DNA of 63,792 nucleotides from the NCBI GenBank assembly GCA_030041215.1, contig JASHOH010000133.1:1-63792 (forward strand), given 5' to 3'. Shown here in pieces: positions 1-63,792 of this stretch. Source of the DNA: Candidatus Sulfotelmatobacter sp. Lineage in GTDB: Bacteria > Acidobacteriota > Terriglobia > Terriglobales > Acidobacteriaceae. A model generated the notes under the pieces. The model was not told the origin of the DNA, searched no databases, and saw only the letters and a list, made by a program, of their open reading frames with translations. A program made the translations under genes and the position numbers. Position 1 is the stretch's first letter; every line of letters starts with the position of its first letter.

Positions 1-200
1 CACCGTACCGCGAACCTTTCGTGGGCAAAAGCGTGAGTCTTTTCCGAGAGCCGGATGCGGGAAATCTGCCAGTCCGGGTTCGATGAGCGGGAACAGGAAA
101 CAGGATCAAGCCAAACCGGATTGAGGGGACGCGGCGAAAGCTCAGTCACACACCCACCGGGAGGCTACCGTCACTGCGCCTGTTCTCGACTCTACTCGCG
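1..200 (+). mobile_element. 3' end of a group II intron (domains V-VI)
   Basis: Positions 48-81 form a 34-nt hairpin starting GAGCCG, with a GAAA-type loop and a closing strand ending GGTTC. This is the size and sequence pattern of group II intron domain V, including the AGC catalytic triad. One extra G in the 3' strand departs from the usual pairing. The following 120 bases, ending in a CTGTTCTCGACTCTAC stretch, resemble the domain VI/3' splice region of bacterial introns. The intron-encoded reverse transcriptase would lie left of the window. The exact 3' boundary is uncertain. Confidence 0.72.
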
Positions 201-259
201 ATTACGCTCATGTACTCTGGCACCTCCCACCTCTTGGAAACTGTCTTTCTAGCAAAACG

Positions 260-302
260 AAGGCCGGGTCTCTCCGGATATTCATCTCGGAGGCCCGGCC
301 AG
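260..302. terminator. GC-rich hairpin downstream of the M48 gene
   Basis: An imperfect inverted repeat pairs a GGCCGGGTCTCTCCG arm with a CGGAGGCCCGGCC arm around a short AT-rich loop. It lies just past the stop codon of the minus-strand M48 peptidase gene, so it probably ends that transcript. There is no long U-tract, so it could instead be one of the palindromic repeats common in this window. Confidence 0.5.
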
Positions 303-330
303 CGCTTGGTTCAACTTGATTGAGGCCGCC

Positions 331-2250
331 TTAGTTGCCCGAACGCGTATTAGCGGCAGTTGTGGGGGTACTTGCGGGCGTTGTCGTGCTGCCATAGCGC
401 GCCAGCCGCGGATAAAATGGCGTGACTTCAAACGGCATCTTGTCGCGGGCGGAAGTGATCGCCACCGGCGCCGTCTTCACCATCTCCGCCTTATCGTCCC
501 ACGGATTGATCTTGATGCGCCCGCCAAGCGGCAAAGCGGCAATCTGATCGAGTTTGTTCATATCGAGCGCCGGCCCCTTCGAAGACAGCGCGTTCAACCG
601 GCTCACCGTGCCGTTCTCCGCCAGCGGATTGCCGAGGTGCGTAGTCAACAGTGCGTTGAGCTGAGCAGCGCGGCTCTGCAACGCCTTCAGGAACAATCCC
701 ACGTTGTCGAGTTTTTGAGCATACGGAGAATTGTTCAGCAACTCGATCGCCTTTTTGTCGGCTGCCGTTTCTTCTTCTGGAATGTGCTTGAATCCCAGGT
801 TCGAGTACGTGCCTTCATCGGAGAACAGCATGCGGTCGTTGAACGCATATTTGCTGCCCAGATTATGGCCGAGCACGATGTGCGCCAGCTCGTGCGAAAG
901 CACAGCAGCCAGGCTGGCCTCATCAGGAAGCACGTCGATCAACCCGCGGCTGATCACGATGGTGTTGCCCACGCTGAAAGTTTCGAGTGGAGCGGTTAGC
1001 AGAACGCGTGTACGCACCGGTCGCGGCAGGTCGATATTGTTCGTGACTTCCAGATTGTTGACCACAGTCTGCAGAATGTGGTCAACGTCGCCATCCGGTG
1101 CCAGCAACCCGGCACGCGTCAGGCGCTCGATCACGTTATCTTCCGCCTGCTGCTGCCATTCGCGTTCGGCTTGCAGCGGCGAGGCATCCTGTGCCGTCGG
1201 GCTTTCGTCCTTCACACTGTCCACGCGGATCTGCGTAAGTTCGTCGTCCTTATCGCCCTTCTTCAAGTCGTATCCCCAGATGCGCGTCTGCGCCTTGAAT
1301 GCAATCCTGTTTTTCACGCCGGCGCTGAAGTCACCCTCTTCGCTGTAGATAAACGAGGGAACCCAGTAACCCGGAATCAGGTTCAACCGCCAGCTATCCA
1401 TGTGGAAGAAGAACTCGTTGCGCGGCGCCGGAGCATACGTTCCATTCAGGCGCACAATGTTGAAGTCCTGGTCTTCCACCCACACACGCCCAAGGAAGCG
1501 ACCCTTGCCCGAATTTTTCTTCGGAGTTACGTCGAACACCAGGCAGCGCACATCGCCCAGAAATTCCCGCCGAATGTAGTGGAATTCATAGTGGGCGCGG
1601 TCGAAATCGATGCGGTCGGCATATACCATCCAGGAAAATCCCATGGGTTGATATTGCACCTTATAGAGCTTCTTGAAGCCGCCCATCAGGCGCTCTTCCA
1701 TGGCCTTGTCCTGCTCTTTTAAATAATCCTTGCGGTCGACCGTCTCACCCATGTCCATGCGGCCGAGGAAGTAATGATCTCCGCTGGGCACAGGTCCGAG
1801 CTGCGGGTCCGCGATCAGATTTTGCAGATACGTTTCCACCACCGGAGTGCGATTGGAAAGCGCCTTGATCAAGCCATGCTCGCGCTCAATGAAGCGGTCC
1901 ACCACCTGGTCCATCGTCGTGGGCTGAGGCAGAGCCGAAGGCGCGGGCAATTGCGAACCCGATGTCTGCTGCCCCGATGCCGGCGAAGAAGCCGCCGCTG
2001 GCGAGGCCACAGGCGCTGCCTGAGCAGACTGAACCGTCGCCGGCTGCGTGGCATCGGAAGATACGGGCGCTGGATCTGTTTGCCCTGCCGGTTGTGCCAC
2101 ACCGCTGGTCGCCGTTATCTGGGTTGTCGACACAGGCGCCGGTTGGTCCGCAGTGATAGTCGTATCCGAAGATTTCGGATCCGGCTGCTGTGCCGCGGCG
2201 CTTACTGCCACCAACAGAGCGGCGCTTAATGTCCATCTCGAAGTGCGCAT
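331..2250 (-). CDS. M48 family metallopeptidase, secreted
   Basis: Predicted secreted zinc metallopeptidase of about 639 residues. The start at 2250 is chosen because it gives a signal peptide (MRTSRWTLSAALLVAVSAAAQ) and has GGAGA just upstream; an in-frame start 24 bases further upstream also exists. Residues 20-110 are low-complexity Pro/Ala/Gln/Thr. The middle (about 200-330) resembles outer-membrane lipoprotein-sorting/LolA-like beta structure. The M48 zinc site HELAH is at about 453-457, with a downstream EEETAAD glutamate ligand segment. It is longer than typical M48 proteins because of the extra N-terminal half. It probably acts in the periplasm; the substrate is unknown. Confidence 0.85.
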   Translation of the reverse strand: MRTSRWTLSAALLVAVSAAAQQPDPKSSDTTITADQPAPVSTTQITATSGVAQPAGQTDPAPVSSDATQPATVQSAQAAPVASPAAASSPASGQQTSGSQLPAPSALPQPTTMDQVVDRFIEREHGLIKALSNRTPVVETYLQNLIADPQLGPVPSGDHYFLGRMDMGETVDRKDYLKEQDKAMEERLMGGFKKLYKVQYQPMGFSWMVYADRIDFDRAHYEFHYIRREFLGDVRCLVFDVTPKKNSGKGRFLGRVWVEDQDFNIVRLNGTYAPAPRNEFFFHMDSWRLNLIPGYWVPSFIYSEEGDFSAGVKNRIAFKAQTRIWGYDLKKGDKDDELTQIRVDSVKDESPTAQDASPLQAEREWQQQAEDNVIERLTRAGLLAPDGDVDHILQTVVNNLEVTNNIDLPRPVRTRVLLTAPLETFSVGNTIVISRGLIDVLPDEASLAAVLSHELAHIVLGHNLGSKYAFNDRMLFSDEGTYSNLGFKHIPEEETAADKKAIELLNNSPYAQKLDNVGLFLKALQSRAAQLNALLTTHLGNPLAENGTVSRLNALSSKGPALDMNKLDQIAALPLGGRIKINPWDDKAEMVKTAPVAITSARDKMPFEVTPFYPRLARYGSTTTPASTPTTAANTRSGN

Positions 2251-2387
2251 GACTTTCTCTCCAGGGTGAAACAAAATCGGTATTATTTTTTTCTCGGCGA
2301 CCTCTGCGGCATTGCTTTGCGACCTTTGCGGTTAAGAGCTTTTAAGCCGCCAGGGACCACCACGACAGCTAACCACGAACCGCACTC

Positions 2388-3410
2388 TCAGTAAGCCAAC
2401 TGAAACGTCACGTGAACGATCGCCATTGAATCCACCGGCTGCCCCATCCGCACCGCGGGCTTAAAGCGCATCTTGTTTGCAGCCGCAATCGCAGCTTCGT
2501 CCAGTCCATGTCCCAGCCCACGCACCACACGATTCACATGCAACGTGCCGCTCGCGGTGAACATCACTTCCAGCAGAACTTCACCTTCCAGCTTCATCGC
2601 GCGCGCCTCGTCGGTATAAACCGGAAGCGGCTTGTACGTGATCTCTACCGGAATAGTGGTCGGCCCCGCATCGGCCTGTGCGATTTTCGGTCCGCCATGA
2701 ACCACCTGCTCTGAACCGAATCCGCCGGTTGAAACGGCGCCACCGCTTCCTTTGCTAACTGTAGCGACGCCGTTGCCAAAATCCGCGCTGGCCACGGTTC
2801 CTTTTATTCCTTTCGCTCCGCCCGATCCGTTTCCTTGTCCGGGACCCGCCGGCATGTCAAACGATCCCACCGGCGCGGCATACAGCTTGGCTCCTTCCCG
2901 GCCCGTGCCCTTCAATCCGTTCGGATCGCCAAACCCACCGGTCTGCACTTTCTCCACAGGCGCTTTCACTGTGGGCGTAGCCGAACTGCCCGAGAAGTCG
3001 CCTGTATGCAGCAGCTTCGGACGAGCTGCATCAGCCACCAGCTTCAGTTGCGGCGCCTGAAACTGATTCACGACCACCTTTGGCGCCTCCACAGGCTTCG
3101 GAGCCTCCCGCCGCACCTCCTGCGGCAGCACCACCTTCGGCTGCTCAATCACAGGGGCGGGCGGAAGTAACTTGGTCTTGATTACCGGCTTCGGTTTGAT
3201 CGGCTCAGGCTCGGGCCTGAGCGCAGGCATCGGAATCAGCGACGTAACACGGTACTGCTGCAGCGCAATCCGGCCCGGAAATATCACGCCAATATTAATA
3301 AGGAGCAGGGTAACGATTGCCAGAAACGTGTAGCTGGTCGCGAACGCACGCTTGTCGATCTTGCGCTCCGGGAGGATGCCGAGCTGAAACCCGCGCTGAT
3401 ACGTGCTCAT
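2388..3410 (-). CDS. TonB family energy transducer
   Basis: A 340-residue TonB-like protein that would couple the proton-motive force to outer-membrane receptors. A short cytoplasmic N-terminus is followed by one membrane segment (about residues 27-50, TFLAIVTLLLINIGVIFPG). A Pro/Lys/Val-rich periplasmic spacer and a Gly/Ser-rich linker come next, then a C-terminal TonB_C domain (about 250-340) with the YPxxAR-like element seen here as PVYTDEARAMKLEGEVLLEV. It lies directly upstream of, and divergent from, TonB-dependent receptor 1, which suggests a functional pair. No exbB/exbD genes are adjacent. Confidence 0.88.
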   Translation of the reverse strand: MSTYQRGFQLGILPERKIDKRAFATSYTFLAIVTLLLINIGVIFPGRIALQQYRVTSLIPMPALRPEPEPIKPKPVIKTKLLPPAPVIEQPKVVLPQEVRREAPKPVEAPKVVVNQFQAPQLKLVADAARPKLLHTGDFSGSSATPTVKAPVEKVQTGGFGDPNGLKGTGREGAKLYAAPVGSFDMPAGPGQGNGSGGAKGIKGTVASADFGNGVATVSKGSGGAVSTGGFGSEQVVHGGPKIAQADAGPTTIPVEITYKPLPVYTDEARAMKLEGEVLLEVMFTASGTLHVNRVVRGLGHGLDEAAIAAANKMRFKPAVRMGQPVDSMAIVHVTFQLAY

Positions 3411-3894
3411 TAATAAACTCCAAGGGAATCCTAGCCGGGGGAACGACCGGGACTGGAGTTTTCACGATAGGGGAAAAAGTACAGGGGGTAAACGTGTCCA
3501 CGGCTCTTGACCCAAAGTAACCAATCGATGCCCCTTTCGGAACAATCGCCCAGAATGGGTCATTCAGACAACCGTGGAAGAGCGGCGCCCTAGCGCCGCG
3601 TCACGTGTCCCCATATTTTGTCATTCCGACGCGCGAGAGAAGCGAGACAGAGGGAATCTGCTGTTTCTGCCGCCAGCAAACCGAGCTTTCCAGAACAATG
3701 AAGCGCCTTAGCCACTTCTCGCCGCTTTTGCGAGAAGTGGGATTCCAACGGCCACAGCGAGCGAAGACACACACGCCTGTGACTGAAATCACAGCCCTTT
3801 TATAGCGTCTCTGCGATTATGAAAATGAAATTCAATTTCAATTAGAAATACCGAGCATCTAATTCATAATTCATGGCGGTTAAGGAAGTTCAGC
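3411..3894. other. Divergent intergenic region with composite repeat
   Basis: This 484-base spacer separates tonB from TonB-dependent receptor 1. It carries a composite palindromic repeat at 3569-3770, described separately, and an AT-rich stretch at 3815-3870 that could hold the receptor promoter. No coding region is supported; the open frames here are translations of the repeat. Confidence 0.6.
3569..3770 (+). repeat. Composite intergenic repeat, copy A
   Basis: Begins with CAACCGTGGAAGAGCGGCGC, runs through a GCGGCGC/GCGCCGC hairpin and a GTCATTCCGA block, and ends with a long hairpin CCACTTCTCGC/GCGAGAAGTGGG (3713-3742). A second copy in the same orientation lies on the other side of the receptor gene, at 7523-7710. 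Confidence 0.75.
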
Positions 3895-6800
3895 ATGAAG
3901 TGGGAACATTTCGCTCTCCATACTTCTTATCGATTTCGGAAGTTTTTTCTCTCCTTCGCTTACGTCCTCCTTTACTGCCCCGCATGGGCACAGACAACCA
4001 CCACTGTCACGGGTGTCGTCGTCGATCCCAGTGGAGCCGTAATCCCAGCGGCAAGCGTCATGGCTGAGAATTCTGAACACAGCTGGCGAAGCGGCTGCGT
4101 TACCGGCGGGGACGGCTCATTCACTTTGCCTGTACCGGCGCCCGGAAATTATAAACTCCGAGTTGAGGCCCCCGGATTTAAGCCGTACGTGCAACCCAAT
4201 GTCCCAGTAGATGGGTCGGCGAAAGTCGCTCTGAACGTAGAGCTGGCGCTAATTTCTCAAAGCACGATGGTTGAAGTCTCGGCGAATCGCCTTGAGATCG
4301 ATCTGTCTGACACGGAGCGGGGTGAAACCGTTGGCGCAGCAAAGATGACGGCGGTTCCATTGAATGGCAGAAGCTTCACCGATCTGCTTGGTATCCAGCC
4401 TGGCATCGTGCCCTCCAGTTCACAGCAGCCCAATGCCGTCGTGATGAGTGGCGTCACTAGCACACCGCCCTCCGCGGACTTGAACGCCGGTAACCTCTCA
4501 ATTAGTGGCCAACGAGAAACTTCGAACGGGTTTCGCGTGAACGGCAGTGACGTGGAAGAGGATGTCAACATGGGCACCGCCATCGTGCCCAATCTGGATT
4601 CGGTCCAGGAGTTCCGGGTTCTCACCAGCAATTTTGACGCTCAATATGGCAACTATAGCGGCGGACAAATTCTGCTTGTGACCAAGTCAGGCAGCAACAA
4701 ATTCCATGGGGATGTCTTCGAGTTCCTTCGCAACACCGGTCTCGACGCCAGAAATTACTTCTCGGCCCAGCGGGCGCAGTTCTCCCAAAATCAGTTTGGA
4801 GGAACGCTGGGCGGCCCTGTTCAACGCGACAGGATTTTTTTCTTCGCCGATTACCAGGGCACGCGCATGATTCAGGGCATAGACACGGGGCAAATCTCTG
4901 TTCCGAGCCTCGCCGACAGGGCAGGCAATCTTTCTGATCTTGCAGCTTCGCTCACGGGAACAGTAAACGGGCGAGCTTGGGCACAATCGCTTTCCCAACG
5001 GCTCGGCTACCCGGTTTCTGTCGGCGAGCCTTACTACACACCGGGTTGCACAAGCTCTTCACAATGCGTCCTGCCCAATGCCGAGGTTCCACAAGGCGCA
5101 TGGGCGACCCCGGCGACAGCGCTCCTCGGCTACATCCCGACGCCAAACCAGGGTACAACCGCATTCTCGATCTCCGCCTTTAACCAAAGTCTTCGCGACG
5201 ATAAGTCCGGGCTCAGGATCGACGCCAACACCTTTTTCGGCTCCATCGCCGCCTATTACTTCTTCGATGACTACACATTGAACAACCCCTATCCCACCGC
5301 GGTCGGCGGAGCAAGCGTTCCGGGATTCAACGCAATGACCTTTGGACGGGCGCAACTGTTGAGTCTCGGCACAACCAAAGCATTGGGAGCAAAAACGCTC
5401 AACGAATTTCATTTCAGCTACATGCGCTTTGCAAACAATGCGGGCCAGCCGGTTGGCGGTGTTGGGCCGAGCTTGGCTTCACAAGGTTTCGTTGATGCGC
5501 AGGGCACACCCGGCATCGTACCGCTCGCCAAGAGCATGGAAGGCGTCGAGAACGTCTCATTCAACGATTTCACCTTCGGCGTTGACACCACCGGCCTGGC
5601 ACAGGCGAACAACACGTTCCAATGGATCGACAACTTCTCCAAAATCATCGGCAACCACACTCTTAAATTTGGCGGCGAATTCCATTTTGACCAGATCAAC
5701 ACCCACCCGGATGTTATCTTCAATGGCGCTTTCCTATTTCAGGGAACCGAAACCGGCGTGGATTTTGCCGACTTCCTGCTGGGCATCGCCAGCAGCTACA
5801 CCCAGGGAGACTCCCAGCCGTTCTACAACCGCAACAAGTATGTTGGCGCATTCGCACAGGACAGTTGGAAGCTGAAATCGAACCTCACGCTGAATTACGG
5901 GCTTCGCTGGGACGTGATCTCCCCGTGGTACGAGAAGTACAACCAGCTTCAAACCCTGGTCCTTGGCGAGCAATCCCGTGTCTACCCCGGCGCACCTCAA
6001 GGACTGGTCTTTCCCGGAGATCCCGGCGTTCCGCGAACTCTCGCTCCTACGAAATACGACAGTGTTGCGCCCCGCATTGGCATTTCCTACGCGCCCCATG
6101 TACCGGATGGAGCATTCTCAAAACTCTTCGGGCCAAACGGATCCACCGCGATCCGCGCGGGTTATGGCCTCTACTACACCGCGTTCGAAGGATTATCTGC
6201 CGGCATCATGAGCGCCAATCCACCGTATGGTTACACCTACTCGAGCGTCGCGCCGCCACTGTTTGCCACTCCGTTTGTCACCGCGGCCAACGGGCAAAGC
6301 GTTGGACAACGTTTCCCCATCGACTTTCCCCCATATGGTGCTTCCACCAGTAGACCCAACTCCAACGTCGATTGGACGCCGTACCTGCCTATCACCGGAG
6401 TGCCGTCTTTCTATCGCGGAAATGTCCCTCCCTACACCGAAAGCTACTCACTCTCGCTGGAACGACAGATAGCGGCAAGTACGCTCCTGAGCTTCGGGTA
6501 TGTCGGAGCAGAGGCGCACCATCTATTAGTGCTGACCTCAGCAAATCCCGGCAACCCTGCGCTTTGTTTGAGCCTCAGCCAGCCCAGCGAGGTCATGCCC
6601 GGCACGCCTACCTGCGGGCCTTTTGGAGAAAGCGGTGTTTACACCACGCCGTCGGGAACAACAGTAAACGGGACACGAGGTCCGTTTAGCTCGCAGTTCG
6701 CCGCCGTCACTTATCAGAAAACCATTGCGAATTCCAACTACAACGCGCTTCAGATCAACCTTCGCCACAATTCCGGTCCTCTGGAATTCATGGCTGGTTA

Positions 6801-7449
6801 TACCTACAGCAAATCACTCGATGAATCATCTAGCCTTGCAGAGCCCGTGAACCCGATCGATCCGGAGTTGAGCAGGGCGCTCTCGGCTTTCGACATGCGC
6901 CACAATTTCGTGGTCAGCTACAACTGGCAGCTACCCATCAGCAAAGTCCTTCGTCGCGAGAACCTCTGGACGCAAGGCTGGTCACTCTCTGGCGTGAGCC
7001 GCTTCGCCACGGGTTTTCCTGTAACTCTCTACAACAACAACGACACATCGCTCCTCGGAACGATTCCCAACGGGATCAACAACAACGGCGTGGATACGCC
7101 AGACTTCACCCCCGGCGACCTCGCTATCAACCACAACCCCCGGAATGGAAGTCCCGCTTTCAACACCGCGCTCTTCAGCCTCCCATCGCTCGGCGAAATC
7201 GGCAATGCTCCAAGACGATTCTTCTATGGACCGGGGATCTATAACTTTGATACGGCAATCCAAAAGAACTTGCGGCTCTCGGATTCCAAGTCCCTCCAGT
7301 TCCGGCTGGAGGCATTCAATGTCTTCAACCACGCCCAGTTCTACGGCCCGGCAGCAGTCAATGGCAATATAAGCAGCGCCAATTTCGGACGCGTGGTCAG
7401 CGCCGCCGCTCCCAGACTCATGCAGTGCGCCGCAAAGTTCTTTTTCTAG
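3895..7449 (+). CDS. TonB-dependent receptor, Oar-like (1)
   Basis: Large outer-membrane receptor of 1184 residues. A signal peptide (cleavage near WAQTTTT) leads into a carboxypeptidase-regulatory-like beta sandwich (about 35-120). A TonB plug (about 140-260, with PLNGRSFTDLLGIQPG) and a long beta-barrel follow, ending in an aromatic FFF terminus typical of outer-membrane barrels. A GGAAG-type ribosome site precedes the ATG. This family is strongly expanded in Acidobacteriota; substrates are unknown and could be oligosaccharides or peptides. The adjacent divergent tonB gene fits its energy supply. Direct copies of a composite repeat flank the gene. Confidence 0.92.
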   Translation: MKWEHFALHTSYRFRKFFLSFAYVLLYCPAWAQTTTTVTGVVVDPSGAVIPAASVMAENSEHSWRSGCVTGGDGSFTLPVPAPGNYKLRVEAPGFKPYVQPNVPVDGSAKVALNVELALISQSTMVEVSANRLEIDLSDTERGETVGAAKMTAVPLNGRSFTDLLGIQPGIVPSSSQQPNAVVMSGVTSTPPSADLNAGNLSISGQRETSNGFRVNGSDVEEDVNMGTAIVPNLDSVQEFRVLTSNFDAQYGNYSGGQILLVTKSGSNKFHGDVFEFLRNTGLDARNYFSAQRAQFSQNQFGGTLGGPVQRDRIFFFADYQGTRMIQGIDTGQISVPSLADRAGNLSDLAASLTGTVNGRAWAQSLSQRLGYPVSVGEPYYTPGCTSSSQCVLPNAEVPQGAWATPATALLGYIPTPNQGTTAFSISAFNQSLRDDKSGLRIDANTFFGSIAAYYFFDDYTLNNPYPTAVGGASVPGFNAMTFGRAQLLSLGTTKALGAKTLNEFHFSYMRFANNAGQPVGGVGPSLASQGFVDAQGTPGIVPLAKSMEGVENVSFNDFTFGVDTTGLAQANNTFQWIDNFSKIIGNHTLKFGGEFHFDQINTHPDVIFNGAFLFQGTETGVDFADFLLGIASSYTQGDSQPFYNRNKYVGAFAQDSWKLKSNLTLNYGLRWDVISPWYEKYNQLQTLVLGEQSRVYPGAPQGLVFPGDPGVPRTLAPTKYDSVAPRIGISYAPHVPDGAFSKLFGPNGSTAIRAGYGLYYTAFEGLSAGIMSANPPYGYTYSSVAPPLFATPFVTAANGQSVGQRFPIDFPPYGASTSRPNSNVDWTPYLPITGVPSFYRGNVPPYTESYSLSLERQIAASTLLSFGYVGAEAHHLLVLTSANPGNPALCLSLSQPSEVMPGTPTCGPFGESGVYTTPSGTTVNGTRGPFSSQFAAVTYQKTIANSNYNALQINLRHNSGPLEFMAGYTYSKSLDESSSLAEPVNPIDPELSRALSAFDMRHNFVVSYNWQLPISKVLRRENLWTQGWSLSGVSRFATGFPVTLYNNNDTSLLGTIPNGINNNGVDTPDFTPGDLAINHNPRNGSPAFNTALFSLPSLGEIGNAPRRFFYGPGIYNFDTAIQKNLRLSDSKSLQFRLEAFNVFNHAQFYGPAAVNGNISSANFGRVVSAAAPRLMQCAAKFFF

Positions 7450-7865
7450 ACTCAACTTTGTCATCCCGAGCGGGGGAGAAGGATTCGCGTAGCGAATCAC
7501 TTTTTCCGGATAACCGTAAGAGCAACCGTGGAAGAGCGGCGCTTTAGCCTTGCCCTGAGCTTGTCGAAGGGGCCGCGTCACCTGCATTCTGATATTTCCA
7601 GATGTCATTCCGAACACGCGCGAAGCGCGGGTGAGGAACCTGCTTTTCTTCTACTGATTTGGGTGGCCCACGTCCCGCCTCTTTTGCGAGACGTGGGAAC
7701 CGCCGAGCGCGTCAAGACTACCTGGCCATCCTGAGCGAAGCGAAGAGCCTTCCCTGAGCCGCACTTCGGCGTGCGCCTCAGGGCAGGCTCTCCTGGCTCG
7801 CTTTCGCTCGCTGGCTTCGGAATGGCAAAGAGAGTGTTCTCTGTGCCTCTATGGTGAATTGATTT
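7450..7865. other. Repeat-filled intergenic region
   Basis: The 416 bases between receptor 1 and the APC permease contain no supported gene. They hold several dispersed repeats: a GTCATCCCGAGCGGG block at 7460, composite repeat copy B (7523-7710), and GAGCGAAGCGAAGAGCC/GGCTCTCCTGGCTCGCTTTCGCTC-like inverted segments at 7735-7822. Two opposed transcripts end here, so some hairpins may serve as terminators. Confidence 0.6.
7523..7710 (+). repeat. Composite intergenic repeat, copy B, with nested repeat
   Basis: Starts with the same 20 bases as copy A and ends with a related hairpin, CCACGTCCCGC/GCGAGACGTGGG. The inner GC hairpin present in copy A is interrupted here by CCCTGAGCTTGTCGAAGGG, itself a short palindromic motif seen in many bacterial genomes. 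This suggests one repeat inserted into another. Confidence 0.7.
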
Positions 7866-9245
7866 TCATCCGCGACTCGCACGGCGGAAGAACCAGAACA
7901 CTGGAATCCCCGCGACAATGACCAGCAGTCCATACAAGGAATTGGGCCAGTCGCCGCGGAAGGTGTAGAAGAGAAGGACCGCGGCCGCGGCGATGAACAG
8001 CACCGGCAGCGCGGGGTATCCGAACATGCGATAGGGACGCGGTGCATCCGGGTCGCGTCGGCGAAAAACAAAAATTGTGCTGCCCGCGATCATGTAGAAC
8101 AGCCACTCGGCAAAAATTGCGAGGGAAAAAAGCTGGCGAAAATTTCCTCCCAACAGCAGAAGCGCGATCGACAACACCGCCTGCACAAGAATCGCCATCG
8201 ACGGCGTATGAAACCGTGGATGCACGTCCGCCAGCGCGCGAAAAAAATATCCGTCGCGCGCGACCGCGTAAGGCACGCGCGCGCCGCTCATGATGGTGCC
8301 GTTCAGCGTAACCAGCATCGAAATCGCCATGCCCGCAGAAACGATGCTCGCACCGAGAGGTCCCAGAACGACCGCAACCGCATCTGACGCGGGTCGCGGC
8401 GAAGCCGCAATCGCACTCGCTGGCAGCACGTATTGCACTGCCGCGTTGACGAGCATATAGAGCAATCCCACAGTCGCGACGCCCGCGATCAGCGCGATGG
8501 GAATATTCCGCCCCGGATTCTTTACCTCACCCGCGACCATGTTGAGATCGTTCCATCCGTCGTAGGCCCAGAGAGCGGCGACCAGCGCGGCCATGAATCC
8601 GGCAATGCCGCCTTTCGCGCCGGTGAACGTTGTGGCGAAGTTGCTCCACGAGCCGGCGTTCCGCGCGGTGAAGCAGACGATCACGATGCCGAGAATGATG
8701 GCGATCTTCAGAATGGTGAAGACAAGCTGGAATTCTCCGGCCTTCTTGATGCCGAGATAGTTCAGCACGGAGATGAGAATGGCTGCGCTGATGGCGACAA
8801 GTTGCCCCCAGGTAACGGAGAAGGGAACTGAAACGGCGTTGTCCGAGAAGAAGGAGAAGATGGAAAACGTGCCGAGGATTCTAACTAGCCCGGTCGCAAC
8901 AGTCGCGATGGACGCGGGTTTGGCGATGACGAACCAGGTCCAGGCGTAGAGAAATCCGGCGAGCGGCCCGTAGGCATCGCGGACGTAGACGTATTCTCCG
9001 CCAGCTTGCGGTTTCATGGCGCCCAGTTCGGCGTACGTAAGCGCCCCGAAGAACGACAGCAGCCCGCCCACAAGCCACGCCAGATAAACAAGCTTGGCCG
9101 AGCCGACGGCCTGCATCATTTCGGCAGGAACAAGGAAGATTCCGCTGCCGATGATCGTGCCTACAACCACAGCGGAAGCAAGGCTGACCCCGAGCTCGCG
9201 GGAGAGTTCGGCGTGAGTAAAGACTGTTTGGGCTGATTCGGGCAT
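7866..9245 (-). CDS. APC superfamily amino acid permease
   Basis: Integral membrane transporter of about 459 residues with roughly twelve hydrophobic segments. The first carries the APC signature VVVGTIIGSGIFLVPAEM, followed by GGLLSFFGALTYAELG. It likely imports amino acids or related compounds by proton or solute symport; the substrate cannot be read from sequence. The ATG at 9245 (MPESAQTVF) is preferred. An upstream TTG at 9269 would overlap the stop of the preceding symporter gene, which suggests tight co-transcription with it. The C-terminus ends shortly after the last membrane segment. Confidence 0.88.
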   Translation of the reverse strand: MPESAQTVFTHAELSRELGVSLASAVVVGTIIGSGIFLVPAEMMQAVGSAKLVYLAWLVGGLLSFFGALTYAELGAMKPQAGGEYVYVRDAYGPLAGFLYAWTWFVIAKPASIATVATGLVRILGTFSIFSFFSDNAVSVPFSVTWGQLVAISAAILISVLNYLGIKKAGEFQLVFTILKIAIILGIVIVCFTARNAGSWSNFATTFTGAKGGIAGFMAALVAALWAYDGWNDLNMVAGEVKNPGRNIPIALIAGVATVGLLYMLVNAAVQYVLPASAIAASPRPASDAVAVVLGPLGASIVSAGMAISMLVTLNGTIMSGARVPYAVARDGYFFRALADVHPRFHTPSMAILVQAVLSIALLLLGGNFRQLFSLAIFAEWLFYMIAGSTIFVFRRRDPDAPRPYRMFGYPALPVLFIAAAAVLLFYTFRGDWPNSLYGLLVIVAGIPVFWFFRRASRG

Positions 9246-9265
9246 GTCGAGTGTGAAGTATACGA

Positions 9266-10699
9266 TCAAACAGATTGGTCAGCAGTCGGTAAGCTTGAGA
9301 CATACCCGACCGCGAACGTCACAACCGTTCCGATCAGCACCCACCAGGTCCAGGGAACGCGCGTACAAAGACAAAGATAAAGTTCTGTGCCGAATCCGAA
9401 GCACATGCCGATCATTGCGCCGCGCTGCGTGGCTCGACGGGTCAGCATGCCGAGCAGGAAAACGCCCAGCAGCGCGCCGTAGGCAATCGAGGCAATCTGC
9501 AATCCGACTTCCACCACGCGGCCGACTTTGTGCAGCGACAGCACCGCCAGCGCGAACAGCACCAGCGCCCAGACAAATGTGGAAATGCGGGAAAGCCGCA
9601 TGCGGGTGCGGTCGTCGGCTTGCGGGCGAAGGCGGATATAGAAATCCATGATCGAACTGGACGACAACGCGTTCAGCGCCGCACTCAGATTTGACATGGC
9701 TGCGGCGAGAATCGCGGCGATCAGCAGACCCGAGATTCCGTGCGGCATGTGAGTGACGATGAATGTGGGATAAATGCGATCTGGTTTCCCGAATGTAGCC
9801 GAGGGCGTCCGATAGTAGGCCCAGAGCATCACGCCGACGATGAGGAACAGAGCCATTAGAAACAGGATCGCGATGCCGCTGGAAATGAGAGCGGCAGCGG
9901 ATTGCTTCTGATTGCGAGCCGCGAGCAGCCGCTGCACAATAAGCTGATCGGTGCCGTGACTGGCCAGAGTGAAGAAAGTGCCACCGATTATGCCGGCCCA
10001 GAAGGTGTAAGGGATCCAGAGACTCGGCGTGAAGTCGAGGACTTGCAGTTTTCCCGCGCTCCCAGCAGCGATTTGAATCGCGCTCCAGCCTCCGGGCACA
10101 AGCTGCAGGATGGTCCACAATCCAACGATCGTGCCGCCGATATAGATCGCGGTCTGCACGACGTCGGTCCAGATCACGGCGGCAAGGCCGCCTTCGAATG
10201 TGTAGATCAGCGTGAGTATCGTGATGACTGCGATCGATGTTATTTCTCCTGTTCCCAGCGCAATGGCGACGACGATCGACACGGCATAGACACGAACGCC
10301 TTCGGCAGCGGTACGCGTGAGGAGAAACAGCCCTGCCGTCAGAGTGCGCAGGCTGCGTCCGAAGCGGCGCTCGATCAGTTCGTAGGCTGTGTAGAGATCG
10401 CCACGAAAGTAGTGAGGCAGAAAGAGAAAACTGATTACTATCCGGCCCACGAGATATCCCATGACGACTTGCAGAAAAGTCAGATTCGTATCGTAGGCTA
10501 GGCCTGGAATGCTGATGATGGTGAGCGTGCTGGTCTCGGCGGCGACGATGGAGAGCGAGATCGCCCACCAGGGAATGTCGCGGCCGGCGAGGAAATAGTC
10601 GCGTACGGAACGATGATGTTTGCGGAAGCGAAGGCCGAAGAGGGTGATCCCGATCAGATAGAGTGCGATAATCCCGAGATCGAGTTTGTCGAGGCCCAT
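9266..10699 (-). CDS. Sodium:solute symporter (SSS family)
   Basis: A transporter of about 477 residues of the SSS/SLC5 type with 13 or so membrane segments. Family features include RSVRDYFLAGRDIPWWAISLSIVAAETST near the N-terminus, in the region of the sodium site, and GLLIAAILAAAMSNLSAALNALSS in the middle. The ATG at 10699 (MGLDKLDLG) is more convincing than an upstream TTG at 10735. It sits between an APC permease on the same strand and a divergent BadF/NAG-kinase-type gene. This context suggests sugar or amino-sugar uptake, but that is inference. Confidence 0.88.
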   Translation of the reverse strand: MGLDKLDLGIIALYLIGITLFGLRFRKHHRSVRDYFLAGRDIPWWAISLSIVAAETSTLTIISIPGLAYDTNLTFLQVVMGYLVGRIVISFLFLPHYFRGDLYTAYELIERRFGRSLRTLTAGLFLLTRTAAEGVRVYAVSIVVAIALGTGEITSIAVITILTLIYTFEGGLAAVIWTDVVQTAIYIGGTIVGLWTILQLVPGGWSAIQIAAGSAGKLQVLDFTPSLWIPYTFWAGIIGGTFFTLASHGTDQLIVQRLLAARNQKQSAAALISSGIAILFLMALFLIVGVMLWAYYRTPSATFGKPDRIYPTFIVTHMPHGISGLLIAAILAAAMSNLSAALNALSSSSIMDFYIRLRPQADDRTRMRLSRISTFVWALVLFALAVLSLHKVGRVVEVGLQIASIAYGALLGVFLLGMLTRRATQRGAMIGMCFGFGTELYLCLCTRVPWTWWVLIGTVVTFAVGYVSSLPTADQSV

Positions 10700-10833
10700 G
10701 CTTTCTGTTGAGAATGCGTCATTTACACCACTCAATTATGGCGGCAATTCGCACTCGGGCGCGAGTGAGTGTTTAGTAACGTTCTGAGAACCGCTCAGTT
10801 CCATGATGAACGGAGAACTGATATTACTAACGC
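10700..10833. promoter_or_regulatory. Divergent control region with inverted repeats
   Basis: This 134-base spacer lies between the symporter and kinase genes. It contains CACTCG-GGCG-CGAGTG (10752-10767), the perfect palindrome GTTCTGAGAAC (about 10781-10791) and an overlapping CTGAG-AACCG-CTCAG. These are candidate operator sites. No clear sigma-70 promoter was seen. Confidence 0.35.
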
Positions 10834-11787
10834 GTGGCTTATTACCTCGGCATTGACGGAGGCGGCAGCAAGACAACGTGCGCGGTGGGCGATGAGTCTT
10901 CAATCCTTGCGACGGCGACGGCTGGCCCGAGCAACATCACACGCGTAGGAGAAGGCCGCGCGCGGGAGTCGTTGCAGCGAGCGATTCGGCAGGCGTGTGC
11001 TGCGGCAGGAATCGATCCGGGGCAGGTGAAGCGTACCTGCATCGGCGCAGCTGGCGCTGGCCGGCATGACATTGCAGATGCCCTGCATAAGATCGTCGCT
11101 GAAGTTGTTGCCGGTGAAGTCGAAGTCATCGGCGATATGGAGATTGCATTGGAAGCGGCGTTTGGGGATGGACCTGGAGTAATCGTGATTGCCGGCACCG
11201 GCTCGATTGCCTACGGGCGGGACGAGAAGGGAAGAACGGCACGTGCCGGAGGATGGGGATTCGGCATTTCTGATGAAGGCTCCGCGCACTGGATTGGCCG
11301 CGAGACGGTCAGACATCTGCTGCGAGAAATCGATGAGAAGCTGGGCGACAATCGTGCGGAAGCGATTGCTCGACAGATGCCGCTTTTCGCCGAGATCAGA
11401 TCGGAATGGAAGTTCCAAACGCTGGATGAGCTTTGCCGCACGGCGAATGCGGCTCCGGATTTCGCCGAGCTGTTTCCGGCGGTTTTGCGTGCGGAGGAAA
11501 ACGGCGACAAGCTGGCAAAGCAAATTTTGTATGACGCTGCAAGCGAACTTGCCCGCCTCGCAGAGATCGTCGTGCGGCGGCTTTTTGGAAAGCGGTTGCC
11601 TACTGAGATTGCTATTTCCGTTGCAGGCGGGGTCTTCCAGCATTCAGAACACGTTCGGCAGGTGTTCGAAAAAGAAGTTAGCAAACCGGACCGGCGACTC
11701 CCCATGAAAGGGCACGTCGTCGAGCCAGTCAATGGCGCTTTGCAGATGGCGAGAAGAGGTTCTGCACAGAGCAGACGGGATTCGTGA
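10834..11787 (+). CDS. BadF/BadG-type ATPase, N-acetylglucosamine kinase-like
   Basis: A 317-residue ASKHA-fold kinase starting at GTG. The phosphate-1 loop is at the N-terminus (YLGIDGGGSKTTCAV). The segment VIVIAGTGSIAYGRDEKGRTARAGGWG matches the phosphate-2/sugar-binding region of NAG kinases, and GWGFGISDEGSAHWIGRE follows. It probably phosphorylates an amino sugar with ATP in the cytoplasm. The divergent symporter gene could supply the substrate. Members of this family are also annotated as BadF/BadG/BcrA/BcrD ATPases, but this one lacks the extra domains of the CoA-reductase activators. Confidence 0.85.
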   Translation: MAYYLGIDGGGSKTTCAVGDESSILATATAGPSNITRVGEGRARESLQRAIRQACAAAGIDPGQVKRTCIGAAGAGRHDIADALHKIVAEVVAGEVEVIGDMEIALEAAFGDGPGVIVIAGTGSIAYGRDEKGRTARAGGWGFGISDEGSAHWIGRETVRHLLREIDEKLGDNRAEAIARQMPLFAEIRSEWKFQTLDELCRTANAAPDFAELFPAVLRAEENGDKLAKQILYDAASELARLAEIVVRRLFGKRLPTEIAISVAGGVFQHSEHVRQVFEKEVSKPDRRLPMKGHVVEPVNGALQMARRGSAQSRRDS

Positions 11788-11805
11788 AAACTAAAAACAT
11801 CTTAA

Positions 11806-11879
11806 GCTGCAAAGATCGCCCGTTCGGTCGCTATCGCTCTCTCAGGGTGGGCTCCGAACGTCCGCAAAGGCGCAGAGAT
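11806..11879 (+). repeat. Dispersed repeat R1, copy 1
   Basis: A 74-base element with the blocks AAAGATCGCCCGTTCGGTCGC, CTCTCAGGG and GGCTCCGAACG, then CCGCAAAGG and CGCAGAG. Related copies are at 18031-18108 and, inverted, at 37101-37190. Frames through it give a recurring RPFGR..SLR.GSE pattern that is not a real protein. Confidence 0.75.
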
Positions 11880-11889
11880 TCAAATCCGA

Positions 11890-12282
11890 TCAAATCAGTC
11901 TCCCTGCCGCCAAATCTCTCACCAATTCCGCGTCGGCTTCCAGGAAGTCGAACGAGGCCAGATCTTTTGGCTTAGCCCACTGCACGTCGCGAAAAATTCG
12001 ATTCTCAATTTCACCAACATAATCGCGAACGATGAAAAAACGCAGCTCGACGATGGCACCATTCGGGTACGTATGCTGAATTCGCGAAATTTCCTCGCCG
12101 ATATTGGCCTCAATTCCTAGTTCTTCTTCGAGTTCGCGGCGCAGGGCATCGCGGGGTTGCTCGCCATCTTCGATTTTGCCTCCGGGAAATTCCCACTTGA
12201 GCGGCATGGTCTGATGCCGCGTGCGCTGGCACACGAGTAGCTTGCCATTTTTTTCGATTACGGCGGCGACAACCCGTTTCAT
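11890..12282 (-). CDS. NUDIX hydrolase, MutT-like (8-oxo-dGTP diphosphatase)
   Basis: A 130-residue NUDIX enzyme. It starts VVAAVIEKNGKLLVCQRT, as in MutT, and has a complete NUDIX box at about 34-57 (GGKIEDGEQPRDALRRELEEELGIE) with all catalytic glutamates. The family removes pyrophosphate from oxidised nucleotides such as 8-oxo-dGTP, keeping them out of DNA. The length matches MutT (about 130). It begins 13 bases downstream of the GAF-protein stop codon on the same strand, suggesting one transcript. Confidence 0.9.
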   Translation of the reverse strand: MKRVVAAVIEKNGKLLVCQRTRHQTMPLKWEFPGGKIEDGEQPRDALRRELEEELGIEANIGEEISRIQHTYPNGAIVELRFFIVRDYVGEIENRIFRDVQWAKPKDLASFDFLEADAELVRDLAAGRLI

Positions 12283-12295
12283 AGATGAGCGGCCT

Positions 12296-12784
12296 TCAGT
12301 GCGACTTTTCCAGCCGCCGGCCGACGATTTCGGCGCAATGCTGAATCAGTTTCTGGTCTTCCGATCCGAAGGCGGCGGGAAAATGGCTGTCGATATCGAG
12401 TTCGCCAACCACTTGTCCCTTCACGAAGAGCGGGACAACGATCTCTGATTTGGTTTCAAGCGAGCAGGCCAGATAACGGGGATCTTTGCTGACGTCATCG
12501 ACCACGATGGTTTTGCCGCTGGAGGCGGCAGCGCCACAGATGCCCTGATTGAGCGGGATTCGGGTGTGTGGAGTCATCGCGCCCACGAATGCTCCGAGCA
12601 CGAGCACGGGCGGCTGCGCTCCGGGCTCGAGCATGTAAAAACCTACCCAACTGTACTTCAACATGCGCTCGTGTAGCAGCCGGCACACGCCTTCCATCAA
12701 GTCTTTGGCCGTGGGGGCCGCGCCTTCGAGCTCAGAGATCTCCTTGCGGAGATCTTCAATTCTCGTGCGGACGTGCATGATCAA
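12296..12784 (-). CDS. GAF domain protein, free-methionine-(R)-sulfoxide reductase-like
   Basis: A 162-residue protein consisting almost entirely of one GAF domain. The segments NQGICGAAASSGKTIVVDDVSKDPRYLAC, then SEIVVPLFVKGQVVGELDIDS, match the small GAF proteins that reduce free methionine-(R)-sulfoxide. The cysteines in ICG and YLAC correspond to the conserved resolving and catalytic positions of that family. A role in oxidative repair would fit the neighbouring MutT-like gene. A simple regulatory GAF protein is the alternative. The start could be 12784 or 12778. Confidence 0.78.
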   Translation of the reverse strand: MIMHVRTRIEDLRKEISELEGAAPTAKDLMEGVCRLLHERMLKYSWVGFYMLEPGAQPPVLVLGAFVGAMTPHTRIPLNQGICGAAASSGKTIVVDDVSKDPRYLACSLETKSEIVVPLFVKGQVVGELDIDSHFPAAFGSEDQKLIQHCAEIVGRRLEKSH

Positions 12785-12807
12785 AATCTTAACTCACGCG
12801 CAGACAT

Positions 12808-13644
12808 TCATGCTGTGGAATGCGGTATTAAAGTAATCTGACGGATGCCGCAGGCGCTCGGAAATAACTCGGGATGGATGGCGAATGCCAGAGCGGCAAG
12901 GCCGTCGAGAAGCGTGGGCGCCGGGGTATTCAGGAACTCGTCGCGAATGCAGTAGACACGGCCAGTTCTTGCTGCGCGAGTATTTTGCCAGTTTCGGTCG
13001 GCAATGATTTTTTCCAGCGGCACGCGATCGCCTGCTCCGCACCAGGCGGCGATCGTGATGTCAGGATCGAGACGCGCCACTTCTTCGCGGGAAATCTGAC
13101 GCCCGGGATAGCCTATGAACTCGCCTCCCGCAGCTTCCACCAGTTCCGCCACCCAGGGCTGCGATGCAATCAAAGGCTTGCCCCACTCTTCGCAGAAAAC
13201 TTTAGGACGACTTATTCCCGCCCTCGCGCGAATTTGTTCGCGCACCGCCTCGATGCTTGACTGCATGTTTTGGATGATAGCTTCACCACGCTCGTCTGCG
13301 CCGACTGTGCCTGCGATGATCGCAATGTCTGCGTAAATGTCAGCGAGCGTCTTCGGAGCCAGGCCAAGAAAGCGCACACCAGCCTTGAGAATTTCAGCCA
13401 AAGCCTTTTCCTGATAAGGCACGGAAGCAATCACCAGATCGGGATTAGCAGCTAGAATCTGCAGAGCATCGGCTGTCCATGAATCCCTCAGCATGGTGCG
13501 CGGGTGCTTCCCGAGTTCGCTAATAACATCGGCGCAATATTTAGTGCAGGCGACGACGCGATCGAGTTCTCCGATGGCGGCGAGAATAACCGTAGCGCTG
13601 GGTTGCAGGCTAGCGATGCGGCGGGGCGTGTGCGAGGAAGGCAT
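12808..13644 (-). CDS. BtuF-like (cobalamin/iron-siderophore type) binding protein without signal peptide
   Basis: A 278-residue class III periplasmic-binding-protein fold. The N-terminus (RIASLQPSATVILAAIGELDRVVACT) and the central FCEEWGKPLIASQPWVAELVEAAGG match the cobalamin-binding BtuF/FepB family. No signal peptide or lipobox is present, and no ABC permease or ATPase genes are adjacent, so transport is uncertain. Cytoplasmic members of this group are common in soil bacteria and their role is not established. It starts 2 bases downstream of the IscU-like gene stop, indicating operon membership. Confidence 0.8.
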   Translation of the reverse strand: MPSSHTPRRIASLQPSATVILAAIGELDRVVACTKYCADVISELGKHPRTMLRDSWTADALQILAANPDLVIASVPYQEKALAEILKAGVRFLGLAPKTLADIYADIAIIAGTVGADERGEAIIQNMQSSIEAVREQIRARAGISRPKVFCEEWGKPLIASQPWVAELVEAAGGEFIGYPGRQISREEVARLDPDITIAAWCGAGDRVPLEKIIADRNWQNTRAARTGRVYCIRDEFLNTPAPTLLDGLAALAFAIHPELFPSACGIRQITLIPHSTA

Positions 13645-13646
13645 AA

Positions 13647-14006
13647 TTACGGACGGCTGTTCTTTAGCGCGGCTGTCAGAGTGTCGATTGCCAACTGCGC
13701 CGCATGGGTTGAGCCTTGTGGCAGGCCGCCGAGGGCGGAGATTACGTCTTCACGGCCTAGGCGTCGAACTTCCGCAATCGACCTGCCGCTGACAAGTTCG
13801 GTCAATGCGGAGCCGCAGGCAATGGCCGCAACGCATCCTTTGGCTTTGAAACGGGCCTCGGCGATGCGGTTTGCCTCAAACTTTAGAGTGAGTCGCAGGA
13901 TGTCTCCGCATGCGGGGTTTTCGATTTCAGCCTCGGCGTCTGCGGGCACGATTGCTCCGACATTGCGCGGGTTCTGAAAATGGTCGAGCACCTGGTGCGA
14001 ATACAT
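13647..14006 (-). CDS. Iron-sulfur cluster scaffold protein, IscU/NifU N-terminal type
   Basis: A 119-residue scaffold protein. The start at 14006 gives MYSHQVLDHFQNPRNVG, the usual N-terminus of the family; an upstream in-frame start adds ten unrelated residues. The cluster-ligand cysteines are in NPACGD and KGCVAAIACGS. A third canonical cysteine near the C-terminus (the usual CS.L/HCS position) is not evident, as in the short NifU-like proteins. It would assemble Fe-S clusters in the cytoplasm. No cysteine desulfurase is adjacent. Confidence 0.85.
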   Translation of the reverse strand: MYSHQVLDHFQNPRNVGAIVPADAEAEIENPACGDILRLTLKFEANRIAEARFKAKGCVAAIACGSALTELVSGRSIAEVRRLGREDVISALGGLPQGSTHAAQLAIDTLTAALKNSRP

Positions 14007-14138
14007 TCGGAATAATTGTAAACGCTGACTGCGCAACGATAACGCGCAACTCTAAGAGCTTTTGACTGCAGAGATCGCGAAGTACGGACCCCAAGGTACT
14101 CAAAGAGGATCGTCGAACTGCGAAAAGACACGAAATTG

Positions 14139-14891
14139 CTACAAAGATGCGCGGCGAGGAGTTCCGTCAGGGAAATAAATTTGCCAGCCTTGCTTGTGGG
14201 CGTGAGATTCGAGGTCCGGATTCGGATTCACCGCAAAGGCGTGGCGCGCAACTTCGAGCAATTCCACATCCCAGCGCGAATTACCAAAGGCGACATCGAT
14301 TTGCTTGCCGATGGCATCGCGCAAAGCTTCTGGTTTGCCCGAGCCGGAAGGCACGCGAGTCAATTGGTCCGTGGCAATACCTTTGTCGAGTTTCACTGAA
14401 GCAGCCAGTACGCGGTTTTCAGGTATCGCGAAATGCCTCATGCCGGCGCGAATGACCCACTCGTTCGAAGAAGAAACCACCCACACGTCGCATCCGTTTT
14501 GCTGCAAGCGGCGGATGAGTTCCCGCATTTCGGGAAAAAGTTGCGGCACAAAGAATTCGTCAAAAAAACGAATTGCGGCATTGAGCAAGGTACGTTCCGC
14601 AATACCTTTGTGCAGCGTGACCATCTCGCCGCACATCGTGGTCTCATCGACCTCGCCGCGTTTGTAGGCAGCGTAGCGCTTTCGCCAGAATCGGCTCAGG
14701 GCTTCGCGTTGCTCGGGGTCTGTGAATATGGCATCTTCTCTAAACTCCCAATCGAAGAAGCGTTCTCCGGCATCACCGGCCCACAGTGTGCCGTCGCAGT
14801 CAAACGCCGCTACGCGCGGGTGAAGGCGCAAGATCGAGCCAAGAAACGCCTGCGTGACAGGAGTGAGTTCTTTTGTAAGCGAACCTTCCAC
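14139..14891 (-). CDS. HAD family phosphatase, SerB-like (HAD-IB)
   Basis: A 250-residue haloacid-dehalogenase phosphatase starting at GTG. Motif I is FDCDGTLWAGDAGERFF (Asp31 and Asp33). A SerB-type helical cap follows, then motif II VVSSSNEW and a motif III-like region GNSRWDVELLEVA. The family often dephosphorylates phosphoserine or small phosphorylated metabolites; the substrate here is unknown. It is divergent from the CDF gene and lies upstream of the IscU-like gene on the same strand. Confidence 0.85.
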   Translation of the reverse strand: MEGSLTKELTPVTQAFLGSILRLHPRVAAFDCDGTLWAGDAGERFFDWEFREDAIFTDPEQREALSRFWRKRYAAYKRGEVDETTMCGEMVTLHKGIAERTLLNAAIRFFDEFFVPQLFPEMRELIRRLQQNGCDVWVVSSSNEWVIRAGMRHFAIPENRVLAASVKLDKGIATDQLTRVPSGSGKPEALRDAIGKQIDVAFGNSRWDVELLEVARHAFAVNPNPDLESHAHKQGWQIYFPDGTPRRASL

Positions 14892-15016
14892 TTCATTGAC
14901 GATAACGTGTGAAGGCAGGAGTGCGCAACGCAGGAAATATTTCCGTTCATCTGCAAACTCGCGTTCTGCGGCGAAGCAAGTTTGCGGGGGTGGGCGAATC
15001 CAGCGATAATCTGCCT

Positions 15017-16447
15017 ATGTCAGGTAGCCCGGCCCTCTACTCACCCAGTGCCATGCGTGCTGAAAAGCGTGCCGTGGCGGGAAATTCCGTGGTGGCTGCA
15101 CTGGTTATCACCGTTGGAAAAATTGTTGTCGGCCTGACTACCGGGAGTCTCGGCATTCTTTCCGAGGCCGCGCATTCCGCGCTCGATCTGATCGCCGCCA
15201 CGCTGACCTATTTTTCCGTCGGAGTCTCCGACAAGCCGGCTGATGCCGATCACCAGTACGGCCACGGCAAAATCGAGAATTTTTCCGCCTTCGTTGAAAC
15301 TGGCCTGCTTCTAGTCACCTGCGCCTGGGTCATCTACGAAGCGATTCTTCGCCTTTTCTTCCGCCACGTCGAAGTTGAACCAACAATCTGGGCCTTTGCG
15401 GTGATGCTGGTTTCGATGGTCATTGATTATTGGCGTTCGCGCTCTCTCGGACGCATCGCCGCCAAATACGAAAGTGAGGCGTTGGAAGCCGACGCGCTGC
15501 ACTTCTCGACTGACGTGTGGTCCGCGGGCGTTGTCGTGTTGGGACTCGTGCTCGTACAGGTGGGCCGCACGCATCACATCGGCTGGCTTAGCAAAGCCGA
15601 TCCCATCGCCGCGCTCTTTGTCGCCGGAGTCATCATTTCTGTAAGCTGGCGGCTTGCCCGCCGCACCATCGATGCGCTGCTCGATGCCGCGCCAGCAGGC
15701 GTTCGCGTCCAAATCATCGACGCGGTTTCTCGCGTGGAAGGCGTGCTCGAGGTAGGCCGAGTCCGCATTCGGCGCGCAGGCAACCGCTACTTCGCCGATC
15801 TCGCCGTGGGCTTTGCCCGCAATGTGACATTTCAGCGGTCGCAGCAGTTGGTTGCTGCGGTCACCGCGGCGGTTCAGCGCATCCTGCCCGATGCCGACGT
15901 CACGGTCCAGTCGCTTCCGCGCGCGCAGCATTCCGAGAACATCTTCGACCGCATACGCGCTGTGGCGACCCGTCACAATCTCAACGTCCACGACATCAGC
16001 GTGCAGGACCTTGCGGGACGCCGGCACGTTGAGCAGCACATTGAACTCGACGAGAACCTGACGCTCAAAAACGCACACGATCGGGTCACGGAGCTCGAAG
16101 CCGACATGCGGCGTGAGGTGCCGGAAATTGACGACATTCTCACCCACATTGAAAGCGAGCCGGCAACGATTGAACCTGGGGATGAGTTAGTACGAGACGC
16201 CGCGCTCGAACAGAAATTGAAGTCTCTCGTCAACGAGTTCCCTGAAATCGTAGACATGCATGAGATTCAGGCCAAACGGGTCCGCGGGCGGCTGTATATC
16301 TCGTGTCATTGCACGTTTTATGACGAACTCACCCTCGCCCGCGTACACGACATTCAGACCGAACTCGAAATCCGCATCAAGCAGGAGGCGCCGGAAGTTT
16401 TTCGCGTGCTGATTCATCCTGAGCCGAGCACCGACAACCGCAGATAG
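15017..16447 (+). CDS. Cation diffusion facilitator transporter with doubled C-terminal domain
   Basis: CDF (zinc/cobalt/iron or manganese) efflux transporter of about 476 residues from the start at 15017. Six membrane segments occupy about residues 20-225. The family SxDxxxD/HxxxD metal site is visible as SEAAHSALDLIAA and ADALHFSTDVWSAG, and the DHQYGHGKIENFSAF loop is typical. The cytoplasmic tail contains the usual ZT-dimer domain plus two further related repeats (about 310-380 and 390-470), making it much longer than the normal 300 residues. It exports divalent metal in exchange for protons. Confidence 0.88.
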   Translation: MSGSPALYSPSAMRAEKRAVAGNSVVAALVITVGKIVVGLTTGSLGILSEAAHSALDLIAATLTYFSVGVSDKPADADHQYGHGKIENFSAFVETGLLLVTCAWVIYEAILRLFFRHVEVEPTIWAFAVMLVSMVIDYWRSRSLGRIAAKYESEALEADALHFSTDVWSAGVVVLGLVLVQVGRTHHIGWLSKADPIAALFVAGVIISVSWRLARRTIDALLDAAPAGVRVQIIDAVSRVEGVLEVGRVRIRRAGNRYFADLAVGFARNVTFQRSQQLVAAVTAAVQRILPDADVTVQSLPRAQHSENIFDRIRAVATRHNLNVHDISVQDLAGRRHVEQHIELDENLTLKNAHDRVTELEADMRREVPEIDDILTHIESEPATIEPGDELVRDAALEQKLKSLVNEFPEIVDMHEIQAKRVRGRLYISCHCTFYDELTLARVHDIQTELEIRIKQEAPEVFRVLIHPEPSTDNRR

Positions 16448-16469
16448 AGTTGAACTTTGGGAGGACCTG

Positions 16470-16871
16470 ATGTCTACAGCGCGCGTCACATGGATTGAAA
16501 AACGTCGCTTCGACGGCATTTCCGACAGTAAACACTCTATTGTCGTCGACGGAGACTCGGCCGCCGGAAACAATCCCATGGAACTTGTTCTGATCGGTCT
16601 TTGTGGTTGCACAGGCTACGATGTGGCCTCAATTCTTCAAAAGAAGCGAGAGCCATTTACCAGCCTCGAAGTCCGGGCCGAAGCCGAGCGAACACCAGAT
16701 CCTCCGAAGGTCTACACAAATATCAAACTGACTTACCGCGTTGGCGGCAACGTCTCGCACAAGGCAGTGGAAGACGCTGTAAGACTGTCGAAGGAAAAAT
16801 ACTGTTCGGTTTCAGCCATGCTGGAGAAGACCGCGAACATCACGGCGGAAATTGAATATGTAGGCGATTGA
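16470..16871 (+). CDS. OsmC family protein
   Basis: A 133-residue OsmC/YhfA-type protein with a GGGAGGA ribosome site nine bases upstream of the ATG. The segments GNNPMELVLIGLCGCTGYDV and KEKYCSVSAMLEKTANIT place the two conserved cysteines (GLCGC and KYCSV) used by OsmC proteins to reduce organic hydroperoxides. The C-terminus fits the family length. It follows the CDF gene by 22 bases and is probably co-transcribed with it. Detoxification of peroxides in the cytoplasm is the likely role. Confidence 0.9.
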   Translation: MSTARVTWIEKRRFDGISDSKHSIVVDGDSAAGNNPMELVLIGLCGCTGYDVASILQKKREPFTSLEVRAEAERTPDPPKVYTNIKLTYRVGGNVSHKAVEDAVRLSKEKYCSVSAMLEKTANITAEIEYVGD

Positions 16872-16965
16872 TATACTCCTTTTCTTGCGGCACATACGAC
16901 ATGAGATCCCCCGCTACGCCTGAAAGGGGACAGGCTCGGGCGACGCGACGAAAGGTTGTTCCGAC

Positions 16966-17949
16966 GTGAATGAAAGTCATCAACGTCGCGCGCATCCTCT
17001 GCGCGGCTATTTTTTCATCGGCTCCGCGGCATTTCTCTGGGGAGTCTCCGCCGCGCTCGGACGCGCCGTGTTCACGGGAAAACTTTCTCTGGGCATGGCA
17101 GCGCTCAAGCCCATCGATCCGCTCATCCTCTCCCAGACGCGGACAACATTCTCTTTACTCGTGCTGCTGCCGGTTCTTTTTCTGTCGCGCGGTTGGCAGC
17201 GGATCAAACTTCCCGCCCGCGATCTGGGGCATTGCTTTCTTTTGGGAACTCTGGGCGTGGCGGTATCGAACTACTTTTATTACGTTGCCATTCAGCGCAC
17301 AAACGTGGCGCTCGCCATCATTTTGCAGTACACGGCGCCGGTGTGGGTTCTGTTCTATGTTGTCGCTATTGGGCAGCAGAAACTAACGCTGCAAAAAGTA
17401 CTTGCGGTGGCGCTGGCGGTCACGGGCATTGCGTTGGTAATTGGCATTGTTGGGAATATCACACGAGGACAAACGATACGGCTCGATGCTTACGGCCTTT
17501 TCGCCGCGGTGATTGCCTCGTTTTCGTTTGCTTTTTATAACGTTGCCGGACACACCATCCTGACCCGCTACGATCGCTGGCGCGTCTTGTTATGGACTCT
17601 GGCAGCCGCGGCCATTTTCTGGCTGTTCGTCAATCCGCCATTGAAGGTTGCCGCGGCGCATTACGATTCTGCACAGTGGCTATTTTTGTTCGTGTTCTCG
17701 ATGATCTCGGTGCTGGGAGCATTCTCGCTTTATTTCCTCGGCCTTCAGCATCTCGAACCCACGCGCGCCATCATCGCCAGTTGCCTGGAGCCAGTATTCT
17801 CGATTTTGCTGGCCGCGCTGCTTCTGGGTGAAATCTTGCGGCCTATTCAAACGCTGGGAATCGTCTTTGTTCTTGCCGCAATCGTGATCGTGCAGCGTCC
17901 GGATCGCACTGCAGCAGAAGCGGCGCTGGTAGTCGATCCAATCGAATAG
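16966..17949 (+). CDS. EamA/DMT family transporter
   Basis: A 327-residue drug/metabolite transporter with two EamA repeats (about 15-155 and 180-310) and ten hydrophobic segments. The end of repeat 2 reads EPTRAIIASCLEPVFSILLAALLLGEIL, a family hallmark. Translation starts at GTG, 3 bases before an out-of-frame ATG. DMT proteins export or import amino acids and other small metabolites; the substrate cannot be assigned. It is on the same strand as osmC but 94 bases away. Confidence 0.88.
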   Translation: MNESHQRRAHPLRGYFFIGSAAFLWGVSAALGRAVFTGKLSLGMAALKPIDPLILSQTRTTFSLLVLLPVLFLSRGWQRIKLPARDLGHCFLLGTLGVAVSNYFYYVAIQRTNVALAIILQYTAPVWVLFYVVAIGQQKLTLQKVLAVALAVTGIALVIGIVGNITRGQTIRLDAYGLFAAVIASFSFAFYNVAGHTILTRYDRWRVLLWTLAAAAIFWLFVNPPLKVAAAHYDSAQWLFLFVFSMISVLGAFSLYFLGLQHLEPTRAIIASCLEPVFSILLAALLLGEILRPIQTLGIVFVLAAIVIVQRPDRTAAEAALVVDPIE

Positions 17950-18030
17950 AAACGTCCCAAGTGGAAAGAAGATTCGATCCCGCGATGCCATCGAAAGCGT
18001 AAGCGCGCGATTTGCGAAAAACAAAATCGG

Positions 18031-18108
18031 AAACGGCAGAGATCGCCCGGTCGGTCGCTTTCACTGTCTCAAGGCAGGCTCCGAACGGCCGCAAAGTACG
18101 CAAAGAAG
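18031..18108 (+). repeat. Dispersed repeat R1, copy 2
   Basis: Contains GGCAGAGATCGCCCGGTCGG, CTGTCTCAAGGCAGGCTCCG and GGCCGCAAAGTACGCAAAG. It aligns along its length with the copies at 11806 and 37101. Confidence 0.75.
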
Positions 18109-18261
18109 ACCTTGGCAGACTCCGGAACGCCTTTCGGTATCCAGCACCAGATGTTTTCTTCTTTGGTACCCCATTACAGCTTTGACAATGTTTTTACTTC
18201 TTGGCGAGGAAATCTTCGCTACGCTCGTGGAAGGCAACAGGTCAAGACGTTCGATATAAGG

Positions 18262-18714
18262 ATGTGCTGTATGCGATTTCTGCGCCGCGTCACGCTTCCG
18301 ATTTTCCTTCTCACGTTTCTCACTCCCTGCTTCGGGCACCACATGGCCGTTGTGGTCAACAAGGAGAACAGTGTAGGCAACCTTACTGCCGTTCATTTCG
18401 GCAAGATGATTCGCTTAGAGGTGAAAAAATGGCCCGACGGCAAGACAATTACCGTAGTTCTGCACAAAGATTCGGCTGGTGAGATCGAAACTCTGGAACA
18501 CTTAGTCAAGATCAACGCCGTTGAGTTGAAAGCGCTGGAAGCTGCTCACAAGGAATCTATTGTGCTGGTCGACTCCGACGCTGACGTGCTCAAGATGGTG
18601 CAGTCCATGCCCGGAGCGATTGGGCTGGTGGAACTGCACTCGGTCGATAACACCATTAATGTCGTTCGTGTCGACGGGAAGCTGCCGATGGAGTCAGGCT
18701 ACTTGCCGCATTAG
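18262..18714 (+). CDS. Small phosphate-binding-like (PstS/PBP_like_2) exported protein
   Basis: A protein of about 150 residues with a signal peptide (MRFLRRVTLPIFLLTFLTPCFG; starts at 18262 or 18271 are both possible, and GGATG lies close by). The mature part, beginning VVVNKENSVGNLTAVHFGKMIRLEVKKWPDGK, matches the short substrate-binding-protein family annotated as phosphate ABC transporter binding protein. It is about half the length of PstS. No ABC transporter genes adjoin it, so it may act as a stand-alone periplasmic binding protein; the ligand is unproven. Confidence 0.75.
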   Translation: MCCMRFLRRVTLPIFLLTFLTPCFGHHMAVVVNKENSVGNLTAVHFGKMIRLEVKKWPDGKTITVVLHKDSAGEIETLEHLVKINAVELKALEAAHKESIVLVDSDADVLKMVQSMPGAIGLVELHSVDNTINVVRVDGKLPMESGYLPH

Positions 18715-18721
18715 TTGCGGA

Positions 18722-19696
18722 TTACGGATTGGTCTGCTGCGATGCTGTGGCGGGCGAGCCGAGACGTAGCAGATGAAAGTATCTCCGCGCCTTCTTCACA
18801 TCGCGGGAAATCTGCTCGCGCAAGGCCTCCACGGATGGAAACTTGATTTCATCGCGCAGCCGGTTGAGAAAGCAGATTTCGAGCTCGCTCTCGGGCGTCA
18901 GCTCAATCGGATGAAAGTTCAGGAGGTGAGTTTCGATGGCAAACAATTCCGCGCCAAAGGTAGGGCGGTAGCCGATGTTGGTGACTGATTCAAAGCGTTC
19001 TTCGCCCACGCGCGTGCAGGTGATGTAGACGCCATCTTTCGGCACCAGCTCTTCATAGCGCGCCAGGTTGATGGTAGGAACGGTGTACTTCGATCCCAGT
19101 CCGCGGCCACGCCCGGGATTTCCCAGAATGCAGAAGGGACGCGCCAGCAGGTGGCGCGCCCGGCTCACGCGCCCCTCGGTGATTAGCTTCCGAATGTGGC
19201 TGCTCGAAACCCTTTCGCCGCGTAGCTTTTCCTCGGCATAAACTTTTACCTCGAAGCCCAGCTCTTGCCCAAGGTGCGCCAGCAGGTTAACGTCGCCGGC
19301 GGCTTTGTGGCCGAAGCGGAAGTTGTAGCCTTCGTGCACTTCACGCGCGCGTAGTTTTTTCTTCAGAATGCGCTCGGCAAACTGGCGGGGAGTCATCAGC
19401 GACAGATCGCGTCCAAAGGGAAGCAGCAACACCGCATCAATTCCAGTGGCTTCGAGCAAGCGCAGTTTTTCTGGGGTTGGGGTGAGCAGCTTCATCCCTG
19501 AATCCGGACGCAAAATTCTTGCCGGATGCGGCTCAAACGTGACCGCGATAGCCATTGCGCCACTCTGTCGCGCTCGCCGCACAATCTCACGCAGCACGTG
19601 CGCGTGCGCGCGGTGCACCCCATCGAAATTTCCCACGCTCACCAGCGACGGGCCAAAGTGCGCGGGGACATCGTCAAGCTTGTGAAATACTTGCAT
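18722..19696 (-). CDS. ribF: Bifunctional riboflavin kinase / FAD synthetase
   Basis: A 324-residue RibF making FMN and then FAD from riboflavin and ATP. The N-terminal nucleotidyltransferase has SVGNFDGVHRAHAHVL (about 20-35) and the downstream GRVSRARHLLARPF segment. The C-terminal flavokinase domain (about 185-310) has GNPGRGRGLGSKYTVPTINL and TNIGYRPTFG. The length fits the family. It lies downstream of the MBL, DUF1844 and ygfZ genes on the same strand, although 130 bases separate it from the MBL gene. Confidence 0.94.
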   Translation of the reverse strand: MQVFHKLDDVPAHFGPSLVSVGNFDGVHRAHAHVLREIVRRARQSGAMAIAVTFEPHPARILRPDSGMKLLTPTPEKLRLLEATGIDAVLLLPFGRDLSLMTPRQFAERILKKKLRAREVHEGYNFRFGHKAAGDVNLLAHLGQELGFEVKVYAEEKLRGERVSSSHIRKLITEGRVSRARHLLARPFCILGNPGRGRGLGSKYTVPTINLARYEELVPKDGVYITCTRVGEERFESVTNIGYRPTFGAELFAIETHLLNFHPIELTPESELEICFLNRLRDEIKFPSVEALREQISRDVKKARRYFHLLRLGSPATASQQTNP

Positions 19697-19826
19697 GAAT
19701 GGCTGAAAGTCTTAACCGCCGAGATCGCCCAGCACGCCCAGAAAAATCAGATTCTCCAAGTACTAAGCTAAGAATTTCTCTGCGTTCTCTGAGCGCTCGG
19801 CGTTGAAACATTTGATCTTTATTGGC

Positions 19827-20600
19827 TCAGATCTCGAACTCCAGCTTCATCCCGTCGTATGCCAGCCGCACATGCGGTGGAAGCATTGCATTCGTTGCCT
19901 CATGTGCAAGGTCGTGGCAAATGTGCGTGAAGAATGCGCGCTTGGTTTTTACGCGCTCGGCGATGCGCAGCGAATTCTCTATTGTCGAATGCGTGGGATG
20001 CGGCTTGTGCCGCAGCGCATCGAGAAAAAGAATGTCGAGGCCCTCCAACTGCTGGAACGACGTCTCGGGAATTTCGCTGTGATCAGTCAAATATGCCGCG
20101 CTTCCGAAGCGGAATCCGTAAATTTCATTTTCACCGTGAATCAGCCGCACCGGCTCGAAGCGCGCCCCAAAAAGCTCGACCGGGCCGTCGATGGGCCGCA
20201 GCTCGAGTTGCGGCAGGCTTCCATATTTGTAATCGGCGTCAAAGATGTAGCTGAACATGCGGCGTAAGAACGCGGCGGCATCGGGGCGGGCATAAAGCGG
20301 CAGCTTTCCCGGCTTGTGTACGTAGCTAAGCGGGCGCAGGTCGTCGATGCCGAGGATGTGGTCGGCGTGAGTGTGGGTGTAGAAAACCGCATCCACCCGC
20401 GTGATTTTTTCCCGGACTGCCTGGAGATAAAAATCGGGCGAAGTGTCGATGATTACGACCTTGCCAGCGTATTCGACCATGATCGAAGGGCGCGTACGGC
20501 GGTCGCGCGGATCGTTCGAGTGGCAGACCGCGCAACTGCAACCCAGCGTGGGCACGCCCATGGACGTTCCACTGCCCAGCACGGTCAGAGTCGCCTTCAT
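19827..20600 (-). CDS. MBL fold metallo-hydrolase, PhnP/lipoyltransferase-associated type
   Basis: A 257-residue metallo-beta-lactamase fold. The start TVLGSGTSMGVPTLGCSCAVCHSNDPRDRR and the metal motif YTHTHADHILGIDDLRPL (HxHxDH) match PhnP-like phosphodiesterases, including the N-terminal Cys pair that can bind an extra zinc. Later histidines (LTDHSE, FTHICHD) complete the site. It is probably a cytoplasmic phosphodiesterase of cyclic phosphates or nucleotides; no phn genes are nearby. It starts 31 bases downstream of the DUF1844 gene. Confidence 0.87.
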   Translation of the reverse strand: MKATLTVLGSGTSMGVPTLGCSCAVCHSNDPRDRRTRPSIMVEYAGKVVIIDTSPDFYLQAVREKITRVDAVFYTHTHADHILGIDDLRPLSYVHKPGKLPLYARPDAAAFLRRMFSYIFDADYKYGSLPQLELRPIDGPVELFGARFEPVRLIHGENEIYGFRFGSAAYLTDHSEIPETSFQQLEGLDILFLDALRHKPHPTHSTIENSLRIAERVKTKRAFFTHICHDLAHEATNAMLPPHVRLAYDGMKLEFEI

Positions 20601-20631
20601 GCGCGACCTCGGGCAGCTGAGGGCTTACGTG

Positions 20632-21231
20632 TCATCTTCCGCTGGTACCCGTGGCGGCCCCGGGCTGCGGTGGACGCGACAGAGCATTCATCACTTCCAC
20701 ATAGGCCATTCGTACTTCGTAAAGGCTGTTTTGCAGAAAATTTTCTTCGGTCGGTGTCAGGTTCCCTTTGGTTTTTTCCGCCAGCAACGCCAGCGTGTCG
20801 ATCGTCTGCCGCGCGCCGATGATGTCGACCTGCGGCTGGCTGCCCTGCTCATGCATCAATCCCAGTTGCAGCATCGCCGTCATGTAGAGCGAGGCCAGAA
20901 ATCGCTCGAACGTCATTTCAAATTCTTTTGCGGAACGCCCGCCGAGTCCCGCGCGGGCGTCCATGTCGCGCGAGGACTGCCGGTAAGCGTCGGCCTGTGC
21001 CTGCTGCTCGGCTGCCGAGGGAGCTGGAGGCACGTCGCTCGTGGGCGATCTTCCTGGCGCTGTGTCGGCCGCGACTTTCGATCCATCGCCAGGCTTCTGC
21101 GACGGAACCGGCGTCGGTCCCGCCGACGTCTTTGGCGTTTCTACGTCAATATCCTTCCGCAGCTCTCCTTCCTCGGTGAACATGCGGCGATCAGTAACTG
21201 TGAAACCCGGATCCTGTTTTTTCTCAGCCAT
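20632..21231 (-). CDS. DUF1844 domain-containing protein
   Basis: A 199-residue protein; the ATG at 21231 (MAEKKQDPGFTVTDRRMFTEEGELR) is the family start. The N-terminal third ends in a Pro/Ala/Gln-rich linker. The conserved DUF1844 helix bundle is at about 100-180 (FERFLASLYMTAMLQLGL, then INGARQTIDTLALLAEKTKGNL-like). It has no signal peptide. The function is unknown. It sits between ygfZ and the MBL hydrolase on one strand, an arrangement that suggests a housekeeping role. Confidence 0.87.
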   Translation of the reverse strand: MAEKKQDPGFTVTDRRMFTEEGELRKDIDVETPKTSAGPTPVPSQKPGDGSKVAADTAPGRSPTSDVPPAPSAAEQQAQADAYRQSSRDMDARAGLGGRSAKEFEMTFERFLASLYMTAMLQLGLMHEQGSQPQVDIIGARQTIDTLALLAEKTKGNLTPTEENFLQNSLYEVRMAYVEVMNALSRPPQPGAATGTSGR

Positions 21232-21281
21232 AACGTTTCTTCCTACCGTGGCGGCACGACTGAAGTCGTGCCCGTCCCGCA

Positions 21282-22406
21282 TCAAACTCTATGCGCTACC
21301 GCATCCGCTGCCTTGGGGAAGGCGGTGAGGTCCATGGGCAACTGAGCTACGAGAGCCCTCACGTCCCCTACCACAACGTCACGCCCGGGCGCTCCAAACT
21401 CTCTTCGAATGTATCCGAGGGCAACGCTGCGCTCGCCATCCGGCGCCGGTACGGCTGCGCTGCTCGTGACTTCTCCCACTTCCCGGCCGTCAACAACGAT
21501 CTTGGCTCCCGGAGAAATGCTTGCACCACCTTCCACGACGAACCCGGCAAATTTTCGATGCACGCTGCCCCGCGAGCGGATGCGCTCGACAATTTCCTGC
21601 CCGACATAGCAGCCCTTGTTGAAGCTTAGCGCGCGGGATTGTTCGGTTTCCTGCGGCAGATCGCGCTCGCGAATATCCACGCCATAAAGCGGAATGCCCT
21701 GCACAATGCGTTGCATTTCCGAAGCCTCTGAGCCTATTGGGACTGCCGCGGCTGCAATCAACGCACTCCAGGTGGCATACGCCTGGCCGGCATCGAGCCA
21801 GATTTCATACGATTCACCTTGTGGATTGTCTCCGCGTACCACATTGCAATGCACGCAACCGCATTCGCAGTCACATTGCAAGCTGATGGTTTCGAGCGGC
21901 TTCAATTCGGGAATCTCGATTCGTCCCGCATTCAGAACAGCGCGTGCCTGTGGCCCAGCCACTCCGAGAGCGGTTTGCGTGGTCACTTCGCTGACGATCA
22001 CATCATCCATGATGATGTAATGGTCGAACGTAGCGGCAATTTCTTCGATCTGGCTGCGGTCGGTTTCGACCACCAGCTGGTCTCCCTCGTTGAAGACGTA
22101 CATGTCGCCGAGAATGTGCCCCTGCGGATTGAGAAGAAAAGCGTAGACCCCATTGTGCTCAGCCAAGTCACGAACATTATTTGTGACCATTCCATTTAGC
22201 CAGCGCACACGATCACTACCGGTAATAGAAAGGCGCGCGCGGAACCCGAGATCGTAAACCGCGCAGCCGGTTTGCAAAGCGGCAAATTCGCGGCCACGAT
22301 CAGAGAACCGCGCAGCCGTTGTGGCTCCCCGGTAATCGGACGTGGCCAGCGGCGGCTGACTCCCCGGGTGAGCCGACAACGCTTCTTGAAGCACGGTGTA
22401 GGGCAT
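21282..22406 (-). CDS. ygfZ: Folate-binding Fe-S repair protein YgfZ/GcvT-like
   Basis: A 374-residue protein of the YgfZ/IbaG-GcvT aminomethyltransferase fold. The defining KGCYVGQEIVERIRSRG motif (about 268-284) is intact, with the essential cysteine. The N-terminal DRVRWLNGMVTNNVRDL is also typical. YgfZ binds tetrahydrofolate and assists maintenance of Fe-S enzymes, especially MiaB; a miaB gene lies elsewhere in this window. It heads the ygfZ-DUF1844-MBL minus-strand run. Confidence 0.9.
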   Translation of the reverse strand: MPYTVLQEALSAHPGSQPPLATSDYRGATTAARFSDRGREFAALQTGCAVYDLGFRARLSITGSDRVRWLNGMVTNNVRDLAEHNGVYAFLLNPQGHILGDMYVFNEGDQLVVETDRSQIEEIAATFDHYIIMDDVIVSEVTTQTALGVAGPQARAVLNAGRIEIPELKPLETISLQCDCECGCVHCNVVRGDNPQGESYEIWLDAGQAYATWSALIAAAAVPIGSEASEMQRIVQGIPLYGVDIRERDLPQETEQSRALSFNKGCYVGQEIVERIRSRGSVHRKFAGFVVEGGASISPGAKIVVDGREVGEVTSSAAVPAPDGERSVALGYIRREFGAPGRDVVVGDVRALVAQLPMDLTAFPKAADAVAHRV

Positions 22407-22567
22407 CAGAACATTCGATTATAGCGGAGGCGGAACGTAATCTCCTGGTAGCGAAGGGCAGTTAACACTGAGGACACGAAGGTCCACTAAGGAACGTAGT
22501 GTGGAGGTTCACGATCACCCAGAAATCATAAATCAACAATTCCCGTAAACCACGCTATAATCGCCGC

Positions 22568-22948
22568 ATGTCACCTGCACCCGGAGCGACCAAAGCCGTC
22601 GGACTGGTTCCCGACGAACTCAAATCTGAACCCAAATCCAAAGGCCTTTCCACTCCCCGAAAGAAAAAGCCAAAAGAGCTCGCCGTCATCACCGAGTGCT
22701 GCACGGGTTGCGCCGGCTCGCCCGCATGCGTGGAGTATTGCCCTGTGGAAGACTGCATGTTCTGGGTGCCGGATGAAGATCACCCGCCATTTGGCCGCAT
22801 CCAAGTCGATCCGCTGCTCTGCATTGGTTGCAAGAAATGCCTCAGCAAAGGCCCCGACGGCTGCTTCCTTGACGGCTGTCCGTGGGATGCCATCGTCATG
22901 GTCGATACGACCGAAGTGGAAAAAGAAGTAGGTGTGATGGCGATCTGA
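22568..22948 (+). CDS. 4Fe-4S ferredoxin family protein
   Basis: A 126-residue ferredoxin. A Lys-rich N-terminus of about 40 residues precedes two cluster motifs: CCTGCAGSPACVEYCP (about 44-59) and CIGCKKCLSKGPDGCFLDGCP (about 82-102). The second motif is stretched, as in certain 7Fe/8Fe ferredoxins. The protein would carry electrons in the cytoplasm; no partner oxidoreductase is adjacent. It is convergent with the small 68-residue gene. Confidence 0.87.
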   Translation: MSPAPGATKAVGLVPDELKSEPKSKGLSTPRKKKPKELAVITECCTGCAGSPACVEYCPVEDCMFWVPDEDHPPFGRIQVDPLLCIGCKKCLSKGPDGCFLDGCPWDAIVMVDTTEVEKEVGVMAI

Positions 22949-22957
22949 TCCTGCTGG

Positions 22958-23164
22958 TTAACCTGCCTTCCTACACCGTTCGCCAGAGTGCTCAGGATTT
23001 TCTCCTGGTTCCGGAAAATCCGTGTCCGCCCCTTTGATCAGCGGATCCTGGTCACGATGGCCGAGTTGTTCCGACAGCGCCAGATTGCCGTCATGGTGAT
23101 GTTCGTCAATGTCGACCGCACCTTTACCGCGGTCCGGATCATTCTTAAGAATGCTGCTGGTCAT
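22958..23164 (-). CDS. Small acidic hypothetical protein
   Basis: A 68-residue product beginning MTSSILKNDPDRGKGAVDID. A perfect AGGAGG (23171-23176) lies six bases upstream of the ATG, and this site is the main support for the gene. The protein is hydrophilic, with an acidic, His-rich stretch (DIDEHHHDGN, residues 18-27) and many Asp, Glu and Pro, suggesting disorder or metal binding. No membrane segment or known domain was recognised. It follows ybgF by 41 bases and may be the last gene of the tol operon. Confidence 0.6.
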   Translation of the reverse strand: MTSSILKNDPDRGKGAVDIDEHHHDGNLALSEQLGHRDQDPLIKGADTDFPEPGENPEHSGERCRKAG

Positions 23165-23205
23165 GATGAACCTCCTATGGGGAAAAACTATCCATAAAGA
23201 AAAGT

Positions 23206-24054
23206 CTATTCGCCTGACCGGCTGGTGACGCCCAATTTGCGCAGCCGCTCACGCGCCTGCAAAGCCTCGTTGGATTTCGGGTATCGCTGAATGACGCGGC
23301 GAAGCTCCGCCACGCCTTCCTGCTGCTTGCCCAGTTCGATCAAAGCAAAACCTTTCTTCAACTGTGCCGATGCGGCCTTGTTTCCGGAAGGGAAGTTCTG
23401 CAAAACCTGGTCGTAGTTCTGCGCGGCCTGCTGGTAATTGCCCTGGCGGAACTGAATTTCGCCGAGATAAAAATAGCAATTCCCGGCAAGATCGGTGTTG
23501 GGATAAAACTTTATATAATCGGAAAATTCCTGTAAGGCGAGATCGTTCTTGTCGCCGTTGTAGTCGCGCAAAGCATTGTTGTAGAGAACATCCGGTGGGG
23601 GCGCCGCAGCCTGAGCCTGTTGCTGGGCCTGTTGCTGAGCCTGCTGCGCTGCCAGCGACTGCTGCGATGACTGCATGTCATCGAGCTGCTTGCTCACTTT
23701 CGCCAGGCGCGCCTTCAATTCGTCGATACTATCGTTGAAGGCCTGGATTTGGCCTGAAACCTGATCGATGCGCGCCGCCGAATCTGCCTGCTGCTTCTGC
23801 AGACTTGTCTGCAACGCGGCAAGCGAGTTGGCGAGTTTGTTCACCGCATCGGTATCCTGCTCGACCAGGTTCTTCATGATCCCCATGCGCTCGTCGAAAC
23901 TGCGCTGCATGGCGGTCATCTGCTCCTGTAGTTGCTGCACCTGGGTTTGCAACTGGATCATTTCCTTGCTGGCGCCCCAGGCGGGGGTAATGGCCAGGCA
24001 AAGCGTCAACAGCAGGGCAAGAAGTCCGGAATAAGGTCGTGGTTTCATAGGCAT
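23206..24054 (-). CDS. ybgF: Tol-Pal system protein YbgF/CpoB
   Basis: A 282-residue periplasmic protein. A signal peptide (ending near TPAWGAS) is followed by a long Gln-rich coiled coil (about 30-110), a poly-Gln/Ala linker (QQAQQQAQQQAQAAA) and three TPR units (about 155-275) with the YbgF pattern YNNALRDYNGDKNDLALQEFSDYIKFYPNTDLAGNCYFYLGE. CpoB coordinates Tol-Pal outer-membrane constriction with peptidoglycan synthesis at division. It is the gene after pal, as in most Gram-negative bacteria, with a 128-base spacer containing a hairpin. Confidence 0.92.
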   Translation of the reverse strand: MPMKPRPYSGLLALLLTLCLAITPAWGASKEMIQLQTQVQQLQEQMTAMQRSFDERMGIMKNLVEQDTDAVNKLANSLAALQTSLQKQQADSAARIDQVSGQIQAFNDSIDELKARLAKVSKQLDDMQSSQQSLAAQQAQQQAQQQAQAAAPPPDVLYNNALRDYNGDKNDLALQEFSDYIKFYPNTDLAGNCYFYLGEIQFRQGNYQQAAQNYDQVLQNFPSGNKAASAQLKKGFALIELGKQQEGVAELRRVIQRYPKSNEALQARERLRKLGVTSRSGE

Positions 24055-24140
24055 AATTCCCCTGCGGGTATTTTAGATGGATTCAAGCTGGCGGGCAGTG
24101 AGATTTATTCTATTAAGATTTTTTCTGCAAATATGAAAAG

Positions 24141-24168
24141 TCAGGGGCGAAGGCGGCTTCGCCCCTGA
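24141..24168 (-). terminator. Hairpin between pal and ybgF
   Basis: A perfect CAGGGGCGAAG/CTTCGCCCCTG stem with a short loop is followed on the minus strand by CTTTTCAT. It could attenuate transcription from pal into ybgF or be a repeat element. The U-tract is short. Confidence 0.5.
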
Positions 24169-24182
24169 TGCAAACACCCGGC

Positions 24183-24938
24183 CTATTTCTGGTACACAAA
24201 ATGGCCGCGGCGGTTTTCCTGCCAGCATTCCTCAGTGTGTTCCAGGCAGAACGGCTTTTCCTTGCCGTAGCTGATGGTCTTGATGCGGCTGGCGCTGACG
24301 CCCACGGCAACCAGGGCATTCTTCACCGAAGAAGCGCGCCGGTCGCCCAGAGCCAGGTTGTACTCGATCGAGCCGCGTTCGTCGCAGTGTCCTTCAATCA
24401 AGAAGTTGATATTGGGATGCTGATTGAGGAACTGCGCGTCCGCCTGCATTGTAGCCTGTTGGTCAGGGCGAATATCCGATTTGTCGAAATCGAAATAAAT
24501 GTCCCTGACGTTCCGGCCGAACAGATCTTCGTCCGACGGCCCAGGAGCTGGCGGTGGTGGCGGCGGTGGTGGCGGCTGGGTCACGGTCAGACGCGTGCTT
24601 GCTTCCTGCGTCCCGCCGGCTCCTTTAGCAGTCAGGTGGTAGGTCGTTGAATCCGACGGGCTGACCTGCTGCGAGCCGCTGGCTTGCACCGCGCCAATGC
24701 CGTCAATCGAGACATCAGTCGCGTTGGAGGTTTGCCAGCTTAAAGTGGCCGACTGGCCTTGCTGGATCGTATCCGGGCTCACGGAGATCGAAGCCGTTGG
24801 CGCCGGAGGCGGGGGTGGCGGGGGTGGGGGCGGAGGCGCAGCCTTCTTCTTGCACGCGCCCAGGAAAAGAATAGCGGCCAGCGATGCGACAGTTGCGAGT
24901 GTCTTCAGAGTGTGACGCTTCATATTGTTCCTCTCCAC
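24183..24938 (-). CDS. pal: Peptidoglycan-associated lipoprotein Pal
   Basis: A 251-residue outer-membrane lipoprotein. The signal peptide ends in the lipobox FLGAC, followed by KKK and a run of prolines (about residues 32-48). A short Ig-like segment (about 50-115) is inserted, then a second poly-Pro linker, and a C-terminal OmpA/Pal domain (about 135-250) with the peptidoglycan-binding NFLIEGHCDERGSIEYNLALGDRRA. Pal anchors the outer membrane to the cell wall. The Ig-like insert makes it longer than E. coli Pal (173). GTG at 24938 has AGGAGG six bases upstream; ATG at 24923 is an alternative. Confidence 0.93.
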   Translation of the reverse strand: MERNNMKRHTLKTLATVASLAAILFLGACKKKAAPPPPPPPPPPPAPTASISVSPDTIQQGQSATLSWQTSNATDVSIDGIGAVQASGSQQVSPSDSTTYHLTAKGAGGTQEASTRLTVTQPPPPPPPPPAPGPSDEDLFGRNVRDIYFDFDKSDIRPDQQATMQADAQFLNQHPNINFLIEGHCDERGSIEYNLALGDRRASSVKNALVAVGVSASRIKTISYGKEKPFCLEHTEECWQENRRGHFVYQK

Positions 24939-24986
24939 GATGATCCTCCTGCGGATTCGGGAACTGCTTTCATCTAGACGAAACTC

Positions 24987-26363
24987 TTATTTCCAACTCC
25001 AGTTTGGTTGCGTATTACGACCAGTGAACGTTAACTGATGAAGTTTAGTGCCATCGGCCAGCATCATCCAAATTTCTTCCCGCCCTGAGCGGCTCGACTG
25101 AAACACGATATGCCGTCCATCCGGCGACCAATAGGGAAAATCGTTGTGGCCGCCGTCGTGTGTAAGCTGCACCCATTGCCGGCTGGCAATGTCCATCAAA
25201 TATATATCCGAGGACCCAGGCTCACCAGGGCCGTACTGACGAATCCACGCCAGAGCCAGAAACTGCCCATTCGGCGACCAGTTCGGCGAGACGGCATAGC
25301 CCTGATCGGTCATGCGTTGCTGGTTGGTGCCGTCGGCTTCCATTGTGTAGATCTGTGGCAGTCCGGTGCGGCCGCTGACAAACGCGATCTGCGCCCCTGT
25401 CTTGCGGTTCCACGCGGGAGAAACATCCGGACCTTGATTAGCCGTCATGCGGCGAAGATTGCCGCCGTTGGGATCACAAAGATAAATCTCCGAGTCGCCG
25501 CTGCGTGAAGACGAGAAAGCCAGTTTCGACGCGTCAGGCGACCAGGAAGGCGAAAGATTCGTTCCTCCGAAACGGGGAAAAGTGACTAGGCGATCCAGAT
25601 CGGTTGAGAACATCAAAATGTCCCAGCCGGTTTTGGTCAGAGAACTGAAGGCAAGCCGGGTTCCGTCAGGTGAAATGCGCGGCGAAAGGGAAATCGAATT
25701 CTGATGCGTGAGCTGCCGCTGGTTCGCTCCATCGTAATCCATCACCCAGATTTCTTTCTGCCCGGAGCGGTCGCTGACAAAATAAATCTTGGTCTCGGCG
25801 ATGCCGGGAATGCCGCCGCCAAGACGAAAGATGATGTCATCAGCAAACTTGTGGGCAATGGCCCGCGCTCCGTCATCACTGGCTACGTCTGTGTACTGCT
25901 TGCCAAGAACTTGCGGCGAGCCGGTATTCTTCACGTCATAAAGCCAGCCCAGAACCGTAAGTTTGCCGTTGGCCACACCCAGGTTGCCGAAAGCAAGCAT
26001 GGCCGCGTTCGGCGGAGGCGTATTCCACGCCGCGAACGTAACCTCCATCGGCTGACCTGGGGTTTGCAGCGGATAGAAGCTTTTGGAAACAAGTTCGACT
26101 ACGCCGGAGTTGTCGAGATCATCCCAGAACGTGTCGTTGAAAGTCTTGAGCAGCGGCACGGTCTGCGGATCGCTGGTAGCAGGCTTGAAATCGGGTATGG
26201 CAAGCCGGACTTTTTCCACGCCGAGGCCGGAGCCTGTTCGTACCCAATCCTGAGCGATGCACGTTGCCGCGCACAATGAACAAAGCAGAAGAAGTCTCAC
26301 GGCATACAGAAGCCGCGATCCAGCAAGTCCGGATTTAGAGGCTCTGGGGAAAGAATCGTCCAT
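24987..26363 (-). CDS. tolB: Tol-Pal system beta-propeller protein TolB
   Basis: A 458-residue TolB from the ATG at 26363, which gives a signal peptide (LLYAVRLLLLCSLCAATCIAQ). The N-terminal domain (about 45-175) is followed by a six-bladed PD40 propeller (about 180-455) with repeated motifs such as LSPRISPDGTRLAFSS and LSPSWSPDASKLAFSS. TolB links Pal to TolA in the periplasm. An in-frame upstream extension to 26615 lacks family resemblance and is rejected. An unusually long 426-base gap separates it from the upstream tolA-like gene. Confidence 0.93.
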   Translation of the reverse strand: MDDSFPRASKSGLAGSRLLYAVRLLLLCSLCAATCIAQDWVRTGSGLGVEKVRLAIPDFKPATSDPQTVPLLKTFNDTFWDDLDNSGVVELVSKSFYPLQTPGQPMEVTFAAWNTPPPNAAMLAFGNLGVANGKLTVLGWLYDVKNTGSPQVLGKQYTDVASDDGARAIAHKFADDIIFRLGGGIPGIAETKIYFVSDRSGQKEIWVMDYDGANQRQLTHQNSISLSPRISPDGTRLAFSSLTKTGWDILMFSTDLDRLVTFPRFGGTNLSPSWSPDASKLAFSSSRSGDSEIYLCDPNGGNLRRMTANQGPDVSPAWNRKTGAQIAFVSGRTGLPQIYTMEADGTNQQRMTDQGYAVSPNWSPNGQFLALAWIRQYGPGEPGSSDIYLMDIASRQWVQLTHDGGHNDFPYWSPDGRHIVFQSSRSGREEIWMMLADGTKLHQLTFTGRNTQPNWSWK

Positions 26364-26789
26364 CGTGTTGGAACCGGGGAGCGAGTCCGGGTAAAAAGAT
26401 ATGCCGTACGACAATATCGTAGCCCGATATGTTCTCTTTGACAAGATACTAACTATCATACTTATCAATCCTGAACCTCGAGAATAACCAGGCGGATGCT
26501 GCAGCGCCTTTCTGATCACTGACTGGAAAAACGTATGCTTTTTTAAATGGATGCCATACGCAAGCGAAGGTATACACAATTTATTCTGGCGGCTCACATT
26601 TGTCCGCGAAGACACAAGTCAAGGAAGCACTGAGCACGAACGCGGGGAAACGAACTTGGCGGTCAAGAACTTCGTTCCTCATGAGGGGATTAAACCTACC
26701 GATGATCGAGTGGACTGACTCGGAAAACGCATATCACCCACCAGGGAAAGGAGGCTTTCACGGAGTTTCGTACTTTCAACGCGAGAGCA
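26364..26789. other. Long gap within the tol operon, no gene seen
   Basis: These 426 bases lie between the tolA-like stop and the tolB start. They are more AT-rich than the flanking genes and contain no convincing frame on either strand. A separate promoter for tolB-pal-ybgF is the most plausible content. No clear repeat or RNA structure was recognised. Confidence 0.4.
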
Positions 26790-27581
26790 TTATTTATTCC
26801 TGCTGTAATCGAACCAGTACTCCACTGAAATCTTGTTGCCGCTGTAATCCGAGGGAAGTGGACCGAATGTGTCGATGCGCTGCAATGCCCGAGTAGCGGA
26901 GATATCAAGCGACGGCACGCCGCTCGATTGCTCGATGCGAATGTCGTATGGATGCCCGTCGCGCGCGATCTCGAAGGTAATATAGACGCGCTGTGCGCTG
27001 GTGATCCGCGGATCGACCTCATACTTCAGCCAATTTTCCGAAACCTTGCGCTGAATCACCTGCACATACCAGCCATAGCGGGTGCCAAAATCGCCGGCGC
27101 TGCCGGTGATGCCGAAGCCGCCCTTGGCGCCACCCGCCGCAAATGTCCCATAAGGGCCGCTGACCGGGCCGCCCTCTCCAAACGCTACCTGATTGGTTTC
27201 CGGCTCAGTCTCTGGCTGAGATTTCGCGCTAGTCGGAGTCGGCGGCTTCTTGGGCTTCACTTTTGCGTTCTTGCCCTGAATCTCAATGGCAGTCGGCTCT
27301 TTCTCTTCAATCCTGGGTTGGGATTGAGTTAGCCCCTTCGATTCATTCGCCAGAACGTTTTGGGATTGCGTAGGTTGCGCAGGCAAGGGTACGGTGCTTA
27401 CCAGCGAAACTCCAATCGCTGAACCGCCTCCGCCGGAACCCCATCCTTCTCCACGCGGTGCCATAAAAAACGACGCGTAGAGCAGGATCATTCCAGTTAC
27501 GAGAACATGAAATCCTGCCGACCAGGCCAGGGCACGCGGCCAGCTATCGTGCTCGAAAAAGATTTCAGCGTTTGGCGCCAT
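26790..27581 (-). CDS. tolA: TolA/TonB family protein of the Tol system
   Basis: A 263-residue inner-membrane protein. One membrane segment (about 15-40, ALAWSAGFHVLVTGMILLYASFF) leads into a Gly/Ser then Pro/Lys-rich periplasmic region, and a C-terminal TonB_C/TolA-C domain (about 165-260) with NWLKYEVDPRITSAQRVYITFEIARDG. Its position between tolR and tolB indicates it fills the TolA role, transmitting energy from TolQR to the outer membrane. Its start overlaps the tolR end by 17 bases. It is much shorter than E. coli TolA (421). Confidence 0.85.
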   Translation of the reverse strand: MAPNAEIFFEHDSWPRALAWSAGFHVLVTGMILLYASFFMAPRGEGWGSGGGGSAIGVSLVSTVPLPAQPTQSQNVLANESKGLTQSQPRIEEKEPTAIEIQGKNAKVKPKKPPTPTSAKSQPETEPETNQVAFGEGGPVSGPYGTFAAGGAKGGFGITGSAGDFGTRYGWYVQVIQRKVSENWLKYEVDPRITSAQRVYITFEIARDGHPYDIRIEQSSGVPSLDISATRALQRIDTFGPLPSDYSGNKISVEYWFDYSRNK

Positions 27582-27993
27582 GTTCTTCCAGCGGCTGGGT
27601 GACGATGCTGATGTTCGTAATCCCCGCCTGTTTCACCGCGTCCATGACGGTGGCGAAAGCGCCAAAGGGCACATTCTCATCGGCGCGGACAAAAATAAAC
27701 TGGTGGCGCGGATCGCGAATTTTCTGCCGCAACTTCGTGGCGATCTCGTTGATGTTGACGGCATCGTTGCCTAGGAAAACGCGCTGGTCCTTGTTGATCG
27801 TGATGACCAGCCGTTCTTCCGTAATTTCTTTGACGGTACGAGTCTTGGGCACATTCACTTCAATCCCTGACTGCAAGATGGGAGCGGTCACCATAAATAT
27901 GATCAGCAGAACCAGCACGACATCGACGAGAGGAGTGATGTTGATATCAGCGAGCGCTGTCTGTGTGCGACCGTTAGAAGTGGTGAACGCCAT
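27565..27993 (-). CDS. tolR: ExbD/TolR biopolymer transport protein
   Basis: A 142-residue ExbD/TolR protein. A single membrane helix (about 18-40) has the essential aspartate in NITPLVDVVLVLLIIFMVTAP, and the periplasmic domain ends with the family segment KQAGITNISIVTQP. With TolQ it forms the proton-driven motor of the Tol-Pal machine. Its start shares one base with the tolQ stop (TAATG), and its end overlaps the tolA-like gene, indicating translational coupling. Confidence 0.93.
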   Translation of the reverse strand: MAFTTSNGRTQTALADINITPLVDVVLVLLIIFMVTAPILQSGIEVNVPKTRTVKEITEERLVITINKDQRVFLGNDAVNINEIATKLRQKIRDPRHQFIFVRADENVPFGAFATVMDAVKQAGITNISIVTQPLEEHGAKR

Positions 27994-28700
27994 TACCGCC
28001 TCACTTCGGCCATGGACTGCGGATGAATGGTTTCCATGGTATTGAGAACTTCGAGCGTGAAATCATCGCCGCGGGCGGCGAACTCGCGAATGGAGCTGCC
28101 GATCAGGTTGTATGCAATCACCGCTGGGATGGCCGCGGCCAATCCCGCGGCTGTTGTAATGAGAGCTTCAGAAATTCCGGGAGCCACCGCCCGCAACGTC
28201 GCTCCTCCCGCCGTTCCCAGTCCATGAAACGCATCGATGATGCCCCACACGGTCCCAAACAACCCGATGAAAGGCGTCACTGCGGCAGTGATTGCCAGCC
28301 AAGGCACGTTGCGCTCCAGCCTGGTAATTTCCTCGGACGCTCCAATTTGCATACCGCGTTGTATCGCGGTCAGGCTGCGCAGCGAACCGGCCCCGGTTAA
28401 CTGCCGCTTGTATTCCTGAAAGCCGCCTTCAAAAACTCCGACCAGCGGGCTGGGACGGAACTGTTCGGCTACAGTAGCAACGTCCTGTAGCCGTTGCGCT
28501 TTACGGTAGGCCCGCACAAAACGCCCGCTTTGCAAGCGGGCGCGCCGCAATAGGCTCCACTTGGTCAAAATAATTGCCCAGGAAACCAGGCTGAACGCAA
28601 GCAGTGTCAGCAGAACAAACTTCGCGACGGGGCCGGTGGTCAAAACAAGGTCAACAATTTCCCCGCCAACAAAAAAGCCAATGAGGCAGAAAACTGGCAT
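27993..28700 (-). CDS. tolQ: MotA/TolQ/ExbB proton channel family protein
   Basis: A 235-residue TolQ/ExbB. An N-terminal membrane segment (about 18-45) is followed by a cytoplasmic loop and two more membrane helices (about 130-205). The family signature GLFGTVWGIIDAFHGLG and EALITTAAGLAAAIPAVIAYN is complete. It provides the proton channel for the Tol-Pal system and is the first gene of the operon tolQ-tolR-tolA-tolB-pal-ybgF. The start is not fully certain, since MPVFCLIGFFVGGE precedes the conserved VDLVLTTGPVAKFVLL. Confidence 0.92.
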   Translation of the reverse strand: MPVFCLIGFFVGGEIVDLVLTTGPVAKFVLLTLLAFSLVSWAIILTKWSLLRRARLQSGRFVRAYRKAQRLQDVATVAEQFRPSPLVGVFEGGFQEYKRQLTGAGSLRSLTAIQRGMQIGASEEITRLERNVPWLAITAAVTPFIGLFGTVWGIIDAFHGLGTAGGATLRAVAPGISEALITTAAGLAAAIPAVIAYNLIGSSIREFAARGDDFTLEVLNTMETIHPQSMAEVRR

Positions 28701-29057
28701 GGAGATGTGAGGATTCCTCGCTTGTGATTATAGATGATGCCACGGAGCGCTTTAGGCTGCGTACCTGAAACATAAACGCTCTTATTTCAATTCGCCCCGC
28801 GTGCAGCTTGAGGTACCGACGACCGGCGTCATCCCGAAACCCCGCGTTTTACAGGTAGACCCTCGGCTTCAGCCGAGGGCGGCGAAGCCGCGGGGCGAGG
28901 AGCCTGCTCTGAGCCGAGTGGCAAAAGAACCTCGCGTGTCATAAGATGCGGGCGGGCGGTTAGCGGGCGTATCGGTTTCCAAGCACCCAATTTCCGCCTC
29001 TGGCATCCAACACTCAGGAAATTTGCTCAATTCGAATTCGTCGCTGGGAGGATAACG
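28701..29057. other. Intergenic region upstream of tolQ and the PRC gene
   Basis: A 357-base divergent spacer. It should contain promoters for tolQ (minus) and the PRC-barrel gene (plus) but shows no clear consensus box. It carries a palindromic repeat at 28826-28915 that matches the in-frame insert in miaB. No gene is supported. Confidence 0.5.
28826..28915 (+). repeat. Palindromic repeat R2, intergenic copy
   Basis: Starts GCGTCATCCCGAA, continues CGCGTTTTACAGGTAGACC, and contains the nested palindromes CTCGGCTTCAGCCGAG and GCGGCGAAGCCGC. Identical blocks of 13, 12 and 17 bases are shared with the element inside miaB at 58193-58290. Confidence 0.85.
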
Positions 29058-29723
29058 ATGGCGCAATACGGAACCTTGCGTGATTACCGCTTTAGTGACG
29101 CAGCCGACGATATTCGAGGCTCGCATCTCTACGGATTGAACGACGAAAAGCTTGGAAAAATCGACGACGTGATCTTCGACCACTCCACCTGCCAGATCAG
29201 TTATGTCGTAGTTGATACCGGCGGTTGGCTCTCGACGAAAAAATTCATCGTGCCGGCACAGCGCATAAGAGCTTCGGCCAAACATAAAGACGATTTCGAA
29301 GTCGACCTGAACAAAAAACAGATCGAAAGTTTTCCGCCCTATAACGAGACTGATCTTGAATCGGACCAGCGATGGTCTGACTATGAGCAGCGATATCGCG
29401 CCCAATGGGAAGCCGATCCGGTCATGCACATGAAAGAAACCGATCGAAACATTACCTACGAGATGCCCGGCAACTCACCCTCCGGGCGCGCAGCCAAGGC
29501 CGCACACGGTGGTTCCGATCGCCGCGCCACGCCTGGCGATCTTTCCGACAAAGATACCGCGTTGGACGAAGCCGGTTATGCTGCTAGCACGGACTCGGTC
29601 GTAATCGACAGCACCGCTATGGGAATTGGACCTCGCTGGGACCGCTTCCAGGAGCGACTGCGCGAACGCCGCAACGAAGCCATCAACGCGCGGCTGGACG
29701 ATGAGATCCGGCGAGCCAGTTAG
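29058..29723 (+). CDS. PRC-barrel domain protein
   Basis: A 221-residue cytoplasmic protein with GGGAGG twelve bases before the ATG. The PRC barrel covers about residues 20-95 (GSHLYGLNDEKLGKIDDVIFDHSTCQISYVVVDTGGWLSTKKFIVPAQRI). The remainder is charged and probably disordered. PRC barrels bind RNA or protein partners and occur in ribosome-maturation and stress proteins; the role here is unknown. The gene stands alone, ends in a good terminator and is upstream of recN. Confidence 0.85.
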   Translation: MAQYGTLRDYRFSDAADDIRGSHLYGLNDEKLGKIDDVIFDHSTCQISYVVVDTGGWLSTKKFIVPAQRIRASAKHKDDFEVDLNKKQIESFPPYNETDLESDQRWSDYEQRYRAQWEADPVMHMKETDRNITYEMPGNSPSGRAAKAAHGGSDRRATPGDLSDKDTALDEAGYAASTDSVVIDSTAMGIGPRWDRFQERLRERRNEAINARLDDEIRRAS

Positions 29724-29732
29724 CTTTTCAAT

Positions 29733-29770
29733 CAAAAAGCCACGGCCCTTCACGCCGTGGCTTTTCCTTT
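29733..29770 (+). terminator. Rho-independent terminator after the PRC gene
   Basis: AAAAAGCCACGGC and GCCGTGGCTTTT pair around a short loop, followed by CCTTTG. It starts about ten bases after the PRC gene stop codon. Confidence 0.85.
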
Positions 29771-29936
29771 GTTTGCAGCGCCCGGCCTTTCCATCTTGAT
29801 TATCATTTTGGAGGGCAGCGGGCCACGCCCGCCCGACAGCCAGACGCCGGCGTTACCGCCGCCGGCACATACGAAATGTGATTCTTCCGTTTCTTCATGC
29901 TATCCTGCGCTGAACTCCCTCACTATTCGAGGACCT

Positions 29937-31673
29937 GTGCTGGTTGAGCTGCGCCTGGAGAACTACGCAGTCATCGACAATGCGGCGGTCGAGTTCGCTC
30001 CCGGACTGAACCTGCTGACCGGCGAAACCGGCGCGGGAAAATCCATCCTGATCGACGCCCTTGCCCTGCTCCTCGGCGAAAAGGCAACCACCGACATCAT
30101 TCGTTCCGGAGCCGAGCGCGCGGTAATCTCAGCCGTATTCGAATGCGAAGGCGATGCCAGTCAAGCAATCCAAACACTGCTCGAGAACAATGGCCTCGAC
30201 GAGTCCGATGACGGGTCTCTGATTCTGCGCCGCGAGATTTCGGGCTGGGGCAAAGGCCGGGTCTTCGTGAACAATCAGTCTGCCACCGTCGCCGTCCTGC
30301 GCCAGCTAGCGCCCCATCTCGCGACCATCCATGCGCAGAATGAATCGCTCTTATCGTTCGACGCTGCGGAGCGGCTTGCGCTGCTCGATGGCTTTGCAGG
30401 AAACCAGCTCGAGGCGGTAACCACAGCTTTCCAACAATGGAAGTCCATTCGCCAGCGTATCGCCGAGCTGGAACAGGGCGAACAAGACCGTTTGCGGCTG
30501 GTCGATCTTTGGACATTTCAGAAGCGCGAAATCGAGGAAGCCAGACTTCAGGCGGGCGAGGACGAACGGCTTGAGACGGAAAAACGCGTGCTTTCGAACG
30601 CCGAAAAAATTTACAACGCCGCCATGCGCGCGTTCGATCTGCTTTATGAAGGCGACGCCTCAACTTCCGCCTCGCTGCGCGCCGCGCAAAAGCAAATTGA
30701 AGAACTGGCACGATACGAACCGAAATTTCAGGAAGCGCTGTCCGCGCTCGAAAGCGCTCGCATCAGCATTCAGGATGTCGGCGCAACCGTGCGCGACTAC
30801 GCCGGTGGAATTCAGGCATCGCCAGAAGATCTGGCCGAGGTTGAAGACCGCCTCGCCCTGCTCGACCGGCTCAAACGCAAGTACGGCCCAACGCTCGAAG
30901 GGGTCATCGCTTTTGGTGAAGATGTGCATCGCAAACTCTCCGAGGTCGAAAATAAAGACGAGATTCTGCGCCAGCTCCGCGCTGATTTGAGCAAAGCCGC
31001 TGACGAATACCTGTGGACTGCGCAAGCACTCTCGAAAAAACGGCGCGCTGAGGCGGGAAAGCTGGAAAAGTTGGTCGAATCGGAAATCAATGATTTGGCC
31101 ATCAAGTCGCTTTTCCGGATTGAACTTACGAGCACTGAAGAAGAAGGGAACTGGTCTGCCAGCGGAATCGATCAGGTGACCTACATGATCGCCACCAACC
31201 CCGGCGAGCCCATGCAGCCGCTGGAACAGATCGCCTCCGGTGGAGAGTTGTCGCGGGTCATGCTGGCTTTGAAAGTGAGCGTGGAATCCGGTAACGCGGC
31301 CAACGATTCCACCCTTCGCAAAAAGCGCCAAGGGTGGGGCACCCGCTCCTCAGGGGAAGCTCCGCGCACCCTGGTCTTCGACGAAATCGATACCGGCATC
31401 GGAGGCCGGGCCGCAGAAGCTGTAGGCAAGAAACTAAAATCGCTCGCGCGCGCAAACCAGGTGCTGTGTGTCACACACCTGCCGCAGATCGCCACCTTCG
31501 CCGATCACCACTACGTCGTCGAGAAGAAAGTTTCGGCTGGCCGCACCCGCACGATTATCCGCCCAATCAGCGGGGAAGAACGCACGGAAGAAGTCGCCCG
31601 CATGTTAAGCGGTTCCAAACTGACCGAAACCTCCCGCAAGCACGCGGAACAGATGATCAAGTCAAACGCCTAG
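29937..31673 (+). CDS. recN: DNA repair protein RecN, with an in-frame hairpin insert
   Basis: SMC-like double-strand-break repair ATPase of 578 residues. The GTG at 29937 (MLVELRLENYAVID), preceded by GAGGAC, is preferred over a longer frame. Walker A is GETGAGKS (about 29-36). Coiled coils cover about 150-380. The ABC signature is IASGGELSRVMLAL (about 430), and Walker B is TLVFDEIDTGIGG (about 476). Between signature and Walker B lies an extra segment, SGNAANDSTLRKKRQGWGTR and a few more residues. It is encoded around a perfect hairpin at 31309-31337 that looks like one of the repeat elements of this genome. Confidence 0.93.
   Translation: MLVELRLENYAVIDNAAVEFAPGLNLLTGETGAGKSILIDALALLLGEKATTDIIRSGAERAVISAVFECEGDASQAIQTLLENNGLDESDDGSLILRREISGWGKGRVFVNNQSATVAVLRQLAPHLATIHAQNESLLSFDAAERLALLDGFAGNQLEAVTTAFQQWKSIRQRIAELEQGEQDRLRLVDLWTFQKREIEEARLQAGEDERLETEKRVLSNAEKIYNAAMRAFDLLYEGDASTSASLRAAQKQIEELARYEPKFQEALSALESARISIQDVGATVRDYAGGIQASPEDLAEVEDRLALLDRLKRKYGPTLEGVIAFGEDVHRKLSEVENKDEILRQLRADLSKAADEYLWTAQALSKKRRAEAGKLEKLVESEINDLAIKSLFRIELTSTEEEGNWSASGIDQVTYMIATNPGEPMQPLEQIASGGELSRVMLALKVSVESGNAANDSTLRKKRQGWGTRSSGEAPRTLVFDEIDTGIGGRAAEAVGKKLKSLARANQVLCVTHLPQIATFADHHYVVEKKVSAGRTRTIIRPISGEERTEEVARMLSGSKLTETSRKHAEQMIKSNA
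31309..31337 (+). repeat. Hairpin element R3 inside recN
   Basis: CCACCCTT and AAGGGTGG pair around CGCAAAAAGCGCC, followed by GGCACCC. The pattern CCAC-N3-TCGC then GCG-N3/4-GTGGG is shared with hairpins at 3713, 7660 and 52770, with the arm bases changed in a compensatory way. It is in frame within recN. Confidence 0.6.
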
Positions 31674-31881
31674 AAGAGCTTTAGCCTGGTGGAAATCCCC
31701 AAAATGCTGCGGAATATTGGGACCGATCTTGATTCCCCGCAGAAAGTGATTGATTTTGCGGATCTTATTCTTTTTCCCAGATAACTCGGTTCCCTGTAGA
31801 AGCGTCTAACCCAAAGGGCCACTTCCGGGTGGGGCTTCCCTTGGGGCGTATAATAGAGCTGTGGCCGCAGAGGAGTTTCCC

Positions 31882-33081
31882 ATGAAATTACGATGGCTGG
31901 CGATTACAGCGGCGATGGCGGCATTCAGCGCGGGTCCGGGGCTGTGGGCCCAAAGTCAAACTCAGGATCCGAGCCAGACTCCGACGAGCCAACCCCAGAA
32001 TCAGACTCAGCCTCCGGTGCAGAAAGATCCGAACGCGCAAGCGCCGACCGATCCGGATGCGGGACAGCCCAAGGCGGCCGATGTGCAGAATGCGCCAGCG
32101 CAGCCTCCGGCGGCGCTGCCCACCAAGGACGACGACCAGATCAAGCACGATGGCGGCAAGACCGACGTGGATGCGGTCGGCAACCGCAATGTCGGTTGCG
32201 GACGCGGTATCGGCAACTGGTACAGCGTGGAACGCCAGGTCGCGATGGGCCGTTCCTACTCGCAGCAGATTGAGGCGCAGGTGAAGCTGGTCTCCGATCC
32301 CGTGGTCACAGAGTACGTAAACCGGGTAGGACAGAACCTGGTACGCAATTCGGATGCGCAGGTGCCGTTCACGATCAAGGTGATCGATTCCGACGTGGTA
32401 AACGCCATGGCGCTGCCCGGCGGGTTCTTCTATGTGAACTCGGGCCTTATTCTGGCGGCTGATGAAGAAGCTGAAATGGCGGGCGTGATGGCGCACGAAA
32501 TCGCGCACGTGGCGGCCTGCCATGCGGCGCGAGAGCAGACCCGCTACACCCTGCTTCAGATGGCATCGATTCCGTTCATCTTTATGGGCGGCGGAATTGG
32601 ATACGCCGGCTATGAAGCTTCAGGATTTGCCGGTCTGTTTGGCATTCTGAAGTTCTCGCGTGAATTCGAAGCCCAGGCAGATTATCTTGGCATCCAGTAC
32701 ATGTACCGTGCAGGCTATGATCCGTCGGCCTTCGTTTCCTTCTTCGAAAAGATTCAGGCCATGGAAAAGAAGAAGCCGGGCAGCTTGGCGAAGGCGTTCG
32801 ATACGCACCCCCAGACCCCCGATCGAATTGAGAAATCGCAGGAAGAGATTCGCAAGATACTGCCTTCGAAGCCGCAGTACGTCGTGACCACGTCGGAGTT
32901 TGACGAAGTGAAGGCGCGGCTGGCCTCGATCGAGAACCGGCACAAGGTCATTGATCAGAAAGACGCCAACAAGCCCAGCTTGCGTCGGACTTCAACCAGC
33001 AACGGCGGCGACAACAACGGAAACGGGCAGAGTGATGATGATCGTCCGACGCTCAAGCGGAGAGATGATTCGTCGAACTAA
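31882..33081 (+). CDS. M48 family metallopeptidase (BepA-like), secreted
   Basis: A 399-residue exported zinc peptidase. The ATG at 31882 has GAGGAG seven bases upstream and gives the signal peptide MKLRWLAITAAMAAFSAGPGLWAQ; the in-frame GTG at 31861 is rejected. A Gln/Pro/Thr-rich stretch (about 25-85) precedes the catalytic domain. The zinc motif is MAHEIAHVAACH (HEIAH about 205-209), with the later ligand in FEAQADYLGIQYMYRAGYD. It may act in periplasmic protein quality control. Unlike E. coli BepA it lacks a C-terminal TPR; the tail is disordered and charged. A strong terminator follows. Confidence 0.88.
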   Translation: MKLRWLAITAAMAAFSAGPGLWAQSQTQDPSQTPTSQPQNQTQPPVQKDPNAQAPTDPDAGQPKAADVQNAPAQPPAALPTKDDDQIKHDGGKTDVDAVGNRNVGCGRGIGNWYSVERQVAMGRSYSQQIEAQVKLVSDPVVTEYVNRVGQNLVRNSDAQVPFTIKVIDSDVVNAMALPGGFFYVNSGLILAADEEAEMAGVMAHEIAHVAACHAAREQTRYTLLQMASIPFIFMGGGIGYAGYEASGFAGLFGILKFSREFEAQADYLGIQYMYRAGYDPSAFVSFFEKIQAMEKKKPGSLAKAFDTHPQTPDRIEKSQEEIRKILPSKPQYVVTTSEFDEVKARLASIENRHKVIDQKDANKPSLRRTSTSNGGDNNGNGQSDDDRPTLKRRDDSSN

Positions 33082-33381
33082 ATCATGAACGCGTTCTCAC
33101 AAACCGGCGGCTGCGGCTGCCGGTTTTTCTTGGCTGAGCGATTTTTCTGAGACTCGAGCAAATTAAAAAGACTTTAACCGCAAAGGGCGCGGGGGACCGC
33201 AGAGGACGCCGAGAAACATTTGCAGGGGAGACGGAAGACGCTCAAAGAACGCCGGGAGCCAATTCAACGATTTCTGTCACTAGTTCGCGTGACCGTAATC
33301 ACAGCACGGGTTTTCGAGGGCAGTTAGGGTAAGCTATATCGTTGTGTGCCTTTATCGCATTGTTAAAGGAGCCACTTTTCC
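33082..33381. other. Intergenic region upstream of gltA
   Basis: 300 bases holding the terminator of the M48 gene (33101-33130) and a degenerate CCGCAAAGGGCGC/CCGCAGAGGACGCCGAG repeat (33173-33260). A possible gltA promoter region lies around 33325-33365. No gene is seen. Confidence 0.5.
33101..33130 (+). terminator. Rho-independent terminator after the M48 gene
   Basis: AACCGGCGGCTG and CGGCTGCCGGTT pair, followed by TTTCTT, 20 bases past the stop codon. Confidence 0.88.
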
Positions 33382-34695
33382 ATGCCAGAAAACACATTGA
33401 CCATAACTGACAATCGCACCGGGCAGACCTATACCGTGCCCATCGAGGACGGGGCCATTCGGGCGATGGCGCTGCGGCAAATCAAGACCGACGCGGAAGA
33501 TTTTGGGTTGATGACGTACGATCCGGCATTCATGAACACAGCGTCTTGCCGAAGCAGTATCACTTACATCGATGGAGACAAAGGGATTTTGCGCTATCGC
33601 GGCTATCCCATTGAAGTGCTGGCCGAGCGCTGCACCTTCCTCGAAGTCGCCTTCCTGTTGCTTTTTGGAGAACTACCCACGCAAGCGGAGTTGAAGAACT
33701 GGACGCACGAGATCACCTACCACACCATGCTCCACGAGTCGACCAAGAAATTCATGGAGGGGTTCCGTTACGATGCCCACCCCATGGCGATGTTTGTGAG
33801 CACGGTGGCGGCGCTCTCGGGGATTTATCCTGAGTCAAAGCAGGTACACGACGCCAATAACCGGCTTTTGCAAATCAAGCGGCTGATCGGCAAAGTGCCG
33901 TCAATTTCGGCCATGGCGTACCGGCACAACATGGGTTTTCCCTACGTCTATCCAGACAACGATCTCAGCTATGCGGAAAACTTCATGAACATGTTGTGGA
34001 AGATGGTCGAGCCCAAGTACGTGGCCAACCCGGTGCTGGCGCGCGCTCTCGATATTCTCTTCATTCTCCATGCCGACCACGAGCAGAACTGCGGCACCAA
34101 CGCAATGCGCTCGGTCGCAAGTTCTCACGCCGATCCTTATCTTTCGACCGCAGCCGCGGCGGCGGCGCTGGCGGGGCCACTGCATGGCGGCGCCAACGAA
34201 GAAGTGCTGAAGATGCTGGATGAGATCGGCACCAAAGACAATGTGCCAGCCTACATCAAGAAAGTGAAAGAAGGACACACCAAGCTCATGGGATTCGGCC
34301 ATCGGGTGTACAAGAACTACGATCCGCGGGCGAAGATCATCAAGTGGACGGCGGAACAGGTGTTCGAAGTGACCGGGCGGAATCCGAAGCTCGATGTTGC
34401 CCTGGAACTAGAGCGGATCGCATTGGAAGACGAGTATTTTGTGAAGCGGAAGCTCTATCCCAACGTAGATTTCTACTCCGGAATCATGTATCAGGCGATG
34501 GGCTTCAAGCCAGCCATGTTCACCGTGCTGTTTGCAATTCCTCGGACCGTAGGATGGCTCTCGCAATGGCAGGAGCTGATCAACGATCCGGAGCAGAAGA
34601 TCGCGCGGCCACGGCAAATCTATACCGGTTATGGCAAGCGTGAGTTTGTCCCCATGGAAAAGAGGACAGCTCCAGCCCCGGTGGCGGCGCGGTAA
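33382..34695 (+). CDS. gltA: Citrate synthase
   Basis: A 437-residue type II (hexameric-type length) citrate synthase condensing oxaloacetate and acetyl-CoA at the entry of the TCA cycle. An AAAGGAG ribosome site precedes the ATG. Catalytic residues are visible: His in GPLHGGANEEV (about 267), His in GFGHRVYKNYDPRA (about 307) and Asp in NVDFYSG (about 363). The N-terminal LTITDNRTGQTYTVPIEDG beta domain is typical of GltA. It is a monocistronic-looking gene. Confidence 0.96.
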   Translation: MPENTLTITDNRTGQTYTVPIEDGAIRAMALRQIKTDAEDFGLMTYDPAFMNTASCRSSITYIDGDKGILRYRGYPIEVLAERCTFLEVAFLLLFGELPTQAELKNWTHEITYHTMLHESTKKFMEGFRYDAHPMAMFVSTVAALSGIYPESKQVHDANNRLLQIKRLIGKVPSISAMAYRHNMGFPYVYPDNDLSYAENFMNMLWKMVEPKYVANPVLARALDILFILHADHEQNCGTNAMRSVASSHADPYLSTAAAAAALAGPLHGGANEEVLKMLDEIGTKDNVPAYIKKVKEGHTKLMGFGHRVYKNYDPRAKIIKWTAEQVFEVTGRNPKLDVALELERIALEDEYFVKRKLYPNVDFYSGIMYQAMGFKPAMFTVLFAIPRTVGWLSQWQELINDPEQKIARPRQIYTGYGKREFVPMEKRTAPAPVAAR

Positions 34696-34955
34696 GGCCC
34701 GGTTAACCGCAAAGGTTAACTGCGAAAAAGAGTTCAACCACCAAGGGCACGAAGTTGCACGAAGTTAGCTTCACTCCAGCTCGTGTAATTTCGTGCCTCT
34801 TTTTCTTTTCAGAGCGCTGGCTTTTTAAAAAATTTCCTGGCCGGCGATTTTTTCTTTGTCGCGGCTCGCGACTCCGTTTATCCTAAGGCGGCTTCTTGCG
34901 TTTAATCCCTGCGGAGTTGGATTGAACGCTCATTCCCCCAATATGTCTGCGAAAT

Positions 34956-36215
34956 GTGCGCATGAGAGTTCTGAAAAGATGGAAAGGCCGGACCCTCCTG
35001 TTCCTGGCAGTAGTCGGGCCAGGGATTATCACGGCGAACGTCGACAACGATGCCGGCGGAATTCTGACCTATTCGCAGGCGGGGGCGCAGTTCGGCCATC
35101 TTCTGCTATGGACCATGATTCCCGTGACCCTGTCGTTGATCGTGGTGCAGGAGATGTGTGCGCGCATGGGCGCGGTGACCGGCAAGGGATTGAGCGACCT
35201 GATCCGCGAAGAATTTGGCCTGCGCATCACCTTTCTGATGATGATCGGAATTCTGATCACGAACTTCGGCAACGTGGTGACGGAATTTATTGGCATCGCA
35301 ACCAGCCTTGAACTATTCGGGCTGTCCCGCTACGCCACTGTTCCAATATGCGCGGTAATTGTTTGGCTGATCGTAGTAAAGGGCCAGTACAAGAGCGTCG
35401 AGAAAGTTTTCCTGGTCGCGTCGGCTTTCTACGTTACGTACATACTCGCCGGGGTGCGCGCCCATCCGATGTGGAAAGACGCGTTGGTGGCAACCATCAA
35501 GTTGCCGGCCCTGCCCGCGTTCCGTGATCAGGCTTATCTCTACATGGTGATCGGCGTGGTGGGGACAACCATCGCTCCCTGGATGCAGTTCTATCTTCAG
35601 TCTTCCATCGTAGAAAAGGGCGTGAGCCGGCGTGTGTTGCAGGCTTCTCGCTGGGACGTCATTGTCGGCTGCATTTTTACGGATGTCGTGGCCTGGTTCA
35701 TTATTGTGACCTGTGCGGCGACGTTGTATGTCCACGGATACCGGGATATCAAGTATGCGGCCGATGCGGCGCAGGCTCTCAAGCCATTGGCAGGGCAGTA
35801 TGCGTATATTTTGTTTGCTGTGGGGTTATTTAACGCGTCATTATTCGCGGCGTCGATCTTGCCATTATCGACGGCATACACGGTGTGCGAGGGCTTAGGG
35901 TTTGAATCCGGCGTAGACAAAAAGTTCGGTGAGGCGGCATTTTTCTATTGGCTCTACACGTTATTGATCGTCGCGGGAGGGGCCGTGCTGCTCATTCCCG
36001 GTCTGCCGCTGGTGAAGATCGCCGTGTTGTCGCAAGTGGTGAACGGGATCGTGCTGCCGTTTGTGCTGATCTTCATGCTGCTACTGATCAATAAAAAAGA
36101 ATTGATGGGTGATTATGTGAATTCGCGCTTGTTTGATATCGTCGCCTGGGTGACGACGGTAGTGATGATCGGGTTGACGATTGCCTGGTTCTGGACGCTG
36201 CGGGGAGGCGGATAA
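34956..36215 (+). CDS. Nramp-like divalent metal transporter, atypical motifs
   Basis: A 419-residue membrane protein with eleven or so helices and an Nramp fold. It starts at GTG (34956) or ATG (34962). Helix 1 reads GPGIITANVDNDAGGILTYS where classical Nramp proteins have the DPGN motif. Helix 6 reads VVGTTIAPWMQFYLQSS where they have MPH. The canonical metal-binding Asn and Met are therefore absent or replaced, although Asp residues remain. The protein belongs to the Nramp-related group found in many soil bacteria; the cation may be Mg, Mn or another ion. It stands alone. Confidence 0.85.
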   Translation: MRMRVLKRWKGRTLLFLAVVGPGIITANVDNDAGGILTYSQAGAQFGHLLLWTMIPVTLSLIVVQEMCARMGAVTGKGLSDLIREEFGLRITFLMMIGILITNFGNVVTEFIGIATSLELFGLSRYATVPICAVIVWLIVVKGQYKSVEKVFLVASAFYVTYILAGVRAHPMWKDALVATIKLPALPAFRDQAYLYMVIGVVGTTIAPWMQFYLQSSIVEKGVSRRVLQASRWDVIVGCIFTDVVAWFIIVTCAATLYVHGYRDIKYAADAAQALKPLAGQYAYILFAVGLFNASLFAASILPLSTAYTVCEGLGFESGVDKKFGEAAFFYWLYTLLIVAGGAVLLIPGLPLVKIAVLSQVVNGIVLPFVLIFMLLLINKKELMGDYVNSRLFDIVAWVTTVVMIGLTIAWFWTLRGGG

Positions 36216-36321
36216 ATCTCGCGGCGCGTGCCTTCTCCGCGATCTCTGGCGTGTAAGATTTTCGTTTCCACGACCGGCGACGCACGGGCATGACACAGGA
36301 TTTGCCTGAAGGATTCCCCAT

Positions 36322-37107
36322 TCACCTTCCGCCGCCGACTTCCAAAATCGAACCTGTTACATACGATGCAGCCGGCAATAGCAGCCACAGCACGGCCTCG
36401 GCGACTTCATTGACTGCGCCTGGACGATGCATAGGGATGCCGGGTATCGCTCGCTTCAGCCGCTCGGGATCGCCGCTGGCGGCGTGTAGGCCGGTTTCGA
36501 TATGTCCGGGAGCAACCGCGTTCACCCGAATTCCTTCAGTTGCAACCTCGCGCGCCAAACCGATCGTGAAACTGTCAATCGCTCCTTTCGATGCGGCATA
36601 GTGGACCCACTCGCCAGCAGAACCGATCTTCGCCGCGCGAGAAAGAGATGTTCACGATAGCCCCGCCCGATCCGTCATGCCGGGTTGACATGCGGCGCAC
36701 CGCTTCGCGAGCGCAGAGAATCGCTCCGCTGACGTTCACTGCCATCACCTGCTCCAGTGTTTTTGCGGTGATGGATTCGACTCGCGAAAAACCGCCCGTG
36801 ATGCCGGCGTTGTTCACCAGCGCCTTGATCGGTCCCAACTCACGTTCGGCGGTCTCAAACAGGCGGATGATGTCTTGTTCGCGGGCGATGTCGGCTTGGA
36901 TGGCGCATGCTTGGCCACCGGAAGAAATGATCTCGGCGACGACAGATCGGGCTTCAGATTCTGCACTAGCATAATTAACCGCTACTGGGGATCCGCGAGC
37001 AGAGGCGAGTCGGGCGATGGCAGCGCCAATTCCGCGGCTTGCGCCGGTGACAATGAGTGTGCCGAGTTGGTCGTTGGTAGGTATTGCTTTATCGCCTCTG
37101 ACCCTTT
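36322..37107 (-). pseudogene. SDR family oxidoreductase, broken by a frameshift
   Basis: A classical short-chain dehydrogenase split into two frames. The upstream part has the Rossmann motif VTGASRGIGAAIARLA, then NNAGIT and NIS. The downstream part has the AREVATEGIRVNAVAPGHIETG segment and C-terminal YVTGSILEVGGGR. Removing one T from the run complementary to AAA at 36642-36644 restores NISSRAAKIGSAGEWVHYAASKG, with the catalytic Tyr and Lys. No ATG, GTG or TTG precedes the conserved start; upstream codons run into dispersed repeat R1 at 37101-37190. It is either a decaying gene or a sequencing error combined with a repeat-disrupted 5' end. Confidence 0.8.
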
Positions 37108-37190
37108 TCTCCGCGACCTTCGCGGCCCTTCGGAGCCTGCCCTGAGAGAGCCAAGGCGACCGAACGGGCGATCTCTGCGGTTTAAGATTT
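37101..37190 (-). repeat. Dispersed repeat R1, copy 3 (inverted)
   Basis: The reverse complement reads AACCGCAGAGATCGCCCGTT, then GGTCGCCTTGGCTCTCTCAG, GGCAGGCTCCGAAGG and GCCGCGAAGGTCGCGGAG. It is the best-preserved R1 copy and abuts the 5' end of the broken SDR gene. Confidence 0.75.
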
Positions 37191-37208
37191 TCCAACAAAC
37201 AGCAATTT

Positions 37209-38273
37209 TCACGGCACCCAATCGGCGATAAAAATGTTCGTCTCATGCGGAGCCTTGGCGTTGCGATTGGAAGCCCACACCAGCTTCTTGCCATCCGGGC
37301 TGAACATCGGGAATCCGTCGAAGCCGGGGCTGTAGGTCACGCGTTCCAACCCGCTGCCGTCCGGATTCACCAGCCACAGCTCAAAATTGCCCATGCCGCC
37401 GGTGGCGTGCGTCTCAGGATCGTAATTCGAAGAAAAAATAATCTTCTTCCCATCGGCCGTGAACGCCGGGCCGAAGCTGGCTGCGCCGAGGTTTGTGATC
37501 TGGCGTTTGTGGCTGCCGTCGGCCTTCATGATCCAGATTTCGAGCGAGGTCGGCCGAATCAGATTCTGCGCCAGCAGTTCCTTGTAGTCGGCAATTTCTT
37601 GTTCAGTTTTCGGATGATAGGCGCGATAAACAATCCACTTGCCATCCGGCGAGAACGTCGGTCCGCCGTCGTAGCCCAGTTCGTGCGTGAGCTGCTTGAC
37701 GTGCGTGCCGTCAGCGTTCATGGAGTAAATGTCGAGATCGCCGTTGCGCATGGAAGTGAACGTGATCTTTTTGCCATCGAGCGAGATTGTTGCTTCGGCG
37801 TCGTAGCCAGGAGTGTTCGTGAGCTGCTTCAGGTCGCTGCCGTCGGGGTTGGCGGTGAAGATGTCGTATCCGGCGTAAACAGCCCAAACGTAGCCTTTGG
37901 AAAAATCCGGCCGCGGCGGGCACTCGGGGCTGGTGAGGTGCGTGGAGGAATAAAGAATTTTCTTGCCGTCAGGGAAGAAGTAGCTGCACGTGGTTCGTCC
38001 TTTGCCGGTGGAGACCATGTGCATGTCGCTGCCGTCGGCGTTCATGATGAAGATCTGGTCGCACTTCACGTCGCCGTGCGAGGACTGAAAGATAAGCTTC
38101 GTGCCATCAGCGGAGAAGTAGGCTTCGGCATTCTGTCCTCCGAAGGTGAGCTGGCGCACGTTGCGCAGGTGCTTCTCCTGAGGGGTGGCAAGATCGGGCG
38201 GATTCGCAGCCTGGGCAACGGCGAGGGATGAAATGGCGGCGGTTAAAACGAGGAGCCTAAAAAATGGCTTCAT
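37209..38273 (-). CDS. Secreted PD40/TolB-like beta-propeller protein
   Basis: A 354-residue exported protein with the signal peptide MKPFFRLLVLTAAISSLAVAQ. The remainder is a propeller of six or so PD40 blades with repeats such as AEATISLDGKKITFTSMRNGD and GGPTFSPDGKWIVYRA, each with the GxxP.FSPDGKKI..xS core. Such proteins are abundant in Acidobacteriota and probably mediate periplasmic protein or peptide interactions; no catalytic residues can be seen. It is distinct from the tolB gene and not linked to other Tol genes. Confidence 0.85.
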   Translation of the reverse strand: MKPFFRLLVLTAAISSLAVAQAANPPDLATPQEKHLRNVRQLTFGGQNAEAYFSADGTKLIFQSSHGDVKCDQIFIMNADGSDMHMVSTGKGRTTCSYFFPDGKKILYSSTHLTSPECPPRPDFSKGYVWAVYAGYDIFTANPDGSDLKQLTNTPGYDAEATISLDGKKITFTSMRNGDLDIYSMNADGTHVKQLTHELGYDGGPTFSPDGKWIVYRAYHPKTEQEIADYKELLAQNLIRPTSLEIWIMKADGSHKRQITNLGAASFGPAFTADGKKIIFSSNYDPETHATGGMGNFELWLVNPDGSGLERVTYSPGFDGFPMFSPDGKKLVWASNRNAKAPHETNIFIADWVP

Positions 38274-38482
38274 GGGAATGGCGGTAGTGTAGCAAAAACA
38301 GGTGGAGCAGGCCTTCAGGCCTGCATTAACAAGGCCCGGCCTGGGCTGCGGGCTTTAGCCCCTGAGGTCAGGAACGAGCGTGAAAGAGCTCCCCTTTAGG
38401 GCCGCGCCGATCCAACCTTCCAGCCGCAAGAAGCGGGTTCCTCACCGGTCGCTTCGGAATGACATCACTCGATCTGCCTGGA
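38274..38482. repeat. Cluster of short palindromic repeats
   Basis: Contains GCAGGCCTTCAGGCCTGC, GGGCTTTAGCCCC, and the inverted TGTCATTCCGAAGCGACCGG motif with GAGGAACCCGC (38427-38463), a member of the GTCATTCCGA family. It lies between two minus-strand genes, so it may also end the uvrC transcript. Confidence 0.55.
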
Positions 38483-40342
38483 TTACTTCCGAAAATGATT
38501 GCTGATCGCTTCAGCCTGCACGCGCGTCACAACTGCTGACAGCGCCGCAGCATCGGCCTGTTTCACTGCCTGCACGCTGCCGAAGTGTTCGAGCAGTCGT
38601 CGCGTGGTTCGCTCGCCGACGCCGGGAATTTCGAGCAGTTCGGTCGAGCGGTCACGCATCTGGCGGCGCTTGCGGTGGAAGGTAACGGCGAAGCGGTGGG
38701 CCTCGTCGCGGATTTGCTGAATCAAGTGCAGCACCGGCGAGTGATGGTCGAGCGCGATGGGGTCTTTTTCCTGTCCGTAGACGTAGAGAATTTCCTCGCG
38801 CTTGGCAATGGCTGCAAGCGGCTGGTTGATAATTTCTAGCGATTCGAGCGCTTCGGCCGCGGCATGTAGCTGGCCCAGGCCGCCATCAATGAGCACAAGG
38901 CTGGGCATCGGTCCCTTTTCTCCCTGCAATCGCTTGTAGCGGCGCGTGACCACCTCGCGCATGGAGGCAAAATCATCGACTCCTTCGACCGTGCGGATGA
39001 TGAACTTGCGGTAGTCGGATTTCTTCATCCTGCCGTCTTCCCATACAACCATCGAGGCCACGGTCTCAGCACCCTGAATGTGCGAGATGTCGAAGCACTC
39101 GATGCGCTTGGGAAGATCGGGCAGGCTGAGTGTTTCCTGCAATTCCTCTTGAATTTTGCGCGCCGTTGGCTTCAGCACGCGGAACCGCTGATCGTAGGAC
39201 TGCTTCGCGTTGTTGCCGGCCAGGTCGATGAGCGAGCGCTTGTCACCGCGAAGGGGGATGAGTATGTGCACGCGCGGGCCCTTTTTGTCGGTGCTTTGTT
39301 CCGACAGCAGGTCTTCGAGTTCTTCTCGATCTTCGAAATCTACCGGAACGTAGAGATTGCGCGGCACGTAGGGCTGGCCGATGTAGAGCTGCTTGAGCAG
39401 GGCAGAGAAGAAGGGGCCGGGGTGGAATGAATGCTCGCCCCGGCCATGGTCTTTGCCTTCTTCCGGAGCGGTCTCCAACTCCGGCAGATCTTCCCAGAAG
39501 AACTCGCGGCGGTCGACCATTTTGCCGCCGCGCATGTGGAACAAGTTCACCGCGAGCATTCCGTTCTCGTAGTGGTAGCCGAAGACGTCGGCGTCGTCGC
39601 CTTCGGCGGCGGCGATGCGCTGCCGTTCCTGCAACTGCTCGACGGTGGAGATCAGATCGCGATAGCGTGCTGCGCGTTCGTACTCCTGCATGGCGGCAGC
39701 CTGCTCCATGCGCTGATGAAGAGAGCGGCTGAGATCGGTGGGGCGGCCTTCGAGGAATAGTTTCACGTCGCGCACGGCTTCCTGATAGGTCTCGGCTGTG
39801 GTTAAGTTCTGCACGCAGGGGCCGAGACAGCGCTTGATGTAGAACTGCAAACACGGCCGTGGATGAAAACGCGTGAGATCAACCTTGCACGATGGAATCA
39901 GAAAATTGCGGTGAATGAGATCGACAATTCGGTACGCGAGATTGGCAGGGAAGTACGGGCCGTAGTAGGCGCTGCCGTCCTTTCGTAGGCGACGCGTCAC
40001 ATAAACCCGTGGCCAGCGCTCGCCAAGAGTCAGCTTGACGTATGGATATGTCTTGTCATCGCGCAGCAAAATGTTGAAGCGTGGCTTGCGCTGCTTGATG
40101 AGATTGTTCTCAAGGGCAAGCGCTTCTTTGTTGTTGGCGACGACGATATAGTCAACGTCGACGGCTTCGCGGACGAGCGTGCCGGTTTTGGCGTCCTCCC
40201 ACCGGCCTTCGTGGAAATAGCTGGCCACGCGGTTGCGCAGGTTCTTCGCCTTGCCCACATAGATGACCTCGCCCTCGGCGTTCTTGTAGAGGTACACGCC
40301 AGGCTCGGTCGGGATGGTGCGAATTTTCTGGAGGAGATCCAT
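38483..40342 (-). CDS. uvrC: Excinuclease ABC subunit C
   Basis: A 619-residue UvrC from the ATG at 40342 (MDLLQKIRTIPTEPGVYLYKN); the longer in-frame start at 40486 reads unrelated sequence. GAGGA-type bases precede it. The N-terminal GIY-YIG nuclease (about 12-90) shows EPGVYLYKNAEGEVIYVGKAKNLRNRVASYF. The UVR segment (about 205-240) and the RNase H-like C-terminal nuclease with RIECFDISHIQG and LVLIDGGLGQL follow, then tandem HhH motifs (LLEIPGVGERTTRRLLEHFG). It makes both incisions in nucleotide excision repair. Confidence 0.95.
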   Translation of the reverse strand: MDLLQKIRTIPTEPGVYLYKNAEGEVIYVGKAKNLRNRVASYFHEGRWEDAKTGTLVREAVDVDYIVVANNKEALALENNLIKQRKPRFNILLRDDKTYPYVKLTLGERWPRVYVTRRLRKDGSAYYGPYFPANLAYRIVDLIHRNFLIPSCKVDLTRFHPRPCLQFYIKRCLGPCVQNLTTAETYQEAVRDVKLFLEGRPTDLSRSLHQRMEQAAAMQEYERAARYRDLISTVEQLQERQRIAAAEGDDADVFGYHYENGMLAVNLFHMRGGKMVDRREFFWEDLPELETAPEEGKDHGRGEHSFHPGPFFSALLKQLYIGQPYVPRNLYVPVDFEDREELEDLLSEQSTDKKGPRVHILIPLRGDKRSLIDLAGNNAKQSYDQRFRVLKPTARKIQEELQETLSLPDLPKRIECFDISHIQGAETVASMVVWEDGRMKKSDYRKFIIRTVEGVDDFASMREVVTRRYKRLQGEKGPMPSLVLIDGGLGQLHAAAEALESLEIINQPLAAIAKREEILYVYGQEKDPIALDHHSPVLHLIQQIRDEAHRFAVTFHRKRRQMRDRSTELLEIPGVGERTTRRLLEHFGSVQAVKQADAAALSAVVTRVQAEAISNHFRK

Positions 40343-40490
40343 GCAGGACTTTCTTATTTTATTCGATGCAGAGGGTGGGGCTGAGTAGCGGGCAGCGGGC
40401 GCGTTTCGCGAGATAGTGGAAAAACAAACCTTTAAACACAGAGGACACGGGGTTACACAGGGGAGAAGCAGTGTGTTACAATACATCCGT

Positions 40491-40703
40491 ATGAGTCACA
40501 CATTGACAATCCGACTTACGGATGACTTGCTCGATTGGCTAAAGCAATCTTCGCGAGAAAGCGGCATTCCGATGGGGCAGATAATTCGCGAGCAACTCGA
40601 AAAGGCCCGATCGAATGGGGGCAGTCAGAAGTTCTTGCACCATATCGGTGCACTCAGCGGTCCTCCGGATCTTTCTTCGCGTAAAGGATACTCTCGAAAG
40701 TGA
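40491..40703 (+). CDS. Ribbon-helix-helix antitoxin (VapB-like)
   Basis: A 70-residue CopG/Arc-type DNA-binding protein. The ATG at 40491 (MSHTLTIRLTDDLLDWLKQSSRESGIPMGQIIREQLEKA) gives the standard RHH length; upstream codons are not conserved. The beta strand TLTIRLTDD and two helices form the DNA-binding dimer, and the C-terminal tail (FLHHIGALSGPPDLSSRKGYSRK) would wrap the toxin. It overlaps the toxin gene by 4 bases (GTGA). The operon is probably autoregulated. Confidence 0.87.
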   Translation: MSHTLTIRLTDDLLDWLKQSSRESGIPMGQIIREQLEKARSNGGSQKFLHHIGALSGPPDLSSRKGYSRK

Positions 40704-41107
40704 AAGGAATCGCTGACACAGGCTTTATCGTGGCTGCCGCTAACCGGGATGATCGTCATCACGCCTGGGCTGCGAAACTTGCGCGAGAGGCAACAGAGCC
40801 TTTCCTTACCTGTGAGTCAGTTCTGAGCGAGGCTGCTTTTCATTTAGAATCGACCGCTTACGTTCTCTCTTTGCTGGAAGACGGATTTTTGAAAATTGCC
40901 TTCGATTTGACGAGGAACGCCGAGCACTTGCGTGAATTGGCATTGCGATATGAAGATCGAAAGCCGGACCTGGCCGACCTGTGCCTGATCCGAATGAGCG
41001 AGCTTTATCCTCGTCACCCCGTAATCACGACCGACGAATCGGATTTCAGCGTCTACCGAAAGAACAAGAGAGAGGTCATACCTTTCATCTCGCCGCCGCG
41101 CAGGTGA
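40700..41107 (+). CDS. PIN domain toxin (VapC-like)
   Basis: A 135-residue PIN-domain ribonuclease starting at GTG within the end of the antitoxin gene. Acidic metal ligands are Asp6 (GIADTGF), a Glu in ESVLSEAAFH (about 42-48), Asp in KPDLADLCL (about 90-94) and Asp in TTDESDF (about 114-118), so the active site looks complete. In VapBC pairs the toxin cleaves tRNA or rRNA when the antitoxin is degraded. Both genes look intact, unlike the VapC remnant at about 59.9 kb. Confidence 0.88.
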   Translation: MKGIADTGFIVAAANRDDRHHAWAAKLAREATEPFLTCESVLSEAAFHLESTAYVLSLLEDGFLKIAFDLTRNAEHLRELALRYEDRKPDLADLCLIRMSELYPRHPVITTDESDFSVYRKNKREVIPFISPPRR

Positions 41108-41387
41108 ATGTGAACCTGGGCACGCCGTATAAATTTTCCATTCTGGGTGTTGGCTTTGCGTTGCAGCCTCCGGCGCGGGTTCTCGGCGACCTTCAGGATT
41201 TTGGTTGCAAGCTGTTGAGAACGTATATACTTAGCGTAAGTAGTTTGCTGTATGGAAAGGTGGCATCTCTCGTGCAAAAGTAGCAGCGGGAGTTGTGCTC
41301 CCGGTTTATCCCAAGGTTTGTCTTTATCGAATGCCGCGCGCGAGAATCCCAGGCGCGAAGATGAGAAATCAAGGAGCTTGTAACAAT

Positions 41388-42128
41388 ATGACCCGCACTT
41401 CGCTAGCGATTTTTCTAACAGTCAGCATGGCAGCCACGGTCGGCTGCACCAGCAAGAACTATGTGAAGCAACAGACTACACCGCTCATCAACAAGACGAA
41501 TGAGCTTGACGATATGACGGCGAAGAACAGCCGCGACATCAAGGACGTCGATGCCCGCGCACAGGCCGGCATTCAGGCCGTGAATCAGAAGACCGCCGAT
41601 GTCGAGCAGAAGGCGCAGGCTGCGAACCAGAACGCCACCTCGGCGCAACAGATGGCCGACGCGGCGAACAACCGTGTGAGCATTCTGACCAACACCGTAG
41701 CCAACTTGGATAACTACCGCGCGGTGGCAGAAACCTCAGTGAAATTCGGTTTTGACAAAGACAATCTGACGCCCCAGGCCAAGCAGGCGCTGGATGAACT
41801 CGCCGGCAAGATCGGCGGTACCAAAGGTTACATTATTGCGCTGGAGGGCGGGACGGATTCGATCGGGTCGGAGGACTACAACTACGATTTGAGCGAGCGT
41901 CGTGCCAATTCTGTAATCCAATATCTGGCATCGAAATACAATGTGCCGGCGCACAAAATTTATGTGATCGGCCTCGGCAAGGACAAGCCGGTCGAGTCGA
42001 ATAAAACCAAGCAGGGCCGTGCCGACAACCGCCGCGTGGACGTCCGACTGATGACAAACACGGTAGGTGACACCAATCAGCCTGCTACTCAGCCGACGAC
42101 GGGGCAAAACAATCCGTCATCGATGTAA
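41388..42128 (+). CDS. OmpA family lipoprotein
   Basis: A 246-residue lipoprotein. The ATG at 41388 has AAGGAG upstream and a signal peptide ending in the lipobox ATVGC. A coiled-coil region (about 35-110) rich in Ala, Gln and Asn resembles Lpp-type or Slp-like stalks. The C-terminal OmpA domain (about 120-225) has FGFDKDNLTPQAKQALDELA and YDLSERRANSVIQYLASKY with the peptidoglycan-binding Asp and Arg. It probably tethers the outer membrane to the wall, alongside Pal. A strong terminator follows. Confidence 0.9.
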   Translation: MTRTSLAIFLTVSMAATVGCTSKNYVKQQTTPLINKTNELDDMTAKNSRDIKDVDARAQAGIQAVNQKTADVEQKAQAANQNATSAQQMADAANNRVSILTNTVANLDNYRAVAETSVKFGFDKDNLTPQAKQALDELAGKIGGTKGYIIALEGGTDSIGSEDYNYDLSERRANSVIQYLASKYNVPAHKIYVIGLGKDKPVESNKTKQGRADNRRVDVRLMTNTVGDTNQPATQPTTGQNNPSSM

Positions 42129-42164
42129 CAAAAACTTTCTCTCCCCCCCAAGGACTTCGCCAAT

Positions 42165-42196
42165 AAGGCCGCTCAAAAGTGAGCGGCCTTTTTTCA
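42165..42196 (+). terminator. Rho-independent terminator after the OmpA gene
   Basis: AAGGCCGCTC and GAGCGGCCTT pair around AAAAGT and run into TTTT. It begins 36 bases beyond the stop codon. Confidence 0.9.
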
Positions 42197-42417
42197 CTGT
42201 GGCTTCCGCATTCACAGTACGCAAACGCTTCCAACGCGCTGTCATCCCGAACGCGCAGAGAGCCGCGAGAGGGACCGTACGACAGCCTCGCGCCTTGTGC
42301 AGTCGGCGGGAACGCGGCGCTGCATCCGCCTGAATTGCTCTTTACCTGTAATGTATTTTCGCGCTCCGCCCGCGGCGCTCGCGCCTAGCACCCCTCGCTA
42401 CGCTGTAAAATATTGCT

Positions 42418-43125
42418 ATGCGTTGCTGGCGGCATTTCTGCTTGCTTCTGATTTTGTCCTCTGTGGTCTGTGCACAGCAGGGACAATCTGCAGCATCTAA
42501 CTCGGCGTCACCCTCCGCCGCATCGTCTCCGTCGAACACGACCCACAATCCCTCCGCATCTTCCAATCAGAACAACAACTCTGTTCCGGAATCGCCAGAC
42601 GGTTCAAATCGACAGGATTCCCCTAAATCCTCATCACTGCCACCACCGAATATGCCGCCGCGATCGGATCGCGTGCACGCTGACGAACCGGGACCCGAAA
42701 CTGGAGACAGCTCCAGCCACGACGAACATGTGGATTTAAGCCCTCCGGCCGATGATGCCAAGGCTCACCCGAACAGTTCCGAAGCCGTAGCGGATGAGGA
42801 GGCGAGGCGGTCAGAGGGTGGTGTCAGCGAATTTCGAGTTTGGGACCCGCACAGAGCGGCAAAAGAGGTTGAAGTCGGCGACTTCTATTTCAAGCGCAAG
42901 AATTACCGCGCGGCCGAGGGCCGCTACCGTGAAGCGCTACGCTACAAAGACAACGACGCGATTGCGACTTTTCACCTGGCGGTTTGCCTGGAAAAGCAGG
43001 GATTCGTCGACGAGGCAATCCACGAATATCAGAGCTATTTGAAAATTCTGCCTTATGGTCCCGAGGCGCCCGAAGCGCAGAAAGCGATCAATCGGTTAAA
43101 GGCTGAGAACATTGGACCGCGGTGA
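42418..43125 (+). CDS. Secreted TPR protein with long disordered linker
   Basis: A 235-residue exported protein. The signal peptide MRCWRHFCLLLILSSVVCAQ is followed by about 120 residues of Ser/Asn/Pro/Asp-rich linker. Two TPR units end the protein (about 145-225), with AKEVEVGDFYFKRKNYRAAEGRYREALRYKDNDAIATFHLAVCLEKQG. A cysteine at 18 could be a lipobox, but VVCAQ is not a good one. It probably scaffolds envelope complexes. The TPR domain resembles BamD-like and YbgF-like proteins. Confidence 0.8.
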   Translation: MRCWRHFCLLLILSSVVCAQQGQSAASNSASPSAASSPSNTTHNPSASSNQNNNSVPESPDGSNRQDSPKSSSLPPPNMPPRSDRVHADEPGPETGDSSSHDEHVDLSPPADDAKAHPNSSEAVADEEARRSEGGVSEFRVWDPHRAAKEVEVGDFYFKRKNYRAAEGRYREALRYKDNDAIATFHLAVCLEKQGFVDEAIHEYQSYLKILPYGPEAPEAQKAINRLKAENIGPR

Positions 43126-43149
43126 GCCGTTTGGCGCCGCTGAAATGGA

Positions 43150-43866
43150 TCACATCCCATTTCGTGTCGGCTGCACTCGTGCTCTGCTTCCCGCCTTTTT
43201 CGCTGCGTAATTCCGAGCGACATTCCGATCAAATCCATCCGTTACCTTGCTGTTTGCCCCTTCGCCCAAAACCAATCCTCGCGGCCACTTGGGGCCGGAA
43301 AATCTTTTAGTTTTAGAGCGCGCGGAGTGCTGGACGACCGCCTCCACACCGTCGAGGCAAGCGTAAAACATTTGCGTAAGCAGCGGCTCGGAGACGCCTC
43401 CGCGAATGAGCAGCATGACAGTGCCGTGCATGAGCGCCCAGAGCGAAAGCATCAGCCGCGTGTGGCTGCGGGGATTGCCCCCGAGACGCTGTGACACGCG
43501 ATGGCGCAGCAAGTTGAATGTGGGCCACGGCTCGTGCAGGGATGGCGGCTGGGCGAATCCATCGAACAACATCTCATAAGTGTGGCGATGGGCAAGGGCA
43601 AATTCGAGATAACGCTCGCAGGCCTGCTGGAGTGAGCGAGTATTATTAACCGCGGCGAAGAGTTCAGCGCGCGTACGCAGGCGCACCGCGCTGAGAATGT
43701 CATCGCGATCGTGGTAGCGCTCGTAGAGCGTGGGCGTGGTTGTACCCGCCGCCTTGGCAACGCCGCGCATGGTCAGAGTTTTTTGTCCGCCGCGCGACCA
43801 CAGTCGGCAGGCGGCGTCGAGGATACGCTGTTCAAGCTGAGGATCGGGTTGTCTCGGCAAAGGCAC
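43150..43866 (-). CDS. TetR/AcrR family transcriptional regulator
   Basis: A 238-residue regulator. The N-terminal HTH (about 12-60) shows ILDAACRLWSRGGQKTLTMRGVAKAAGTTTPTLYERYHDRDDIL. The all-alpha ligand-binding domain follows. The C-terminal 35 residues are basic and atypical and may result from loss of the original stop codon. Its effector and target are unknown; the neighbouring genes are unrelated. An inverted repeat at 43906-43922, just upstream, is a candidate self-operator. Confidence 0.85.
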   Translation of the reverse strand: MPLPRQPDPQLEQRILDAACRLWSRGGQKTLTMRGVAKAAGTTTPTLYERYHDRDDILSAVRLRTRAELFAAVNNTRSLQQACERYLEFALAHRHTYEMLFDGFAQPPSLHEPWPTFNLLRHRVSQRLGGNPRSHTRLMLSLWALMHGTVMLLIRGGVSEPLLTQMFYACLDGVEAVVQHSARSKTKRFSGPKWPRGLVLGEGANSKVTDGFDRNVARNYAAKKAGSRARVQPTRNGM

Positions 43867-44166
43867 CTCGGAGTGTGGATGCTTTGACTACGTTTAACTA
43901 ACACCGTATAATTTATTTATACTTGCAACAGAAACAGCTCTAATTCACGCGCGGCGTTTACTGCTGGAGCCATTTTCTACAGCCCTCCCCAACGAAAATG
44001 GCCCGGCGGAACGCCGCGAAGCTCTGTAGGGCGCGATCGCTTCCCCAGTTGCACCGAGCCGGTTCCTCGCCGCACCTGACGAACAATTGAAAGCCGCCGA
44101 GCGGAGGGGTCAGTAGACGCGCTCTCGGGCTGGGCAGAATCCTGCCAGGCTTGATAAAGGCCGCGG
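43867..44166. other. Intergenic region upstream of the TetR gene
   Basis: 300 bases with a perfect inverted repeat GTATAA-TTTAT-TTATAC (43906-43922) near the TetR start, plus GC-rich segments at 43985-44160. A minus-strand frame here (43977-44246) overlaps the lipoprotein gene and is not supported. Confidence 0.5.
43906..43922. promoter_or_regulatory. Candidate TetR operator
   Basis: Perfect 6-bp inverted repeat with a 5-base spacer, 40 bases upstream of the TetR start codon. It includes a TATAAT-like box on the plus strand. TetR proteins often bind such sites in their own promoter. Confidence 0.4.
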
Positions 44167-44877
44167 CTATTTCTCCACACGCACAAACTCCCCACTGGAG
44201 GCGTTAATCGCAACCGTGAGCTTGGCGGCATCGCGCGAACCGCCATAAATCACGTGCCAGATCAGCACGTTCGTATTGTGGTTCCAGTCGCAGATGTAAA
44301 GAATGGGGAGATTCGCATCTGTTTCAAGAAGCTTGTCTCCGCCGTGTTTTTGGGCTTCAGTAAATGCCTGATCCGTGTCAATCTTCAAAAAAGCGGGATC
44401 GAAGACCTGGGTAGAAGCGTTGCTGGGGTTGTAAACATCTTCGTTGCCGGGAGAGATGCCACGCGTCGGCGCATCGGGGAGATTACTGCCGGACCAGATG
44501 TAGGGCTTGACGCCGCGCTGTGCAGCGGAGGCATAACTGACGCGCCAGATGGTAGCTTTGCCGTCGTGCCCGTTGGCCTCGCTGGTAGGTACAGATTCGA
44601 TGCGGAACGGCTTCACGTCGGCGGCATAGCTGCGCGCCGCCACGTACGTCTTATAGAATGCCGCGCGGCCTGTGAGCAGTTCCGGAGCCTTCACCTCTGG
44701 CTTGGTTTCAGCCGGTTTGGGCGGAGTCGAAGTGCAGGCAACAAGAAATGTCAGCGCACAAAAAAAAGCCACCGCAGTCGATCCCGAACGAACTCTCGAA
44801 ACCAATATGGTACGACTCGAATTCTCCGCAACTGCCGCAGTCTCACGCGGCACACGCTCGCGCATGTTCATCAGCAA
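44167..44877 (-). CDS. Lipoprotein of unknown function
   Basis: A 236-residue product with a long N-region, one hydrophobic segment (AVAFFCALTFLVAC) and a lipobox Cys at about residue 48, followed by Thr/Pro/Lys. The mature part contains AAFYKTYVAARSYAADVKPFRIES and ends ILYICDWNHNTNVLIWHVIYGGSRDAAKLTVAINASSGEFVRVEK, reminiscent of PepSY-like folds that end in a beta hairpin. No catalytic motif was recognised. The N-terminus before the hydrophobic segment is unusually long, so a later start is possible. Confidence 0.65.
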   Translation of the reverse strand: MLMNMRERVPRETAAVAENSSRTILVSRVRSGSTAVAFFCALTFLVACTSTPPKPAETKPEVKAPELLTGRAAFYKTYVAARSYAADVKPFRIESVPTSEANGHDGKATIWRVSYASAAQRGVKPYIWSGSNLPDAPTRGISPGNEDVYNPSNASTQVFDPAFLKIDTDQAFTEAQKHGGDKLLETDANLPILYICDWNHNTNVLIWHVIYGGSRDAAKLTVAINASSGEFVRVEK

Positions 44878-44954
44878 CCTTCCTGTTATAAATTGATAAG
44901 TTTCGCGTTGCGCAACATTCTACCTGAAGCGGCCAGAAACGCTAGAGTACTGAT

Positions 44955-45467
44955 GTGAATTCCAGCTTTGAAAACTTTCGGCGAGATTTGCTGGCAACGG
45001 TCGAGGGCATGTCGGGTGAGCAACTGCGCTGGCACCCGGAAGGGAAGTGGTGTGCCGCCGAGATTCTCGAGCATCTTTACCTCACCTACACCGGAACGAT
45101 CAAAGGATTCGAGAAATTGTTGACCAGCGGCCAGCCGCTCGTATCGCCGGCGTCAATGAAACAACGTGTGCGCGCCCTGGTTGTAGTCGGATTCGGCCAC
45201 ATGCCCGAGGGGCGGACAGCGCCTGAGAATACTCGGCCGAGAGGCATGGCCGCAGAAGAAGTGCGGCGACAGATCGGCCAAACCATGGCGCAAATGAATG
45301 CGATCATCGCGCAGTGCGAGTCCCGCTTCGGCCGCGGAGTGCAGCTACTCAATCACCCGATTCTGGGACCATTAACCCCTGCGCAGTGGAGAAAATTTCA
45401 CGTCGTGCACGGACGCCACCATCACAAACAGATTCTGAGATTGCAAGAGCAGATGCGAAAAGGCTGA
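44955..45467 (+). CDS. DinB/YfiT-like family protein
   Basis: A 170-residue four-helix-bundle protein starting at GTG. The DinB pattern is visible: GKWCAAEILEHLYLTYTGTIKGFEKL with a metal-ligand His (about 40), and the C-terminal FHVVHGRHHHKQILRLQEQ with two more His ligands. Members are putative thiol-dependent or metal-dependent transferases. It is divergent from the lipoprotein gene at 44167-44877, which may indicate a shared control region. Confidence 0.82.
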   Translation: MNSSFENFRRDLLATVEGMSGEQLRWHPEGKWCAAEILEHLYLTYTGTIKGFEKLLTSGQPLVSPASMKQRVRALVVVGFGHMPEGRTAPENTRPRGMAAEEVRRQIGQTMAQMNAIIAQCESRFGRGVQLLNHPILGPLTPAQWRKFHVVHGRHHHKQILRLQEQMRKG

Positions 45468-45728
45468 GCCGCAGCCTCGCGTTTAAGCACGAAAAGACCA
45501 TGTAGGGACAGCCGCCTCGGCTGTCCAGCCGGGCGAAGCCCGGCAGGATGCTCTGGCGACGTTCCCCGCGTCGGAGATTACATCGCGTTTAGAAGCTTTG
45601 CATACCGCGAACCATGAACACCCTGTAAAATAAACTCAGGCCGCTGTCCCGGCCGCATCCTTCGCGCTTGCGAAAAGGTTCGCTGAAAGCTGATAGCTGA
45701 ACGCTGACAGCTAAAGGGTTCACAAACA

Positions 45729-46649
45729 ATGTCCCAGAACAACGGTTCTTCCACCTCTCTCCGCCTCAAGACCGGCCTTGCTGAAATGCTCAAGGGCGGC
45801 GTCATCATGGACGTCACCAACGCCGAGCAGGCCACCATCGCCGAAAAAGCCGGCGCCGTCTCCGTCATGGCGCTGGAGCGCGTGCCCGCGCAAATCCGCG
45901 CCGAAGGCGGCGTGGCGCGCATGGCCTCGCCCAAAAAAATTCGCGAGATCATGGCCGCCGTCGCCATCCCGGTGATGGCCAAGTGCCGCATCGGCCATTT
46001 TGCGGAAGCCCAAATACTTCAGGAACTCGGCGTCGACTACATCGACGAATCCGAAGTGCTCACCCCCGCCGACGAATCCCATCACGTCGATAAGCACGCC
46101 TTCAAGGTGCCGTTCGTCTGCGGTGCGCGCAATCTCGGCGAGGCCCTGCGCCGCATCGCCGAAGGCGCAGCCATGATCCGCACCAAGGGCGAAGCCGGCA
46201 CCGGAGACGTCGTCCACGCCGTGAAGCACATGCGGCAAATTGTTCAGGAGATGAAAATCCTCACCGTGCTCAGCGAAGAAGAACTCTACGCCAAAGCGAA
46301 AGAGCTGCAAGCCCCCTACGAGCTGGTGAAGATGGTGGCGAAAGAAGGCAAGCTGCCCGTGCCGAACTTCAGCGCCGGAGGCATCGCCACGCCCGCCGAC
46401 GCATCGCTGGTCATGCAGCTTGGAGCCGAAGCCGTATTCGTCGGCAGCGGAATCTTCATGAAGAACTCCACCGAGTTCGCCGACCCGGAAGAAGCCGCCA
46501 AGCGCGCGCGAGCCATCGTCCTCGCCGCCACGCACTATCAGGACCCTAAAGTATTACTTGAAGTCAGCGAAGACCTACAAGGAGCGATGAAGGGCCTGGC
46601 CGTCAGCGCACTGGACGAAGCGCAGATGTTGCAAACCAGAGGGTGGTAG
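45729..46649 (+). CDS. pdxS: Pyridoxal 5'-phosphate synthase, PdxS subunit
   Basis: A 306-residue PdxS lyase subunit. It makes PLP from ribose 5-phosphate, glyceraldehyde 3-phosphate and ammonia from Pdx[40 protein letters not shown] is nearly invariant in the family. The catalytic lysines are in MAKCRIGHF (about 85) and [11 protein letters not shown] (about 153). It acts as a dodecamer in the cytoplasm. The partner pdxT is 3.45 kb downstream on the same strand, separated by unrelated genes, whereas the pair is normally adjacent. Confidence 0.97.
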
Positions 46650-46678
46650 GGGCATTAAGAGGGATACATTGTCGATCA

Positions 46679-47317
46679 ATGAAATTCACGTTCGTGAAAT
46701 TGTGTAGCTGCGGGGGACGTTACATCTTCTCCGCATACGGTGACGGCGCATTCGGATCAGCGACGTGCACGAATTGCGGGACGCCCGGCTACCTTGCCGA
46801 TCCGTTGAGCGTGAGCATCACCGCCGAGCGCCTTTTATATCGCAGCAAAGCGGAGTTAGAAGGTGGGGAGTATACGCTCTCGATCGTGATCGCGGTGATG
46901 GCAATCGAATCCTACCTAACCCGGCTTTTCATGAAGCTTAAAGGGATGGACAAGTACGCAACCATCTTTGAGCTGCCAACTCCGGAGCAGGAGGCTGGGT
47001 GGGAAAAAGAGTATCCGAGAAGTGGTGGCTTTCACGGTCCGATTGGCTTCGTGTCAAAGAGGCTGCTAGGAACAACCTTCGATAAGTTCGTCGCTGACAA
47101 CACGACCGCTAAGGCGATATTTTCCGCACTCCCCAATACTCCAAACGCTGCTGCGACGGATTATTTCCAAAACGAGCTCTTCAAGCGACGCAATCGGATT
47201 GTCCACTGGGGCTATGTGAACTCGGACAAGGCAGAGGCCGAGCGGTGCCATAGCATTGCCGTAGCCTTAGTTTCAATTCTGCGAGAGATGGATCGATCAA
47301 AGTACGGAAACCTATAG
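46679..47317 (+). CDS. Zinc-ribbon plus HEPN-like domain protein
   Basis: A 212-residue protein from the ATG at 46679; an upstream in-frame start at 46643 overlaps pdxS. The N-terminus has a CxC...CxxC ribbon (Cys9, Cys11, Cys30, Cys33). The rest is alpha-helical and ends KRRNRIVHWGYVNSDKAEAERCHSIAVALVSILREM. The R171-N-R-I-V-H176 segment fits the R-x4-H active-site motif of HEPN ribonucleases, in the expected position near the start of the last helices. No partner nucleotidyltransferase is adjacent. HEPN identity is an inference; the protein could be a sensor or an abortive-infection-type RNase. Confidence 0.6.
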   Translation: MKFTFVKLCSCGGRYIFSAYGDGAFGSATCTNCGTPGYLADPLSVSITAERLLYRSKAELEGGEYTLSIVIAVMAIESYLTRLFMKLKGMDKYATIFELPTPEQEAGWEKEYPRSGGFHGPIGFVSKRLLGTTFDKFVADNTTAKAIFSALPNTPNAAATDYFQNELFKRRNRIVHWGYVNSDKAEAERCHSIAVALVSILREMDRSKYGNL

Positions 47318-47365
47318 GGACTGTCGGAGTCGAACGGAACCTCGCCCGAGGCTGGCCTCTTCTCG

Positions 47366-47863
47366 CTAATTCGGTCTCCCGTTTGAAAATGTTGGACCCA
47401 TCTCCTTAAGAATAGTGGCGCCAACACCGAAGTACTTCTCGACTGTACGCTCCCATTTGAGGCTGTCCGTGAATCGAATTATCCCGTCGCTGGTAGGCGG
47501 ATGCACGAAACAAATTCCGACATCACGGGCCGACCTGCCTTTGGTCGTTGTGAAGGTACATGCGGCAAAAACGTGATCCTCAAAGGCGTCGATGACCGTC
47601 GCCATTGTGATGTAACCATCTTTGGCCGGGGTTGGGCCGTGAACGTCGTATCGCAGGTAGCACAAATTTCGGACGCGATCATAATGTTGCTGGTACTCAG
47701 TGATCGTAAATCCTTCCGTTGTCGGTCTTAGTTCCGACTCTCGCTTGTCGGCCTGATCAGCGCACATCTTTTTTGCGGTCATTTCGTCGGTCTTCGGCGT
47801 TTGCGCACCGAGTGCCGGGAAGGCTAGCAAGACAAACATCGTGAGTACAACAGTGCTTTCCAA
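47366..47863 (-). CDS. Secreted protein of unknown function
   Basis: A 165-residue protein starting at TTG (47863), chosen because AGGGGAG lies five bases upstream and a clean signal peptide follows (VVLTMFVLLAFPALGAQ). The longer in-frame start at 48016 runs through repeat sequence. The mature part has Cys in KKMCADQ, NLCYLRY, FAACTF and GICFVHP, enough for two disulfides, and DAFEDHVFAACTFTTTKGRSARDVGICF in the centre. No family was recognised. Confidence 0.6.
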   Translation of the reverse strand: MESTVVLTMFVLLAFPALGAQTPKTDEMTAKKMCADQADKRESELRPTTEGFTITEYQQHYDRVRNLCYLRYDVHGPTPAKDGYITMATVIDAFEDHVFAACTFTTTKGRSARDVGICFVHPPTSDGIIRFTDSLKWERTVEKYFGVGATILKEMGPTFSNGRPN

Positions 47864-48030
47864 CGTGACTCCCCTTAGCCTCAAGGGCTCACTGTAGCTC
47901 CTCAGCGCGTCTGCGTCTGTGACACGGGTCACCTCCCGTTTGCAGTAGGGCTGAGGCTCTCGGCGGGTGGCCCACTCAAGCCGGGTTTTGGCTTGAGTGG
48001 GAGACCATAAATGCATGGAGCGGTCGCCTT

Positions 48031-48190
48031 TGGGTGGCGCAGCGGTTCACCGCTGCGGTCAAGCGCTCACAAAAATCAAGCGGCTTTAGCCGCCGAGGTG
48101 CCTTGCTCCTAGAACTTTCTTGGGCCAAAGCCCAGTTTCAATTTGTATAAATTTTGAATCGCAATGCTGAAGCATTGCGCCACCCAAAAT
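48031..48190 (+). repeat. REP/BIME unit 1
   Basis: A 160-base unit bounded by TGGGTGGCGC and GCGCCACCCA inverted ends. Internal hairpins are GCAGCGGTTCACCGCTGC, GCGGCTTTAGCCGC and GCAATGCTGAAGCATTGC. Unit 2 has the same architecture. Confidence 0.88.
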
Positions 48191-48220
48191 CAAGTTCGCC
48201 CCCGAATGTCGGAGCCCCTT

Positions 48221-48375
48221 TGGGTAGCGCAGCGGTTCACCGCTGCGATTCGGGTGCCCGCAAAAAAGAGGCTTTAGCCGCTGAGGTGCATTCCCTTGGA
48301 AGATCTTGAGCTAAAAGCCCGCTTCCGTTTTGTATTTTACGGATCGCAATGCTGAAGCGTTGCGCCACCCAAACG
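48221..48375 (+). repeat. REP/BIME unit 2
   Basis: A 155-base unit with the same ends and hairpins as unit 1: GCAGCGGTTCACCGCTGC, GGCTTTAGCC and GCAATGCTGAAGCGTTGCGC. Most of its length aligns with unit 1. It lies just downstream of the RAYT gene. Confidence 0.88.
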
Positions 48376-48386
48376 CAAATCCACGA

Positions 48387-48866
48387 CTAAGCACTCATTC
48401 CAAACCTCAGGCTTTCAGGAGGGGCATCCAGCAGAAGTCCTGGCCTAGCTGAGCTGTAGCGGTACTCCTTGGGCTCAACCACCAACCCGCCCTTCACGGC
48501 ATTCTTGCGAATGTAATCACGAAAAGAAAAATACTCCTCAGCATCCCGCACCCGCCGGTCATAGTAGCTTGACTGCCAAATCTCGTGCACAAATCCCAAT
48601 TCTTTTTTCGCTCGAAAAGAAAAGCCTCCTTTGATCAACTGCATTGCCCTCTCCAGCGATTCGCGCGGAGTTATGAGGAGGTGAAAGTGATCGGGCATGA
48701 CTGCAAACTCATGAAGTAAAAATCTTTCTTGCCGGCGGTAATGAAGCAGAACCTTGACTAACAGCCCACCCATTCTCTCGGATTGAAGGATATTTCGCTT
48801 CTGAAATGTAGAAGCCGTGATGAAGTAACAGCCGTACCCAGTATTGCCTCGGCGCGGAGCAGCCAC
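48387..48866 (-). CDS. REP-associated tyrosine transposase (RAYT)
   Basis: A single-domain Y1/IS200-like transposase of about 159 residues. The GTG at 48866 gives MAAPRRGNTGYGCYFITAST, the expected N-terminus; codons further upstream read through a REP hairpin. The HUH motif is H60-F-H62 in MPDHFHLLITP. The candidate catalytic Tyr118 is in FRDYIRKNAVKGGLV. RAYTs are domesticated relatives of IS200/IS605 transposases that cleave and spread REP hairpins. REP-like hairpins lie on both sides, the upstream one inverted, which supports an active pairing. Confidence 0.88.
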   Translation of the reverse strand: MAAPRRGNTGYGCYFITASTFQKRNILQSERMGGLLVKVLLHYRRQERFLLHEFAVMPDHFHLLITPRESLERAMQLIKGGFSFRAKKELGFVHEIWQSSYYDRRVRDAEEYFSFRDYIRKNAVKGGLVVEPKEYRYSSARPGLLLDAPPESLRFGMSA

Positions 48867-48874
48867 GAAATGGA

Positions 48875-48943
48875 CCTCAGCGGCTGAAGCCGCGTACAAT
48901 CCGGATACTTTATCGCAGCGCCGAAGGCGCTGCGCCACCCAAA
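48875..48943 (-). repeat. REP unit 3, upstream of RAYT
   Basis: On the minus strand it reads TGGGTGGCGCAGCGCCTTCG, GCGCTGCG, then GCGGCTTCAGCCGCTGAGG. It shares ends and hairpin order with the two units on the other side of the RAYT but is inverted. It ends about nine bases from the RAYT start codon and may affect its translation. Confidence 0.78.
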
Positions 48944-49050
48944 AGCAGTAAAGTACCTGGCACCCACCAATTCGGGACAGCAGGGTCGGCCTCAGGAGAG
49001 GGGGCAAAGACTGGCCCAGCCTTTCGCGCGCCCCGAACCGGGAGGCGGCG

Positions 49051-49455
49051 TCACGGGCTAATCGTAAACGAAACCTCATTTGAGCTCTTGGCGCCACACG
49101 AGGTTGTGGTCCTCGCCCCGATTGCACCAGAAGCAAAGGTTACGCCCCCACTCGGAGGGTTGAACACGTAAACCAGCACCGTGCCCGGCTGTTCGATGTC
49201 TTTCGCCGGGATCGAAGCGACCAGTTGGTCACTATTGACGAACGCCGTTGCAACGGAGAAGCCGTTCCAAACCACCACAGAGTTGTGGCGGAAATCATCG
49301 CCGTTGACGGTTAGAACAAACTCGTCTCCTCCAGCGGTTGCGCTGCTCGGCGAGAGCGAAGTTACCGATGGCGCTGGCGGACAGGAACAGGAGAGAACTG
49401 GAAGCAAAAGAATCGCTAACGCGCCCAAGAGTAGCGATCTTGTTATCGTTGCCAT
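49051..49455 (-). CDS. Secreted IPT/TIG-domain lipoprotein
   Basis: A 134-residue protein. The signal peptide MATITRSLLLGALAILLLPVLSC ends with a lipobox-like LSCSC. The mature part is a single immunoglobulin-like IPT/TIG domain: VTSLSPSSATAGGDEFVLTVNGDDFRHNSVVVWNG and LVASIPAKDIEQPGTVLVYV are typical. Such single domains probably bind surface polymers or other proteins. It lies upstream of the RAYT gene on the same strand but unrelated to it. Confidence 0.82.
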   Translation of the reverse strand: MATITRSLLLGALAILLLPVLSCSCPPAPSVTSLSPSSATAGGDEFVLTVNGDDFRHNSVVVWNGFSVATAFVNSDQLVASIPAKDIEQPGTVLVYVFNPPSGGVTFASGAIGARTTTSCGAKSSNEVSFTISP

Positions 49456-49657
49456 CGGCTTGCACCTCCGGCAAATTAGCGGACGGGCAGCGAGTGGCAG
49501 GGCCGCGATTCGAGAGGATCGCCCGGCAGTGCGGCGTCGTACAGCTCGTCCGCCGCATTGACATAATTATTATAGCCCTGCTCCGGCGATGGAGGTAGCT
49601 CCATAGGGGTTGAGTCACTACGATCTCAGTTTCGGCGCAGTTTTCCTCTTGCGCACG

Positions 49658-50002
49658 CTATTCACGGATATCCACTGTGTTCAGAATCACATGCTCCTCG
49701 GCGACAAGGTATGCCACTCGTTTATGGTTGATGAAGTTTTTCTCGTCCTCAGTTGAGGCTTTCCATTCCGGCGATTGGCGGGCAGCCAGAAGCGCATCGA
49801 CGTTGTCGAACCAAAGCTCAGCCACGCCATCAAAGTCGGACGAACGCGTGTCGCCAGGGACCGCGACTCGATGGCTTTGCACTAGCCGGCGCAGTCCTGG
49901 TATTCGCGCCCCGATCGCTCCGTGAACACATTTCCAGTAATGAAAGAACTCGTCCTCGCTCAGCTCCGCCTTTCGGGTAATGCAATACACGACTTTGATC
50001 AT
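49658..50002 (-). CDS. EthD family protein
   Basis: A 114-residue dimeric alpha+beta-barrel protein of the EthD type. MIKVVYCITRKAELSEDEFFHYWKCVHGAIGARIPGLRRLVQSH is the family N-terminus, with the conserved YW..xHG element. EthD proteins act as accessory factors or small oxygenase-like enzymes in ether or aromatic breakdown. It is divergent from pdxT and has no related neighbours. Confidence 0.85.
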   Translation of the reverse strand: MIKVVYCITRKAELSEDEFFHYWKCVHGAIGARIPGLRRLVQSHRVAVPGDTRSSDFDGVAELWFDNVDALLAARQSPEWKASTEDEKNFINHKRVAYLVAEEHVILNTVDIRE

Positions 50003-50100
50003 GGCTCAGATTATCTCAGCAGAGCCATCAGGGTGAATCGTCGCCGCGCCAGGCGCATCCGGTAAAATCGGATGCGTGCGGATTTTTCGCACAAGCGAGC

Positions 50101-50766
50101 ATGAAGATTGGGGTCTTGGCTTTGCAGGGCGACTTCGCCGCCCACCACCGCCGGCTGGAAGAGCTGGGCGCCGAAGTTGTGCTCGTCAAAAAGCCTGAGC
50201 AGCTCGATGAGATCGACGGCCTTGTGATTCCCGGCGGCGAGTCCGGCACATTTCTGAAGTTGCTGGGCGCGGCGGGATTCGAAAAGCTGAAAGAGTTCGT
50301 CCGGCTCAAGCCCACCTTCGGTACTTGTGCCGGCGCGATCCTTCTCGCGAGCGAAGTCGAAAATCCCAAGCAGCAGGGTCTGGGAGCAATCGACATGCGC
50401 ATCCGCCGCAATGCTTATGGACGGCAGATCGACAGCTCGATTCGCGAAGGCAAGCTCTTATCTGACCTCGACGGCAGCGGCTCGCCGCTGGAGATGGTCT
50501 TCATCCGTGCGCCCAAGATCGAGCACGTCGGCAAAGGCGTGGAGATCATCGCCATGGAAGGATCAGACCCGGTTGCCGTGCGGCAGGGAAGAGCGATGGC
50601 GGCGACGTTCCATCCCGAGTTGTCGGATGACACGCGGGTGCACCGGGCGTTTCTGAATATGGCACGTGAAGCTCTGGTTGATGGAACTCGTGGGGTCTTC
50701 CGAGGCGGTCCTTCGCTTTCGGATGAGCTGATTCGGCGGAGGCGTGAAGAAAAAGACCGCTCCTAA
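50101..50766 (+). CDS. pdxT: Pyridoxal 5'-phosphate synthase glutaminase, PdxT subunit
   Basis: A 221-residue class I glutamine amidotransferase supplying ammonia to PdxS. The start MKIGVLALQGDFAAHHRRLEELGAEVVLVKKPEQL and IPGGESGTFLKLL match PdxT. The catalytic Cys is in FGTCAGAILLA (about 76), and the His/Glu pair is in ATFHPELSDD (about 176-178). The C-terminus has about 20 extra charged residues. It follows pdxS at a distance of 3.45 kb, so the complex must form from separately placed genes. Confidence 0.95.
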   Translation: MKIGVLALQGDFAAHHRRLEELGAEVVLVKKPEQLDEIDGLVIPGGESGTFLKLLGAAGFEKLKEFVRLKPTFGTCAGAILLASEVENPKQQGLGAIDMRIRRNAYGRQIDSSIREGKLLSDLDGSGSPLEMVFIRAPKIEHVGKGVEIIAMEGSDPVAVRQGRAMAATFHPELSDDTRVHRAFLNMAREALVDGTRGVFRGGPSLSDELIRRRREEKDRS

Positions 50767-50796
50767 ACTCCCTAAGTAGACGAGACGATTTTTTTC

Positions 50797-50858
50797 TTGA
50801 CAAGCAAATCGTGTAACTGTATGGTTACATATTATGCGGAACCGTTCGGTTACATATT
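50797..50858 (+). promoter_or_regulatory. ArsR-family promoter and palindromic operator
   Basis: TTGACA (50797-50802), a 17-base spacer, then TATGGT (50820-50825) form a good sigma-70 promoter. A perfect inverted repeat TGTAAC-TGTATG-GTTACA (50812-50829) overlaps the -10 box. The direct repeat GGTTACATATT occurs at 50823-50833 and again at 50848-50858, inside the first codons of the regulator gene. This is consistent with autoregulation. Confidence 0.72.
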
Positions 50859-51229
50859 CGCCGGAAGCTACGTTCCAGGCTTTAGCTGATCCCACGCGCC
50901 GCGCCGTGCTCGATCTGCTGCGGCGAGGCAGCCAGCCCGCCGGGCAAATCGCCGGAGCATTTCCGGTTTCGCGTCCGGCCATCTCGAAGCATCTGCGCCT
51001 GCTGCGCCGCGCCCACTTGGTCCGCGAGCACAGGGAGGGCCGTCACCGCGTCTACCAGCTCGATCCTGAGCCGCTTCGGGCCGTCGATAAATGGCTCGAA
51101 CATTACCGAACGTTCTGGACCATGAACCTGACCAGCCTCAAGAATTTTGTGGAATCCGAATATGCCAAAGAGACCGGCAAGCAATCTTCCGCAAAACTGA
51201 GCGCAAAGAATTCGAAAGGAGACAACTGA
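50834..51229 (+). CDS. ArsR-family winged-helix regulator
   Basis: A 131-residue ArsR/SmtB-fold regulator. The winged helix (about 12-90) reads TFQALADPTRRAVLDLLRRGSQPAGQIAGAFPVSRPAISKHLRLLRRAHLVREHREGRHRVYQLDPEPL. Metal-binding CxC motifs are absent, so it belongs to the group paired with SRPBCC/AHSA1 proteins rather than metal sensors. The C-terminal WLEHYRTFW is typical. It heads a five-gene run and probably represses it through the operator at 50812-50829. Confidence 0.9.
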   Translation: MRNRSVTYSPEATFQALADPTRRAVLDLLRRGSQPAGQIAGAFPVSRPAISKHLRLLRRAHLVREHREGRHRVYQLDPEPLRAVDKWLEHYRTFWTMNLTSLKNFVESEYAKETGKQSSAKLSAKNSKGDN

Positions 51230-51231
51230 AT

Positions 51232-51726
51232 ATGAAATCCGCTCGCATCGTTTTATCAACTCTATTACTGGCAACCGCTGTAGCCTTCTCGCAAACCGCC
51301 GCGCAAAAATCCTTCGACCAACTCAAATCGCTCGCTGGCACCTGGGAAGGGAAGAACTCGCTGGGCGAACCGCTTCAGGTTACATTCAAGTCGACGTCAG
51401 GCGGTTCGGCAATCATGAGCGAAATCTCCCGCCACGGCCAGGACAACATGATCACTATGTTCCATCTCGACGGGCCCGACCGCCTGCTCATGACGCATTA
51501 TTGCGGCTCGGGCAATCAGCCGCGCATGGTCGCCACGACCTCGCCCGACGGGAAGACGATTACTTTCAATTTCCTCGACGCCACCAATCTCGCAACTCCT
51601 GACGCGGGGCACATGGAGCGCCTCGTCGTCACGGTGGTCGACGCCAATCACCACACCGAAGAATGGCACTTCGCCGATCACGGCAAGGACATAAAAGAAG
51701 TGTTCGATCTGCAGCGAAAGATGTGA
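51232..51726 (+). CDS. Secreted DUF1579-like / lipocalin-like protein
   Basis: A 164-residue exported protein starting two bases after the ArsR stop, with AAAGGAG upstream. The signal peptide is MKSARIVLSTLLLATAVAFSQ. The mature part, LKSLAGTWEGKNSLGEPLQVTFKSTSGGSAIMSEI and HYCGSGNQPRMVAT, has a lipocalin-like beta-barrel pattern with the GTWEG start strand. It may bind small hydrophobic molecules. Tight spacing makes it the second gene of the ArsR operon. Confidence 0.78.
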   Translation: MKSARIVLSTLLLATAVAFSQTAAQKSFDQLKSLAGTWEGKNSLGEPLQVTFKSTSGGSAIMSEISRHGQDNMITMFHLDGPDRLLMTHYCGSGNQPRMVATTSPDGKTITFNFLDATNLATPDAGHMERLVVTVVDANHHTEEWHFADHGKDIKEVFDLQRKM

Positions 51727-51753
51727 CGCTGCAAAACCATCAAGGAATTCATC

Positions 51754-52236
51754 ATGGCCACAAGCAGAATCACTCCCGATAACGACGTGCTCATCAGCGA
51801 AATAGAAATCGCGGCGCCGCCCGAGCGTGTGTTTCAGGCGCTGATTGATCCGCAGCAGGTTTTGTCCTGGTGGGGACAGGCGGGCATCTATCGTTGCTCG
51901 GAGTTCACCTCGGATGCGCGCCCGGGAGGGAAGTGGCGCGCGTCAGGTTCGTCGACGGAGGCCGGCACGTTCAATGTCTTCGGCGAGTATCTGGAGGTTG
52001 ACCCGCCACGCGTGGTCGCTTATACATGGGTCGCAAGCTGGACTGGCGACGCAAAAACCACAGTTCGTTGGGAACTTGAGCCGACGCCCAAGGGAACGCT
52101 TGTACGGATTCGTCACAGTGGTCTGTCGGCACGTCCCGAACTGGCGCAGAGCTATAGCGGCTGGCCAAGGATTCTGGGATGGATTCGCGCCTATTTGGAA
52201 ACCGGTGACACCATCGAATCGCGTAAAGCCTCATGA
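51754..52236 (+). CDS. SRPBCC/AHSA1 domain protein, copy 1
   Basis: A 160-residue START-like hydrophobic-ligand-binding protein. The AHSA1 pattern is EIEIAAPPERVFQALIDPQQVLSWWGQ and RPGGKWRASGSSTEAGTFNVFGEYLEVDPPRVVAYTWVASW, then VRIRHSGL near the end. It is the first of three tandem paralogues downstream of the ArsR gene. In such clusters the protein may bind a lipid, polyketide or other apolar ligand; no reaction is established. Confidence 0.87.
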   Translation: MATSRITPDNDVLISEIEIAAPPERVFQALIDPQQVLSWWGQAGIYRCSEFTSDARPGGKWRASGSSTEAGTFNVFGEYLEVDPPRVVAYTWVASWTGDAKTTVRWELEPTPKGTLVRIRHSGLSARPELAQSYSGWPRILGWIRAYLETGDTIESRKAS

Positions 52237-52287
52237 GGCTGCGCCGTTTCGGATTTTGCGGAGTGAAGACTCTAAGGATGAATCTAA

Positions 52288-52755
52288 ATGGCAAGCGTAA
52301 CCATAACTCCCGATAACGACGTCGTTACCACCGAGATCGAAATCGCCGCCCCTCCTGCTCGCGTTTTTCAGGCAATCATCCAACGCGAGCAGGCGCTGCA
52401 GTGGGGCGGCGGCAAAGATTTTCAGATCACGTTTTGGGAGATGGATGCCCGCCAAGGAGGCAAATGGCGCTACACCGCAGAGGAACGCAAGCACCCGGAC
52501 ACCAAATTCCACCATCACGGCGAAATTCTTCAGATTGATCCTCCGCGGCTGCTCGAATATACGTGGTTTGCGAGCTGGCACCCTGATCCATCGCACACCA
52601 CGATCGTTCGTTGGGACCTCACGCGGACGCCCACGGGCACGCGCCTGAAAGTCACGCACAGCGGTCTTGCAGCGCTCGCTGGTGCAGCCGAAGGCTATGC
52701 TCGGGGATGGCCCGGGTTGGTCCAGCAGATCAAGAATTTCGTCGAGAAACAGTAA
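52288..52755 (+). CDS. SRPBCC/AHSA1 domain protein, copy 2
   Basis: A 155-residue paralogue of the preceding gene, with EIEIAAPPARVFQAIIQREQALQWGGGKDFQITFWEMDARQGGKWRYT and DPPRLLEYTWFASWHPDPS. It starts 51 bases after copy 1. The Trp-Gly and aromatic cavity residues differ from copy 1, suggesting a different ligand. A palindromic repeat (52770-52800) follows its stop codon. Confidence 0.87.
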   Translation: MASVTITPDNDVVTTEIEIAAPPARVFQAIIQREQALQWGGGKDFQITFWEMDARQGGKWRYTAEERKHPDTKFHHHGEILQIDPPRLLEYTWFASWHPDPSHTTIVRWDLTRTPTGTRLKVTHSGLAALAGAAEGYARGWPGLVQQIKNFVEKQ

Positions 52756-52757
52756 TG

Positions 52758-52802
52758 AGTGGGGCGCCCCACTTCTCGCGGCCTTCGCGAGGAGTGGGAT
52801 GG
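52758..52802 (+). repeat. Hairpin element R3, SRPBCC spacer
   Basis: CCCACTTCTCGC and GCGAGGAGTGGG pair around a short GC loop. The same arms occur at 3713-3742, and a related hairpin lies in frame inside recN. It occupies the gap between SRPBCC copies 2 and 3 and could act as an attenuator. Confidence 0.68.
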
Positions 52803-52847
52803 TGAACGCCGCGACCTGACCGAGGGAAAGGGGAACATATTCCTGCA

Positions 52848-53312
52848 ATGACCACGACTGATAACGACGCCGTCGTCAGCGAAATCCACATCGCAGCGCC
52901 TCCGGACCGCGTCTTTCAGGCGCTCATCGATCCGAAACAGGTGATGTCCTGGTGGACGAGTCCAGACTGTCAAATCGCGGGTTTCGCGCTCGAGCCCCGG
53001 CGCGGGGGCAAGTGGCGCTATGACACTCATGAAAGCTAGCTGAGCGTGAATGGCGTCAGCAAGTTTCACTGTGATGGCGAAGTTGTGGAGTACGATCCGC
53101 CACGAATTCTCGCTTACACCTGGATTGCGAACTGGCACGACGACAAATCGAGGCGCACAGTAGTGCGCTGGGAGCTTACTCCAGACGCAAAGGGAACTCG
53201 AATCAAAGTCACTCATAGCGGCCTGGCGCAGGAGAATCTCGCGCGCCAGGATTACAGCAGCGGCTGGCCCGGCGTGCTCGGACAATTGAAGAAGTTTGTG
53301 GAAGGGAACTAG
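52848..53312 (+). pseudogene. SRPBCC/AHSA1 domain protein, copy 3, interrupted by TAG
   Basis: The frame reads EIHIAAPPDRVFQALIDPKQVMSWWTSPDCQIAGFALEPRRGGKWRYDTHES, then TAG at 53037-53039. It continues in the same frame with LSVNGVSKFHCDGEVVEYDPPRILAYTWIANW to a stop at 53312. Both parts together make a normal 154-residue paralogue. No nucleotides are missing, so only the TAG (perhaps from AAG or CAG) blocks the protein. It may be a recent pseudogene, a sequencing error, or translated by amber suppression. Confidence 0.85.
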
Positions 53313-53622
53313 CGGTTGGTTTCGAGTTGTCGAAAAAGCCCCGTGCCGCAACAGAGGCGAGACGTGGGGCTTGTGCCTGCTAAATCTCCAATATTACAGT
53401 CCAAAATATATGGTTTTTAGGAATTCAGCCTGTCGAAGCCTGGCTTTTATCCATTTAGCCGACGCAAAGTCATTGAATACCCGAAGTTTACTCAGACATA
53501 GCATTTTTCACACGCTGGCTCGAAATTTGCTTGCCAACATAACAATCGCGTGACATTCTGTTGCGCGATTTGAAAGCGGTCCTTAGGTTAAGAACCTATC
53601 CCCTACTAGAAAGGACGCTCCT
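53313..53622. other. Intergenic region upstream of receptor 2
   Basis: 310 bases, more AT-rich than its surroundings, presumably with the promoter of TonB-dependent receptor 2. No consensus promoter, repeat or gene was recognised. Confidence 0.4.
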
Positions 53623-56600
53623 ATGTCACGACCTTCCTCTCCCCTTCTACACGTTTCATTGTTTAGCCTATCGGGCATTCTTCTTTGCGGACTCTTGGTG
53701 CCAACGGCCTTGGCGCAGACCTCGATTTCAACCGGCAGCATAGCGGGTACAGTAACTGATGCCACTGGGGCGGTCTTGCCAAATGCGAAGGTTACAATTA
53801 CGGGTTCCACCGGCCAGACAATCCATGCGACCACCAACAATGCCGGGTTCTATTCATCTGGTGCTCTGATCCCAGGGTCATACTCCCTCCGCGTTGAGGC
53901 TAAAGGCTTTAAGACCGAGAAGCTAACCGTTGATGTGAAGGTCGATAACGTGGCCAATGGCAGCTTGAAAATGGAAGTTGGCTCAGAAAACACGGTCGTC
54001 GAGGTCCTAGCCAGCGCCGTTCAGGTCAATACCGAGCAAGCAACTGTGCAAGGAGTGTTGACGGCGAGTCAGATCGAGAATCTGCCAGTGAATGGCCGCA
54101 ATTTCCTCGATTTGGCTCAGCTCGAACCGGGCGTTCAAATTCAGGACGGCCAGAACTTCGATCCTACCAAGGCGGGCTATTCTTCGATTTCGTTTGGCGG
54201 ACGCTTCGGCCGAACTGCCCGGATCGAGGTAGACGGCGTGGACGTTTCCGATGAGACGGTCGGAACCACCACCACGGATATCCCTGCCAGCGGCATTCAG
54301 GAGTTCTCCATCGGTCAAGCCAGCCTCGACATGTCTACGGAACTGACTTCTTCCGGCTCGGTCAACGTCACCACAAAGGCGGGAACGAATGCCTTCCATG
54401 GCGAAGCCTTTGGTCAATTCCGCGATAGCACGGTCGGCGCCGCCGCTTTGCCCGTACCCGCCGGCACTCCCGCCCCGCCCTACCAGCGCAGCCAATACGG
54501 CGGTGATTTTGGCGGCCCGATCTTAAAAAACAAACTGTTCTTTTTCCTGGACGGCGAGCGTACCGTCCAGAACACGCAAACTCCCGTGCCGATCTCATAT
54601 CCCTTCACCGCGTACTCTGGCACCTTCAGTGACCCCTTTCGCGAGGCAAACCTGCTTGGCCGCGTGGATTATCAGCTCACGAAAGGCACGCGCCTCTTCT
54701 ATCGCTTCTCGTACTTCAAGAACCTCTTGGCCGCGACCTTCGGTTACGGCTACTCCGTCTACACCAATAAAGACATCACCCGCAATGATGTCGTAGGCGT
54801 GGATTTCAATACGGGCAGCTTTACCCACTCGATCCGCTTCTCGTATCTGAAGTTCCAGAACCAGATCGTCGACGCGACTATCGGTACCAGCCTGCCCTTT
54901 GCCAATGACGGAGTAGAGATTTTTATGGGCGCTACCGGCCTTGTCGCCGGACCGAATCTCCTGGCGCCGCAGAGCACACCGCAAAGCGACCACGAAATCA
55001 AATATGACGCAAGCAAGATTCAAGGCAGACACATCATTCGCTTTGGTGTGGCCTTCAACCATCTCGTTGGCGGCGGTTTCGCATCGTTCTGGAAGAACGC
55101 ACCGCAGATTGTCTCCGCAGTTACCACGGCCGACATCGCCACCGCCGCGGCAGGGCCTTTCCCGGGAGGAAGTGCCAATCCTCTCAATTACCCGGCGGAT
55201 GGCGGTTACATCATCGGAAATGGACTTGGCTATTCGTTCGTCCCCCCCTCCCTTGGTTTTCCCGCGGGGGAACTCGGACCTGACAATCGCATCCTGCTGT
55301 ATTTGGGGGATTCATGGAAGATTAAGCCGAATTTCACGCTCACTTACGGCCTGCGCTATGAGCGCGACACCGGTCGCAGCGACAGCCAGTTCGCTCCCCT
55401 CCCGGGGCTTAGCGCTTTGATTCCGGGTCTGGGCAATGCGGTGCGGCAGCCAAATGAAAACCTCGGCCCTAACCTGGGCTTCGCCTGGGATCCCTGGAAG
55501 AGCGGCAAGACTTCGATTCGCGGCGGTATTGGTTTGTTCTGGGAGAATGCCATTTGGAATAACGTCCTGTTCGACGGCCCATTCCGCGAACCGACCGGGG
55601 CCTTTCTGCAAACGCCTTCGCCTTGTTCGGCAGCGGGAACCCCCGCAACCATACAAACCACCGTGGGCCCAATCCTGGCGAGTGCCGGATCGCCCAACTC
55701 GATTTGCGGCACTACCTCAAGCTATCCGTACATTGGCGTTGCTATTCCTTTGATCATCGCATTCCAGCAACAGTATCAGGCCGATTCGCCGTTCAATATC
55801 AATGCCCCCAATCCGAGCTATGCCGGTCAATACCTGACTGACTGCACCGGCGGTACAAATTGCTTTTTCTTCCCAGGTGACTCGATGTTCTACCCCAACT
55901 ATCGGACTCCCCGATCAGTAGTGATGAACATCGGCGTCCAGCATGAAATTCGCCCGGGAATGGTCGTGAGCGTCGATTTCATTCGAAATGTTCAGACCCA
56001 CTTCTTGCTTGGAGTGGATCAGAATCACGCCGGCGATATCCGCTATTTCAGTTCTGCCGGAGCGGCTGCCGCGATCGCGGCCGTAATCGCGAATTGCGGT
56101 GGGGGTGTGACTACCGTTGCAGGAACATACACGGCTCCCTGCGCAACTGATCCATCCAACGGGACAAATGACGGCGGAACGTACGTTCCCCGGATCGCGA
56201 CCATCGCCGATTACGCGGCGAATGGCCTAGGGTCCTCGTCGGACATGGGCGGGGAGAGTTGCCTCATGGCGCTGGGCCACCCTTGCGCCTTTGGCGGTAT
56301 CAACTCGCTCGCTCCTCCCCTGGGCTTTCTTGCACCCGTGGGACGTTCTGAATATGACGGCCTTCAGATGAAGTGGGCAGAGAATGTAAAGCATCCCTTC
56401 CGAGGCGCCAAAGATTTCAATTTCCAGGTCTCCTACGCCTTGTCCCGCTTTAACAATTCGGGCGGCGCAGTACCGCCCGACACCACCGTCACGGCCGTCG
56501 CGGCTGATCAGGATTTCATCGTTCCCGCGCTCGACAACGCCAATGTCAACCGCTACTTTGGTCCTTCCACGCTCGATCGCACCCACCAGTTATCGTTTGG

Positions 56601-57252
56601 TGGCTATGTCGATGTGCCATTCGGTTTCCAGTTTGGCGTGATGTCGCACTTCTATAGTCCGCTTGCCATAACTCTGACTGTGCCGAACACCGGCCTTGGC
56701 CCGGGTGAAATTTTCCGCACTGACTTCACCGGCAGTGGCGTAACTCAGGATCCCTTGCCTGGTACCCACGTGGGTGAGTTCGACCGCGGCATCAACGCCA
56801 GCAGCATCAACACAGTTATAACGAATTTCAATAATACGGTCGTAGGACAGCCAACTCCCGCAGGCAACGTTCTGGTTCAGAACGGCTTTATGGCCAATGC
56901 AGACCTCGTCGCCCTGGGAGGAGTGGCCAATGGCGGCAACCCGCTGCCGCTAGCTCCTGCTGGCCAGGTCAACTATCCCTGGCTGAAGGCCTTTGACACA
57001 ACCATTGCCTGGACCTATAAGTTCAAGGAGCGGGTTACGATCAAACCGTCAATCGGCTTCTACAATCTCTTCAATTTTGCAAATTTCGATCTTCCGACCA
57101 GCATGATGTCAGGACTGCTCACCGGCACGCCTGGCGCCATCAACGGCACAACTTACGCCAATCAACTGGTTAATCGCGTCGGGGTAGGTACCGGCGTCTA
57201 CACGCTGGGTTCGCCGCGCGAAACCGAATTCGGTCTGAAGATCATCTTTTAA
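53623..57252 (+). CDS. TonB-dependent receptor, Oar-like (2)
   Basis: A 1209-residue outer-membrane receptor. The ATG follows AAAGGACG. The signal peptide (ILLCGLLVPTALAQ) is followed by a carboxypeptidase-regulatory-like fold (about 35-120, GSIAGTVTDATGAVLPNAKVTITG), then a TonB plug (about 130-250, NLPVNGRNFLDLAQLEPG) and a large barrel ending EFGLKIIF, with the terminal aromatic used for barrel insertion. It resembles receptor 1 in layout but is diverged. No linked transporter or enzyme genes reveal its substrate. Confidence 0.93.
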   Translation: MSRPSSPLLHVSLFSLSGILLCGLLVPTALAQTSISTGSIAGTVTDATGAVLPNAKVTITGSTGQTIHATTNNAGFYSSGALIPGSYSLRVEAKGFKTEKLTVDVKVDNVANGSLKMEVGSENTVVEVLASAVQVNTEQATVQGVLTASQIENLPVNGRNFLDLAQLEPGVQIQDGQNFDPTKAGYSSISFGGRFGRTARIEVDGVDVSDETVGTTTTDIPASGIQEFSIGQASLDMSTELTSSGSVNVTTKAGTNAFHGEAFGQFRDSTVGAAALPVPAGTPAPPYQRSQYGGDFGGPILKNKLFFFLDGERTVQNTQTPVPISYPFTAYSGTFSDPFREANLLGRVDYQLTKGTRLFYRFSYFKNLLAATFGYGYSVYTNKDITRNDVVGVDFNTGSFTHSIRFSYLKFQNQIVDATIGTSLPFANDGVEIFMGATGLVAGPNLLAPQSTPQSDHEIKYDASKIQGRHIIRFGVAFNHLVGGGFASFWKNAPQIVSAVTTADIATAAAGPFPGGSANPLNYPADGGYIIGNGLGYSFVPPSLGFPAGELGPDNRILLYLGDSWKIKPNFTLTYGLRYERDTGRSDSQFAPLPGLSALIPGLGNAVRQPNENLGPNLGFAWDPWKSGKTSIRGGIGLFWENAIWNNVLFDGPFREPTGAFLQTPSPCSAAGTPATIQTTVGPILASAGSPNSICGTTSSYPYIGVAIPLIIAFQQQYQADSPFNINAPNPSYAGQYLTDCTGGTNCFFFPGDSMFYPNYRTPRSVVMNIGVQHEIRPGMVVSVDFIRNVQTHFLLGVDQNHAGDIRYFSSAGAAAAIAAVIANCGGGVTTVAGTYTAPCATDPSNGTNDGGTYVPRIATIADYAANGLGSSSDMGGESCLMALGHPCAFGGINSLAPPLGFLAPVGRSEYDGLQMKWAENVKHPFRGAKDFNFQVSYALSRFNNSGGAVPPDTTVTAVAADQDFIVPALDNANVNRYFGPSTLDRTHQLSFGGYVDVPFGFQFGVMSHFYSPLAITLTVPNTGLGPGEIFRTDFTGSGVTQDPLPGTHVGEFDRGINASSINTVITNFNNTVVGQPTPAGNVLVQNGFMANADLVALGGVANGGNPLPLAPAGQVNYPWLKAFDTTIAWTYKFKERVTIKPSIGFYNLFNFANFDLPTSMMSGLLTGTPGAINGTTYANQLVNRVGVGTGVYTLGSPRETEFGLKIIF

Positions 57253-57275
57253 AGAACTCACTGAAGTAGTGAAAC

Positions 57276-57309
57276 GCCAGCCCCGAGCAGGGCTGGCGGT
57301 TTTTTTTTG
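57276..57309 (+). terminator. Rho-independent terminator after receptor 2
   Basis: CCAGCCC and GGGCTGG form a strong stem within CGCCAGCCCCGAGCAGGGCT, followed by GGCGG and eight or nine T residues. It may also serve the convergent small gene at 57320. Confidence 0.93.
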
Positions 57310-57319
57310 CGAAAAACTT

Positions 57320-57646
57320 TTACCGACTTACGCCGTTGCGCAGCTGTTTTGCCAGCTTCTCAATCCTTCTAAGTTTTTCGACCATATCACTGGCGATTAC
57401 GCCCTTCTGGATATTATCGACATCACTAGGTATCGTCTTCGCGATCGTGGCAAGTTCATCTGCCTCTTTCGAGAGTTTGTCGAGATCAATTCGCAGCACA
57501 GGTTTGGCCGGAGGAGGAATGTCTCTTTGAGCTTGCGCGTCGGCTTGCTGCGCCTGCCGGATGCCCGGTGATCGAGGGTCGGTTTGCGCCAGAACTGGAG
57601 ATACCACCAACAGAACGAGACCGAGAGTCAGAAGCAGTGGCCTCAC
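57320..57646 (-). CDS. Small secreted protein of unknown function
   Basis: A 108-residue protein from GTG at 57646, chosen because AGGAGG lies six bases upstream and the signal peptide MRPLLLTLGLVLLVVSPVLAQ follows directly. The mature part has a Gln/Ala/Asp-rich segment and a conserved-looking core, LRIDLDKLSKEADELATIAKTIPSDVDNIQKG, ending in basic helices (EKLRRIEKLAKQLR). It is helical and hydrophilic, a possible periplasmic adaptor. No family name can be given. Confidence 0.68.
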   Translation of the reverse strand: MRPLLLTLGLVLLVVSPVLAQTDPRSPGIRQAQQADAQAQRDIPPPAKPVLRIDLDKLSKEADELATIAKTIPSDVDNIQKGVIASDMVEKLRRIEKLAKQLRNGVSR

Positions 57647-57796
57647 CGCACACCTCCTACACAATGCGTACTGCTAAAGGGATGTGCCCATTGTAGCGCC
57701 GCGGTCAGGTTAACGGTCGCAGAGTGCGCTGAATTGCCGGCCACACAGGCAAAAAGCAAGAGGCTCGCAGCTTCTCAACGCGCTATACTTGGCTAT

Positions 57797-59308
57797 ATGT
57801 CTGGGGACGCGCAGAAGACTTTCTATCTCGAAACTTTCGGCTGCCAGATGAACGTGCATGACTCGGAGAAAGTCATCGGCACGTTGCGGCACCAAGGTTA
57901 TCGCCAGGTGGAAACGGTCGAGCAGGCCGATCTGATTCTCTACAATACCTGCTCCATCCGCGACAAGGCCGAGCAGAAAGTCTTCCATCGCCTGGCTGAT
58001 TTCAAGAAGCTGCAAGTGCTGGGCAAGAAGTTCGGAGTGCTCGGCTGCGTGGCCCAGCAGGAAGGCGAGAAGATTTTTGAACGCGCTCCACATGTGTCGC
58101 TGGTGTGCGGGTCGGCCTCATATCGGAATTTGCCGCAGATGCTGGTCCAACTGGAAACTGCCCCCGCCTTGGACCCCGCGCGCTATGACAAGGCGTCATC
58201 CCGAAGCTCGGCGTTTTCAGGTAGACCATCGGCTTCAGCCGGTGGCGGCGAAGCCGCGGGCGGAGGGATCTTGCGTGGAGCGCAACCGGATTCGGTAACC
58301 ATAACTCCGAACTCGCGACTAGGGACTCAGGACCTCGTCCGCATCACCGGCCTCGATGACCGTGAAACCGACAAGTGTTTTGAAACCGAGTTCACTGCCC
58401 GCAGCAATCCCCATCGCGGATACATCACCATCATCGAAGGCTGCGACAAGTTCTGCGCCTATTGCGTGGTGCCGTTTACGCGCGGCAAAGAGCGCAGCCG
58501 CACTTCCGATTCCGTGCTCGCCGAAGCGCGGCAAATGGCCGATCTCGGCTATACAGAAATTCAGTTGCTTGGCCAGAACGTGAATTCCTATAAAGATCCG
58601 ACAGGGAAGCCGTCTTCCCGGAAAAGCTTCGCCGAATTGCTGGCCGCGGTTGGCGAAGTTCCCGGCATAAAGCGAGTGCGCTTCACCACTTCGCATCCGC
58701 GCGACTTCGGACGCGACATTGTCGAGGCCATTGATGCGGTTCCCACATTGTGCGATCACGTGCATCTGCCCGTGCAGAGCGGCTCCGATCGCGTACTCGA
58801 CGCCATGCAGCGCCTCTACACATGCGAGCAGTATCTGGAGCGCATCGCATGGATGAAGTCTGCGAAGCGTGATATCAGCATCACCACCGATATCATTGTC
58901 GGTTTCCCGGGCGAGAGCGAAGCCGAATTTTCCCAAACCCTAAGTCTGCTGGATAAAGTCGGCTACGACGGCGTTTTCTCCTTCAAGTATTCGCCGCGCC
59001 CGAATACGCCCGCGCTGGCGCTTGAAGACGCGATTCCCGATGGAGAAAAAGCGCGCCGCCTCGAAGTCCTTATGACGAGGCAGAAAAACATACAGATGTC
59101 TCGGTACAAGAGATATATAGGAAGCACAGTGGAAGTTATGGTTGAAGGCAAGAACGAGGCACGCTCGCAGTGGATCGGCCGCACCAGCCAGAACAAAACT
59201 CTGAACTTCAGCGCCCCCGAGTTGGCTTCGCCCAAGATGGGAAGCTATGTTCCGGTTCGCGTGATCGGCAGTTTTCCTAACAGCCTTTTGGGAGAATTAG
59301 TGGTATAA
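57797..59308 (+). CDS. miaB: tRNA-2-methylthio-N6-dimethylallyladenosine synthase MiaB, with repeat-derived insert
   Basis: A 503-residue radical-SAM methylthiotransferase modifying A37 of tRNAs. The start ATG at 57797 gives MSGDAQKTFYLETFGCQMNVHDSEKV. Auxiliary-cluster cysteines are in FGCQMN, NTCSIRD and LGCVAQ. The radical-SAM CxxxCxxC is at 216-223 (CDKFCAYC), and a TRAM domain ends the protein. Residues about 130-180 (KASSRSSAFSGRPSASAGGG and following) are extra and are encoded by repeat R2. The insert falls between the UPF0004 domain and the radical-SAM core. The protein is longer than the usual 440-460. Confidence 0.94.
   Translation: MSGDAQKTFYLETFGCQMNVHDSEKVIGTLRHQGYRQVETVEQADLILYNTCSIRDKAEQKVFHRLADFKKLQVLGKKFGVLGCVAQQEGEKIFERAPHVSLVCGSASYRNLPQMLVQLETAPALDPARYDKASSRSSAFSGRPSASAGGGEAAGGGILRGAQPDSVTITPNSRLGTQDLVRITGLDDRETDKCFETEFTARSNPHRGYITIIEGCDKFCAYCVVPFTRGKERSRTSDSVLAEARQMADLGYTEIQLLGQNVNSYKDPTGKPSSRKSFAELLAAVGEVPGIKRVRFTTSHPRDFGRDIVEAIDAVPTLCDHVHLPVQSGSDRVLDAMQRLYTCEQYLERIAWMKSAKRDISITTDIIVGFPGESEAEFSQTLSLLDKVGYDGVFSFKYSPRPNTPALALEDAIPDGEKARRLEVLMTRQKNIQMSRYKRYIGSTVEVMVEGKNEARSQWIGRTSQNKTLNFSAPELASPKMGSYVPVRVIGSFPNSLLGELVV
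58193..58290 (+). repeat. Palindromic repeat R2 inserted in frame in miaB
   Basis: Begins GCGTCATCCCGAAGCTCGG, then CGTTTTCAGGTAGACCATCG, GCTTCAGCCGGTGGC and GGCGAAGCCGCGGGC. It aligns with the intergenic repeat at 28826-28915 over its whole length, with only scattered mismatches and one indel. It is translated without interrupting the miaB frame. Confidence 0.88.
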
Positions 59309-59335
59309 GAGGCGGAGAACGATGAAGGAGTCCGC

Positions 59336-59821
59336 ATGGAAGTAGAAATGACAATCCGTGGCCTGCTGATGGATCCGGTCTCAAACATGCCGATCGTCAT
59401 CCTGAAGGACGTGTCTGGCAATAGCGTGCTCCCGATCTGGGTGGGCGTTTACGAGGCGAACGCGATTGCGCTGGAAATCGAAAAAGTCAGCACACCGCGG
59501 CCGATGACCCACGATCTGATCAAGAATGTGCTGACCGGGCTCGAGACGCGTGTGCATAAAGTTGTGGTCACGGAGCTGCGCGAAGACACGTTCTATGCGG
59601 TGATCTGGCTGGAGCGCGGTGGCGAAGTCATCAGCATCGACTCGCGCCCTTCGGATGCGCTGGCACTGGCGCTGCGCGTGGATTGCCCGATCTTTGTGGA
59701 TGAGCTGGTGCTGAAGAATTCCAAGCAGGCAGCCAGCATGTCGGACCGCGTGACCGCGGAAGAGCTACGCAAATACTTGGAAGGTCTGAACGACGAGGAT
59801 TTGGGCAAGTACAAGATGTGA
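59336..59821 (+). CDS. Bifunctional nuclease family protein (DUF151)
   Basis: A 161-residue protein of the BFN/DUF151 family. EVEMTIRGLLMDPVSNMPIVILKDVSGNSVLPIWVGVYEANAIALEIE and VISIDSRPSDALALALRVDCPIFVDE are diagnostic. Members are reported to have DNase and RNase activity, and in bacteria the gene often follows miaB, as here (27-base gap, GAAGGAG ribosome site). The C-terminal UVR-like helix is missing, as in short members. Probably co-transcribed with miaB. Confidence 0.9.
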   Translation: MEVEMTIRGLLMDPVSNMPIVILKDVSGNSVLPIWVGVYEANAIALEIEKVSTPRPMTHDLIKNVLTGLETRVHKVVVTELREDTFYAVIWLERGGEVISIDSRPSDALALALRVDCPIFVDELVLKNSKQAASMSDRVTAEELRKYLEGLNDEDLGKYKM

Positions 59822-60736
59822 AATTCCAGACAATGGGCTTTGACGCAGCCCTTGCCAGAGATAATGCTGCTGAGCCATTGCTCGGGGACGAGATGTAGCT
59901 TTCACGGCTGAGCGATTGCCGGCCATCAGCAGCAGGTCACGGATGCCTATCTCGTGGGCCTGTCGATTCACCGCAAAGGGAAGTTCGCCACGATGCACCA
60001 GAGCACTTCGGCTTACTCCACGGCAATAGTGGAGCGGCCAGTCCAGCGCAGCCACCCAAGACTTTACATAATACCTGTTATCGGACACTGCGTCACCGCA
60101 ACGAGATCCCACACCAAGAGCAGACTTTAGTGTCGCACGCCAAATCTGTCACAGAAAGCGACGCTTGAATTCAATTCCCAAGAGCGCATTCCGATCGTCA
60201 TTCATCGTGCAACAATTGCACTTGTTTTCACAATAAATGCTGTCTTCTTTCGCAAACGTGCTTGCGCGACAGCATTTCGCGGCATCCGCAAAAATAATCA
60301 AATTTCTATTGACAATTCTCCGAAACGATCACATCATTCCCACGGTCGAGTTGAGCCAGACCTTAGTTGCGGTCGTTCGGGGAGCTCTAATCCGCACAGA
60401 CTGGCGACCCCCCTAACTCGATTTTTCTTCCCGGCCAAACGCAGCATTGCACCTGAAGCAGCCAATCTGCGCGGCAATCGTTGTGTTTTGTTGTAGCCTC
60501 GCCGGCGACGCGCGGCCGGAGAGGCGGGCCCTTGCGCATGAGCCTTTCAAGCTTTTCAACATCCGGCAAGCCGACGAGAACAACTCATCGCGTGCCAGTC
60601 ATGGACCGCCAGGCGGTTGCTCCAGCCAAGTTGTGTGGATTACATGCAATGGTGAAGCAGCATTCCCGACCGTCCGCGAGGAAGTTTGCCCGCAACACCA
60701 AAGACTCAATGGAGTGACACAAGGAGAAAACAGAAT
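59822..60736. other. Long intergenic region with a toxin remnant
   Basis: 915 bases with no intact gene. A decayed VapC fragment lies at about 59880-60080. Further on are an inverted repeat GTGCAA-CAA-TTGCAC (about 60208-60222), AT-rich DNA at 60170-60310 with a TTGACA at about 60308, and a frame at 60447-60740 judged unlikely to be translated. It may contain the promoter and a long leader for the peptidase gene at 60737. Confidence 0.55.
59880..60080 (+). pseudogene. Remnant of a PIN-domain (VapC) toxin gene
   Basis: From 59915 one frame reads IAGHQQQVTDAYLVGLSIHRKGKFATMHQSTSAY, and a few codons later LYIIPVIG. The pattern AGHRQVTDAYLLALA...KGKLATLD is the C-terminal half of VapC toxins. 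A shift of one base just upstream, near GAGCGATTG, would join DVAFTAER to it. The N-terminal half and any antitoxin are gone, and the catalytic LATLD Asp reads His here. It is a decayed toxin-antitoxin locus. Confidence 0.7.
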
Positions 60737-62173
60737 ATGAAGTGGAAACTCAGTATCGTGGTAGGAGTAGTTCTTCTGGCTTTCGAGGCGATGGCCCAAG
60801 ATGTGACCCGCGTGCCAGGCGGGGCGCACATGAACGGGACGGCGCCGCAAGCCGCTTCGCAAGGCGAACACCGCCAGATCATATTGCCCGAGAGCAGCAT
60901 TCAGCGTCCTGAAGATGCCGGCGTGCGCATGCACACCAACATCGCGTTCTACAGCCCTGACGGCAGCGGCAAGCCAGTGCACCTGTCGTCGCCGGCAGAC
61001 ATCAAAAACTTCGCCCCGCTTGCAACCGACGAGGAAGAGGAGACTCCCCAGTCGCTGGGCTGCATCTACCTCAGCTCTCCGAAGAGCACGGGCTGCATAC
61101 CAACCTACGGAAAAGGAGGACCCAGCAAGGGCGGATCGGGAGCGATCGCTCTGGTCGACGTTGGCATTGACCCCACCGCGGCCGCCGATCTTGCGTTCTA
61201 CAGCAAATATTGGGGCCTGGCAAAGCCCAAGTTCACCGCGATTGAAATGACCAACTCTTGCTCTGCTCCGCCCTTGTGCTCGGCTTATGGGTGGTGTTCA
61301 GAAACCACTCTGGATATCGAGGCGGCGCACATTTACGCTCCCGATGCAGCGATCATCCTGGTCGAGGCGTGCTCCAATTCCACCGGGGACCTGCTCGCTG
61401 CCGAGGCAGAGGCCTTCGACTACATCGCCGACAATTACGGTTGGGGTGAGACCTCGAACAGTTGGGGTGGGGGAGAATTCTCAGGCGAAAACGACTACGA
61501 TTACTATTTCTTCACCGCTGGCGAGGGCCTGGATGGCTATGGAATCACAGCCTTTGCATCGGCCGGTGATAGCGGTTGCGGAGCTGCATGGCCGAGTTCG
61601 AATCCGTGGCTGACTTCGGCGGGCGGCACCTCGATCTACCGAAACACCTCTAACCAATCCTTCGCTTCCGAAGGTTGCTGGGAATACTCGGGCGGCGGCG
61701 AGAGCGGACAGGAGGCTATGTCAGACGCGCTCGACTATCAGTACCCGATGTGTGGCAATTACAGTGGCGCGTGCCCAGTCAATTCGTCAAATGCGTCCTA
61801 CCGCTTAACGCCGGATATGTCGTTCAATGCCGACCCGTACTCCGGCCTTGCCCTTTACAGCTCATACGCTTTCGGCGGCTGGTCTTGCTGCTGGGGCGGC
61901 ACCAGCGAAGCTTCTCCGTCGCTGGCTGCCATCTCCAACCGCGCCAACAACCAGCTGTCGAGCTGCTGGTACAATCCCTGGAACGGCTGGTGCTTCTACA
62001 CCAACGCAGAAAACAACCTGCTGTACTCGCAGCTTCCCACGGCGTCGATGTACTATGCGAACTTCTACGACATCACGCCGTCGACTGGCCCCAACACTAA
62101 CGGCTGCACGGTTGCGAGCCATTGGGACTTCTGCACCGGCGTGGGCAGCCCGCGCGGAACGAATGGAAAGTAA
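60737..62173 (+). CDS. Secreted sedolisin-like (S53) peptidase, short prosegment
   Basis: A 478-residue exported serine-carboxyl peptidase. AAGGAG precedes the ATG, and the signal peptide is MKWKLSIVVGVVLLAFEAMAQ. S53 residues are visible: Glu189 and Asp193 in ETTLDIEAAH, Asp278 in ASAGDSGC, and the nucleophile Ser390 in GGTSEASPSLAA. The C-terminal DFCTGVGSPRG matches the calcium site. It lacks the roughly 190-residue prodomain of kumamolisins, having only about 95 residues before the catalytic core. It is unusually Cys-rich, which suggests disulfides. It probably digests proteins outside the cell at low pH. Confidence 0.85.
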   Translation: MKWKLSIVVGVVLLAFEAMAQDVTRVPGGAHMNGTAPQAASQGEHRQIILPESSIQRPEDAGVRMHTNIAFYSPDGSGKPVHLSSPADIKNFAPLATDEEEETPQSLGCIYLSSPKSTGCIPTYGKGGPSKGGSGAIALVDVGIDPTAAADLAFYSKYWGLAKPKFTAIEMTNSCSAPPLCSAYGWCSETTLDIEAAHIYAPDAAIILVEACSNSTGDLLAAEAEAFDYIADNYGWGETSNSWGGGEFSGENDYDYYFFTAGEGLDGYGITAFASAGDSGCGAAWPSSNPWLTSAGGTSIYRNTSNQSFASEGCWEYSGGGESGQEAMSDALDYQYPMCGNYSGACPVNSSNASYRLTPDMSFNADPYSGLALYSSYAFGGWSCCWGGTSEASPSLAAISNRANNQLSSCWYNPWNGWCFYTNAENNLLYSQLPTASMYYANFYDITPSTGPNTNGCTVASHWDFCTGVGSPRGTNGK

Positions 62174-62201
62174 TTCTCTTCGCGGTTTCGACTGCAAAGC
62201 T

Positions 62202-62235
62202 CAAAGGCCCCGGTTTACCGGGGCCTTTTCTTTTG
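62202..62235 (+). terminator. Rho-independent terminator after the S53 peptidase
   Basis: AAAGGCCCCGG and CCGGGGCCTTT pair around TTTA, followed by TCTTTTG. It begins 29 bases past the stop codon. Confidence 0.93.
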
Positions 62236-62321
62236 TGTCTCTTTGATGGTTTTCATCGAGACGTATCCCGGCAACGATGTCATCCCGCATTTTCAACTTC
62301 AATTGTTATCTTTCACCACCC

Positions 62322-62366
62322 GATGTGATCCCGAACAAGAGCTGCGCTCTTGTTCGGGATCACATC
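62322..62366. repeat. Perfect 21-base inverted repeat with TGC loop
   Basis: The arm GATGTGATCCCGAACAAGAG plus C pairs with its exact complement across a 3-base TGC loop, with no mismatch. It contains the ATCCCGAAC core of the dispersed family and may be a recent insertion or a bidirectional terminator. Confidence 0.92.
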
Positions 62367-62501
62367 ACTAGGATTGGGGGAGTGCTCGGCTGCGACACAA
62401 ACGCTTCTGGCTGGCGAACGTCTCTCTCGCGGCTGCCGCCGCGTGCGGGATGACATCGCTACAGTGTTATGCGAGATGACAGATGGAGTCGCAGCGAGCT
62501 G

Positions 62502-63239
62502 CTACTCCACGTGCTCAACCACTTTGTAGGTTTTTTCGATTGGCATGCAATTGTCCGGCGGCGTCAGCAGCGCGGGATCTACTTTTTCGAACTTAATATC
62601 GCCGTACAACGCAGCGATCCTTATGGGCTTGGCGTTCGGCTCGGCATTTGCTGGCGGGTCGATGTCCGAAACGATCTTGATCGGCACTCCTTGAAAATCG
62701 TCGGCTTCCCAAACTTTCGATCTCATGACTTTGCCATCTGCTCGAGTGACGACGACATCTTCAACTTTGGTTTTGTGACCATCCACAATATCCGTTCCTG
62801 CCGGCGTCCGCTCCACCTTGGCGCCCTGCAACATCTCGAACGGACTTACCATAAACCCGTGCTGGTCTCTCCGCATGACGAAACACGATGAGGTTTTATC
62901 GGGAAACGTCGCCATCTTATAGACTTTTCCGGTCGAGGTTATGAACAGATTGACGACCTTCGGCGATACATCCACTCGCACGGTCGATCCGGAAGAATAA
63001 ACCTTCGCCAGCAATGGTCTGGGGCCGCGGGTGGCGATCTTTTGAATAGCGGTGAAATCGGGAAAACTAAAAGGCGCCGTGGATCTCTGCACCGGCGCGG
63101 AATCGGCAGCCTTTGCCGGTTCCTGTGCGGCCGAACTATCAGCGGCCTTTGCGGCCTCCTGGGCAGCAACCACACTGACACACGCTGTCAGCGCAAAAAT
63201 CAGGCCGGCAGCGCAGCGAATGAGTTTCAATAGCCTCAA
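62502..63239 (-). CDS. Secreted protein of unknown function (LolA/LppX-like pattern)
   Basis: A 245-residue exported protein. The signal peptide (MRLLKLIRCAAGLIFALTACVSVVAA) is followed by two copies of an Ala/Asp/Ser-rich motif (QEAAKAADSSA and QEPAKAADSAP). The rest is beta-rich: KVYSSGSTVRVDVSPKVVNLFITSTGKVYKM and VDGHKTKVEDVVVTRADGKVMRSKVWEADDFQGVPIKI. This resembles periplasmic lipoprotein-carrier-like or DUF4412-type proteins that report on bound ligand. No enzyme motif is visible. It is monocistronic. Confidence 0.72.
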   Translation of the reverse strand: MRLLKLIRCAAGLIFALTACVSVVAAQEAAKAADSSAAQEPAKAADSAPVQRSTAPFSFPDFTAIQKIATRGPRPLLAKVYSSGSTVRVDVSPKVVNLFITSTGKVYKMATFPDKTSSCFVMRRDQHGFMVSPFEMLQGAKVERTPAGTDIVDGHKTKVEDVVVTRADGKVMRSKVWEADDFQGVPIKIVSDIDPPANAEPNAKPIRIAALYGDIKFEKVDPALLTPPDNCMPIEKTYKVVEHVE

Positions 63240-63612
63240 ATCAAGCTCCTTTCAACTTAACGATCTCACTTCAAACTTTAGCAATGTCATCCCGAACGCG
63301 GCGAAAAGCCGCGAGAGGGACCCCCATGTCAGGCGGCAGCTTATAATGCCGCAACAAGGATTGCATAAGCGCATGCGTCCACGGCGAACTCACCAGACGA
63401 CCATGGTCGAGTGGACGGTCTCCCGGTCACGCGCTGACATTGGAACACACCTGCCCACCGTTTTCCAGAGCACCGGCTCCCTGCCCAGGCATAGCGCGCT
63501 CGTTCCGGTAATGGTGCAGCTGCAAAATGCACCACCGACCGGCTTTATTTCTTGTGTTGGTAGCAAATTAAAATGTCCGGTTTTCGTAGCAAGTGAAATG
63601 TCCGGTTTTAGG
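63240..63612. other. Intergenic region and IS end
   Basis: 373 bases before the transposase stop codon. A GTCATCCCGAACGCGGCG/CGCCGCGAGAGGGACC-type repeat is at 63285-63323. Sequence from 63326 to 63558 has no recognisable gene. The final 50 bases are the IS terminal repeats (63560-63609). Confidence 0.5.
63560..63609. repeat. Terminal direct repeats of the IS element
   Basis: GTAGCAAATTAAAATGTCCG and GTAGCAAGTGAAATGTCCGG each run into TTTT and are repeated in tandem. They lie just beyond the transposase stop codon, as is usual for terminal binding sites of this IS group. Confidence 0.7.
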
Positions 63613-63792
63613 TTAATCGCCAGCAGCCCCACGCGCGCTGATTTTTTCCTTCTCCAACGACACTCCTTCCGCACTATAGTGCCCGAGACGCTGGGGACCA
63701 TGAGTAATCGTGAAGGTTCCGTCCAGATGTTGATGCACGGTGACCGTGCACCCGGCCAGCGTGGCGCGCCAGCGGACCGGTTCAATCTGCAG
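63613..63792 (-). mobile_element. 3' end of an IS transposase (ISNCY/IS481-like), cut by the window edge
   Basis: The minus-strand frame entering from the right edge reads LQIEPVRWRATLAGCTVTVH and onwards to FTITHGPQRLGHYSAEGVSL, and stops with TAA at 63613-63615. This is the C-terminal segment of DDE integrase-type transposases of the ISNCY/IS481 kind. Only about 59 residues are in the window, so catalytic residues are not visible. The start and other end lie outside. Confidence 0.7.

Follow-up and report, generated by a model that had tools for sequence, protein, structure and literature searches.

In-frame palindromic repeats appear to have filled the MiaB interdomain linker more than once in Candidatus Sulfotelmatobacter

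Our analysis of a 63,792-nucleotide stretch of DNA from Candidatus Sulfotelmatobacter sp. (contig JASHOH010000133.1 of assembly GCA_030041215.1; hereafter the window) suggests that a dispersed palindromic repeat has entered the miaB gene in frame, and, judging from the sequences, the same MiaB linker appears to have been filled by repeats more than once in the genus. In the account that we favor, to which we give a probability of roughly 0.8, a CGTC-tagged hairpin repeat (here with a nested GTAG-tagged hairpin), mobile or formerly mobile, would have entered, with the frame preserved, the short linker that joins the UPF0004 domain to the radical-SAM domain, perhaps by means of a transposase acting in trans, and/or would have spread through recombination between its copies. 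Selection would spare only inserts that are in frame and free of stops, and the insert would be translated as a disordered tether that is near-neutral and tolerated by the enzyme, since the joint would be flexible. In this genus, the MiaB linker and the linker of an ASPIC/UnbV-domain protein would have taken up repeats from the host genome time and again.

The miaB gene, for tRNA-2-methylthio-N6-isopentenyladenosine methylthiotransferase, occupies positions 57797..59308 of the plus strand and encodes 503 amino acids with UPF0004, radical SAM and TRAM domains. Six cysteines (C16, C52, C84, C216, C220 and C223), which presumably have an iron-sulphur role, were invariant in a 38-row MiaB alignment that included the window protein. 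The protein scored 447 bits against TIGR01574 (MiaB; cut-off 355), and its AlphaFold model (mean pLDDT 82.3) matched MiaB 7mjz as a whole (TMt 0.88), with pLDDT below 50 for residues 130-178. The expanded interdomain linker comprises 63 codons (58157..58345, plus strand; residues 121-183). A first-pass annotation had described a dispersed repeat inserted at 58180..58335 within an open frame. The miaB frame is in fact intact across the insert and most of the excess is the repeat copy (about 58191-58290), but the end of the linker consists of four degenerate heptamers of the GGGACTC type, recognized by sequence pattern (58309..58336, plus strand).

The miaB copy is a long form of the element in the plus orientation (58191..58290; frame KASSRSSAFSGRPSASAGGGEAAGGGILRG). 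It has the CGTC tag as defined in PMC3733652 (58194..58197, read from the sequence), followed by the 5' arm of the outer stem, ATCCC (58198..58202), whose 3' arm GGGAT lies at 58265..58269; both arms were assigned from the sequence and the pairing analysis of the copies. Between them is a loop unit that is not in the short form of the element (58220..58256), made up of a GGTAG tag (58220-58224), a hairpin CCATCGGCT..AGCCGGTGG (58226-58245) and a second small hairpin (58246-58256), all on the plus strand. A second long-form copy in the window (28825..28900, plus strand) overlaps an open frame at a point upstream of its PRC-barrel domain, and is therefore probably intergenic. The two copies aligned at 88% over 76 columns (58192-58266 versus 28825-28900; blastn E of about 6e-22 within the window), so that the match reported in the first-pass annotation is real, although its main identical blocks are 14, 7, 10, 13 and 17 bases long and not exactly 13, 12 and 17. 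The BLAST match stops at 58266; the last 20 or so bases of the miaB copy resemble, by eye only, what follows some of the genomic copies on their 3' side.

The element is dispersed in the window genome (5.03 Mb, 251 contigs), as are the palindromic elements of Rickettsia. A 25-mer with up to three mismatches was found at 70 places, compared with 0 for the reversed pattern, which rules out a chance match; the genome-wide BLASTN search proposed in the annotation, with the miaB copy as the query, likewise gave at least 22 places at E <= 1.6e-11, miaB included, with 40 of the 74 candidates scored. Forty-four of the 70 copies have the short form, a CGTC-tagged hairpin of about 50 bp (consensus GGCGTCATtCCGAAGCCCCGCGcTTTCACCAGCGGGGCGAGGaATCTC) with 5 bp, an internal loop, 7 bp and a loop of 10. 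As in CGTC-tagged REPs, CGTC is unpaired at one end and the stem starts with AT (consensus GGCGTCATtCCGAAGCC), the first two stem pairs, AT and TA, each being present in 41 of the 44 short copies. Stem pairs were preserved in 38 to 44 of these copies, with two-sided changes at three pairs (T-A in 23 and C-G in 18; C-G in 36 and G-C in 6; C-G in 40 and T-A in 2); note that the copies were chosen by patterns covering most of the stem, which favors pairing. The long form, about 17-18 of the 70 copies, has GGTAGA or GATAGA in the loop together with a further hairpin; a GTAG tag beside a hairpin, as in GTAG-tagged REPs, was present in 18 of the 70 copies in the alignment. The pattern was found in 31 of the 37 genus genomes and in 1 of the 24 genomes outside the genus, the latter as a single match with three mismatches.

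We compared the MiaB linker across named loci and genus genomes (genomes are numbered with G, the window genome being G000; loci are numbered with L). The spacing from GCVAQ to EGC was 131 residues in the window MiaB and 73 or 74 residues in 74 of the 80 named loci, which confirms the extra residues noted in the first-pass annotation between the UPF0004 domain and the radical-SAM core and rules out an insertion common to the MiaB of the whole class. Among the remaining six named loci, L157 has unknown bases and five have a longer spacing; the cores of four of these (L097, L098, L103 and L161) are identical to those of the genus genomes G014, G035, G008 and G015, respectively, and the fifth is L099, which, as well as L103, is recorded as Candidatus Sulfotelmatobacter. 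The linker was read in 31 of the 37 genus genomes and had 5-6 residues in 7 of them and 14 to 91 residues in 24 (the other six are G005, cut by a contig end, G013, which is partial, and G009, G031, G032 and G036, with no full miaB match among those listed). A linker of 5-6 residues was also found in three same-class rows of the MiaB tree. In the comparison with relatives that the annotation had called for, the segment was accordingly missing from most MiaB homologues or replaced there by another; homologues without the insert are likewise characteristic of the Rickettsia elements.

By eye on the DNA, the repeat was identified in the miaB linker in the plus orientation in G000 and G030 and in the minus orientation in G016, L099, G004, G017 and G022. 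In G004, a further in-frame stretch of eight codons is nested inside the repeat, and the linker of G022 has an additional palindrome of a second family, which had matches in all four genomes searched (G000, G001, G022 and G025). The linker around the insert in the window miaB is itself altered. In G010, whose miaB is placed by the tree as sister to that of the window, the linker has 23 residues and no copy of the repeat was seen in it.

The history of these insertions was examined with a 50-row tree built from the MiaB core, the linker being excluded, on which six changes are required among the states none, plus and minus. Grouping of the five minus carriers as one clade was rejected (AU; P = 8.8e-57) and that of the two plus carriers was weakly rejected (P = 0.0325), both tested clades having been named after inspection of the tree. 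Taken with the tree, the opposite orientations point to a minimum of two separate insertions into miaB, a minimum that the tree itself raises to three, unless miaB was exchanged between species, as may have happened given that the tree is of a single gene and has 25 of its 47 inner branches starred.

Similar hairpins, with CCCA[CT]GTCTCCC and GGGAGACGTGGG arms, were observed in the miaB linkers of G001 (L084) and G025 (L068), two lineages that are apart on the tree. We considered the strict CGTCTCCC hairpin as a third dispersed family, and with exact arms it was found only in the miaB of G001 among the 61 genomes; the G001 and G025 linker hairpins are therefore not claimed as dispersed.

Heptamer repeats were also found in many miaB linkers. 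The GGGACTC type had 39 pattern matches in the window genome (overlaps counted), compared with 2 for the reversed pattern. The four genomes with this type in the linker had 39, 26, 29 and 2 genomic matches, whereas the other 27 had a median of 1 (P = 0.002), and the presence of the GGAAGCC type in the linker (16 genomes with it and 15 without) was associated with its genome-wide abundance (P = 0.003); these are Mann-Whitney tests (n = 31) uncorrected for kinship, with loose linker patterns and with overlapping array matches and the miaB matches included in the counts. Carrying the palindrome in miaB also tended to go with more genomic copies (P = 0.019, with the same reservations). There were counter-examples for each. 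G002 and G020 have 37 and 8 GGAAGCC heptamers in the genome yet short linkers, the heptamer pattern is in the linker but nowhere in the genome count (0) of G006, G026 and G027, and G025 has the GGGACTC type in its linker with 2 matches in the genome. For the palindrome, the carriers G004 and G017 have 5 and 3 copies, whereas the non-carriers G001 and G025 have 62 and 52. Beyond the genus, G051 had 23 matches of the GGGACTC type (9 for the reversed control there) and G058 had 2 of the GGAAGCC type.

Two of the 70 copies in the window genome are well inside open frames, with 100 codons or more on either side, one in miaB and the other in a gene for an ASPIC/UnbV-domain protein. The Rickettsia elements are found in frame within several conserved genes per genome, and here two genes have such copies; Rickettsia has many more in-frame gene copies than two. 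A Pfam scan of 20 open frames overlapping copies gave a Pfam match in 6, and in the matched frames other than that of UnbV the copies were toward the frame ends, away from the matched domains. The ASPIC/UnbV copy of the window genome is in frame at about residues 491-511 of L059 (G000:C179:35335-35394). A search for this protein gave a match in 25 of 31 genomes, and the repeat was present in 8 of the 17 genus matches whose linker was read whole or in part, in the short form in G000, G002, G009, G015, G016 and G027 and in the long form in G005 and G013. The insert was absent from all three UnbV homologues of another family of the order (37% identity). Other palindrome-like inserts were seen by eye in this linker in G001, G003, G004, G006, G007, G011 and G014, and extra pieces in G002 and G016. 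All eight copies have the minus orientation and the same frame at one site; one old insertion that was later altered accounts for this constant orientation no less well than several insertions would.

Further genes with deep in-frame copies were sought in ten regions with long open frames. One of them, in G027, was again ASPIC/UnbV; in the other nine the copies seemed, by eye, to lie at the ends of frames, upstream of a gene, or within frames in which no gene could be recognized. Outside the window genome, this search covered the minus-strand reading frame among the matches listed, and other genes may have been missed.

The distribution of these copies lends itself to a bolder reading, in which the two proteins have landing sites where several repeat families were captured repeatedly and translated, the linkers turning over like intergenic DNA and the sites being targeted or having been made recombinogenic by the first insertion; we regard this as doubtful. 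A preference of the mover or of recombination for the linker DNA as a target, beyond mere tolerance, would agree with the finding of deep in-frame copies in two genes only (among the matches listed), each in several species and with several repeat types. We nevertheless consider such targeting rather unlikely, because tolerance with many trials may suffice and because other genes may have escaped a search of the minus-strand frame in ten regions.

Long linkers are widespread (at least 14 residues in 24 of the 31 genus genomes read), and one may ask whether they have a function in MiaB for which they are selected in this genus, such as contact with the tRNA or a partner. This seems improbable, since the linkers of distant species look unrelated and have different repeats in either orientation, only close groups sharing theirs, and since the insert coincides with the residues of very low pLDDT in the window protein. 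Moreover, between G004 and G017 amino-acid changes were found in 6 of 45 linker codons versus 13 of 432 core codons, while silent changes were alike (5 of 45 and 61 of 432, respectively), although this comparison is of one pair with small numbers. As silent change was alike in the two parts and amino-acid change was higher in the linker, the substitution pattern, together with the open frame, fits a translated and weakly constrained tether, as far as sequences can tell.

The miaB copy is predicted to have a strong RNA fold (-38.4 kcal/mol for 58190-58275), and bypassing of inserted hairpins occurs in other systems. The insert might accordingly be transcribed and left untranslated, with ribosomes bypassing the hairpin or the RNA being spliced, so that the enzyme would have an ordinary linker. 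We judge this to be highly improbable. None of the 25 long MiaB linkers (882 codons) has an in-frame stop, whereas 13 and 12 of the 25 have stops in the other two forward frames, with the reservation that the linkers came from frames found open (no row was lost to a stop, the underlying matches contain no internal stop, L082 begins at a contig end, and a broken miaB might be missed). Shuffled linkers had 23 stops on average, and none of 2000 shuffled sets was free of stops. Bypassing would lift the selection for an open frame, and the open linkers therefore count against it. In addition, no Rfam match at the gathering score was found in 57000-60000 of the window. A preference of the repeat for particular reading frames (REIPRPAG.. 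in the minus and ASSRSP.. in the plus orientation) is not claimed as significant, since 5 of the 6 short-form frames are open by hand reading and independent events are few.

An assembly or binning artefact, which the 251 contigs of the window genome might bring to mind, is practically negligible, because the repeat is found at this position also in separate assemblies of other species, including L099, and all linkers that were read were open.

As to the mover of the repeat in our preferred account, six matches to the Y1 transposase (Y1_Tnp) were found in the window genome, one of them in the window (PF01797; 48387-49136, minus strand). The element was absent within about 1.5 kb on either side of the four of six Y1_Tnp loci that were read, and the flanking of a RAYT gene by copies, as for GTAG-tagged REPs, was thus not seen at these four; bare GGTAGA was located 0.8 and 1.1 kb away at two loci. 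With no adjacent element at those four loci, the Y1_Tnp genes were dropped as demonstrated movers. The gene at 48387-49136 has a motif GGGTGGCGCAA..GCTTCAGCATTGCGAT repeated on its downstream side.

The first-pass annotation had interpreted the insert as a case of the pattern known from Rickettsia, and this holds as regards the open frame, the dispersed repeat and the shorter linker in relatives, but elements of this kind also occur beyond Rickettsia. GTAG and CGTC REPs lying in frame within genes are on record for several species outside Rickettsia, and PMC3733652 also describes two Xanthomonas species in which different REPs occupy about the same recB site. Among the R. conorii elements, RPE-4 and RPE-6 are counterparts of CGTC repeats (PMC3733652; PMC2635572). 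The Acidobacteriota repeat shares with the Rickettsia palindromic elements the presence of dispersed palindromic repeats in frame in unrelated conserved genes, where they are, here presumably, kept as an extra peptide. It differs in phylum, in the low share of its copies that are deep in open frames (2 of 70), and in that two genes were entered in species after species by several repeats, miaB in both orientations.

In design the repeat is like the CGTC REPs, for which PMC3733652 gives a CGTC tag, a stem of 8-9 bp starting with AT and a loop of 4-5, with exceptions in loop length mentioned. The tag, the AT-starting stem, the hairpin and the intragenic copies are common to the Acidobacteriota repeat, whereas its stem (5 + 7 bp around an internal loop) and its loop of 10 differ, and its long form is composite, with a GTAG hairpin inside the loop, unlike the CGTC REPs described there. 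By these stem and loop lengths it falls outside the four families published there. The main text of PMC3733652 names Acidobacteria once, for transposases with terminal repeats. Small mobile sequences including MITEs also occur within genes (PMC2229807, PMC2759123), and the Acidobacteriota repeat resembles MITEs as a small non-autonomous repeat found also inside genes, a likeness that leaves aside terminal inverted repeats with target duplications.

In searches of the open-access literature, subscription papers being mostly outside its scope, no report of in-frame or intragenic palindromic repeats was seen for Acidobacteriota or Sulfotelmatobacter; as far as these searches show, in-frame palindromic repeats are here extended to Acidobacteriota. 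The apparent novelty is that, across a genus, two particular protein linkers have been filled time after time, and by several repeats. Repeat DNA seems to be part of working proteins in a group of soil Acidobacteria, and 24 species-level genomes provide a natural series in which the length of one joint runs from 14 to 91 residues, as against 5-6, and different repeats account at least partly for what fills it. With this series, the origin of protein segments from repeat DNA, the neutrality of insertion, and attraction to a site as opposed to its tolerance can be tested.

Positions 31301-31347 of the window match the second dispersed palindrome (CCCACCCTTCG..CGAAGGGTGGGGC), the one also present in the miaB linker of G022. 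At L061 and L066, two related Y1_Tnp genes were seen by eye to be followed, no more than about 300 bases downstream, by CCC..GGG palindromes near this second family, a lead to the mover of that family. Finally, the UnbV linkers of G009 (L250) and G005 (L252) have flanks that are similar by eye, with the short form in one and the long form in the other; this pair is natural material for studying the entry of the GTAG hairpin into, or its exit from, the CGTC element.
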